A stretch of 40,176 bases of DNA from Thermoprotei archaeon (GTDB lineage Archaea; Thermoproteota; Thermoprotei; Thermofilales; B69-G16), in contig QMRG01000004.1 in assembly GCA_003649235.1 (NCBI GenBank), positions 1 through 40,176 on the forward strand, given 5' to 3'. Under the pieces are notes generated by a model that was not told where the DNA came from, did not search any database, and worked only from the letters and a program-made list of their open reading frames with translations. Below, piece by piece: positions 1 through 40,176 of this stretch. Position 1 is the first letter of the stretch. Every line of letters begins with the position of its first letter. The translations under genes and the position numbers were made by a program.

Positions 1-120
1 CAAGAAATCAGCGAAAATAAACTTATGCTAGTAGCAGTAGGTTTTATGTTAACAATAGCGATTATGCTTTCGCTGCTTGTAAATACTCTATTATCGTTTC
101 TGTGGGTTGGATTGAGATGA
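1..120 (+). CDS. C-terminal end of a membrane protein (possibly FeoB), truncated by the window edge
   Basis: The first reading frame is open from base 1 to a TGA at 118-120 and encodes about 39 residues, mostly one hydrophobic helix (LMLVAVGFMLTIAIMLSLLV and onward). It is too short for a family call by itself. The next gene starts in an ATGA overlap with its stop codon and encodes a FeoC-like protein. FeoC proteins normally accompany the ferrous iron permease FeoB, whose C-terminus is a transmembrane helix, so this is plausibly the FeoB tail. The frame and the helix are seen; the FeoB identity is inferred from the neighbour only. Confidence 0.5.
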   Translation, partial: QEISENKLMLVAVGFMLTIAIMLSLLVNTLLSFLWVGLR

Positions 121-394
121 CTTTTGAAACAATTTTAGCTGTTCTTAAAGTATTAGATGAATTTAAAATGATAGACCTGTACATACTGTCGAAAAAGTTG
201 AAAATATCTGTAGAAGAAGCTGAAAGCATCCTTGGATTATTATTGTCACATGGCTATATAAGGCGTAAAGAGGTTAGCATATCCTGTAGTAATTGTCCTT
301 TGAAATCTTCTTGTCTTGTATTTGGGAGAGGTATGGTGAGCGTTTATATCATCACAAAGAAGGGCAGATCTCTCTTAGAAAAGCTTTCTAAAAG

Positions 395-398
<4 letters not shown>
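117..398 (+). CDS. FeoC-like winged-helix regulator with Cys cluster
   Basis: A 93-residue protein. The first two thirds look like a winged-helix DNA-binding fold (helices, then a turn at LSHGYIRRKEV), followed by a C-x2-C-x5-C cluster (CSNCPLKSSC) and a short C-terminal helix. This resembles FeoC, a small regulator that may bind an Fe-S cluster and works with FeoB in ferrous iron uptake. The ORF track begins at a GTG at 102, but the ATG at 117 overlaps the upstream stop as ATGA, the usual sign of translational coupling, so I start there. A generic MarR-like small regulator is the alternative. Confidence 0.6.
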
Positions 399-1610
<1,212 letters not shown>

Positions 1611-1652
1611 AGGCTCAATCGCTTTGAAAATTTCGAAGAGATAAGTTTTTCG

Positions 1653-2573
1653 CTAAAAACTAGCCTCTAGCTTCTCTAATTTTGAGATCAGAAAATTGAC
1701 TACACTGGCGTATTTCCGTATGGCATATGACTCCGGGATTTCAGCACTATGAACCGGACCTACTTTGAAGCTTCCTACAGGTTTTAAAAGCCCAATAATA
1801 TCGCTTAGTTTAACATTAGTATATAATCCTCGAAGAGGTTTCTTAAGCTCCACGGCCATTTTAAACTTGCTAGCTTCGTATATTAGAACTCTTCCAGGAG
1901 ATACCGCCAAAACAAAAGCTACTTGAATTTGAGGCGGTAGCGGCCAAGCTACATTGCTATAGCTCTCAACAATTATCACATGGTGTTTATCTTCGATCGC
2001 TTTTAAGCATGTATGAGTAGAATTGAGGAAATTTTTATTCATTAAGTACACAAAATTTTTGATGGCATTTACTCGCAGTACTTCATCAGCATTTCTTGTA
2101 ATTCTATCCAGTATTTCCTCGTCAATAAGGAGTATGTTTCGCTGAAGAGCCCATTCGTTGAACAAGTATATATTGTAAAGTCTCTCTTCTTCATATCTGC
2201 TAAACCTAGCTATTATTGTCGTCTTTAGCAGGTCGTACGAGAACGAATAATACATATCAGGTACTCTTGCATTGATGAATACGCAAGGATCTAAAGGAGC
2301 CGTGAGAAAATGTATCGGATTTAATAATTCATATGGAATTCGTATTCTGGCTATTTGAGATAACATTGCTACATCTTTACAGTAAAGAGATTTGGAACGC
2401 AGATTATCCAATGTAGTATCGTAATCCGTAAACCAGTTATGGATGCTTATCGGTTTGAAAAATCCAGGTTTAAATCCCAGTTTTCTAAGTGCATATAATA
2501 TGGCCGCGGCTAAGTACGTCTTACCTGAGTTTTTCTCTAACAAACCTGTAATGAGCACTTTTACGCCAGACAT
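1653..2573 (-). CDS. BioD/CobQ-like P-loop ATPase of unknown role
   Basis: 306 residues. A Walker A motif at the extreme N-terminus (GLLEKNSGKTYLAAA) is followed by GFFKPIS, an arrangement seen in dethiobiotin-synthetase-like AAA_26 P-loop enzymes. A hydrophobic beta strand ending in VIIVESYSN (about residue 200) could hold the Walker B acidic residue. The middle section has no recognisable specificity motif, and no biotin or cobalamin genes are nearby, so a biosynthetic name is not justified. It is transcribed on the minus strand 42 nt upstream of the phosphoesterase and could share its transcript. Confidence 0.7.
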   Translation of the reverse strand: MSGVKVLITGLLEKNSGKTYLAAAILYALRKLGFKPGFFKPISIHNWFTDYDTTLDNLRSKSLYCKDVAMLSQIARIRIPYELLNPIHFLTAPLDPCVFINARVPDMYYSFSYDLLKTTIIARFSRYEEERLYNIYLFNEWALQRNILLIDEEILDRITRNADEVLRVNAIKNFVYLMNKNFLNSTHTCLKAIEDKHHVIIVESYSNVAWPLPPQIQVAFVLAVSPGRVLIYEASKFKMAVELKKPLRGLYTNVKLSDIIGLLKPVGSFKVGPVHSAEIPESYAIRKYASVVNFLISKLEKLEASF

Positions 2574-2643
2574 TCTAATATTATTCTGACCTTATAGGCA
2601 TGAAAAAGCTTTACTGTGATTTATCCAAAACTAGCCGACTGAA

Positions 2644-2653
2644 TATATAAAAA
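2644..2653 (+). promoter_or_regulatory. TATA box of the 2.7-5.4 kb gene set
   Basis: TATATAAAAA. A start site about 25 nt downstream would fall near 2675, shortly before a Shine-Dalgarno-like AGGATGA and the GTG at 2689. It is the only obvious promoter ahead of the three co-directional genes up to 5441. Confidence 0.5.
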
Positions 2654-2688
2654 GGACAGATAACCAATTCTGGACGTAGGATGAGATC

Positions 2689-3057
2689 GTGTATGGCGTT
2701 AGTGTAAACATGGAAGTTACGTATACTAGAGTCGTATCTATAGACGGTAAAGACGCGGTCATAGATAAAATATTATCTGGAACTATGACTAAAATTGTTG
2801 AAGGTTTAAACTTAGCTTTGCAAATGATCCAAACGATAAAGGAATTGCTTAAAATTAACAACATCAAAAACGAAGATTTGATAGATATAGAAATTGAAAG
2901 TATAGACGCGCTAGATAAGCGAGGAGCTGTAGTAAATCCACCTAAAAAAGTCTTCCTTTCCGGGTTGTTGAAGAAAGTTTTTAACGACGGTAGAGCACCA
3001 GTAATCGGGCTAATTTTATATAGAGCTATAATATTACCGCTAGATTTGCCACCTTAA
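2689..3057 (+). CDS. Small archaeal protein of unknown function, first gene of a rSAM cluster
   Basis: Up to 122 residues, starting at GTG 2689 with AGGATGA upstream; an ATG eight codons in is the alternative. It is a predicted alpha/beta soluble protein: an N-terminal strand pair (VTYTRVVSIDGKDAVIDKI), a long central helix (IVEGLNLALQMIQTIKELL) and a C-terminal helix ending in a hydrophobic tail (GLILYRAIILPLDLPP). No catalytic motif or cysteine is present. I do not recognise the family. It precedes another unknown gene by 13 nt, with the radical SAM gene overlapping that one, so all three are probably one operon. Confidence 0.7.
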   Translation: MYGVSVNMEVTYTRVVSIDGKDAVIDKILSGTMTKIVEGLNLALQMIQTIKELLKINNIKNEDLIDIEIESIDALDKRGAVVNPPKKVFLSGLLKKVFNDGRAPVIGLILYRAIILPLDLPP

Positions 3058-3070
3058 CTTTGGTGAAAAA

Positions 3071-3925
3071 ATGGAGTTTATAATTCCTCGCGAGCTGTCG
3101 CATACCTTTAAAAGACTCTACAAAAGTAATAGAGAATTCAAAAGAAGTGTAGATATAATAAGAAAAGAAATATTTGATCCCGGTAAAGAACCTAATTCTG
3201 ACGCTGTACTTGAAAACTTTAATAGGCTAGCTACCTTTTTAGGAATTCCATCTTTCAAAGAAAGAGAAATATCAATACCTAAAACAGTGTTTGAGCTAGA
3301 CTTAGAAAAACCGAGGTTTCTAGAAGAAAATAGTTCTGCTATAGCCGAGCATTTGCCCATTATAGCACAACCTAAAATAGATATTGAAGGCGGAAATAGG
3401 TTACATAGAATATATATTAAGTTATTTAAAAAAGCCTATGATTTTTTCGGAGAGGGTCTTTTAGCTGAGATAACGCTGGTGTTTGAAGGAGAGCACGATC
3501 CTAAAATGGGAATATATAACGATTTATGGCGTTTAATAGCATGGGGTAGAGTAGAGGATATCGAAACTTTCTTCCTAATATACGATAATTCTCTAACACC
3601 AAAGGAGATCATCTTTCCACCACTTTACCTTAAGTTTCCTTACAGGAAACATTATAGGTATATTCCTCCATCTTTCAGCAGCGGATTAAGCTATAAGCTT
3701 ACAGCTCATTCTATAGCTAGATTGAAAGTCGAAGAAACCCCGATAATTTACGTTAACACATGGAACCATGCTTTATCCATTTTCGACACTAATCCTAAGT
3801 TAGAGAAAAAATTCTTTAAACCAATAGAGCTTAAATTGATGAATGGGCGTAGGCTAGATGCTGAAAAGGATTTTTCTATGTTAAAATATGAGGAGGAAAT
3901 TGTGCTGCTTAAAGAGGGTGAGTAG
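3071..3925 (+). CDS. Unknown protein preceding the B12-binding radical SAM gene
   Basis: 284 residues, acidic and basic mixed, no transmembrane segment and no cysteine. Features visible: a helical N-terminal third, a region with PIIAQPKIDIEGGNR, an aromatic patch around LKFPYRKHYRYIPP, and a late IIYVNTWNHALSIFD segment. No known domain is evident to me. Its last 38 nt overlap the ATG chosen for the radical SAM gene, which implies coupled translation and roughly matched expression. A substrate, adaptor or partner of the radical SAM enzyme is a reasonable hypothesis but is inferred from position only. Confidence 0.75.
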   Translation: MEFIIPRELSHTFKRLYKSNREFKRSVDIIRKEIFDPGKEPNSDAVLENFNRLATFLGIPSFKEREISIPKTVFELDLEKPRFLEENSSAIAEHLPIIAQPKIDIEGGNRLHRIYIKLFKKAYDFFGEGLLAEITLVFEGEHDPKMGIYNDLWRLIAWGRVEDIETFFLIYDNSLTPKEIIFPPLYLKFPYRKHYRYIPPSFSSGLSYKLTAHSIARLKVEETPIIYVNTWNHALSIFDTNPKLEKKFFKPIELKLMNGRRLDAEKDFSMLKYEEEIVLLKEGE

Positions 3926-5441
3926 AATCTCCTTTAACGAACTCAACATAGTCAGGAAAAAGGGGCGGCCTGGAGACTTAAAAATAGCTCTTTTCTACCC
4001 ATCTCTTTATCACGTAGCTCTCGACACTCTCTCTTTTCATATGCTCTACTTCTACGTGAACAGCAGGATAGGATTTATAGCGGAAAGGTTTAATATAGTC
4101 AAAAAGACAGGGCAAGAGCCGATTCCCCGCAGTATTGAAAGCGGAGCTTCGTTGAAGCTTTTCGATGTAATACTAATCTCTGTACATTATGAGCCAGATT
4201 ACGTCAATATTCTAAGGTTTTTATATGCCAGCGGAATTCCGATACTTTCTTCAAAAAGAGATAGACCTTACGTTATAGTAGGAGGACCTGCGGTTATAAG
4301 TAATCCAGAGCCTTTAGCCGAAGTTGTAGATGTATTTGCACTAGGCGATATAGAGCCCATATTACCCTATTTACTTGATTGTCTTTTAGAGTTTTATGAT
4401 CGGAAACGGGAATTATTGGAATCTCTACCGCCTGAAAGAGGATTTTATGTTCCGCAGAGAGGAGATGAAGAAGTGATAATTAATAAGGCTAACGAGCTAC
4501 CTCTAAAGTTCCATCCTATAGCGCAAATACAACCTAGTGGAAAAAATTCGAGAAGAAGGAAAACCATGATTGAAGCTATGAGAGGTTGTTTTAGAGAGTG
4601 TAGTTTTTGTCTAGAAGGGGCTATATTCAAACCTAAACGTGAGAGAAGTTATGAACAAGTTAAGGTTATAGCCGATCAAGGTGTGTATTTTAATAAAAGT
4701 AAAAAAGTCGTATTGCTGGCGTTGTCTTATTTTGACCATAGTGAAGCCGATAAAATACTAGAGTACTTAGTAAACAATAAATTTGAGGTCTCAGTTCCTT
4801 CAATAAGAGTGGAAACTCTTAACGAGAGAAGACTTGAATTAATAGCGACAGGTGGGCAGAAAACGCTTACGATAGCTCCTGAAACAGCAGATCGCGATTT
4901 GAGTCTTAAAATAGGAAAACCTTTTTTGCCAACACTGATAGAGGATACGGCAATTTACGCGAGAAAAATAGGGATAAAATCACTTAAACTCTATTTCATG
5001 ATAGGACTGCCTGGCGAAACAAGAGAACATTTGAGAAAAATAGTAAACTTCATAGAAACTTTAAGCGAAAAGTCGGGATATAAAGGGGTAAGAGAACTCA
5101 AAATAACAGTAAGCCCATTTGTTCCTAAACCTCATACTCCGATGCAACTAGCCTGGGTTGAAGATGTACAAGTACTAAAAAGAAAGATAGATTTCTTAAA
5201 ATCGAAATTAGGCGGTATAGCCGAAGTGAGATCGCATGATCCAAGGTGGTCTCATATTCAAACGATCTTATCAAGAGGTGACCGTGAAATAGGCAAAATT
5301 TTAATGCTCTGGGCAAAATATGGTGGTGGTCTAGGAGGATGGAGGAAAGCCGTTAGAAATTTGAATATAGATATCCGCAAGTATCTCGTTCCTTCTTCTA
5401 CTACTTCAATGCCATGGAAAAAGATAAAGTTGGCCTCTTGA
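3888..5441 (+). CDS. B12-binding radical SAM protein (TIGR03960-like)
   Basis: 517 residues. The N-terminal half has a cobalamin-binding-like Rossmann segment (YVIVGGPAVISNPEP, about residue 130) with FALGDIEP after it. The radical SAM core carries the 4Fe-4S motif C-x3-C-x2-C (CFRECSFC, about 235), and a late GLPGETREH segment is typical of this class. The layout matches the uncharacterised family I know as TIGR03960. ATG 3888 lies inside the upstream gene; TTG 3900 and GTG 3918 are alternatives, but the family-like LKRVSR start falls upstream of the GTG, so I keep 3888. Probable functions are methylation or other radical chemistry on RNA or protein; the substrate is unknown. Confidence 0.8.
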   Translation: MRRKLCCLKRVSRISFNELNIVRKKGRPGDLKIALFYPSLYHVALDTLSFHMLYFYVNSRIGFIAERFNIVKKTGQEPIPRSIESGASLKLFDVILISVHYEPDYVNILRFLYASGIPILSSKRDRPYVIVGGPAVISNPEPLAEVVDVFALGDIEPILPYLLDCLLEFYDRKRELLESLPPERGFYVPQRGDEEVIINKANELPLKFHPIAQIQPSGKNSRRRKTMIEAMRGCFRECSFCLEGAIFKPKRERSYEQVKVIADQGVYFNKSKKVVLLALSYFDHSEADKILEYLVNNKFEVSVPSIRVETLNERRLELIATGGQKTLTIAPETADRDLSLKIGKPFLPTLIEDTAIYARKIGIKSLKLYFMIGLPGETREHLRKIVNFIETLSEKSGYKGVRELKITVSPFVPKPHTPMQLAWVEDVQVLKRKIDFLKSKLGGIAEVRSHDPRWSHIQTILSRGDREIGKILMLWAKYGGGLGGWRKAVRNLNIDIRKYLVPSSTTSMPWKKIKLAS

Positions 5442-5442
5442 T

Positions 5443-5568
5443 TTAGGATATTTCGCTAGTCTTCTCTTCCGAGTATAACAAAGTTGGATATTGATTCATC
5501 AAAATTAAGTCGGTCCGGGTCCGTTTCTTCATCTTAACTTCAGTCCTCATAGCCAGCTCGTCATCCAT
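5443..5568 (-). CDS. Possible 41-aa leaderless small protein
   Basis: Too short for the ORF track. The minus strand reads ATG to TAA for 41 residues (MDDELAMRTEVKMKKRTR and onward), with an acidic start, a basic middle and an acidic end. A good TATA element (CTATATAAG) is centred about 23 nt upstream of the ATG, as expected for a leaderless archaeal mRNA. The ORF ends 2 nt beyond the stop codon of the convergent radical SAM gene. I do not recognise the product. It could be chance; its support is the promoter position and the absence of any other explanation for the sequence. Confidence 0.4.
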   Translation of the reverse strand: MDDELAMRTEVKMKKRTRTDLILMNQYPTLLYSEEKTSEIS

Positions 5569-5586
5569 GATATAAAAGCCAGAGAT

Positions 5587-5596
5587 CTTATATAGC
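5587..5596. promoter_or_regulatory. Near-palindromic TATA box that could serve both strands
   Basis: CTTATATAGC on the plus strand reads CTATATAAG on the minus strand. Its centre is about 27 nt upstream of the candidate C/D box sRNA (plus) and about 23 nt upstream of the ATG of the possible 41-aa gene (minus). Both distances fit archaeal TATA-to-start spacing. Confidence 0.5.
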
Positions 5597-5616
5597 TTTA
5601 ACTAAATGAATATTTT

Positions 5617-5672
5617 GGGGATGAAGAAGGAAAATACTGAAAATTGAATGATGTGAAGGAGGTGACCTGACC
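5617..5672 (+). ncRNA. Candidate C/D box sRNA (2'-O-methylation guide)
   Basis: The elements occur in the correct order and spacing: a C-like box (GGGATGA, 5618-5624, one mismatch), a 12-nt guide, box D' (CTGA, 5637-5640), a 7-nt spacer, a C'-like box (ATGATGT, 5648-5654, one mismatch), a 12-nt guide and box D (CTGA, 5667-5670). Short G and C tracts flank the ends and could close a terminal stem. A TATA box lies 27 nt upstream. Such RNAs guide fibrillarin with Nop5 and L7Ae. The D guide GAAGGAGGTGAC is complementary over 9-10 nt to the 3' tail of archaeal 16S rRNA. A fortuitous Shine-Dalgarno-like string is the alternative, but no start codon follows it. Confidence 0.6.
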
Positions 5673-5678
5673 CGGGCG

Positions 5679-5692
5679 TTAAAAATATAAAA
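5679..5692 (+). promoter_or_regulatory. TATA box of tRNA-Trp
   Basis: TTAAAAATATAAAA, centred about 30 nt upstream of the first base of tRNA-Trp. It lies just downstream of the candidate sRNA, so the two RNAs appear to have separate promoters. Confidence 0.55.
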
Positions 5693-5715
5693 CCAGCGGC
5701 TCTATAACATCTTCA

Positions 5716-5811
5716 GGGGCCGTAGCCTAGCAAGGTAGGGCGTCCGGCTCCAGTACATAGCCGGAATGTGGAGAAACCGGAAGGTCGGGGGTTCAAGTCC
5801 CCCCGGCCCCA
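5716..5811 (+). tRNA. tRNA-Trp(CCA) with a canonical 22-nt intron
   Basis: The acceptor stem GGGGCCG pairs with CGGCCCC, discriminator A. The anticodon stem TCCGG/CCGGA encloses the loop CTCCAGA once an intron at 5754-5775 (between positions 37 and 38) is removed, giving anticodon CCA. The exon-intron junctions form a textbook bulge-helix-bulge: central helix CTCC/GGAG, bulges AGT and AAA, and an intron stem ACAT/ATGT. The tRNA-splicing endonuclease would cut after the second base of each bulge. At 22 nt the intron is too short to serve as the box C/D guide found in the long euryarchaeal tRNA-Trp introns. Confidence 0.95.
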
Positions 5812-5859
5812 TATTCATGAGTTATTGTCCTTTAATACTATTTTTCACAGAATACTTGG

Positions 5860-6174
5860 ATGTTTATGGAAGCAAGGAAAACTATATTTTTGGCGATTTT
5901 TCTAATCACCTTCTTCGCGGCAATAGTTAGAGGTCAACCGACAGGATCAGATTTCCTAGATACTATAATTTCTGAAGTCGAAACGGTAATCGTTAACGGT
6001 TTAAAACGAATGCTTGTGGCCATAATAAAGATAGCTAGAATAGCTTACCTACTAATGGGGATAGCAGGAGTTTTAATGTGGGCATCCGGCTATGCTGTAG
6101 GTCGAGGCAAGCAATTAATAGTTGGAGCAATAGTAATAGCCGTGCTCTTAGAAGCCCTTTCAGGCTCAATTTAA
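5860..6174 (+). CDS. VirB2/TrbC-like small membrane protein, candidate CedA1/TedC-type pilin
   Basis: 104 residues with the conjugative-pilin plan. A basic start (MEARK) and a hydrophobic signal segment (residues 9-23) lead to a possible cleavage site near VRGQP. A linker follows, then a long hydrophobic helix (about 51-76), a short basic turn (YAVGRGKQ) and a second hydrophobic helix (86-100). VirB2 and the archaeal DNA-import pilins CedA1 and TedC share this topology. No CedA, CedB or other secretion gene lies in the window, so it is an orphan here, between tRNA-Trp and tRNA-Lys. A second ATG two codons in is possible. Another two-helix membrane protein is the alternative. Confidence 0.55.
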   Translation: MFMEARKTIFLAIFLITFFAAIVRGQPTGSDFLDTIISEVETVIVNGLKRMLVAIIKIARIAYLLMGIAGVLMWASGYAVGRGKQLIVGAIVIAVLLEALSGSI

Positions 6175-6209
6175 ATTGTTCACTTAGCATTAACTAAAAT
6201 TTATTAAAG

Positions 6210-6328
6210 CGGGCCCGCCGGGATTCGAACCCGGGACCCTCGGGTCTCTTCCCTTAAAGGTTAAAAGCCCGATGCTTTCGGAGGCACCTAACGAGGCTAG
6301 GTCCCCTACCGTGCTGAGCTACGGGCCC
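6210..6328 (-). tRNA. tRNA-Lys(UUU) with two introns
   Basis: The acceptor GGGCCCG/CGGGCCC, discriminator G, T arm CCGGG/CCCGG and 5-nt variable loop are intact. The canonical intron (6246-6261, 16 nt, after position 37) shows a bulge-helix-bulge: helix CTTT/GAAG, bulges TAA and AGA. A second 29-nt insertion (6275-6303) interrupts the D stem at position 24/25 (23/24 is equivalent). Only its removal restores D stem GCTC/GGGC and A26, giving a 74-nt tRNA with anticodon TTT. The insertion forms an internal ACCTA/TAGGT hairpin, but I could not draw a clean bulge-helix-bulge around it. The upstream DUF371 gene ends inside the first 23 nt of this tRNA. Confidence 0.88.
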
Positions 6329-6827
6329 GCTGATATTCTGTTATCTTGAGGCTTTTTATAAAGTTTTTGATATTTTCTTCTGTTATCACTAAGTATGCTG
6401 TTAGCTTTTCTCCTCGAGTTAAATCCTTTACAATAGTTCTATCTATATCTCTTGCTGCTTTATCCGCATTTACAGCGACAGTTCTGTCATCTATGTAATC
6501 GCTTTTTCTAATAACTATGGAATTGCGGTCAGCTAATATAAGTCTTGGATCCGATCGGGCTTCTGCAATATCTATTCTTCCTTTAACTATTATCAGCAAA
6601 TAAACTTTATATCCGCTGGTTCTTAAGAGTTGTTTAGTCTTAGAAGATAAATCACTAGCAGCTTTATCTGCTCGGATCCCTATAATACAAGTGCCCCTAG
6701 GAGTTAGATACCCTTCTTTTGTTATCTCTAGCGTTGTGCTATGAGTAGCCTTTATATTTTCATGACCTTCGGCAACTATTTTTTCATAGTATACTTTCAA
6801 ACTAGACAGTATCCTCTCTATGCCCAT
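6306..6827 (-). CDS. DUF371 family protein
   Basis: 173 residues from the ATG at 6827. The diagnostic N-terminal segments GHENIKATHSTTLEIT and LTPRGTCIIGIRADKAASDL place it in archaeal DUF371, a family of unknown function. The rest is alpha/beta (YLLIIVKGRIDIAEARSD) with a second alanine/aspartate repeat (NADKAARDID). The TTG used by the ORF track at 6848 has no visible Shine-Dalgarno; the ATG is more likely. The start overlaps the end of pcm by 26 nt. The final codons and the TAG lie inside tRNA-Lys on the same strand, so the mRNA and the tRNA must be alternative products of one transcript or come from separate promoters. Confidence 0.85.
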   Translation of the reverse strand: MGIERILSSLKVYYEKIVAEGHENIKATHSTTLEITKEGYLTPRGTCIIGIRADKAASDLSSKTKQLLRTSGYKVYLLIIVKGRIDIAEARSDPRLILADRNSIVIRKSDYIDDRTVAVNADKAARDIDRTIVKDLTRGEKLTAYLVITEENIKNFIKSLKITEYQRARSSAR

Positions 6828-7491
6828 ACTTACCCAACAAGGGTACAAATATGCAACCGCCCATTTTTATTTCTCTCACATCTCCCTTTTCATCCTTTTC
6901 CACTAAAGTCAAAACTTGATAAAAAGTAGACCCTACTGGTATAACAAGTCTTCCCGGACTATTCAATAATTTCAAAAGGTAGGATGGTATACTGGGAGCT
7001 GCAGCTGTAACTAAAATTCTATCAAATTTCTTAGATGTAGGAACACCGCTGCTACCATCACAAACTAGCACATATACTCTATCATCATAACCTGTTTTTG
7101 CAAGATTGTTTTTAGCAAATTCAGCTAATTCGGGGAAATATTCGACAGAGACTACATAGCCTAATGTCGGAGAATCGGATGGAGACGTTATCTCCGCACA
7201 AAGTGCAGCGTGATATCCGCTACCCGTGCCTATTTCAAGAATATTACATCCCCTTTTTATCGCTAGTAATTCACACATCATGGCACACATATGAGGTGCT
7301 GAAATAGTCTGGCCTTTAAGGATTGGCAGAGGATAATCTTCATAGGCCGAGTTACGGTACTCGGGAAGTACGAATTCTTCGCGTGGAACCTTGAGAAATG
7401 CTCTTATAACATCTTTGCTTTTTAAAACTCCTTCTCTGATTAAATAATCGACAAGTAGTTGTCTTTTTTTATATGTATTCAACCGAACCAC
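6802..7491 (-). CDS. pcm: Protein-L-isoaspartate O-methyltransferase
   Basis: 229 residues, normal length. It uses SAM to methylate isoaspartyl residues and so starts repair of aged proteins, a need that grows with temperature. Visible signatures are the PCMT substrate region ([20 protein letters not shown]), SAM motif I ([18 protein letters not shown], about residue 85) and [13 protein letters not shown] for the acidic motif. The ORF starts at GTG 7491, 13 nt inside the FEN1 gene; a TTG overlapping the FEN1 stop as TTGA is an alternative. The tight chain FEN1-pcm-DUF371 suggests one transcript. Confidence 0.95.
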
Positions 7492-8519
7492 GATTCAAGA
7501 GTAGCCTGTGTAAAATACATACGCACGGCTTTCTCTGCTCTTTCCACGGCTTTTTCTACTCTTTCTTTAGAAAAGTCGTATTCGTAGCATAGAAATCTTA
7601 TAATAGCCTCTTTATCAGGCATAGACCACGTTAACTCGTAATTGTCTGTAACTTCTGGCTCTAAGAATATTTTCTTAATTTCTAAAGGATCGATGGGAAA
7701 TGCCTCTTTACCTAAGATATCTTTTATCTTCTCTATATTACCATATGTCTTTACTAATCTTAGAGCACGTTTAGGACCTATCCCTTTTACTCCTTCAGGA
7801 TTATAGTCAGTGCCTATTAGTATAGCTATATCGATTAGCTGCTCTCTAGTTATTCCATGAGCCTTAAGCAAATCATCTAAAATTATTAACTCAGGAGTAA
7901 TCTCGATATACACCCTTTTTCTAGGAAGTTTTCTCCTGCCAGTTATAGCCAGGTTTCTTACTAATCGTTTAGAACCGAAAAGAAGGGAGTCATAATCTTG
8001 ACTAGCAGAAGCCCATACATCGCCTTTTAAAGTCATGTATGCGCTTTGAGCTTCTCCCTCAGAAGGAGCTTGAACCCAAGGTATACCCATATAATCTAAT
8101 AGTGTTTTAGCAGCATTGACCATCTCTTTTGTAAGTTTTGAAGTTTGTTGAGCATAAATTCTGGCTTCTTCTAAATCCCCTCTTGCTAATGCTTCTTTAT
8201 ATTTTTCCTCGGCTATAGCTTTATGTTGTAACCTTTTCTCTAATTCGATCATCTTCAATTCTGGAGGTTTACCATCAAAAACGTATACAGGTTTTAATCC
8301 GTTTTCTAATAGATTTACAGTTCTGTAAAACAAACCGCTTAAATGGCTCGTAATTTCTCCTCGTCTATTCATGAGTGGAGTTCCATCCGGTTGTCTAATG
8401 ATCGCCAAAAATTGGTAAAGAGAATTATAAGCATCTATTGCTATAGCTTTTTTACTTAAATCTTTCAAACTTATCTGCTTTTTAACTTCTTCCACTAATT
8501 CCCTGAGGTTAACTCCCAT
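7479..8519 (-). CDS. fen: Flap endonuclease 1 (FEN1)
   Basis: 346 residues. It cleaves 5' flaps during Okazaki fragment maturation and repair. The N and I nuclease regions hold the metal-binding acidic residues ([58 protein letters not shown]), and [12 protein letters not shown] is the helix-hairpin-helix that grips DNA. The C-terminus QATLESWF is a classic PIP box for binding PCNA. The start ATG is preceded by AGGAGGT at good spacing, so the gene can be translated independently of Cdc48 upstream. Confidence 0.97.
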
Positions 8520-8567
8520 TAATATAACCTCCTTAACTATAATTAGAGAAAAGAGATAATTATTAAT

Positions 8568-8780
8568 TTAGCTTGCAAGTCTCACTATTTTTAAATCCTT
8601 CTTTAAAGGTTCTACTATTATCATGCCACGAACTTCAAGCACCATGAGCATCTTATTGAATTGAGAACGCGAAATATCTTCACCCAAGATTTTTTTAACA
8701 GCTCTAAACAGCTCTTTATCAGTCGCTGTCCCGTTACTCCTCTTAAGGATTCTTAATATAACAATATGTAAGGGTAGCAT
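8568..8780 (-). CDS. Small winged-helix protein downstream of Cdc48
   Basis: 70 residues forming a compact winged helix: helix 1 (LHIVILRILKRS), helix 2 (DKELFRAVKKILG), recognition helix (SRSQFNKMLMVLEVRG) and a beta wing (MIIVEPLKKDLKIVRL). This could bind DNA or mediate protein contact. It starts 4 nt after the Cdc48 stop codon, so translation is probably coupled. I do not recognise a named family. A role as a local regulator or as a Cdc48 accessory protein is inference from adjacency. Confidence 0.75.
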   Translation of the reverse strand: MLPLHIVILRILKRSNGTATDKELFRAVKKILGEDISRSQFNKMLMVLEVRGMIIVEPLKKDLKIVRLAS

Positions 8781-8784
8781 ATTC

Positions 8785-11045
<2,261 letters not shown>

Positions 11046-11070
11046 CTTTTGTGGACAAAATAACTCTGAT

Positions 11071-11346
11071 TTATGTAAACATTCGGCTAACCATTAATAC
11101 TTCAACCTGACTCACACCTTCAATGCCGGAGATTATCTCTTCTAACTTACTCGTGCCTCCTGCCGTCTCCTCGGGAATGGATACATATAGTTTTAATGCA
11201 TATAATCCAAATGCTATAGGTTCTTTAACTGATTTCAATATTTCATAATTCTCTGGCAGATTTTCTTTTATTCGTTTTTCTAACTCATCGAGCGAGGTAT
11301 CTATATCCTCAGGAAGTATTTTAAGAGAAACTACAACTTTAGCCAT
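11071..11346 (-). CDS. ef1b: Translation elongation factor aEF-1 beta
   Basis: 91 residues, the full length of the archaeal factor. It exchanges GDP for GTP on aEF-1 alpha. The ferredoxin-like fold is visible as alternating strands and helices (VVVSLKILPEDI, LEELEKRI-type helix at LDELEKRIKENL, FGLYALKLYVSIPEE), ending with VEVLMVSRMF. It starts 9 nt after the end of the zinc-ribbon gene, the pairing common in archaea. Confidence 0.95.
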   Translation of the reverse strand: MAKVVVSLKILPEDIDTSLDELEKRIKENLPENYEILKSVKEPIAFGLYALKLYVSIPEETAGGTSKLEEIISGIEGVSQVEVLMVSRMFT

Positions 11347-11355
11347 TCCAACACC

Positions 11356-11553
11356 TCATGGGCCTTCAAATCCGCATTTAGGACATTTATAAGAATTCAT
11401 CAACTGCCTGCATTTATAGCATCTCCATATAATAAACTCTCCGCAATTAGGGCATCTAAACTTTACTCCTCTATCATGCGGCGGTATAGGCTTACTACAC
11501 GAAGTACAGACAGGCATTTTAAGTGCTAATTTCCTGGTTGTGGACATTGCCAT
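11356..11553 (-). CDS. Zinc-ribbon protein, HVO_2753 family
   Basis: 65 residues with four CxxC-type knuckles (CTSC, CPNC, CYKC, CPKCG), matching the small zinc-finger family known in haloarchaea as HVO_2753 and often annotated as a Zn-ribbon RNA-binding protein. Two zinc ions are expected. It is co-transcribed with aEF-1 beta, which suggests a translation-linked role, but no molecular function is established from the sequence. The ATG at 11553 lies about 8 nt downstream of the start site predicted from the TATA box. Confidence 0.92.
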
Positions 11554-11583
11554 CTAAACCCCGCACAAACTTTCAAAAAGGAG

Positions 11584-11592
11584 TATATAAAT
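11584..11592 (-). promoter_or_regulatory. TATA box of the zinc-ribbon/aEF-1 beta operon
   Basis: Minus strand ATTTATATA. The centre is about 35 nt from the ATG at 11553, predicting a very short leader. Confidence 0.6.
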
Positions 11593-11667
11593 CCACCGCA
11601 ATATCCAAGGTATCAAATTCCATATTTCACGAAAGTTATTTAAGAACACATATTCCTTATAACTTAG

Positions 11668-11755
11668 GCCGGGGTGCCTGAGTCAGGTCTAAAGGGTCGG
11701 ACTCGAGATCCGATGCCCCATTCGGGGCGCCCGGGTTCAAATCCCGGCCCCGGCG
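11668..11755 (+). tRNA. tRNA-Ser(CGA)
   Basis: A class II tRNA of 88 nt without an intron. Acceptor GCCGGGG/CCCCGGC, discriminator G. Anticodon stem TCGGA/TCCGA with loop CTCGAGA gives anticodon CGA. The long variable arm GCCCCATTCGGGGC is typical of serine, and the T arm is CCGGG/CCCGG. A TATA-like TTATTTAAG lies about 27 nt upstream. The 68-aa ORF of the track that starts inside this gene is a shadow. Confidence 0.97.
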
Positions 11756-11933
11756 TCTCTACGTATGTGATTATAGTTTTCTATTTACTCGAAAATGTAT
11801 CGCTCGCCATAAACTCTTTTAACTACATGCATAGAAATTATCTTCTTCATAGTTACAGTAATAACTTAGTGCAAACCTGATGAAATTAAAATGATTTATA
11901 TTGCGTTATCAAATGAGAATGATAGGTGGATCT

Positions 11934-12476
11934 ATGAAAGTTTTCATGTACAAGAATATTGTAGTTAAGGTTAAAAAAGGCGATATAACGGAGGAAGATT
12001 GTGAAGCTATAGTTAATCCAGCTAATTCTATGATGATAATGGGAGGAGGTGTAGCAGGCGCTATAAAGAGAAAAGGTGGAAAGATTATAGAGGAGGAAGC
12101 TAGAAGATACGCTCCCGTGCCGGTAGGAGAGGCCATAGTTACAGGAGCAGGAGTATTAAAGGCTAAATACGTAATACATGCCCCAACCATGGAGAAACCC
12201 GCTATGCCTATAACTGTTAAACATGTGATAAAAGCGGCACAGGCAGTTTTTAAAGTCGCCTGTTCCCGCGGGTTCTCATGTATAGCCTTTCCGGCTTTAG
12301 GTGCTGGTGTAGGCGGAGTACCTGTTAAAGAATCTGTAAAGGCTATACTAAGAGTATTAAAGGAGATGGATCTCTCTAGATGTTCTATAAGAGAGATCAG
12401 ACTGATTGCATGGAGAGAAAAAGATTATGTAGAGATGGTTAATGCTTGTAAAGAACAACTAGAAGTCTATTCTTAA
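11934..12476 (+). CDS. Macrodomain protein (ADP-ribose-binding, MacroD-like)
   Basis: 180 residues from the ATG at 11934. Macrodomain signatures are present: VKKGDITEEDCEAIVNPAN, the glycine-rich IMGGGVAGAIKRKGG and the phosphate loop ALGAGVGGVP. These proteins bind ADP-ribose and many hydrolyse O-acetyl-ADP-ribose or mono-ADP-ribosylated substrates. The TTG used by the ORF track (11901) overlaps the likely TATA element (TTTATATT), while ATG 11934 is preceded by AGGTGG at good spacing. It is a single gene between tRNA-Ser and Orc1; no sirtuin or ADP-ribosyltransferase is adjacent. Confidence 0.92.
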   Translation: MKVFMYKNIVVKVKKGDITEEDCEAIVNPANSMMIMGGGVAGAIKRKGGKIIEEEARRYAPVPVGEAIVTGAGVLKAKYVIHAPTMEKPAMPITVKHVIKAAQAVFKVACSRGFSCIAFPALGAGVGGVPVKESVKAILRVLKEMDLSRCSIREIRLIAWREKDYVEMVNACKEQLEVYS

Positions 12477-12579
12477 TCATATAACTTGAAGTATTAGTAA
12501 TATATAGATGCAACTATATACCTTAGACGTTAAGCCTTGTTAATATAAAACCTCTACTTCTTATGCATCTTGTGGAACT

Positions 12580-13797
12580 ATGTCGAAGGCAACGGTTGAC
12601 TTAAGCTCATTATTCGATAAATTCAAGGTATCTAAAATATTTAAGAGAAGAGAACTATTGCTACCGGATTATGTCCCTAGCTATTTACCCCATAGAGATC
12701 AACAGATTTATAGGTTAGGGCTTGTTCTAGCCCCTATTCTCTCAGGTTCTAGGCCGTCTAATGTCTTTATATATGGATTAACGGGAACTGGTAAAACCGC
12801 TGTCACTAAATACGTTCTACGAGAGTTAAAGAAAAAAGCCGGGAACCGAGTTACTTATGCATACGTAAATTGCAGGCATACAGATACTAGCTATAGAGTT
12901 ATAGCGGAACTGGCTCAAGCAGTAGGGCAAAGAGTGCCTTTCACCGGTCTCTCTACAAGTGAAGTTTTTAGAAGATTTATAAGAGGTTTAGAGCGTAGGC
13001 AGCGTTTCATGCTCGTAGTGCTCGATGAAATTGACTATCTGGTAAAGAAGAAGGGCGATGATGTGCTATATTTTCTTACCAGGATAAATGATCAACTTTC
13101 GATTTCCAAGGTTTCCATTATAGGGATAACCAACGATCTACGTTTTATGGATTTCCTCGACGCCAGAGTTAGAAGTAGTTTGGGAGAAGAAGAACTCGTA
13201 TTTCCACCTTATACAAGCCGAGAACTAGAAGATATCCTCAGAATGCGTGCAGAACAAGCTTTTCATTCAGGAGTTTTAGAAGAAGAAGTTATACCGCTTT
13301 GTGCTGCAATTGCAGCTAGGCAGAATGGGGATTGTAGACTAGCACTTGATTTACTATTAAAAGCTGCTGATATAGCGGAGAGACTTGGAGAATTAAAAGT
13401 GAAGACGGAACATGTAAGAATGGCTCAAAAGGAAATAGAGAAAAATCTTGCCATAGACCTGATAAAATCGATGCCTCTTCACGTTAAACTCGTTTTAGCG
13501 GCTATATTAATACTGCATAAGAAAAAGATCAAGGTAATAACCACGGGGAGTATATATAACCGATATGTAGAACTGGCTCAGCGTATAGGAGTGGAACCGG
13601 TAACTCAGAGGAGGGTAAGTGATATCATAAACGAATTAGACATGTTAGGAGTGATAAACGCGCAAGTTGTAAGCTTAGGCAGATATGGGAGAACTAAGAG
13701 GATAAAATTAAGTGTGTCAGAGTCGAGTATAAAAGAAGGACTTAAGGAAGATTTTACATTAGGAGACTTGTGGATCGAATTAACGGATGTAAACTAG
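12580..13797 (+). CDS. orc1: Origin recognition/helicase-loading protein Orc1/Cdc6
   Basis: 405 residues: an AAA+ ATPase followed by a winged-helix DNA-binding domain (about 300-395). Walker A is GLTGTGKTAVTKYV, Walker B is LVVLDEIDYL, and sensor 1 is IIGITNDL. The initiator-specific region follows in the AAA+ lid. It binds origin recognition boxes and loads MCM. A TATA box (TTAATATAAAA) sits about 33 nt upstream of the ATG. I looked for origin recognition boxes in the adjacent spacers and saw none convincing, so the origin need not be here. The gene ends in a 4-nt overlap with the convergent GPN GTPase gene. Confidence 0.96.
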   Translation: MSKATVDLSSLFDKFKVSKIFKRRELLLPDYVPSYLPHRDQQIYRLGLVLAPILSGSRPSNVFIYGLTGTGKTAVTKYVLRELKKKAGNRVTYAYVNCRHTDTSYRVIAELAQAVGQRVPFTGLSTSEVFRRFIRGLERRQRFMLVVLDEIDYLVKKKGDDVLYFLTRINDQLSISKVSIIGITNDLRFMDFLDARVRSSLGEEELVFPPYTSRELEDILRMRAEQAFHSGVLEEEVIPLCAAIAARQNGDCRLALDLLLKAADIAERLGELKVKTEHVRMAQKEIEKNLAIDLIKSMPLHVKLVLAAILILHKKKIKVITTGSIYNRYVELAQRIGVEPVTQRRVSDIINELDMLGVINAQVVSLGRYGRTKRIKLSVSESSIKEGLKEDFTLGDLWIELTDVN

Positions 13798-14573
13798 GTT
13801 AAATCTCCGCAGACACAAAATATCTCGTGAAGGATATCGTATAATTCTTCAAATCCGATTTCTTTTAACGCAGATATCTTAACTAATCTACTTGCTGGCG
13901 CATACTCTCCTATAATATCAATGAGTGAGAGCGCTATATCGCTGATTAGCCCTTCTGAAGCAGAAACTAACGCGCGTTCTAGTTTTTTACGGTTTTCTAC
14001 CAAGTTAAGTAATGTTTTATTTTTTATAGCGTCTATCTTATTCAAAACTATCACGTTATCCACTTCTAGCCTAAGTTGAACAACTAGCGATAATAATATC
14101 ATAGCCACTAGACTGGAGGGAGAATCGGTCATAAGAGGATCAATTATTAATACACATATGACATGTCCTAATTTTCTAAGTTCAGATATGAGCTCTGGAC
14201 CAGCTTTCCTAAAAACGAAAAGCTCCATTTGTCCAGGAGTATCGATTAGCACATATTCTCCATTCATTTCACTTATCGAATCTAGTATTATTTTCTTCTT
14301 TTTGAGTATAAGATCCATGCACCTAATAAATGCGCCATTAGGCCCCAGTCTTTCTTTATTCATTATTTCTCTAACAGTAAAAAGCTTTCTAACGTCAAAG
14401 TCGGCATTATAGCACAACATTTCCGCTCCGGGATCTAGATTTACAAAATTCACTTTAACTTTCATTCTTTTTTCTAACCAATTGCCATAAGATCCTGCTA
14501 ATGTAGTCTTTCCACTACCCGCAGGACCTAAAAATACCAGTAATTGCTTGTTGTTAGCAGCATTTTTATCCAT
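13794..14573 (-). CDS. GPN-loop GTPase
   Basis: 259 residues. G1 is GPAGSGKTTLAG, the family-defining Gly-Pro-Asn loop is LGPNGAF (about residue 80), G3 is DTPGQMELF and G4 is LNKIDA. GPN GTPases act as dimers; their eukaryotic relatives assist nuclear import and assembly of RNA polymerase II, and the archaeal role is not settled. The ATG lies about 24 nt downstream of a TATA element (TGTATATATTTG on the minus strand), so the mRNA is probably leaderless. Proximity to rpo4 is notable but on the other strand. Confidence 0.93.
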   Translation of the reverse strand: MDKNAANNKQLLVFLGPAGSGKTTLAGSYGNWLEKRMKVKVNFVNLDPGAEMLCYNADFDVRKLFTVREIMNKERLGPNGAFIRCMDLILKKKKIILDSISEMNGEYVLIDTPGQMELFVFRKAGPELISELRKLGHVICVLIIDPLMTDSPSSLVAMILLSLVVQLRLEVDNVIVLNKIDAIKNKTLLNLVENRKKLERALVSASEGLISDIALSLIDIIGEYAPASRLVKISALKEIGFEELYDILHEIFCVCGDLT

Positions 14574-14627
14574 TTATTGATAACCCCTGAAACAAATATA
14601 TACACCTAGACTTTATATTTAACCTCG

Positions 14628-14699
14628 GGGCCCGTCGTCTAGCGGTAGGATACTCCCCTGACGCGGGAGTGGTCCCGGGTTCAAATCCCGGCGGGCCCA
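14628..14699 (+). tRNA. tRNA-Val(GAC)
   Basis: 72 nt, no intron. Acceptor GGGCCCG/CGGGCCC with discriminator A, anticodon stem CTCCC/GGGAG around loop CTGACGC (anticodon GAC) and T arm CCGGG/CCCGG. The D loop is short (AGCGGTA). A TATA-like AAATATATAC is centred about 30 nt upstream and is shared in reverse by the GPN gene. Confidence 0.95.
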
Positions 14700-14816
14700 T
14701 TTCCTTTACATAGCATTCTCCTTTTATCGCTCAAACTGTTAAGGAATGTGTTCACAGAAATAGAAATAAATAAAATAAGTTCCACTAATATAAGTGTAGC
14801 ATTAGGGTGTTATCCA

Positions 14817-15152
14817 ATGCCAGAAGTGCTATCCGAGAAAATGATTACAATAGCCGAAGTGAAAAAGATTCTAGAAGACAGTATGAAGAAGGAGGAGCTA
14901 AATAGCATACAGCTTATAACATTAGAATATGCTCGGTCTTTTACCAAAGTTAAAGAAGATGAAGTAGAAGAAGCTAGAAGATTTTTAGTGGAAGAGAAGG
15001 GATTACCAGAAGAAGTAGCAATACAGATACTAAACATTATGCCTAAGAGTATAGAGGAGTTGAGAACCATACTTGCTATAGTTCCCAAGACTTTTACTAC
15101 AGAGGAATTATCCGAGATAATCGCTGAATTGAATAAGCATAGAAAAGAGTAG
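14817..15152 (+). CDS. rpo4: RNA polymerase subunit Rpo4 (RpoF)
   Basis: 111 residues from the ATG at 14817, preceded by AGGGTG at 8 nt; the GTG-initiated extension in the ORF track has no such signal. The sequence is mostly helical and acidic, with the Rpo4/Rpb4 pattern LITLEYARSFTKV and KSIEELRTILAIV. Rpo4 pairs with Rpo7 to form the polymerase stalk, which binds RNA and initiation factors. It is 14 nt upstream of the DUF655 gene, the standard archaeal order, but ribosomal protein L21e, normally just upstream, is replaced by tRNA-Val. Confidence 0.92.
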   Translation: MPEVLSEKMITIAEVKKILEDSMKKEELNSIQLITLEYARSFTKVKEDEVEEARRFLVEEKGLPEEVAIQILNIMPKSIEELRTILAIVPKTFTTEELSEIIAELNKHRKE

Positions 15153-15166
15153 CTGGAGGAATTAAA

Positions 15167-15772
15167 ATGAGACGATTCTATGATCGCAAACAGTTTATGG
15201 AGGAATACGTGTATGTAATCGATTACTTGCCTTTTGGATATGGTCCTGGTTACATGTCAAGTCATGACATAAGGTATAGAGGTCCTGTAGCACAAACGAT
15301 AGGAGAATCGTATTTTACTCTTCTCGAGATTTCTCCTCTTCCCGGGCTTCAGCTAAACGTAAGAGATAGAGTTTATTTAGGGAAAGTCTATGATGAAAGA
15401 CTAGTTAAAGTTAATAGAAGGCTCTCATATGACGATTTAACAGCTACTGCAAAAGCTGAATTGCCAGCAGTCATTGCTATAATAGTTAAAAAGAGAGAAA
15501 AAGAATATGTAGAGTTCTTCAATACAGCGCCTCCTTTGACGAAGAAAATGCATAGTTTAGAACTTTTAAGGGGTATTGGAAAGAGAACTCTATGGAAGAT
15601 TTTAGAAGAGAGGAGACGTAAGTCTTTCGAATCATTTGATGACATTAGAGAGAGAACTAAGATCGACCCGGTGAAACTAATCGTTGAGAGAATAATTAGA
15701 GAATTGAGCGAAGAACAAAAACATTATTTGTTTGTTCCGCCTCAAGTAATTAAACGATCTTACCGCTTTTAA
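15167..15772 (+). CDS. DUF655 family RNA-binding protein
   Basis: 201 residues. The archaeal DUF655 pattern is clear: an N-terminal segment with YVIDYLPFGYGPGY, a beta-rich central region (DRVYLGKVYD) and a C-terminal helix-hairpin-helix (LELLRGIGKRTLWKILEERR). The family is encoded next to rpo4 and usually ksgA across archaea and is suspected to act in RNA metabolism; no activity is shown here. The Shine-Dalgarno GGAGG precedes the ATG. The usual downstream ksgA is missing; instead aIF5A converges on it with a 4-nt overlap. Confidence 0.92.
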   Translation: MRRFYDRKQFMEEYVYVIDYLPFGYGPGYMSSHDIRYRGPVAQTIGESYFTLLEISPLPGLQLNVRDRVYLGKVYDERLVKVNRRLSYDDLTATAKAELPAVIAIIVKKREKEYVEFFNTAPPLTKKMHSLELLRGIGKRTLWKILEERRRKSFESFDDIRERTKIDPVKLIVERIIRELSEEQKHYLFVPPQVIKRSYRF

Positions 15773-16164
15773 AGGACTCTCATAATCTTATATCTATTCA
15801 TGATTTTCCAAATCTCTACTTCTCTTCCCTCTTCTATTTTATTCTTCAATTCTTCTTCTTCCGGATAAGTTACTTCTATTGTTTCATAGGTCGTGAGAAG
15901 CATCAATTGTACAGTATCGGGTAAACGGGCTATAACTTGAGCTGGTATTTTCTCAACTATCGGAACATCTACTCGAGTATCTGCTGGCGTAACTAGATTT
16001 CTCTTTACGCCATCAAATAATCCTATGGCCACAATCCTGACTTTGGCAGAACCATGTTTGCCAGGTTTTGATTTCTCTACGCTAACTATTCTGCACGGCT
16101 CTCCATCTATTACAACGAAAGATCCGACCTTAAGACTTCCTGCTTCTTGAGGTCTAGTAGACAT
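15769..16164 (-). CDS. eif5a: Translation factor aIF5A (hypusine-containing)
   Basis: 131 residues from the ATG at 16164, which has GGAGGGAT upstream. The hypusination loop is SKPGKHGSAK, in which the lysine of GKHG is the site modified to deoxyhypusine/hypusine. An N-terminal SH3-like barrel is followed by a C-terminal OB fold. It relieves ribosome stalling, for example at polyproline. The ORF-track version with 67 more residues is a spurious extension: it overlaps the NAD kinase gene and runs through the promoter. Confidence 0.96.
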   Translation of the reverse strand: MSTRPQEAGSLKVGSFVVIDGEPCRIVSVEKSKPGKHGSAKVRIVAIGLFDGVKRNLVTPADTRVDVPIVEKIPAQVIARLPDTVQLMLLTTYETIEVTYPEEEELKNKIEEGREVEIWKIMNRYKIMRVL

Positions 16165-16197
16165 GACAATATCCCTCCAGAAACTGTATAGAATCGA

Positions 16198-16209
16198 TTT
16201 ATTTATATC
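16198..16209. promoter_or_regulatory. Shared AT-rich TATA region for aIF5A and NAD kinase
   Basis: TTTATTTATATC lies in the 70-nt divergent spacer. Its centre is about 31 nt from the NAD kinase ATG and about 40 nt from the aIF5A ATG, so one element could serve both genes or two overlapping boxes may exist. Confidence 0.45.
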
Positions 16210-16234
16210 TTTAGAACATTTTTTATGTTGAGAC

Positions 16235-17092
16235 ATGAAGATCAAAAAACTAGGCTTAATATTTAAAACGGAGAATATAGATGCTAAGAACTTTGCTGTA
16301 GAGCTACTTGAATTTTTAACGAAAATGAAATATACAGTTCTTCTCCCACGCGAACTGGCATCCATACTAGGTAGAGATGAAATAGGTGTAGAATCAATAG
16401 AAGCCGAAGACCTGGATGCGCTAGTAGTTATAGGAGGCGACGGAACTCTACTTAAAACTTTTCATATGATAAAAAGAGAACTCCCCATCATACCAGTTAA
16501 TAGCGATACACTAGGCTTTTTCTACGATATCAATAGAGATAACTACCGCAAAGCTTTTGACCTAATAGCCCGAGGAAGATACGAAATTAAGACTTGGAGG
16601 ACGGGACTTATAAAATTCGGGAATGAAAACCATTTGAATTTTCTAAACGAAGCTGTCCTATACTGTAAAAAAAGAGGAAAAATGCTCATTTTCGAGTTAA
16701 GGAAAGGTGATATAATAGTTATAAAAGGTAGATGTGACGGGATAATTATGGCTACAACACTAGGCTCTACCGCCTACTCTCTTTCTCAAGGAGGTCCTAT
16801 AGTAGACTGGGAACTTGAAGCGCTAATATTTACTCCCATATCCCCCTTTTCTCCTATAGTAAAACCAATAGTTTTTAGCTCAAGCACTAAGCTAGACCTA
16901 GAACTCTACACCGAATCAACACTAGTAATTGATGGCGAATATTTAACCAATATAGAGAAGAAGGCAATTTTTGAAGTATCTCTAGAAGGAAAACCTTTCA
17001 GACTGGTTAAAGTTCGTGAAATTGAAGCTGATTTTTTTGACAAGATAAGACGGCGGCTTTTCGATGAAGTTTTCTATTCAAAGTTTTTCTAA
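16235..17092 (+). CDS. nadK: NAD kinase
   Basis: 285 residues. It phosphorylates NAD (ATP or polyphosphate as donor) to make NADP. The GGDGTLLKTF motif (about residue 67) and the NSDTLGFF motif are diagnostic, followed by the NEAVLYC region and TTLGSTAYSLSQGGPIV, which binds NAD. The mRNA is nearly leaderless from the TATA box. The 3' end overlaps the convergent methyltransferase gene by 15 nt. Confidence 0.95.
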   Translation: MKIKKLGLIFKTENIDAKNFAVELLEFLTKMKYTVLLPRELASILGRDEIGVESIEAEDLDALVVIGGDGTLLKTFHMIKRELPIIPVNSDTLGFFYDINRDNYRKAFDLIARGRYEIKTWRTGLIKFGNENHLNFLNEAVLYCKKRGKMLIFELRKGDIIVIKGRCDGIIMATTLGSTAYSLSQGGPIVDWELEALIFTPISPFSPIVKPIVFSSSTKLDLELYTESTLVIDGEYLTNIEKKAIFEVSLEGKPFRLVKVREIEADFFDKIRRRLFDEVFYSKFF

Positions 17093-18271
17093 AACGGCTA
17101 TGAAAAACCCTGGTGTATCATGTACATGCGGGAGAAAACGCTGAACCTTATTTCCCTCGAAAATAAAGCCTATAGTTCCAGCAAAATATTTCTGATCTAT
17201 TAGTTTAAGATTTAGCTTTTTTAAGGCTTTCAATATAACCAATTCATTTTCTTGGAGAGTTAAAGTGCAAGTACTGTATAATATCCTTCCTCTTCTTCTT
17301 ACAAGCTTAGATGCTACTTTTAAAAATTGAAATTGATACCGTGAAAGGTTCAATACATTTCTCATCGAGATCTGACTACTTAATTTAGGCCTTACACCTA
17401 GACTTGAACAGGGAGGATCTACTATCGCCGCGTCGAAGTCTCTTTCTTCTACTATGAGATCTAGATAACGAGCGTCAGCTTCTAAAATTTTAACGATTTT
17501 AACACCTAGTCTTTGGAGGTTTTCTCTTAGTTTTCGCACTTTGGGTTTCGATCGATCCACTGCTAGTATTTCACCGGCGTTCTCCATAAGCTGAGCAGCG
17601 TGAGAAGTTTTCCCACCCGGCGCGGCACATAGGTCTATAACTTTAAATCCAGGCTTTAGACTTAAATTTCTAACAGAAATAATTGCTGGCAAGCTCTGAT
17701 CGTAAACCCATCCTCGCTTGTATAAATCTAATTCTCTTATACTGGGTACATCAAAAACCGATCTAACAGTTTTTACGGCTAGTCCTCTTCTTTTTGAAAA
17801 TATTCTATCCGGATCCATAGCCAATACTCCTTCGCCAACAGGAAAACCAGTTGGATCTGTTATGGTAACCCTATCTCCTTCGTGGGCTTTTCCTATAATC
17901 TTTAAAACGCCTACAGCGTAAAGGTTAGCCCCTAAATATACACTTTCCGCCGCCTTTTTATCCGCTATTACCTTTTTAGGATAGATCTTTACTCGATAAG
18001 GACCACGAATAGGCAAGTATATGGCTTCTTCTAGAAGGGAGTATGGCTTAGCCTCGAAGCCTGAATCTTTCATCTCAGCGAGAACTTCCTCCCTAGAAGC
18101 TTTAAGCGTATTTACGCGTATAAAATACCTTTTGCCGGGAGATTTGAGGGCTTTTAAAATATATTCTGTTTCTCTTATACCATAGAGGCCTGCAATAGAA
18201 ATTACGCTATCTACATGTAAATTATATTTTTTCGCAAGATTGATAGCAGCGGTTAGGAATGGCGGTGTCAT
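17078..18271 (-). CDS. RNA m5C methyltransferase (NSUN/RsmB family) with PUA domain
   Basis: 397 residues. An N-terminal helical segment is followed by a PUA domain (about 90-170, around KKVIADKKAAESVYLGA and GDRVTITDPTGFPVGEG) and a Rossmann methyltransferase domain. Motif I is DLCAAPGGKTSHAAQL. Motif IV DPPCS and motif VI STCT hold the two cysteines used in the cytosine-C5 mechanism. The PUA domain suggests a tRNA or rRNA substrate; the exact site is not readable. A nine-codon ATG ORF (MKRELKALG) ends in an ATGA overlap with the start codon and could affect initiation. Confidence 0.9.
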   Translation of the reverse strand: MTPPFLTAAINLAKKYNLHVDSVISIAGLYGIRETEYILKALKSPGKRYFIRVNTLKASREEVLAEMKDSGFEAKPYSLLEEAIYLPIRGPYRVKIYPKKVIADKKAAESVYLGANLYAVGVLKIIGKAHEGDRVTITDPTGFPVGEGVLAMDPDRIFSKRRGLAVKTVRSVFDVPSIRELDLYKRGWVYDQSLPAIISVRNLSLKPGFKVIDLCAAPGGKTSHAAQLMENAGEILAVDRSKPKVRKLRENLQRLGVKIVKILEADARYLDLIVEERDFDAAIVDPPCSSLGVRPKLSSQISMRNVLNLSRYQFQFLKVASKLVRRRGRILYSTCTLTLQENELVILKALKKLNLKLIDQKYFAGTIGFIFEGNKVQRFLPHVHDTPGFFIAVLEKL

Positions 18272-18356
18272 CCTAATGCCTTCAATTCACGTTTCATAGT
18301 AACTCTGATTAATCATCCACCGCCATATAAAACATTAGAGATGCTTATATTAGATT

Positions 18357-19325
18357 TTATCCACTTTTGGAAGGTAGGGATAGAAGAGGTGTAACTCCTC
18401 CTTCTCCGATCACTATTACTGCACCGCTTTTAGCCATTTCGGCTAGGTAAAGATATTTGAAATATTCGACGGCATACTTAGGATCTCCGAAAGCCTCGGT
18501 TATCAACTGTATCTGTATCTTCGTAGCGTTCGCTATAATTAGCTTTGACTTTGCTTCTGCTTCTGCTTTTAATATTTGAGCCTCTGCTTCTCCTTTAGCT
18601 TTTAATATCTGTTCCATGGCAGTCGCGTTGGCCAGTGTTATTATCCGTTCTCTCTCATATTCAGCTTGTATCTTCTGCTGTTCAGCTGTCAACTTCGCCT
18701 CTAAGGCTTTCTTAAATTGCTCTGGGAGATCTATATTTCTTAAATTTATATTATCTATAACGATGCCGTTAAGTCCTATTTCTTGGAGCTTTTCGATAAA
18801 TCGTTCAGCTATTTTCTGGGCTATTTCATCTCTTTTCGGTATAGTATCGGTTCCCTTATAATCTGCTATAATATCGCGCACTATTTGTCTTAAAACAGGA
18901 GCCAGAGTTCTGTCCTCCCAATCCATTCTAGGATATCTTTTGAAAATATCGACCGCATAAGCCGAGTCTACGTGGTATTGTATCGTAATATCGACTCTAG
19001 CCTCTAAACCATCACTGGTAAAGGCATTAATGGCCGGGTATTCTCCCGTTTTTCCACCGCTAGACCACATATCGAGAGTTTCTTGTCCTACATATATCTG
19101 CTCTAATATCTGCCAGGGAAGCTTCAAAACATATTTCGGCCCTTCTCCAACACTCCATATACTGCCAGTAACCGGGTCAAGTATTATACCTACATAGCCA
19201 AAGTCTACAGTAGCGATCATTGTAAGAGCAGCGACGGCTAACACTACGAGTATTATAAATCCGCCTACAATGCTTAAAGCAGTTTTTCTTGATATACCTA
19301 CTGATACGGGAACTTCATACTCCAT
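18357..19325 (-). CDS. SPFH/band-7 (stomatin/prohibitin-like) membrane protein
   Basis: 322 residues from the ATG at 19325, which has GAGGGG just upstream; the GTG at 19337 is the ORF-track start. There is one N-terminal transmembrane helix (about 15-40), a band-7 domain (about 55-210, with ARVDITIQYHV and a GIVIDNINLRNIDLP ridge), and a charged coiled coil (AEQQKIQAEYERER, GEAEAQILKAEAEAKSK). Such proteins form ring or cage assemblies on membranes and act with proteases. The NfeD partner often found with stomatins is not adjacent. Function in this organism is unknown. Confidence 0.9.
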   Translation of the reverse strand: MEYEVPVSVGISRKTALSIVGGFIILVVLAVAALTMIATVDFGYVGIILDPVTGSIWSVGEGPKYVLKLPWQILEQIYVGQETLDMWSSGGKTGEYPAINAFTSDGLEARVDITIQYHVDSAYAVDIFKRYPRMDWEDRTLAPVLRQIVRDIIADYKGTDTIPKRDEIAQKIAERFIEKLQEIGLNGIVIDNINLRNIDLPEQFKKALEAKLTAEQQKIQAEYERERIITLANATAMEQILKAKGEAEAQILKAEAEAKSKLIIANATKIQIQLITEAFGDPKYAVEYFKYLYLAEMAKSGAVIVIGEGGVTPLLSLPSKSG

Positions 19326-19402
19326 AGTCCCCCTCACAGAATCGGTAATTTAGGATTATTTAAAGCATTCTCATCAGTATGAATCTAGAATGGAAAAAAT
19401 AT

Positions 19403-20146
19403 TTAAACTCGTAATTTCCGAGGTATACTTGAATGATGAATGAACTCCCCGCGTGACGTGTGATCGAGTTTCTGGTCGCTGACACCTATCCTCGGACAAA
19501 TTTTCCTTAGCGGGCAGGAATTACATGAGGGTTTTCTAGCACGACATATGTTTCGACCGAATTCTATCAAAGCAATATGAGCAAATGCTAGATCTTCTGG
19601 AGGAAATATTTCTTCTAACTTTTTCCTGATTTCCCTATAGCTAGATTTTTCGCCTACCAATCCTAGTCTGCGAGTAATTCTCCTTATATGAGTATCAACT
19701 GGCATAACTCTTCTATTAAAAGAAAACAATAGTAAAACATCTGCTGTTTTCTCGCCTACGCCTGGAAGCGCGAGAAGTAATTCTCGCGCTCTTTCGGAGT
19801 CTAGATTTTTGAGAAAGGATAAATCTCCCCCATAATTATTAACTATCATCTGTGCGAGTGTTTTTATTTTTTGAGCTCTTTGCTTATAGAGGCCGGCAGG
19901 CTTTATCGCTTTTTCGATATCCTCAAGTGAGGCTTTGGCCAGTTTTTCAGGAGATATCCCGATCGTTTTATCTAAGTTTTCGACGGCACGCATTAAGTTT
20001 TTATACGATGTAACTTGGGAGAGAACTGTAATTACGAGTAGTCTAAAGGGATCTTTTACGTTCTTTGACCAAACCTTATCTTTTAAATGTGGATAGAGAT
20101 CGTATAAGGCTCTCAACAAGTATTTTCCGAGATTATTTGAAAACAT
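19403..20146 (-). CDS. nth: Endonuclease III-like DNA glycosylase/AP lyase
   Basis: 247 residues from the ATG at 20146, which begins 4 nt after the dCTP deaminase stop; the longer ORF-track start would overlap that gene by 62 nt. The helix-hairpin-helix LPGVGEKTADVLLLF carries the catalytic lysine, PVDTHIRRI the catalytic aspartate, and the C-x6-C-x2-C-x5-C set (CRARKPSCNSCPLRKIC) binds a 4Fe-4S cluster. It removes oxidised pyrimidines and nicks abasic sites. It is the last gene of the KaiC-HTH-Dcd-Nth run. Confidence 0.94.
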   Translation of the reverse strand: MFSNNLGKYLLRALYDLYPHLKDKVWSKNVKDPFRLLVITVLSQVTSYKNLMRAVENLDKTIGISPEKLAKASLEDIEKAIKPAGLYKQRAQKIKTLAQMIVNNYGGDLSFLKNLDSERARELLLALPGVGEKTADVLLLFSFNRRVMPVDTHIRRITRRLGLVGEKSSYREIRKKLEEIFPPEDLAFAHIALIEFGRNICRARKPSCNSCPLRKICPRIGVSDQKLDHTSRGEFIHHSSIPRKLRV

Positions 20147-20150
20147 TGCT

Positions 20151-20669
20151 TTACTTAGGTAAAGTAACTCCTTTTTGTCTCTGATACCTGCCTCTGTAAG
20201 GTACAGGTTCACCTTTCACTTCCATAAAGACTACATGGGCAAAGCGCATGCCTTTCTTTAAGACTACTGGAAAGGCGCCTCCATGAACCTCTAATGTTAT
20301 CTGACCTTCAAATCCAGCGTCGATGACGGTTGGAGGTATGGATAATCCCAGTCTCGCAAAAGTGCTACGTAGCTCAACGAGTCCACCGACGTTATCTGGC
20401 ATCTTGATGTACTCTAGCGTAGTTACTAAGACTTTCATATAGGGTTGAAGTATAAAACTATCATCAATCTTTAAAACCTTGAAGTATTCTTTTAAATCCA
20501 ATTCTCCTATCCTATCAGGATCTAACGGGCTTGGATTATTAAGCAGTACTGCTACTTCATCTCCTATTCTCAAATCGACGCCATTTTCTCTTACAATATT
20601 TTCGTCAAAAGGGTCTATTAGTAGTTTTTTTCCCTTTATGAGTTTTAAAATCTCTCTTCCTGATAACAT
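20151..20669 (-). CDS. dcd: dCTP deaminase
   Basis: 172 residues, normal length. It converts dCTP to dUTP for dTTP synthesis (some archaeal members also hydrolyse dUTP). Signatures are NGVDLRIGDEVAVL, RSTFARLGLSIPPTVIDAGFEGQITLE (with the catalytic glutamate in GFEGQ) and KKGMRFAHVVFME. The ATG has AAGGAGTTT upstream. It lies 14 nt after the HTH gene and directly ahead of nth, a pairing that links nucleotide pool control to base-damage repair. Confidence 0.95.
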   Translation of the reverse strand: MLSGREILKLIKGKKLLIDPFDENIVRENGVDLRIGDEVAVLLNNPSPLDPDRIGELDLKEYFKVLKIDDSFILQPYMKVLVTTLEYIKMPDNVGGLVELRSTFARLGLSIPPTVIDAGFEGQITLEVHGGAFPVVLKKGMRFAHVVFMEVKGEPVPYRGRYQRQKGVTLPK

Positions 20670-20683
20670 CTCTAAACTCCTTG

Positions 20684-21139
20684 CTAAATAATATTCACGA
20701 GTTCCTCTAATTTTCTCTTTATATCCTTCAATTTCTCTTCAAGCGCTGCACTTTTCTTTTTCTCCTCTTCAAGAGCTTCACGTAACTTCTCACATTCTGG
20801 AGCCAGAGTTTCTGGGAGTTCTATCCTAACGCCCTCTTTAATGAATTTATTATAAGTCTCCAGGATCAATTTTCCAGCTTCAGTTTTCCCGGTTAAATGT
20901 CTTCTTATAGTGGCTTCGCTCCTACCGATATCGTCTGCTATACTAGCAGCGCTCATTCCTGCTTTCGATCTAGCTAAGGCAGCAGCAGCTACAGCTAGAG
21001 AATCTATCCACGTAATCCTCTCCGTGCTTTCTCTAATTTTCTCTAAAACATCTTTTCTCAAAAGAGTGGCAACTATTAGAGCAGTTTCTAGTTTATGTAT
21101 ATCACTTCTAGATAAAGGCTTCAATGGTATTTCTTCCAT
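20684..21139 (-). CDS. HTH protein paired with the KaiC-like ATPase
   Basis: 151 residues: an N-terminal helical region with many alanines (SLAVAAAALARSKAG), a helix-turn-helix (MSAASIADDIGRSEATIRRHLTGKTEAGK, about 60-90) and a C-terminal coiled coil (EEEKKKSAALEEKLKDIKRKLEE). It matches the archaeal regulators often encoded beside KaiC-domain ATPases. It starts 2 nt after the KaiC stop with GAGGGTGA as Shine-Dalgarno. A transcriptional or DNA-binding partner role for the ATPase is inferred from this constant pairing. Confidence 0.8.
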   Translation of the reverse strand: MEEIPLKPLSRSDIHKLETALIVATLLRKDVLEKIRESTERITWIDSLAVAAAALARSKAGMSAASIADDIGRSEATIRRHLTGKTEAGKLILETYNKFIKEGVRIELPETLAPECEKLREALEEEKKKSAALEEKLKDIKRKLEELVNII

Positions 21140-21141
21140 GT

Positions 21142-21903
21142 CTAAATCACCCTCTCTTCCCTATATATTCCTCTCGAAATCTTAAGTACTTTATCTGGAT
21201 AAACCACGAGGCCTTTATTCGTTATCTCGAATGGGTGCCGTCTCATGCTGTGACTAGTGCCTCTCATTTTCCAGACTATCAGGCTCCTTCTAAGCTCTCC
21301 ATCGACCTCGTCTAAATCAAGTCTTATTATTCCATCTGCAGCATGTTCCACGCCAGGTCCTCCAAATCCTCTCTCACCAACGCTGATCTGGGAAACCAGG
21401 ATTGACGTACAACCTAAGCCGGCTAAAACTCTTTTCAAATTCATCACAACAGCTCTAGCGGTAGCGGGCTTAGTCATGTATAAGGTAGTCACAGAATCTA
21501 TAACTACTCTCTCCGCCGCCAAATCTTTAATAGCTTCTCTTACAACGTCTATAAAGCTAGGTACGTCGTCTATAGATCTTACTACATATCTCTCACGTTT
21601 TGCGGCCTCTCCTATGCCTCCAGTGAAGGCATCTACGATCGCAAATTTTCCCTGATCCTCATACTGTCTTATATCCCACCCGAACTGAGACATGTTTATC
21701 CTAATTTGCACAGGATGCTCCTCTAAAGCTACTAAAACGCCATTTTCGCCCTTTTTTAATCCGTGGTAAAGATATTGTTGTCCGAATATAGTTTTTCCAG
21801 TACCAGGGCCTCCAGATAACAATACCACGTTCCGGTAAGGAATGCCTCCGTGAAGTATCTTATCTAAACCAGGAATGCCCGACTCTACTCTCCTCACAGG
21901 CAT
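21142..21903 (-). CDS. Single-domain KaiC-like RecA-fold ATPase
   Basis: 253 residues. Walker A is [14 protein letters not shown] (about residue 30), a conserved [15 protein letters not shown] region follows, and Walker B is [11 protein letters not shown]. This is the archaeal single KaiC domain, related to RadA and GvpD but not to the circadian oscillator in function. Archaeal KaiC-like proteins have been linked to signalling and DNA-related functions; the role here is unknown. A TATA box (CGTATAAATAG, minus strand near 21942) and the SD-like AAGGGG precede the ATG, so it probably heads the four-gene operon. Confidence 0.9.
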
Positions 21904-22059
21904 ATTAAACCCCTTGAATTTTAATTTAATTATAATCTATTTATACGTAGCTCCAATGTAGAGAGATTTTAACAGATCCTGACCAAGTAAGAAATATATA
22001 CCTCCTGCTTCGATAGTTATGCGACATCTATGCTGGAATTGTAATAGCGGGGAGCTCCG

Positions 22060-22377
22060 ATGGCATCTAAATGTACTCCTATTTGTCCTTTTAGAGCTTT
22101 CATTTGCACCAAAAGGGCATTAAGCATACGTAAACACGGTATCGACCTAATAGCCTTTTGCTCATGGACAGGAGACGAATGTATAGGGTATAAATGCCAG
22201 TTCGCATTTTGTTCCAAACATGCATTGCTACCTGATGGAACTTGCAGATTAACTATTAAAACCAAGCGAGCTAGACGTCCATCTATAGAAGAAGAAGCCT
22301 TGAAAATGGAACACGAGCTTAAAACATTGAGAGGTAAGCTGAAAAAATTGGGCGTAGATATTGAAAAATTAGAGTAG
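22060..22377 (+). CDS. Cysteine-rich conserved archaeal protein of unknown function
   Basis: 105 residues. Nine cysteines are packed into the first 62 positions (CTPICPFRAFIC, FCSWTGDECIGYKCQFAFC, DGTC), followed by a charged coiled coil (EEEALKMEHELKTLRGKLKKLG). The spacing suggests one or two metal sites, zinc or Fe-S. I recall similar small proteins in Thermoproteota without a function. A TATA-like AAATATATACC lies about 60 nt upstream and a GGGGAG sits 5 nt before the ATG. It is convergent with geranylgeranyl reductase, with 3 nt between the stops. Confidence 0.8.
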   Translation: MASKCTPICPFRAFICTKRALSIRKHGIDLIAFCSWTGDECIGYKCQFAFCSKHALLPDGTCRLTIKTKRARRPSIEEEALKMEHELKTLRGKLKKLGVDIEKLE

Positions 22378-22380
22378 TAA

Positions 22381-23550
22381 CTAAGACAATAATGCTTTAG
22401 CGACTTTCACGCTTAAAATAGGATGTTTTAAAAGCTTAAAAGCAACTCTTTTGATATTTTCCCCATTGGCCAGGTCTAATACATCCCTAGAATCCAGTAC
22501 CTCGGCTAGTAAATTCAGATCCTCATCGCTTAATCCTTCGATAACTTTTAAAGCTTTTAAACTATCTCTTATCCTCTTGCCCCAATATTCATTATACATT
22601 AACGGATATTTTTGTAGGAATTGACGAGAAAAGTCTTCTTTATCAAAGGCTTCAACGACAACTTCACCAGCTATTTTGCCACCAGCGATCGAGGTATGTA
22701 TTCCTCCACCAGTCAGAGGGATAACCTGCCCAGCGGCCTCGCCTATTAATAATAAGTAATTATCGACAATTCTTTTTAATTGACCGCTTATAGTAACCGC
22801 TGCGCCTTTAAATTCGACGATTTGAGATTTGGAGAACATTTCTGGATGGTCTCTAACGAATTTATTCAGATATTCCCTAGCTGCCGCTTTCTGCACTCCT
22901 ATGCCTACATTAGCTATATTCTCGCTCTTAGGAAATACCCATGCATAACCCAGCGGCGCCACTTTTGAACCTAAGTAGAATTCAGTGGCATCAGAGTCAT
23001 GAAGCTTCACATTAACCATTACATATTGAAGCGAAGGAATAACTTTCCTTTCTCCCCTTCTCTCCAAACCTGTTTGCTTAGCGACCAACGACAAGTAACC
23101 ATCAGCACCTACTAATACTCGCGTTTTAATAGATCGTTTATCTGTATAAACCAGGTATCCATCGTATTTTGGCTCTACCTTTCTTACCTTTTCTCCTATC
23201 TGTATCTCGGCTCCTGCTTCTACAGCATAGTTAGCCATGACTTGCAGAAAGGATTTTTTATCTACTATGTAGCCTAGAGTCTTTCCTTCACCTGCTATTT
23301 CTTTTGCTGTGCCGTTGGGAGCATAAATTATGGCTTTTTTAATCTTATGGTATACGAAGAAGGACTCTGTGTATCTGGGCAGTTGAGCCGTCTCTAAAAC
23401 TCTAGAGCTTATTCCTTCTCCGCAAGGTTTAACTGCTAAAGTTTTCTCTTTTTCAAATATAACAACTCGAATACCACGACTAGCTACACTTCTTGCAAAC
23501 ATTAATGCTGCAGGACCAGCTCCTACTACAACAACATCTATATTCTGCAT
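22381..23550 (-). CDS. Geranylgeranyl reductase family flavoprotein
   Basis: 389 residues. The N-terminal FAD-binding Rossmann motif is VVVVGAGPAALMFARSVASRG with IVFEKE-type acidic end (VVIFEKEK), then CGEGISSRVL, and the second FAD motif VGADGYLSLVAKQ; LLIGEAAGQVIPLTGGGIHTSI is the third. Archaeal members saturate the isoprenoid chains of ether lipids; this fits the GGGP synthase gene elsewhere in the window. Substrate stage (digeranylgeranylglycerophospholipid or another geranylgeranyl compound) cannot be decided from sequence. AAGGTG precedes the ATG. Confidence 0.88.
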   Translation of the reverse strand: MQNIDVVVVGAGPAALMFARSVASRGIRVVIFEKEKTLAVKPCGEGISSRVLETAQLPRYTESFFVYHKIKKAIIYAPNGTAKEIAGEGKTLGYIVDKKSFLQVMANYAVEAGAEIQIGEKVRKVEPKYDGYLVYTDKRSIKTRVLVGADGYLSLVAKQTGLERRGERKVIPSLQYVMVNVKLHDSDATEFYLGSKVAPLGYAWVFPKSENIANVGIGVQKAAAREYLNKFVRDHPEMFSKSQIVEFKGAAVTISGQLKRIVDNYLLLIGEAAGQVIPLTGGGIHTSIAGGKIAGEVVVEAFDKEDFSRQFLQKYPLMYNEYWGKRIRDSLKALKVIEGLSDEDLNLLAEVLDSRDVLDLANGENIKRVAFKLLKHPILSVKVAKALLS

Positions 23551-23589
23551 AGCCTACACCTTGTGGGTATTATAAGCCGTATAGGTTTC

Positions 23590-24507
23590 TTATAATATTT
23601 CTTTCACGAGTTCAGATATACGTGTGGTCACTAAGGCCCCTTTATCTGTAACAATTACTGTATCTTCAAACTGAGAAACTAATCCTCTTTTCTTCTCTAC
23701 GAGAACGGGATACATCATTATAATCTTCTTCTTCAGCAAAATGGAGAGCATATTTTTGGCTTTTTCCTCGCCTATAGATTTGGCAATCCAGCGTTCGGAG
23801 AACGGGAGCTTTCTAAAACGTCTCCACATATCTCTTAGGAGAGTATCCAGTTGTTTATCGCCAGTTCTTCTAGTCGAAATTATTCTGTATATATACCCTT
23901 TATTGAGCTCAACTACATATCCGGCTCCATCAGTAGCAAAGGGCTCTATGGCGTAGACCTCATCTTTTTCGATCTTGCTACTAAACATTGTCCGGGCATT
24001 CGGTATAGATTTACCAGCGTGGAGATTAAAGCGGGAAATTTTATGACCGGTAAGGTTTCTAACAGGTTTAAAGCCATAAGAGAGAATTACTTCTTCTATC
24101 ACCGCACCAATGGAACCTGTTTTCACACCAACCATTAATGTTTTCTCGGCTTTTACCAACGCTTCAAAGGAGGCTTTTAAAAGTTCTTCATATTCTGAAG
24201 ATAAAGATATTGAAACCGCTGCATCCGCTATATAGCCATCTTTATGGACGCCAACATCGACCTTAACTATAGACCCGGGCGGTATTACTGTAGAGTCGTT
24301 TATCCCTGGGGAATAGTGAGCCGCTACATAATTTATGGATATGTTGACAGGAAAAGCTGGCGATGCATAATTCCTTATATAATCTTCAAGTTTTTCCGCC
24401 AGCTCTAGTACCGGCATGCCTTCGTGCACTAAATCTACAGCTCTGGCTAAAGTCTTCCTGGCTATCTTGCCGACCCATAACCATTTTCTTCTTTCTTTTT
24501 CGTTCAC
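23590..24507 (-). CDS. map: Methionine aminopeptidase, type II archaeal form
   Basis: 305 residues. It removes initiator methionine from nascent proteins with a dinuclear metal centre. Ligand motifs in order: the substrate-site His in AAHYSPGINDS, the Asp pair in IVKVDVGVHKDGYIADAAVS, GHKISRFNLHAGKSIPN (His), YAIEPFATDG (Glu) and QFEDTVIV (Glu). The helical insertion before the last motif marks type II. The start is GTG 24507; a shared AT-rich promoter lies between it and translin. Confidence 0.95.
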   Translation of the reverse strand: MNEKERRKWLWVGKIARKTLARAVDLVHEGMPVLELAEKLEDYIRNYASPAFPVNISINYVAAHYSPGINDSTVIPPGSIVKVDVGVHKDGYIADAAVSISLSSEYEELLKASFEALVKAEKTLMVGVKTGSIGAVIEEVILSYGFKPVRNLTGHKISRFNLHAGKSIPNARTMFSSKIEKDEVYAIEPFATDGAGYVVELNKGYIYRIISTRRTGDKQLDTLLRDMWRRFRKLPFSERWIAKSIGEEKAKNMLSILLKKKIIMMYPVLVEKKRGLVSQFEDTVIVTDKGALVTTRISELVKEIL

Positions 24508-24520
24508 GTTTTCAACCTAT

Positions 24521-24531
24521 ACTTAAATACC
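24521..24531. promoter_or_regulatory. TATA element between map and the translin gene
   Basis: ACTTAAATACC. Its centre is 27 nt upstream of the translin ATG, predicting a leaderless mRNA. On the other strand it is only about 19 nt from the map GTG, so its use for map is less certain. Confidence 0.45.
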
Positions 24532-24552
24532 TGTTTTGAATTACACGGTAAC

Positions 24553-25158
24553 ATGCAAGAAATCATTGATAAAATTATTGAATACCTAAAGGAGAAGGAT
24601 GGAGTACGAGAGGAGCTAATAAAAGCTTCACGTGAGATAATAAGAAAATGCAGAGATATCGTGAACAAGATTCATAGGAGAAAACTAAAAAATCTAGACG
24701 ATGACTTTTCTGAACTCAGATTGCTTGTGGAAGAACTTCGTGTAAAGTGCAAGTCTTTCCCAGACATGTACCATAGCGGCATTGTTCAGGAAGCTCTCAT
24801 GGAATATTACGAGGCTTGGTTACTGTATGAGTACGTTAAAACTGGGACTCTGGAGACTGTAACGGATCTGCCTAGAGAGGACTATGTGGCTTTTTTGCTC
24901 GGCTTAGCTGATGTAGCTGGAGAGTTTAGGAGAGAGCTGGTCCAGTTTCTGCTGGAGGATGATATCGAGAAAGCTGAGAAGTTTTACACTTGTATAGAGG
25001 AGATATATAGCGAGTTGTCTCGTTTCTCCTTCCCAGACGCTTTAACGCCGGGCTTGCGGAGAAAAGTCGATAGGATTAGATATATCTTGGAGTCGTCGCA
25101 GAATGATATACTCTATGCTAAAAAAACACGCGAACTTTTAAAGGTGCTAGACAAGTGA
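24553..25158 (+). CDS. Translin-family protein
   Basis: 201 residues, almost wholly alpha-helical. Typical translin segments are present: the N-terminal helix pair with REIIRKCRDIVNKIH, YHSGIVQEALMEYYEAWLLYEYV, LADVAGEFRRELVQFLLEDD and LRRKVDRIRYILE. Eukaryotic translin/TRAX (C3PO) binds nucleic acid and cleaves RNA; archaeal homologues form related octameric shells, with RNase activity reported for some. It is coupled by a GTGA overlap to endonuclease V. Confidence 0.9.
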   Translation: MQEIIDKIIEYLKEKDGVREELIKASREIIRKCRDIVNKIHRRKLKNLDDDFSELRLLVEELRVKCKSFPDMYHSGIVQEALMEYYEAWLLYEYVKTGTLETVTDLPREDYVAFLLGLADVAGEFRRELVQFLLEDDIEKAEKFYTCIEEIYSELSRFSFPDALTPGLRRKVDRIRYILESSQNDILYAKKTRELLKVLDK

Positions 25159-25829
25159 TATACTCGATGAAGGTTGCCAGTAATTTTTCTATAGAAAAAG
25201 CTAGATATGCTCAGAGAAGAATTTCTGAGCATATAATTAAACACGATGTCCTCCCCGAAAGAATAGAAAAAATAGCTGGAGTAGATGTGGCGTATAGAGA
25301 GGAGATCAGTGTAGGCTCGGCAGTAATCGTTAAAATGCCAGAGTTTAAAATCATCGATAGTGCAGCAGTGGTCGTAAATACTCGCTTCCCATATATTCCG
25401 ACGCTGCTAGCTTTTAGAGAAGTTTACCCAGCTTATGCGGCGTTGAAAAAATTAAGAACCAGCTTTGACGTTCTCATGATTGATGGAAATGGGCTTTTAC
25501 ACCCCTACAGAGCCGGTTTCGCCTGTCACTTAGGCTTGGTCATTGATAAACCCTCGATAGGAATTGCTAAGAAGTTGTTATGTGGACGCGTAGGAGAGTG
25601 GAGGGGGAAATGGGCGCCGATATTAGACAACAGCGAGGTTATAGGAGCCGCCGTTAAAACTTGTCAAAGAGCAAAACCAATATACGTTAGCATCGGCCAT
25701 AAAATATCTCTAAGAACGGCAGTACGCATAGTGCTATGGTCGACTAAAAAAGGCGTTAAACTACCAGAACCTATACGTCAAGCACATGTATATGCTACTC
25801 AAAAAATTAAGACATTAAAACAGGTCTAG
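25155..25829 (+). CDS. nfi: Endonuclease V
   Basis: 224 residues. It nicks DNA (or RNA) next to deaminated adenine (inosine). Conserved motifs: IAGVDVAYREE with a catalytic aspartate, the wedge region FPYIPTLLAFREVYPAYAAL, LMIDGNGLLHPYRAGFACHLGL (second aspartate) and PSIGIAKKLLCG. GTG 25155 overlaps the translin stop as GTGA; an ATG four codons later is the alternative start. It converges with the DUF357 gene, overlapping by 15 nt. Confidence 0.95.
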   Translation: MIYSMKVASNFSIEKARYAQRRISEHIIKHDVLPERIEKIAGVDVAYREEISVGSAVIVKMPEFKIIDSAAVVVNTRFPYIPTLLAFREVYPAYAALKKLRTSFDVLMIDGNGLLHPYRAGFACHLGLVIDKPSIGIAKKLLCGRVGEWRGKWAPILDNSEVIGAAVKTCQRAKPIYVSIGHKISLRTAVRIVLWSTKKGVKLPEPIRQAHVYATQKIKTLKQV

Positions 25830-26501
25830 TATTCTTTCAATTATCTGAGAAGAAGATGTTAGAGGGAAGTTTTTAACTCTACTAGCTATTTTCACTACTT
25901 CAATTCCATACTTATCAGCTTCTTCTTTCACAATACTAGCTATATTTTCCTGGTCTGGCCCGAGAACTATGATATCTGGCCTGTGTTTTTCAATTACTTT
26001 CTTCACGCTAAATTCTTTCTCACCAAGATATGCCTCGTCAACATACCTAATGCTCTTTACCATAGCTAATCTCTGTTTCTCAGGAATTACGGGAGGTCTA
26101 CCTTTCATCTTTTTAACGTTTTCGTCACGCGCGACTATCACTATAAGCCTACCTTTCTCCCTAGCTTTTTTCAAGAGAAATATGTGTCCAGGGTGAAGTA
26201 TATCAAAAACTCCTCCAACTAGCACTCTTTTCTCCTTAGAAGCTTCCCGGGGCCATTCAAAATCCAAAATGTCCAGAAATCGGAGAGCGTCTAGTAATCC
26301 TTCGCTGTATGCTATACACGCTAAACTGGTAAAAACATCGTTGCGTTCTTCTAGATAGTATCGTGCATCTTGACAGTACTTATCGGCTAAATCCACGATA
26401 TAGCCTATCCTCCTATTTTCCTTTTTTATTTTAGAGTATATTTTAGAAAGGACTATTCTTACATTTCGAATATATTTCCTTACTTTATCTTTTTCATCCA
26501 T
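25815..26501 (-). CDS. DUF357 domain fused to a cytidylyltransferase (RibL-like)
   Basis: 228 residues in two parts. Residues about 1-85 are a helical DUF357 domain (YCQDARYYLEERNDVFTSLA, SEGLLDALRFL). Residues about 92-225 are a nucleotidyltransferase with GGVFDILHPGHIFLLKKA (the HxGH motif) and a late SSSQIIERI in place of the ISST motif. The second half resembles archaeal FAD synthetase RibL or glycerol-phosphate cytidylyltransferases; the acceptor is not certain. Its start overlaps the end of dphB by 22 nt, so the two are probably co-translated. Confidence 0.85.
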   Translation of the reverse strand: MDEKDKVRKYIRNVRIVLSKIYSKIKKENRRIGYIVDLADKYCQDARYYLEERNDVFTSLACIAYSEGLLDALRFLDILDFEWPREASKEKRVLVGGVFDILHPGHIFLLKKAREKGRLIVIVARDENVKKMKGRPPVIPEKQRLAMVKSIRYVDEAYLGEKEFSVKKVIEKHRPDIIVLGPDQENIASIVKEEADKYGIEVVKIASRVKNFPLTSSSQIIERILDLF

Positions 26502-27289
26502 TTTTCAATCATCTCCTTATTCGCATTACATAAAAGTAACAAAGCCTCAGCTTCCATTGGATGTAGAAGACCGGGAATAATTAAACTATGTGGAGGAGGA
26601 CCGAAATCGTGCTTTTTCAAATCTTCTAACGTTCCAGCTTTTAATATTAAGTCGGGACTGCCTATTCTGGCCATCCCGATACCCAGTGTTTCAGAGGAGA
26701 TAATGCCATCGCCTACTTTTTCTTCTAGAAGGAAGAGAACGTCGACAGCGTCCGCTATAGTCATTTTCCGATCCTCTCTTAAATCGAGGAGGAAGAACGT
26801 ATGTAGTTTACGATTAAAATTATCCTTTAAAACTTCGTAAGAGGAAATTGGATAAAATCCTATTTCTGGGTCAGGATAGACAAGGGTTACTATTTTACCA
26901 AATTTATATACTTGAAGTCCAGTAGCGCTTATCGCGCTTGAAATCACCGAGGGGGCATGAACAACCTCTGTCTTAATGCCGTGTTTTTCGGCTTCCAATC
27001 TTATAGATATATGCGTAGTAGCGATAAAAGGATCTCCTGGAACCAAAAGAGCAACATTTTTCTCTCTTGCTTCTTCGAGTATATTGATCAATTTCCTACC
27101 TTCTAAAATACTCCGATCCACAGGCACTACCTTTTTCCCTATTAAGCTTTCTAAAACTTCTATAGAGAAACCGGGAACTATACTCGTATAGGTATCTAGG
27201 TATACTTTATCCGCGTGTCTTAAGACTTCTAGTCCACGTAAAGTTAAATCTGCGCAATTATAAAGCCCTAATCCCACGAAAACGAGCAT
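26480..27289 (-). CDS. dphB: Diphthine synthase
   Basis: 269 residues. This SAM-dependent methyltransferase trimethylates the 3-amino-3-carboxypropyl-histidine of aEF-2 in diphthamide synthesis. Signatures are the N-terminal FVGLGLYNCADLTLRGLEVL, the YLDTYTS motif, VPGDPFIATTHISIRLEA and HAPSVISSAISATGLQVYKFG, all typical of the tetrapyrrole-methylase-like fold of this family. GGTGATTTT precedes the ATG. Confidence 0.96.
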   Translation of the reverse strand: MLVFVGLGLYNCADLTLRGLEVLRHADKVYLDTYTSIVPGFSIEVLESLIGKKVVPVDRSILEGRKLINILEEAREKNVALLVPGDPFIATTHISIRLEAEKHGIKTEVVHAPSVISSAISATGLQVYKFGKIVTLVYPDPEIGFYPISSYEVLKDNFNRKLHTFFLLDLREDRKMTIADAVDVLFLLEEKVGDGIISSETLGIGMARIGSPDLILKAGTLEDLKKHDFGPPPHSLIIPGLLHPMEAEALLLLCNANKEMIEKWMKKIK

Positions 27290-27753
27290 AAAATCACCAG
27301 CAAAACTTTGAAGCTAGAAGTACTTCGCCAATGAATTTTGAGAGTTATCCAGGACACATAAAAGTGTTGATATGCTTCGCTAATAAGTTTTATACTAACG
27401 ATCTTTGATAAGGTTTTGATAGAAGAGTGAAAATTTAACTACATAACATTATGAGTAACGGCGTTAATAGCTTGGAATCAATTGGAGAATTTTAATATTT
27501 ATACTCACTCTTATAAATAAAAATAAATAAATCTGAATTTATAGCACAAATTCTATTAAGAAGATGCAGCAGCAAGTTTTTAACTACTAGAAAAAAATAC
27601 TATTGTGCCGTATGTAGTTAAAAGAATATACGGCAGGCTTTACGTCTACTGTCAATTCAAGACAGGTAAAAAATATTAGCGTCTACATCGAGCCATTCGA
27701 AAAATTGTAGAATTCTATCTTAATATAAAGATATTTTAATAACAGAGAATAGA
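27290..27753. other. 464-nt AT-rich spacer between dphB and tRNA-Leu
   Basis: No intact gene longer than a few codons is visible on either strand. Contents noted: TATA-like GTATAAAAC on the minus strand (near 27390), which may drive dphB; an 8-bp inverted repeat AAGAGTGA/TCACTCTT at 27423-27430 and 27505-27512; and the gene remnant at 27605-27739. It is the longest non-coding stretch of the window. Confidence 0.7.
27605..27739 (+). pseudogene. Degraded remnant of a small archaeal ORF family
   Basis: From GTG 27605 one frame reads VPYVVKRIYGRLYVYCQF, then KTGKKY and a TAG. The +1 frame continues with SVYIEPFEKL, and the original frame resumes as KIVEFYLNIKIF before TAA. Joined, this follows the pattern K-x-I-x-G-R-x-Y-V-Y ... 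Y-I-x-P-x-E-K-I-V-E-F-Y that I know from small, widely scattered archaeal proteins, some associated with mobile elements. A frameshift in the run of six A at 27668-27673 and another before ATTGTAG would explain the break. The reading is seen; the family link is from memory. Confidence 0.45.
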
Positions 27754-27838
27754 TGCGGGGGCCGGGATTCGAACCCGGGCAGGCCTTCGCCAACGGATCT
27801 TGAGTCCGCCCCCTTTGACCAGACTCGGGCACCCCCGC
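27754..27838 (-). tRNA. tRNA-Leu(CAA)
   Basis: 85 nt, class II, no intron. Acceptor GCGGGGG/CCCCCGC, discriminator A, anticodon stem GCGGA/TCCGT around CTCAAGA (anticodon CAA), long variable arm TGGCGAAGGCCTG, T arm CCGGG/CCCGG. It differs at only three positions from the mature form of tRNA-Leu(TAA) at 32377. Confidence 0.96.
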
Positions 27839-27885
27839 TCAATTAGGAGATATAATCCCAGAATTTTATAGTTTTCTCTAAGGTT

Positions 27886-28458
27886 TTAAAACGGGTATTT
27901 CTCCCATAATTCAAGACGTCTACGTTTTAATTCATGCCTCTGTCTTCTAAGGAAATCGTATACAGTTTTATGTTGCCTCCCGCTTATCAGCATTTCAACC
28001 GCCTCTCTGGCGATCCTTACCTGTTCGTAATCTCCTATAATCCCTACATGTTTCTCTCCTATGACCAGTTTCGCCCCGCTTAATTCCTCGATCATCCGTC
28101 TGGCTTTTCCCTCTTCTCCAATGATTCTTCCTTTAATTCTCTTTAAATCTGCTTTATTACGGGCTACTTCTCCCAAGTCTATATATTCGAGAATGACCAT
28201 TTCGTCTAATAGAGAAAATGCAGTTTTAGAATTAAAGCCTAGAGCTATAGCCTGTAGGATATTCTTGGCCTTCATCATATCAGCTATCGTTGTCTTTTCG
28301 TTCCGCGGCATTATTACCACTTCATTATTCGCGGAATCTATCCAAAGCTTCACATTGCATAAGTCTTCTATCTTTCTGCGAGTGGCTCCCGACTTTCCTA
28401 TTATAACGCCGAGTCTCTCTTTAGGTACTGGAACTATAAGTCTTCCTTTGACGCCCAT
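27886..28458 (-). CDS. KH-domain RNA-processing protein (Pno1/Dim2-like)
   Basis: 190 residues from the ATG at 28458. Two KH domains: the first with GVIIGKSGATRRKIEDLC (about 15-35), the second with KGRIIGEEGKARRMIEELSGA (about 105-125), then a basic tail (RRQRHELKRRRLELWEKYPF). Eukaryotic Dim2/Pno1 binds the 3' region of pre-18S rRNA, and its archaeal homologue contacts aIF2 alpha and 16S rRNA. It is divergent from Rio kinase, another small-subunit factor, as in many archaea. The TTG start of the ORF track at 28476 lies inside the TATA region and is rejected. Confidence 0.93.
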   Translation of the reverse strand: MGVKGRLIVPVPKERLGVIIGKSGATRRKIEDLCNVKLWIDSANNEVVIMPRNEKTTIADMMKAKNILQAIALGFNSKTAFSLLDEMVILEYIDLGEVARNKADLKRIKGRIIGEEGKARRMIEELSGAKLVIGEKHVGIIGDYEQVRIAREAVEMLISGRQHKTVYDFLRRQRHELKRRRLELWEKYPF

Positions 28459-28475
28459 GCTGTCACCACAATTCA

Positions 28476-28484
28476 CTTTATAAG
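28476..28484. promoter_or_regulatory. Palindromic TATA box shared by KH and Rio genes
   Basis: CTTTATAAG, nearly self-complementary. Its centre is 27 nt from the Rio kinase ATG and about 22 nt from the KH protein ATG, so one box may drive both leaderless transcripts in opposite directions. Confidence 0.55.
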
Positions 28485-28506
28485 TAATCCCGCCGATATA
28501 TATAAT

Positions 28507-29301
28507 ATGAGGGAGGAGTTCGAAGAGGAAATAGAAAGACTAGAATACGAGAGGATAGTCAAGTCGAAGCTAGTTAAGATAAAAGATAGCGAGCTTTTCG
28601 AAACAGTAGAGGAGGTTTTCGACGCTAAAACACTTATGGCGTTATATAACTTAATGAATAAAGGAGTTATCAAAAAGATGTACGGCGTGGTCGCTGCTGG
28701 GAAAGAAGCACGTGTATACTGGGCCGAATCTCCGGATGGAAAAGACTTAGCCGTGAAGATCTTCCTCGTTTCAACTGCCGAATTTAGAAGAGGAATTATG
28801 AAGTACATAGATGGAGACCCTAGGTTTAGGAATATTAAAAAAGATCGGAGACATATAATAAGGATTTGGTGTTCTAAAGAGTTTAGAAATCTTAGACTAG
28901 CCTATAGCCATGGAGTTAGAGTTCCCAAGCCGATAGATAGAGAGGAAAACGTGCTTGTAATGGAGTTTATTAACATGCCCGGGCATAGAGGAGTGCCAGC
29001 GCCGCTAATTAAGAATTATCCTCCAGAAGATCCAAATGAGGCATTTGAAGTAATAAAAGGTTACATTGTGAAGCTATATAGAGAAGCTAGATTGGTTCAC
29101 GCAGATCTTTCCGAATATAACATTATGCATAGAGATGGAGAATACATAATAATAGATTGGGGTTCAGCTGTTCATGCAGAGCATCCGAATGCTAAGGAAT
29201 TCTTATTTAGAGATATAAAAACCATTTTTGGATATTTCAAAAGGTTAGGAGTAGAAGTTTCCAATCCTAAAGAGTTTTTTGAAAGTCTTGTTGAATATTA
29301 G
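28507..29301 (+). CDS. rio1: RIO-type serine/threonine kinase (Rio1 class)
   Basis: 264 residues. A helical N-terminus leads to the kinase core: the phosphate-binding loop AAGKEARVYWAES, the lysine in LAVKIFLVS, the flexible loop GDPRFRN, VLVMEFI at the hinge, the catalytic HADLSEYNI (about residue 202) and the metal-binding IIDWGSAVH. RIO kinases are small-subunit maturation factors that act as ATPases or kinases. The leaderless ATG fits the shared TATA box. Its partner KH gene is divergent. Confidence 0.94.
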   Translation: MREEFEEEIERLEYERIVKSKLVKIKDSELFETVEEVFDAKTLMALYNLMNKGVIKKMYGVVAAGKEARVYWAESPDGKDLAVKIFLVSTAEFRRGIMKYIDGDPRFRNIKKDRRHIIRIWCSKEFRNLRLAYSHGVRVPKPIDREENVLVMEFINMPGHRGVPAPLIKNYPPEDPNEAFEVIKGYIVKLYREARLVHADLSEYNIMHRDGEYIIIDWGSAVHAEHPNAKEFLFRDIKTIFGYFKRLGVEVSNPKEFFESLVEY

Positions 29302-29314
29302 TTTAAGAACACAA

Positions 29315-29725
29315 TCATTCAAGCAGTTCTTCTAGCTCTTTTAACTGTCCAGCTCTTGTAAGTCTTTGAATTTCAGTATTTGTATATCTATATACGATAT
29401 CTCCTCTTTTATCTCTCTGAAAATCCCAGGGGGCTACTAGAACAATATCTCCTACTCGCATCCATACTCTCTTACGCATTTTACCAGGTATTCTACACAA
29501 TCGCGTGTATCCATCTGCGCATCTAACTCGTGCTCGATCATATCCAAGTAACTGTTCTATAACGCCTAAGACTATCTCTCCGCCTGGAAGAGGAATTTCC
29601 TTTTCTTCCTCTTCTCTCCGTCTCTTTTTCTTCTTCTTCCTCCTTCTGGGCACATTCTCACGTTTTCTCCTTATTATTATGTCTGCTAATGTCTCGCCCC
29701 TTATATGTTCATCGCTTGCTGACAT
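29315..29725 (-). CDS. eif1a: Translation initiation factor aIF1A
   Basis: 136 residues. The OB-fold core is GEIVLGVIEQLLGYDRARVRCADGYTRLCRIPGKMRKRVWMRVGDIVLV in short overlapping segments; I cite IPGKMRKRVWMRVGD as the most conserved part. A very basic N-terminal stretch (RRKKKKKRRREEEEKE) precedes it. The factor binds the ribosomal A site during initiation and stimulates scanning or tRNA recruitment. It starts 84 nt from the divergent ppsA start. Confidence 0.94.
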   Translation of the reverse strand: MSASDEHIRGETLADIIIRRKRENVPRRRKKKKKRRREEEEKEIPLPGGEIVLGVIEQLLGYDRARVRCADGYTRLCRIPGKMRKRVWMRVGDIVLVAPWDFQRDKRGDIVYRYTNTEIQRLTRAGQLKELEELLE

Positions 29726-29809
29726 TGGCTAATAGTATTATTTGTTTCAAAAAATGAAAGCACTAAATTTTTAAGTATGTAGTCTTTCTTGACAGCGAAG
29801 GTGGTGTAA

Positions 29810-32296
29810 GTGTCGGAAGACAAAGCCAAGAAATTAATACTCTGGTTTGAAGAACTAACGAAAGACGATATCCCTCTTGTCGGAGGAAAAAACGCCAACC
29901 TAGGCGAGATGTTAAAAGCTGGAATACCTGTACCTCCCGGCTTCGCTGTCACTGCATACGCCTATAAACGCTTCATAGAAGAAACTGGAATAAAAGACGA
30001 AATTTATAGAATATTAAAAGAGGAGGTACCCTCAACTGCAGCTAAACCGGAAGACTATATGGAGGCCAGTAGGCGTATTAGAGAACTTATAGAAAAAACG
30101 CCGATGCCGAAGGATATAGAAGAGGCTATAAAGAAATCTTATCGAGAGCTCTCCAAACGTGTAGGTAAAACCGAAGAATATGTAGCAGTAAGAAGTAGCG
30201 CGACGGCCGAAGATCTGCCCGGAGCCAGTTTCGCAGGACAACAAGAAACTTATCTTAATGTAAAAGGCGAAGATGATGTTGTAGAAAAAGTTCAAAAATG
30301 CTGGAGTAGCTTATTCACACCCAGAGCCATATTCTACAGGGAACAAAAAGGCTTCGAACATGAAAAAGTGCTGATAAGCGTAGCGGTTCAGAAAATGGTT
30401 AATGCCAAAGCTGCAGGTGTTATGTTCACTATACATCCAGCTACCGGGGAAAAGGATAAGATCTTGATAGAGGCGAACTGGGGTTTAGGCGAGGCAGTAG
30501 TCAGCGGAGCTGTAACACCTGACGAATGGGTGGTTGATAAAAACACTTTCGAAGTCATTGAAGAGAGAACTGTAGAAAAAACTGTAGAATACATACGAGA
30601 CCCTGTTACAGGTAAAACTATTCATGCCGAAGTACCCCCAGAAAGAAGAAAAGTGCCATGCCTAACAAAAGAAGAAGTCAAAAGACTAGCCGAACTAGCC
30701 GTATTAATAGAAAAACATTACGGAATGCCCATGGACATAGAATTCGCAGTAGACAAAGACCTACCATTCCCCCAAAACGTCTACATAGTACAAGCAAGAC
30801 CCGAAACCGTCTGGTCACTCAAAGAAGCCAAACCCGAAGAAGCCAAAGCCGTAAGCATAACCGAAGCCAAAATAGTCACCAAAGGACTAGCCGCAAGCCC
30901 AGGCATAGCCTACGGAACAGCTAAAGTCTGCCTAACACTAGAAGACGCAAAGAAACTAATGAAGGAAGGCGACATCCTCGTAACTAAAATGACGGACCCT
31001 GATTGGGTCCCGTATATGAAGATTGCGTCTGCGATTGTTACTGATGAAGGTGGTATGACTGCGCATGCTGCGATTGTGAGTAGGGAGTTGGGGATTCCAG
31101 CTATTGTTGGTACTAGGGATGCTACTCAGAAGATGGTGACTGGTAAGGATTATACGGTTGATGCTAAGTCTGGTGTAGTGTATGAGGGTAAGGTAGAGGA
31201 GCTTTTGGAGGAGGAGAAGGAAAAGGTTGAGGCTAGAGCTGTTGTTGCTGAGCTTGTGGTGAAGCCGATTACTGGCACTAAGATTTACATGAACTTAGGA
31301 GTTCCCGAGAAGATCAAGGATTATAAGAACTTGCCGTTTGACGGTATAGGATTGATGAGAGTAGAATTTATAATGGCTAGCTATGTTGGAGAGCACCCGC
31401 TGTACTTGCTGGAGACGGGTAGAGGAAATGTATTGGTTGATAAAATGGCCGAAGGTATAGCTATGGTAGCACGTGAAATTTATCCGCGGCCAGTGGTGGT
31501 GAGGTTTAGCGATTTCAAGACTAACGAGTATAGGCAGTTGAAAGGTGGAGAGAAGTATGAGCCTCATGAAGATAATCCAATGCTGGGATGGAGGGGTGTA
31601 TCCAGATATATAAGTCCGCAATACGAGAAGGCCTTTATTCTGGAGATTGAGGCGATAAAGAAGGTTAGAGATGAAATGGGACTGACTAATGTCTGGGTAA
31701 TGGCGCCTTTTGTGAGGACTTTATGGGAAGCTGAAAGTTTTATAAAGTTACTAGAGCAGGAGGGCTTAGAGAGTGGGAGAGATTTCAAAATATGGGCGAT
31801 GGCCGAAGTTCCTAGCGTAGTATTTCTGGCAGAAGAATTCTCTCGGTACTTCGATGGTTTCAGCATAGGAAGCAACGATTTAACTCAGTTAACCTTAGGT
31901 ACTGATAGAGATAGCGCTATACTGCCTAAGATAGATCCGCGCTACTTTGATGAAAGGGATCCTGCGGTGAGAACGGCTATAGCTATGCTAATTGAGAAAG
32001 CTCATAATTCGCCTTATGGCTATCGTACAGTTTCAATCTGCGGTCAGGCTCCCAGTGTATATCCGGAGTTTACAGAGTTCTTGGTTAGGCATGGTATTGA
32101 TAGTATATCAGTGAATCCGGACGTGGTAATGCGTACTAGAGAGCTTGTAGCATCGGTAGAACGCCGCATTTCCATGGAGAAGTTGCTGGGAATTGTGCAC
32201 GAAGACGAGGATCTTGGATGGCCACATAAAATACGGAGTAGAAAACCTAAGCGAGGATCTAGGGTTTTCAAAGATTATTACGAAGAAGAATACTAA
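29810..32296 (+). CDS. ppsA: Phosphoenolpyruvate synthase
   Basis: 828 residues, full length. It makes PEP from pyruvate, ATP and water (AMP and phosphate released) and feeds gluconeogenesis. The ATP-grasp domain has VGGKNANLGEML and VRSSATAEDLPGASFAGQQ; the swivelling phosphohistidine domain has GGMTAHAAIVSRELG (catalytic His near 422); the C-terminal barrel has SIGSNDLTQLTLGTDRD and the late catalytic cysteine in VSICGQAPS. GTG 29810 has GGTGGTG upstream and a TATA box near 29772. Base use changes sharply inside the gene: about 30560-30985 is A+C rich on the coding strand, and about 31000-31275 is G+T rich. Confidence 0.97.
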   Translation: MSEDKAKKLILWFEELTKDDIPLVGGKNANLGEMLKAGIPVPPGFAVTAYAYKRFIEETGIKDEIYRILKEEVPSTAAKPEDYMEASRRIRELIEKTPMPKDIEEAIKKSYRELSKRVGKTEEYVAVRSSATAEDLPGASFAGQQETYLNVKGEDDVVEKVQKCWSSLFTPRAIFYREQKGFEHEKVLISVAVQKMVNAKAAGVMFTIHPATGEKDKILIEANWGLGEAVVSGAVTPDEWVVDKNTFEVIEERTVEKTVEYIRDPVTGKTIHAEVPPERRKVPCLTKEEVKRLAELAVLIEKHYGMPMDIEFAVDKDLPFPQNVYIVQARPETVWSLKEAKPEEAKAVSITEAKIVTKGLAASPGIAYGTAKVCLTLEDAKKLMKEGDILVTKMTDPDWVPYMKIASAIVTDEGGMTAHAAIVSRELGIPAIVGTRDATQKMVTGKDYTVDAKSGVVYEGKVEELLEEEKEKVEARAVVAELVVKPITGTKIYMNLGVPEKIKDYKNLPFDGIGLMRVEFIMASYVGEHPLYLLETGRGNVLVDKMAEGIAMVAREIYPRPVVVRFSDFKTNEYRQLKGGEKYEPHEDNPMLGWRGVSRYISPQYEKAFILEIEAIKKVRDEMGLTNVWVMAPFVRTLWEAESFIKLLEQEGLESGRDFKIWAMAEVPSVVFLAEEFSRYFDGFSIGSNDLTQLTLGTDRDSAILPKIDPRYFDERDPAVRTAIAMLIEKAHNSPYGYRTVSICGQAPSVYPEFTEFLVRHGIDSISVNPDVVMRTRELVASVERRISMEKLLGIVHEDEDLGWPHKIRSRKPKRGSRVFKDYYEEEY
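30994..31010 (+). other. Short hairpin at the composition switch inside ppsA
   Basis: GGACCC and GGGTCC form a perfect 6-bp stem with a 5-nt TGATT loop. It lies exactly between the A+C-rich and the G+T-rich blocks of ppsA. Confidence 0.6.
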
Positions 32297-32302
32297 AACA
32301 GA

Positions 32303-32308
32303 TTTTTT
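32303..32308 (+). terminator. Oligo-T terminator after ppsA
   Basis: A run of six T seven bases after the stop codon, followed by further T-rich tracts (ATCTTTATTTTCTC). Archaeal RNA polymerase terminates at such runs, so ppsA and tRNA-Leu are probably separate transcripts. Confidence 0.4.
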
Positions 32309-32376
32309 ATATCAACCTCAATCTTTATTTTCTCGCTAAAAATTTAAATAAATAGAGACTTTTATAGTAATCCAGA

Positions 32377-32489
32377 GCGGGGGTGCCCGAGCCAGGTCAA
32401 AGGGGGCGGACTTAAGATCTCGAGCAACAGGGCCGAGATTTGAAATCCGTTGGCGAAGGCCTGCCCGGGTTCGAATCCCGGCCCCCGCA
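32377..32489 (+). tRNA. tRNA-Leu(UAA) with a 28-nt intron
   Basis: The acceptor GCGGGGG/CCCCCGC, discriminator A, class II variable arm and T arm match tRNA-Leu(CAA). The intron (32417-32444) sits after G37; its removal gives loop CTTAAGA and anticodon TAA, with 85 nt in the mature tRNA. The intron has a 6-bp stem ATCTCG/CGAGAT. The helix next to the splice sites (TTAA/TTGA) is a relaxed rather than perfect bulge-helix-bulge. A TATA-like ATTTAAATA lies about 30 nt upstream. Confidence 0.94.
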
Positions 32490-32518
32490 CTATACTTCTA
32501 GCCTCTCTTAATAGGATA

Positions 32519-32529
32519 GATTTAAGAAC
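32519..32529 (+). promoter_or_regulatory. TATA-like element of RNase P RNA
   Basis: GATTTAAGAAC, centred about 26-27 nt before the predicted 5' end of the RNA. Confidence 0.4.
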
Positions 32530-32549
32530 GTTGATGTATTAGTTAAATC

Positions 32550-32883
32550 AGGGTTAGCCGGCGGGCGGGCGTCGGGCTACCTCGGCGACGGGTGGCCTGA
32601 GGAAACTCCACCACCTCTATGGACCCGCGGCGCCGTGAGGCGCTGGGGGAAACCCCAGGCAACGGACCAGAAACGAGACCCCCTATACCCAGTGAGGAGG
32701 AGGCGGAGAACCGCTCTAGCAATAGGGCGGGAGTTAACCCGTTGACGAGGGTATAGGAGTGGATGGAACGGCCGCCCCGCGGGTTAGAGCCAAACAGGGT
32801 CAATGAGTTCCATAGGGAGACCCGGGTGGGCTCTTAGATTGATCCCGCCTAAAACAGAAGGTGGGTTACCGCCGGCTAACCCT
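32550..32883 (+). ncRNA. rnpB: RNase P RNA (archaeal type A-like)
   Basis: About 334 nt, very GC-rich. The two ends form a long P1 helix: AGGGTTAGCCGGCGG with CCGCCGGCTAACCCT. The conserved core is visible as TGAGGAAACTCC near the 5' end, GGGGGAAACCCC hairpin sequence in the middle, and ACAGAAGGTGGGTTACCG next to the 3' end. The RNA catalyses 5' maturation of tRNA with its protein partners. Its presence excludes Pyrobaculum-type minimal RNase P. The 86-aa minus ORF across it is a shadow. Confidence 0.93.
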
Positions 32884-32937
32884 ATTTAGTGCTAAGATTT
32901 ATTTTGATGATAGCAAATATTTACTGTTGGTGGTCAT

Positions 32938-33180
32938 TTGAAACTAGCTTACGTTCTAATAAGCACAGAGATAGGAGCTGAAAAAGAGGTTTTAGAACAT
33001 CTTAAAACGATACCGGAAGTCATAGAGGCTTATATAGTCTATGGAGTTTACGATATAATAGTGAAAATATCGGTCAAGGAGATAGATCAACTGCGTGATA
33101 TCATAACTTCAAAAATTAGAAGATTTGGAAAAGTCAGGTCCACATTAACTATGATCGTAGTAGAGGGATTTTCTAAATAA
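32938..33180 (+). CDS. Stand-alone Lrp/AsnC ligand-binding (RAM) domain protein
   Basis: 80 residues containing only the C-terminal ferredoxin-like domain of Lrp regulators (VLEHLKTIPEVIEAYIVYGVYDIIVKI, ending in TMIVVEGF), with no helix-turn-helix. Such stand-alone RAM proteins form oligomers that bind amino acids and may modulate full-length Lrp proteins. The start is TTG with GGTGGT upstream. The stop codon directly abuts the ATG of tiaS, so translation is coupled. Confidence 0.88.
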   Translation: MKLAYVLISTEIGAEKEVLEHLKTIPEVIEAYIVYGVYDIIVKISVKEIDQLRDIITSKIRRFGKVRSTLTMIVVEGFSK

Positions 33181-34506
33181 ATGCAATTGCTAATAGGTAT
33201 AGACGACGTAGATTCCCCCTACGGTATGTGTACAACCTATGCTGGGGCTCTTATAGTTGAAGCGCTCAGCAAGATCGAGGATATTACTTTTTTAGATTAT
33301 CCATTTTTAATCAGGCTTAACCCCAATATACCCTTTAAGACTAGAGGAAATGGCGCGGTAGCTTTTCATTTAGAAGTACCGGAATACTACTATGAAAATC
33401 TTAAGGAGATAATAACGGATATCATAAAAAAGGCGCTTATAAAAGGTAAGAGGAAACCTGAGCCAGTCATAGTTTTCTCTAAAAGAGAAAATGCTGAGTT
33501 AAGGCGATTTTATGAGAAAGCTTTAACGAGCATGGTTACCCTAAGTTACGCTGAAAGACTCGTAGATAAATTGGGAATAGAATACTATGCTCTAGAGAGC
33601 GGTAAACGAGGGCTTATAGGGGCGTTAGCGGCTATAGGAGCCGTGCCTTTAGAGGAGTATACGTTCGAACTATTGATGTATAGGAATCCTTCTAAGCGAG
33701 GCAGGAGAATTATTAATGAAAAGTTAGTAATGGATATCGATAGAAGATATAGAGATTATGTCTTTGCGAATTTCGATTTTTCTAGTAAACGAATACTCGC
33801 AATACCTCATGGCCCTGACCCGGTTCTTATAGGCATTAGAAGCGTCAATCCGTTAATTCTAAACGAAATTAGAGTTTTACTAGCTAGAGGATGTAAAGAT
33901 TTAGAGAGGTGGATTATCTATAAAACTAATCAGGGAACAGGAGTTCATCTAAAGAGGGTTTTGAAAATATCCGCTATAAAACCCTATGACTCTTGTACTA
34001 TTTCAGGAGTTATCTCGTCAGATCCTTTAATTTTAAAAGGAGGACATGTAAAAGTCAGAGTTAAGGATGAAACCGGAGAGATAGATTGTCTATTCTACAG
34101 AGAAACAGGTTTTTTAAACAAAGTAGCTAGGCTTTTAAAACCAGGAGATGAAGTTATAATGGGAGGGGGTGTAAGACCTGCAAGTAGTAAACATGGTTTA
34201 ACACTGAATGTTGAAATATTAAATGTAGTAAAAACTGTAAAAGTTGAGAAAATGTATAATCCTATTTGTCCGAATTGTAGGCATCGAATGAAATCTGCTG
34301 GAAGGAAAAAAGGTTATAAATGCCCTAAATGTGGTTTTAAAACTAAAAAAGCAGAAAAAGAAATCGTGATAAAAGGCAGAATCCTAGAGCCAGGGCTCTA
34401 TTTGCCCTCTCCTTTAGCTTATAGACATCTCTCTAAACCACGAAGACTGATAGGTTGGAAGGGAACGGAAATAAAATACCTAGTAGAATTGTGGCATTTT
34501 CCTTAG
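33181..34506 (+). CDS. tiaS: tRNA(Ile2) 2-agmatinylcytidine synthetase TiaS
   Basis: 441 residues. The enzyme attaches agmatine to C34 of tRNA-Ile(CAU) so that it decodes AUA. The N-terminal IGIDDVDSPYGMCTTYAG is diagnostic, the kinase-like central domain follows (SGKRGLIGALAAIGA), then an OB-fold (SCTISGVISSDP) and a zinc ribbon (CPNCRHRMKS, CPKCGF). The target tRNA-Ile(CAU) is not in this window. It starts directly at the stop of the RAM gene and ends 14 nt before the beta-CASP gene. Confidence 0.95.
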   Translation: MQLLIGIDDVDSPYGMCTTYAGALIVEALSKIEDITFLDYPFLIRLNPNIPFKTRGNGAVAFHLEVPEYYYENLKEIITDIIKKALIKGKRKPEPVIVFSKRENAELRRFYEKALTSMVTLSYAERLVDKLGIEYYALESGKRGLIGALAAIGAVPLEEYTFELLMYRNPSKRGRRIINEKLVMDIDRRYRDYVFANFDFSSKRILAIPHGPDPVLIGIRSVNPLILNEIRVLLARGCKDLERWIIYKTNQGTGVHLKRVLKISAIKPYDSCTISGVISSDPLILKGGHVKVRVKDETGEIDCLFYRETGFLNKVARLLKPGDEVIMGGGVRPASSKHGLTLNVEILNVVKTVKVEKMYNPICPNCRHRMKSAGRKKGYKCPKCGFKTKKAEKEIVIKGRILEPGLYLPSPLAYRHLSKPRRLIGWKGTEIKYLVELWHFP

Positions 34507-34520
34507 AATAGGATGGTGAT

Positions 34521-35813
34521 ATGTTGAGGAGGAAAAAGAAAAAAGAGGTTAAGCTTAAGATATTAGGGTCTGGAAGAGAAGTTGGCAGGTCTGGAATATT
34601 ACTAGAGTATGGGGATACAAAGCTATTGTTAGACTACGGCGTTGCCTTAGGAAGCGAGGAACCCAGTTTTCCTCTCCACGTGGCTCCAAGAGAACTTGAT
34701 GGAATATTATTAACTCATGCACATCTAGATCATTCAGGCGCCGTGCCGCTATTGTATGTAAGCGAGACAAAACCACTGTATACCACGCCGCTTACTCTGG
34801 AACTCTCTCAAATTCTTATCATGGATTTTCTTAAAATCTCCAAGTTCTATGTTCCATATGAGGCTATCGAGTTAAAGAACATGATGCATTACTCGAAATT
34901 CGTGAAATACGGCGAGAAGATAACAGTTGGAGATTGTGAAATAGAAATAATCGAATCTGGACATATACCCGGTAGTTGCATGTTTAAGGTAAGGGTCGAC
35001 GATTTAACGGTGCTCTATACGGGTGACTACAACACCACTGAAACTTGTCTCTTATCCGGTTTTGATAAAAATATAGCAAGAAAAGTCGATATCTTGATAA
35101 CAGAGGCAACCTATGCAGCATTCGATCACCCCTCAAGAGAAAAGGTAGAGAAGGAGTTCATAGGGAAAATAAATGAAGTACTAGAGGGAGGAGGTAATGT
35201 CTTAATACCAGCATTCTCTGTAGGACGGGCTCAAGAAATTATGTGCGTACTGGCTAAACATGATGTAGAGTACCCTGTATACTTAGATGGTATGGCGAGA
35301 GTAGTGGCAGATTTACTACTCTACTACAAAGATCTACTAAGAGACCCTAAACTCTACGAAAAAGCTTACAATAGAGTAAAGATAGTGACTGGATGGCGTA
35401 TGCGTAAAAAAGCGTTAAAAAAGCCGAGTGTGATTATTTCCCCCGCAGGCATGCTTAAAGGAGGAGCATCAGTATTCTATATGGAGAAAATTTTAGATGA
35501 GCCTAAGCATGCTGTTTTCTTTGTAAGCTATTTAATAGAAGGCACTCCGGGCCGTAAGACGATCGAAGAGGGAGTTTTTGCCACTAAAAAAGGTTTGAAC
35601 AAAGTTAAAGCTAGGATTGAATGGTTTGATTTTTCCTCGCATGTGAGCAGAAAAGGTTTACGAGAAGTAGCAAAAGAATTGCCGAGTCATGCCCATGTAG
35701 TTGTAGTTCATAGTGGAGAAGAAGGAGAGAATTTCATTAAATATTGTAGAGAAGAACTGAACTTGCCTGTCTACTTCCCGGAGAATGGTTCAGAACTAAT
35801 CTTCCACTTCTAG
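34521..35813 (+). CDS. Beta-CASP metallo-beta-lactamase ribonuclease (aCPSF2-like)
   Basis: 430 residues. The metallo-beta-lactamase motifs are present: LTHAHLDHSGAVP (motif 2), ESGHIPGSC, YTGDYNTTET and ILITEATYA. The beta-CASP part has FSVGRAQEIM and the late motifs SPAGMLKGG and VVVHSG. There are no N-terminal KH domains, so it is of the aCPSF2 or archaeal CPSF73-like class rather than aCPSF1. These enzymes cut or degrade RNA. GGTGAT precedes the ATG; the gene is followed within about 10 nt by the SWIM gene. Confidence 0.9.
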   Translation: MLRRKKKKEVKLKILGSGREVGRSGILLEYGDTKLLLDYGVALGSEEPSFPLHVAPRELDGILLTHAHLDHSGAVPLLYVSETKPLYTTPLTLELSQILIMDFLKISKFYVPYEAIELKNMMHYSKFVKYGEKITVGDCEIEIIESGHIPGSCMFKVRVDDLTVLYTGDYNTTETCLLSGFDKNIARKVDILITEATYAAFDHPSREKVEKEFIGKINEVLEGGGNVLIPAFSVGRAQEIMCVLAKHDVEYPVYLDGMARVVADLLLYYKDLLRDPKLYEKAYNRVKIVTGWRMRKKALKKPSVIISPAGMLKGGASVFYMEKILDEPKHAVFFVSYLIEGTPGRKTIEEGVFATKKGLNKVKARIEWFDFSSHVSRKGLREVAKELPSHAHVVVVHSGEEGENFIKYCREELNLPVYFPENGSELIFHF

Positions 35814-35823
35814 AGTGGTTATA

Positions 35824-36144
35824 ATGGAAAGAATTGAGAAAGAAGCTCTAAAAGCGGTAGCTGAAAAGCGTGTTATAAAAGTAGTTTTCGAGCCTAGTGG
35901 ACAAATCTTCTGGTTAGTCTATGGACATAAGTTTAAAAATCTCTACCTTGTAATTCCAGGACTCTATTGTTCTTGCAAAGGATTTACAATGAATGTAATA
36001 CTCCGAAGAGTTTCTGAGTATTGTTATCACATCAGAGCTAGAGAGCTTGCAGGGGAAAAAGGCTTGTATATTGAGAAGAGAATGAGCGATAAAGAAAAGT
36101 TAAATTTTCTAAAGAAGATATTTTCAAAAATGTTGACTACTTAA
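35824..36144 (+). CDS. Small SWIM zinc-finger protein (SWS1/Shu2-like)
   Basis: 106 residues from the ATG at 35824 (GTG 35815 is the ORF-track start). The core is a beta hairpin (IKVVFEPSGQIFWLVYG, YLVIPGLY) leading into C-S-C, 15 residues, then C-Y-H-I-R-A. This matches the C-x-C ... C-x-H-x-x-A pattern used to define the Shu2/SWS1 family, which assists Rad51 paralogues in homologous recombination. A basic helical tail follows. It lies 36 nt upstream of an RPA-like gene. The SWIM motif is clear; the recombination role is inferred from the pattern and the neighbour. Confidence 0.82.
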   Translation: MERIEKEALKAVAEKRVIKVVFEPSGQIFWLVYGHKFKNLYLVIPGLYCSCKGFTMNVILRRVSEYCYHIRARELAGEKGLYIEKRMSDKEKLNFLKKIFSKMLTT

Positions 36145-36180
36145 ATAAGTAAGGGTAATAGTATTAGGTCAGAACTGCCT

Positions 36181-37644
36181 ATGGAGAACGTCAACGATGT
36201 AATTTCACTTATTATAACAAAGAAGCCGTCACTTAAAGTAAGCGATGTGAAGGAAATGATAAAGAAAAAGGCGGAAGAATTAGGGGAACTTGTAGATGAG
36301 TATGTGATAGCTCTGATGGTGGCGAAAGAACTAGGCATATCTCTTCCTAAAGAGGAGAAAAGCCTAAAGGTATCTAAGCTTAAAATCCGCGACTTAATAT
36401 CTGGATTGCGTAATGTCAATTTAGTTGCTAGAGTTATCAAAATAGATAGAGAGATTACTTTTTCAAGAAATGGAAGAATGCGTAGATGTCTTCGAATTGG
36501 GATAGGCGACGCCACTGGTATTATAAACTTAGTGTTGTGGGATGAGCAGGTAGAACAGGTGAAAAATTTAAGAATAGGAGATGTGATCCGGATATCCCGA
36601 GGCTATACTAGAGAGTATAGAGGTAGGATAGAGCTTTACTTGGGAGAGAATGGGAAAATTTCTTTAGTTGAAGGAGAAGCTCCGCCGCTAGAGTATTTTC
36701 TAGAGAATTACGAGTTGGAATGCGCGCTCTTAGAGATTAAAAGTATAGTTCGATTGCCTGATTTTGCATGCATACGAGGGATCGATTTTAAAGGACGCAG
36801 AGTTAGAGTGTTGATTTGGGGAGGGCTAGAAGATGATTTAAGAGAAAAATGTTATTATATCTGTGGTTTAAAAAAGAAGTATGAAACTCAGGATTTTGTA
36901 GAATATTATACTAACCAAACTAGAGCAGTATTTAAACCTTGTCAGGCTAATATCCCTCCTATCAATTATCCAATTTATACTCCTTCATCGACAAATATTG
37001 AAGAAGCACGAGACTTAGTCTTTCAAGGATATTACCTAGCTGTAAATCCTACAAAACTCCCTAAAATGATACTAGGAGATAACAAAAAATTTTTATCAAT
37101 ACTTCTAACTAGCGATAATGTTTTTCACAGTATTACCGATCTAGACTTAGGAGTTAAAGTTCAGCTTGAAGGAGTTGATGTGGTAAAGGGTAGGAGGAGT
37201 AGAATAGTGAAGATAAGTCGTTGTGGTCGTATAAGGATTGTGAATTCGAATGATATCTTATCTAGTATGTCTATGCCTGAGAAATACATAGTGGAAAGTA
37301 TAGGTGCATGTATTTTGAATGGAGCTGTTATCTCGCTAGACTTCAATTTCAGATCGATAAAAACTGCAAAAAAAGAAAAAATAGTACCGTTTTGCTCTAT
37401 GCTGGTAGATGACGGAACTGGACAAGCTAGAATTTACAGCAGTAGCATGGATGTGATTGAAAAACTACTAGGTATGAGCGAGAAAGAAGCGTTAGATTAT
37501 TTAAAATCCGGAGTATTGGACAAGATCGTATCCTATATGAAAAAGGATATTCTAGGGAAAGACTTTAAATTTAAATGCTTTCTATATGAAGGAGAGGGAA
37601 ATAACAGGATAGGTGTAGCCTTTTCTATCTGGGAAGAAGGATAA
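36181..37644 (+). CDS. RPA-like OB-fold single-stranded DNA-binding protein
   Basis: 487 residues. An N-terminal helical module (KVSDVKEMIKKKAEELGELVDEYVIALMVAKELGI) is followed by a clear OB fold (VNLVARVIKIDREI, RRCLRIGIGDATGIINLVLWDEQ, LRIGDVIRISRGYTREYRG). Further beta-rich regions near 180-230 and 335-470 look like extra OB folds (CSMLVDDGTGQARIYSS). No zinc ribbon is seen. RPA proteins coat ssDNA in replication, repair and recombination. A TATA box (CTTAAATAAG near 36145) gives it its own promoter just after the SWIM gene. Confidence 0.88.
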   Translation: MENVNDVISLIITKKPSLKVSDVKEMIKKKAEELGELVDEYVIALMVAKELGISLPKEEKSLKVSKLKIRDLISGLRNVNLVARVIKIDREITFSRNGRMRRCLRIGIGDATGIINLVLWDEQVEQVKNLRIGDVIRISRGYTREYRGRIELYLGENGKISLVEGEAPPLEYFLENYELECALLEIKSIVRLPDFACIRGIDFKGRRVRVLIWGGLEDDLREKCYYICGLKKKYETQDFVEYYTNQTRAVFKPCQANIPPINYPIYTPSSTNIEEARDLVFQGYYLAVNPTKLPKMILGDNKKFLSILLTSDNVFHSITDLDLGVKVQLEGVDVVKGRRSRIVKISRCGRIRIVNSNDILSSMSMPEKYIVESIGACILNGAVISLDFNFRSIKTAKKEKIVPFCSMLVDDGTGQARIYSSSMDVIEKLLGMSEKEALDYLKSGVLDKIVSYMKKDILGKDFKFKCFLYEGEGNNRIGVAFSIWEEG

Positions 37645-37701
37645 TAATTATATAGCCAATGGGCGATTTTACAGATATACTCATAGGAGGTATTTACAGA
37701 G

Positions 37702-37953
37702 ATGGGGCGTAGAAAAAGCAGAAGGAAAATTAGGTTAAGACCTAAAAAGAAAATACCATCCGTCTTCCAATGTCCACGTTGCGGAGTTACGGCGGTCTCC
37801 GTAAGCATAGATAGAAAAAACGGCGTGGTCGCCGTAACCTGTGGAGCTTGCAAGCTTAGATACACATTCGAGTATCAAGAGATCTACCAACCAGTTGACT
37901 ACTATGGAAAATTCGTAGACGCGTTTGTCGAGGAAATGGGGATATCGGTATGA
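37702..37953 (+). CDS. elf1: Elf1-like transcription elongation factor
   Basis: 83 residues. A highly basic start (GRRKSRRKIRLRPKKKIPSVF) is followed by a four-cysteine zinc ribbon (CPRCGV and CGACKL) and an acidic tail with PVDYYGKFVDAFVEE. This is the Elf1/Spt4-neighbour family that travels with RNA polymerase. AGGAGG precedes the ATG. Its stop overlaps the GGGP synthase start by 4 nt (ATGA). Confidence 0.92.
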   Translation: MGRRKSRRKIRLRPKKKIPSVFQCPRCGVTAVSVSIDRKNGVVAVTCGACKLRYTFEYQEIYQPVDYYGKFVDAFVEEMGISV

Positions 37954-38738
37954 AAAAGGACTACAAGGGGAAAGTAGAAAAAATGATTAGAGATGGATTA
38001 GCTGAAGATGGAGCGCTCCACATGGTCCTAATAGACCCAGAAGTAACTTCACCTGAAAGAGCAGCTGAAATAGCGGCAGAAGCAGAAAAAGCGGGAACCT
38101 TCGCAGTAATGGTGGGAGGCAGTATAGGAGTTTCTGAGCAAATGGTTGATAAAACTGTTTTAGGGATAAAGGAGAATGCTGACCTGCCGGTTATACTTTT
38201 CCCCGGCAGCATAGGAGAACTAAGCAGGTACGCTGATGCAGTTTGGTTTCTTTCAGTTTTAAACTCGGTAAACCCATACTTCATAATAGGAGGACAAATG
38301 CAGGCAGCACCTATAGTTAAACGCTATGGATTAGAACCTATTCCACTTGCATATCTAATTCTCGGAAGCGGAGGTGCTGTAGGATATGTCAGCAATACGA
38401 GACCAATACCTTTTGAACAAGCCGAAGTTGCAGCTGCTTTTGCGCTTGCGGCTCAGTATTTGGGTTTTAGATTCGTGTATTTAGAAGGCGGGTCTGGAGG
38501 TAAGCCTGTACCCCCCGAAGTCATCGGCTATGTAAGAAAAATGGTTAAAATACCAATAGTAGTGGGTGGAGGGATAAGAAGCGGAAAACTAGCGGAATTA
38601 GCGGTAAAGGCGGGCGCTGATATTATAGTTACTGGGACTATTATAGAGGAAACAAGTAGAGTCTATAACGTTCTAAAGGAGATAGTTGAAGCTATAAAAA
38701 AAGCTGCTAGAAAGCGAAAAGACCTAAATGCGCCATAA
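37950..38738 (+). CDS. Geranylgeranylglyceryl phosphate synthase
   Basis: 262 residues. This TIM-barrel enzyme joins geranylgeranyl diphosphate to sn-glycerol-1-phosphate, the first committed step of archaeal ether lipid synthesis. Visible segments are MVLIDPEVTSPERAAEIA, MVGGSIGVSE, YLEGGSGGKP, VVGGGIRSG and VTGTIIEE, the last three forming the phosphate-binding site. It is coupled to elf1 by ATGA. Its last 32 nt overlap the convergent Sec61 beta gene. Confidence 0.95.
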   Translation: MKKDYKGKVEKMIRDGLAEDGALHMVLIDPEVTSPERAAEIAAEAEKAGTFAVMVGGSIGVSEQMVDKTVLGIKENADLPVILFPGSIGELSRYADAVWFLSVLNSVNPYFIIGGQMQAAPIVKRYGLEPIPLAYLILGSGGAVGYVSNTRPIPFEQAEVAAAFALAAQYLGFRFVYLEGGSGGKPVPPEVIGYVRKMVKIPIVVGGGIRSGKLAELAVKAGADIIVTGTIIEETSRVYNVLKEIVEAIKKAARKRKDLNAP

Positions 38739-38886
38739 TAACTATAGTCATTAATGCTATTGCTGAAATTATGACTATTTCCGGCTTAATCTCTATTCCT
38801 TCGATTTCTTCTTCGAAAAAGGACATCAAACCTGCAGCTGACATTGTAGCCGGAGTTCTTTCTTTCTTCTTCTTAGCCTTAGGCAT
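38707..38886 (-). CDS. secG: Preprotein translocase subunit Sec61 beta (SecG-like)
   Basis: 59 residues, below the ORF-track cut-off. The sequence starts MPKAKKKKERTPATM, has the conserved MSAAGLMSFFEEEIEG followed by IKPEIVI, then a single transmembrane helix (VIISAIALMTIVIMAHLG). This is the archaeal Sec61 beta pattern: a basic cytosolic N-terminus, a conserved amphipathic segment and one C-terminal membrane anchor in the SecYE-beta channel. GAGGG precedes the ATG at good spacing. The 3' end overlaps the GGGP synthase gene by 32 nt on the opposite strand. Confidence 0.93.
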   Translation of the reverse strand: MPKAKKKKERTPATMSAAGLMSFFEEEIEGIEIKPEIVIISAIALMTIVIMAHLGLFAF

Positions 38887-38917
38887 AGATATCCCTCAAC
38901 TAGATACTTGCGCACTC

Positions 38918-38928
38918 CTTTTTAAACG
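38918..38928. promoter_or_regulatory. Shared TATA-like element of Sec61 beta and radical SAM gene
   Basis: CTTTTTAAACG in a 55-nt divergent spacer. Spacing to the Sec61 beta start (about 37 nt to the ATG, short leader with Shine-Dalgarno) is good; to the radical SAM ATG it is only about 19 nt. Confidence 0.4.
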
Positions 38929-38941
38929 TTCCTGACAGGCC

Positions 38942-39976
38942 ATGTCTACTATAAAGAATTTGCCTACAGGAAGCATAGTCGTAGGCAAACTACCTAAGGG
39001 ATGTGAGCTATGTCAACGAGGTAGAAAAAGCATAATTTTCGTAACTGGGCTATGTCCTCGTAAATGTTTCTACTGTCCCTTAAGTAAGGAGAGAAGAAGA
39101 GACGTGTTTATTATTAACGAGAAAGAAGTAACTGAGCTTAACGAAAAAATATTGATAAGCGAAATTTTGAAATCCGATTCTCTAGGAGTGGGTATAACTG
39201 GCGGAGATCCACTCGTTAAGCTAGACAGGACGCTTTTTACCATAAGGGTCTTAAAAGACTACTTTCCCGATATGCATATTCACCTATATACAACTGGTAT
39301 CACATTAACTAAGACGATTTTATCTAAACTTGAGAAAAGCGGACTGGATGAACTCAGAATACACCCTAAACCTAGAAACTGGAGGAAAATAGAGTTAGCG
39401 CTGAAAGAATCAAACATGGAAGTAGGAGCTGAAATACCAGCGCTACCGGGTTCTGTAGAAGAAATCAAAATTTTTGCAGAGTACCTTGCTGATATTGGGG
39501 CCCATTTTCTAAATATAAACGAACTTGAATTCAGCGAGACGAACGCGTTAGCTCTTCTACAAAGAGGCTATCGCATGAATGACGACTATATAACGGCTAA
39601 AGGAAGCAGAGAAACAGCGATTAGAGTTCTTGAATGGGCGGCACATCATCTCGATTTAAACATACACTTTTGTCCAGCGGTAGTTAAAGATCGTTATCAA
39701 ACAAGTCTTAGATTATACAGAAAAGCTGTGGCGATAGCCAAAAATTATCAACAAGTAACAGACGAAGGATTATTGAGATATTTGAAAGTTGTCACAAAAA
39801 ATCCAGAAAAACTCCAACAAATAATTCCAAAATCATTATTAGAAGTTAAAGAAAATAAAGTATATACTAGCGTATTTTTCGCTGATCGTTTAATAAAGGC
39901 GGGGTATACTGTATATTTAGTAGAAGAATCTCCTACTCCACAACGTCAAATATTAAACATAGGAAAATATCATTAG
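38942..39976 (+). CDS. Radical SAM protein, COG2108-like, unknown substrate
   Basis: 344 residues. The 4Fe-4S motif is CPRKCFYC (about residue 37-45), preceded by an extra CELC pair (about 21-24) that may bind a further metal. GITGGDPL matches the SAM-binding GGE-like motif, and the barrel continues with LHIHLYTTG-like strands (HIHLYTTGI) and VGAEIPALPGS. The C-terminal half (YQTSLRLYRKAVAIAKNY) is helical. The family is described as an uncharacterised pyruvate-formate-lyase-activase relative in archaea. No partner gene is adjacent; the next gene is tRNA-Thr on the other strand. Confidence 0.85.
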   Translation: MSTIKNLPTGSIVVGKLPKGCELCQRGRKSIIFVTGLCPRKCFYCPLSKERRRDVFIINEKEVTELNEKILISEILKSDSLGVGITGGDPLVKLDRTLFTIRVLKDYFPDMHIHLYTTGITLTKTILSKLEKSGLDELRIHPKPRNWRKIELALKESNMEVGAEIPALPGSVEEIKIFAEYLADIGAHFLNINELEFSETNALALLQRGYRMNDDYITAKGSRETAIRVLEWAAHHLDLNIHFCPAVVKDRYQTSLRLYRKAVAIAKNYQQVTDEGLLRYLKVVTKNPEKLQQIIPKSLLEVKENKVYTSVFFADRLIKAGYTVYLVEESPTPQRQILNIGKYH

Positions 39977-39993
39977 AGCAGAGTATTGCCTAA

Positions 39994-40098
39994 AGCCCCG
40001 GGCGGGACTCGAACCCGCGACCCCCGCCTCGCTGGGCAAGGTAGACTCAATTGTCCTCGCATACCAAGGCGGTGCTCTACCACCTGAGCTACCGGGGC
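39994..40098 (-). tRNA. tRNA-Thr(GGU) with a canonical 32-nt intron
   Basis: Acceptor GCCCCGG/CCGGGGC with discriminator T, normal for archaeal threonine tRNA. The intron (40030-40061) after A37 has a textbook bulge-helix-bulge: central helix TTGG/CCAG, bulges TAT and CGA, and intron stem GCGAGG/CCTTGC with a 13-nt loop. The mature tRNA is 73 nt with anticodon GGT. A TATA-like TTAATAAAAT lies upstream at the window edge. Confidence 0.96.
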
Positions 40099-40176
40099 TA
40101 ATATCTATTCTTTTCACTATTTTATTAAGTTTACCTAGACCTTTAATACTGGTTTAGATTTGTAAAGCTTTTTGTA

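Follow-up and report, generated by a model that had tools for sequence, protein, structure and literature searches.

Does a short intergenic segment ahead of a tRNA gene encode an RNA directed at the anti-Shine-Dalgarno (anti-SD) end of 16S rRNA, and if so, what does that RNA do there? The question was raised by an initial annotation of 40,176 nucleotides of DNA from a Thermoprotei archaeon of the order Thermofilales (the whole stretch, hereafter the window), which described a candidate C/D box sRNA with a D guide complementary to the 16S rRNA tail.

Structure of the predicted sRNA gene

The features of the locus are:

5617-5673, + strand: whole predicted sRNA gene, GGGGATGAAGAAGGAAAATACTGAAAATTGAATGATGTGAAGGAGGTGACCTGACCC
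5617-5619, + strand: terminal stem, 5' strand GGG, pairs with CCC at 5671-5673
5618-5624, + strand: box C, GGGATGA, one mismatch to RTGATGA; all 24 aligned relatives share the TGA core
5625-5636, + strand: D' guide, AGAAGGAAAATA, 12 nt; diverged even among congeners
5637-5640, + strand: box D', CTGA, exact; CTGA in congener G002, CTGC in congener G001
5648-5654, + strand: box C', ATGATGT, one mismatch; TGA core invariant in 24 relatives
5655-5666, + strand: D guide, GAAGGAGGTGAC, 12 nt; positions 2-11 are 5656-5665, AAGGAGGTGA
5667-5670, + strand: box D, CTGA, exact; CCGA in G002, CAGA in G001
5671-5673, + strand: terminal stem, 3' strand CCC
5587-5595, no strand assigned: TATA-like, nearly palindromic element CTTATATAG in the gap separating the + strand sRNA from a divergent minus strand sRNA
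5716-5811, + strand: tRNA-Trp (CCA) with an intron in the anticodon loop

The locus combines the box order, 12+12-nt guides, rRNA complementarity and conservation by which archaeal C/D box sRNAs are recognised. When both strands of the window were scanned for C, D', C' and D, tolerating up to one mismatch in C and C' but none in D or D', with guide lengths of 10-13 and 11-13 nt, this single site was returned, and none was found in 100 dinucleotide-model shuffles, likewise searched on both strands. The scan thereby reproduced the order of boxes and the two 12-nt guides originally described, and re-reading the window sequence gave the same single mismatches in C and C'. Coincidence had been a worry, the guide being also a perfect SD; the shuffles speak against chance, and the lack of a start codon 3-14 nt after the guide speaks against a mere SD sequence.

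GA cores of the k-turn are present in C and D, with a G replacing uridine in box C of the window. Since the terminal stem runs into the start of box C, its geometry differs from the standard k-turn with a 3-nt bulge; in several genera the stems abut the boxes directly. Relatives have longer matching stems, for example GGGGG/CCCCC (G001) and GGCG/CGCC (genus g3).

DNA similarity, with no motif search involved, identified the corresponding intergenic region in two congeners: in G002 at 86% over 107 bases, and in G001 at 75% over the D half and the tRNA. In all three genomes the locus lies upstream of tRNA-Trp, where a search for the same boxes and guide in relatives had been suggested. The three-way alignment keeps AATGATGT.AAGGAGGTGA in all sequences, with the guide block identical at 10/10 positions, while the D' guide has diverged. 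Disappearance of the boxes from close relatives had been named as a sign against an sRNA. Boxes C and C' persist; D' reads CTGA, CTGA and CTGC, and D reads CTGA, CCGA and CAGA (window, G002 and G001), so that box D keeps the GA core for the k-turn but not the full CTGA. Judged on architecture and conservation, 5617-5673 is very probably a genuine C/D box sRNA gene that has been conserved.

Putative promoter and neighbouring genes

The sRNA would be transcribed from the TATA-like element CTTATATAG, which sits about 26 nt upstream of 5617 and bears out the TATA box reported earlier; similar spacing is kept in G002 and G001. In 25 homologous loci the interval 26-42 nt upstream of box C is enriched for TATA-like matches (Fisher, combined p about 1e-6, the loci being non-independent). 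The downstream tRNA had correctly been named tRNA-Trp: it has a CCA anticodon and an intron, and ARAGORN, which calls Tyr in the window, calls Trp in G002.

A second, divergent C/D box-like sRNA is apparent at 5508-5568 on the minus strand (GGATGACGA...CTGA...AGATGAAGA AACGGACCCGGA CCGA). It is conserved in G001 and G002, with CTGA there, and appears to use the same TATA-like element as the + strand sRNA. Its guide in the window has no clear rRNA target; its G001 counterpart carries a D guide, TCGAACCCGG, that fits the T-arm sequence CCGGGTTCGA of tRNA. At 6211-6330 on the minus strand we also observed a gene resembling tRNA-Lys, with a CTTTTAA anticodon loop, that introns seem to interrupt and that both ARAGORN and Rfam missed; a similar gene is found near the locus in G001. 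In genus g3 (L061-L064) the homologous sRNA is closely followed by a tRNA gene, with a gap of a few bases up to about 15; in L062 and L063 this gene is tRNA-Arg TCG. This arrangement suggests an sRNA-tRNA dicistron in these loci.

Predicted target of the D guide

Throughout Thermofilales the conserved block AAGGAGGUGA occupies exactly guide positions 2-11 upstream of box D and is the complement of the 16S rRNA tail UCACCUCCUU. Guide position 1, adjoining box D, varies freely. This extent agrees with the 10-nt upper limit on what an archaeal guide reads (Yang 2016, as cited in PMC7089733). As originally proposed, the D guide is complementary to the 16S 3' end: positions 2-11 form 10/10 Watson-Crick pairs with UCACCUCCUU, the tails being those of relatives in the order as own-genus 16S is missing. 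All 12 recovered Thermofilales 16S tails read GGAUCACCUCCUU, which contains UCACCUCCUU. The MAG lacks its own 16S gene, and pairing in this organism is therefore extrapolated from its order. In four genomes (G014, G017, G019 and G022) the guide forms nine Watson-Crick pairs and one G.U pair with the tail.

The guide also co-varies with the tail. A tail UCACCUCCUA, ending CCUCCUA, occurs together with the guide UAGGAGGUGA in the Thermoproteus-like genus g24 and in G147, a genome elsewhere in the phylum. We read this as compensatory change of guide and tail in at least one lineage, and probably in two separate lineages. Guide variants other than UAGGAGGUGA preserve pairing via G.U. In the Pyrobaculum-like g17 genomes, with tail CCUCCACCC, we found no convincing matching guide.

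Among the 16S and 23S rRNAs examined, only the tail matches the guide at 10/10 positions. Sites in 23S, or elsewhere in 16S, were rejected as targets of the D guide, the next best reaching 8/10. By the N+5 rule (PMC7994747) the methylated nucleotide would be that opposite G5662, namely C1535 (E. coli numbering). This is the first C of the CCUCC anti-SD core, as had been predicted, and the 12-nt register that places it there is fixed.

The D' guide of the window has no convincing rRNA target (best 8/10). D' guides elsewhere fit 16S rRNA at 9-10 of 10 positions (G024 with AGUCAACGCC, G061 with GGGGAGAAGU), and as these are different 16S sites, D' targets are not common to the family. In three other loci, L121 (G033), L122 (G030) and L120 (G279), the anti-SD 10-mer of the D guide follows a box C, in an apparent D' position with weak D' boxes. 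L121 and L122 have a second guide, GATCCTTTAAGTG, before CTGA, which by eye and without scoring fits 16S ACUUAAAGGA near E. coli position 910. It is possible, as a lead only, that the anti-SD guide has been shuffled between positions in other C/D-like sRNAs.

Distribution of the sRNA

Members were collected by matching C', guide and D in one pattern with up to three mismatches, and 24 of them were used to build a sequence-only family model. At E<=1e-3 this model finds the family in 26/27 Thermofilales genomes, five of which (G010, G011, G014, G022 and G026) were outside the training set. The one exception, G007, is a 52% complete genome. The C and D' boxes, which were absent from the search pattern, are correctly spaced in nearly all members; in L055 box C is degraded. 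Most members in the order lie in other, varied gene neighbourhoods than the tRNA-Trp locus.

Within the same class, relatives are also found in parts of families f13 and f14. In brief, the exact half-sRNA pattern was found in 13/398 genomes of the phylum, 12 of them in the class, and its reversed control in 0/398; a looser pattern gave 27 sites against 7 control sites. We discarded the two or three distant half-pattern matches among these that resemble coding sequence (L112 and L113, and probably L162, as judged by eye), as well as weak model matches that by eye look coding or like genuine SDs (L119, L125, L129 and L131). No C/D family of Rfam reaches its gathering threshold in the window.

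Outside genus g3, most genera retain a D box of CTGA or CCGA together with the 12-nt register. In g3 the D boxes are ATGA, ACGA, TGGA or AGGA, not CTGA, and the guide is retained. In the Thermoproteus-like genus g24, C' and D are 14 nt apart, and the N+5 base moves by two, to C1533. The cultivated T. pendens, T. uzonense and T. tenax presumably carry the sRNA, which makes direct testing feasible.

Conservation, co-variation of guide and tail, the fixed 12-nt register and order-wide occurrence together support a C/D box sRNA with an anti-SD-targeting D guide. Based on these observations, it is very probable that the sRNA is aimed at the anti-SD tail.

Proposed function and alternative explanations

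We suggest that the sRNA assembles with L7Ae, Nop5 and fibrillarin, that D guide positions 2-11 pair with the 16S rRNA 3'-terminal sequence UCACCUCCUU, and that fibrillarin 2'-O-methylates the first C of the CCUCC core. A role in guiding methylation of C1535 is likely on the N+5 rule, if clearly less secure than the target itself. A bound sRNP would cover the anti-SD, and methylation therefore probably takes place on pre-30S particles before translation. The benefit might be a stiffer, hydrolysis-resistant 3' tail and a stronger SD helix at high temperature.

The degenerate D boxes of g3 and the 14-nt spacing of g24 make a masking or chaperone role the main rival. The same RNA would then bind the same target and the pairing itself would be under selection, either masking the anti-SD of the pre-30S particle, thus preventing early mRNA binding or misfolding, or aiding maturation of the 16S 3' end, with methylation absent or incidental. 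We consider this unlikely, though it is the strongest of the alternatives. It would explain why the guide is retained where box D is degenerate, and why pairing is retained in g24 despite the shifted N+5 register. The paired block also extends one nucleotide past CCUCCU, which may be near or beyond the mature end, and a chaperone role has been proposed for archaeal C/D box sRNAs (PMC4644070; PMC7994747). Against it stand the CTGA or CCGA boxes and the 12-nt register in most genera outside g3, as expected for methylation. Somewhat less probable again is an RNP that controls access to the anti-SD, capping the 16S tail in the pre-30S particle and perhaps in the mature 30S under stress. Such an RNP would act as a checkpoint, or would switch initiation between the SD-led and leaderless modes, and methylation would be secondary.

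An archaeal C/D box sRNA could also have its main target elsewhere, in an mRNA or tRNA, the match to the rRNA tail being secondary. The uniqueness of the full-length tail match within 16S and 23S, and the joint change of guide and tail, make this improbable.

Still less credible is a reading in which the block serves a small or leadered gene as its Shine-Dalgarno sequence and the C/D boxes arose by accident. It is true that AAGGAGGTGA is a perfect SD, and that L060, L058 and L076 have a start codon 6-13 nt downstream with an ORF of about 90-132 aa; in these three loci the guide could double as the SD of the downstream gene. However, the interval 3-14 nt after the block holds no start codon in the window, nor does it in most of the 26 loci, so the block is not a Shine-Dalgarno site there, and the remaining loci have short ORFs only. 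Boxes, spacing and register are kept across unrelated neighbourhoods, and the guide tracks the last base of the 16S tail. The SD reading is thus largely refuted.

Finally, decay of the window copy to a pseudogene or chance remnant might be read from the single mismatches in C and C' and the variable D boxes of the congeners, but is the least probable explanation of all, as this copy scores 3e-9 against the family model (of which it is itself a training sequence) and retains both CTGA boxes, the TATA element and the guide.

Few single-stranded parts of rRNA bear as heavy a functional load as the anti-SD tail, and an order-wide guide that tracks its sequence implies that methylation or masking at this site is under selection. 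Since archaea translate both SD-led and leaderless mRNAs, either activity could bear on the choice of start site.

Relation to known systems

In its class the RNA is a familiar one. Like archaeal C/D box sRNAs of the sR family it falls within 50-60 nt, has the order C-D'-C'-D and 12-nt guides, and carries an rRNA-complementary guide read at positions 2-11 with an N+5 site. Resemblance to Rfam sR60, sR12 and sR2 is weak and far below the gathering score (the best such match among relatives, to sR60, has 22.1 bits against a gathering score of 50), so it is not a member of these families. It differs in its target: predicted methylation hotspots in archaeal 16S rRNA lie in the core helices 3, 18 and 27 (PMC4644070), whereas here the target is the single-stranded anti-SD tail. 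The P. abyssi 30S modifications consulted include none in the anti-SD (PMC7005279). Our search of the full-text literature, with published supplementary sRNA tables outside its scope, gave no description of an anti-SD-directed C/D box sRNA, and such a target appears to be undescribed in the accessible literature.

Two other systems act on the same end of 16S rRNA. Ribosomes of Bacteroidia likewise control access to the anti-SD on the ribosome; according to PMC9976891 they do so with a bS21/bS18/bS6 protein pocket in the 30S and no RNA guide, in contrast to the transient RNA guide proposed here. KsgA/Dim1 and other h45 enzymes likewise modify the 16S 3' end, late in 30S assembly. These are stand-alone enzymes that modify bases of h45, whereas we propose RNA-guided ribose methylation of the tail.
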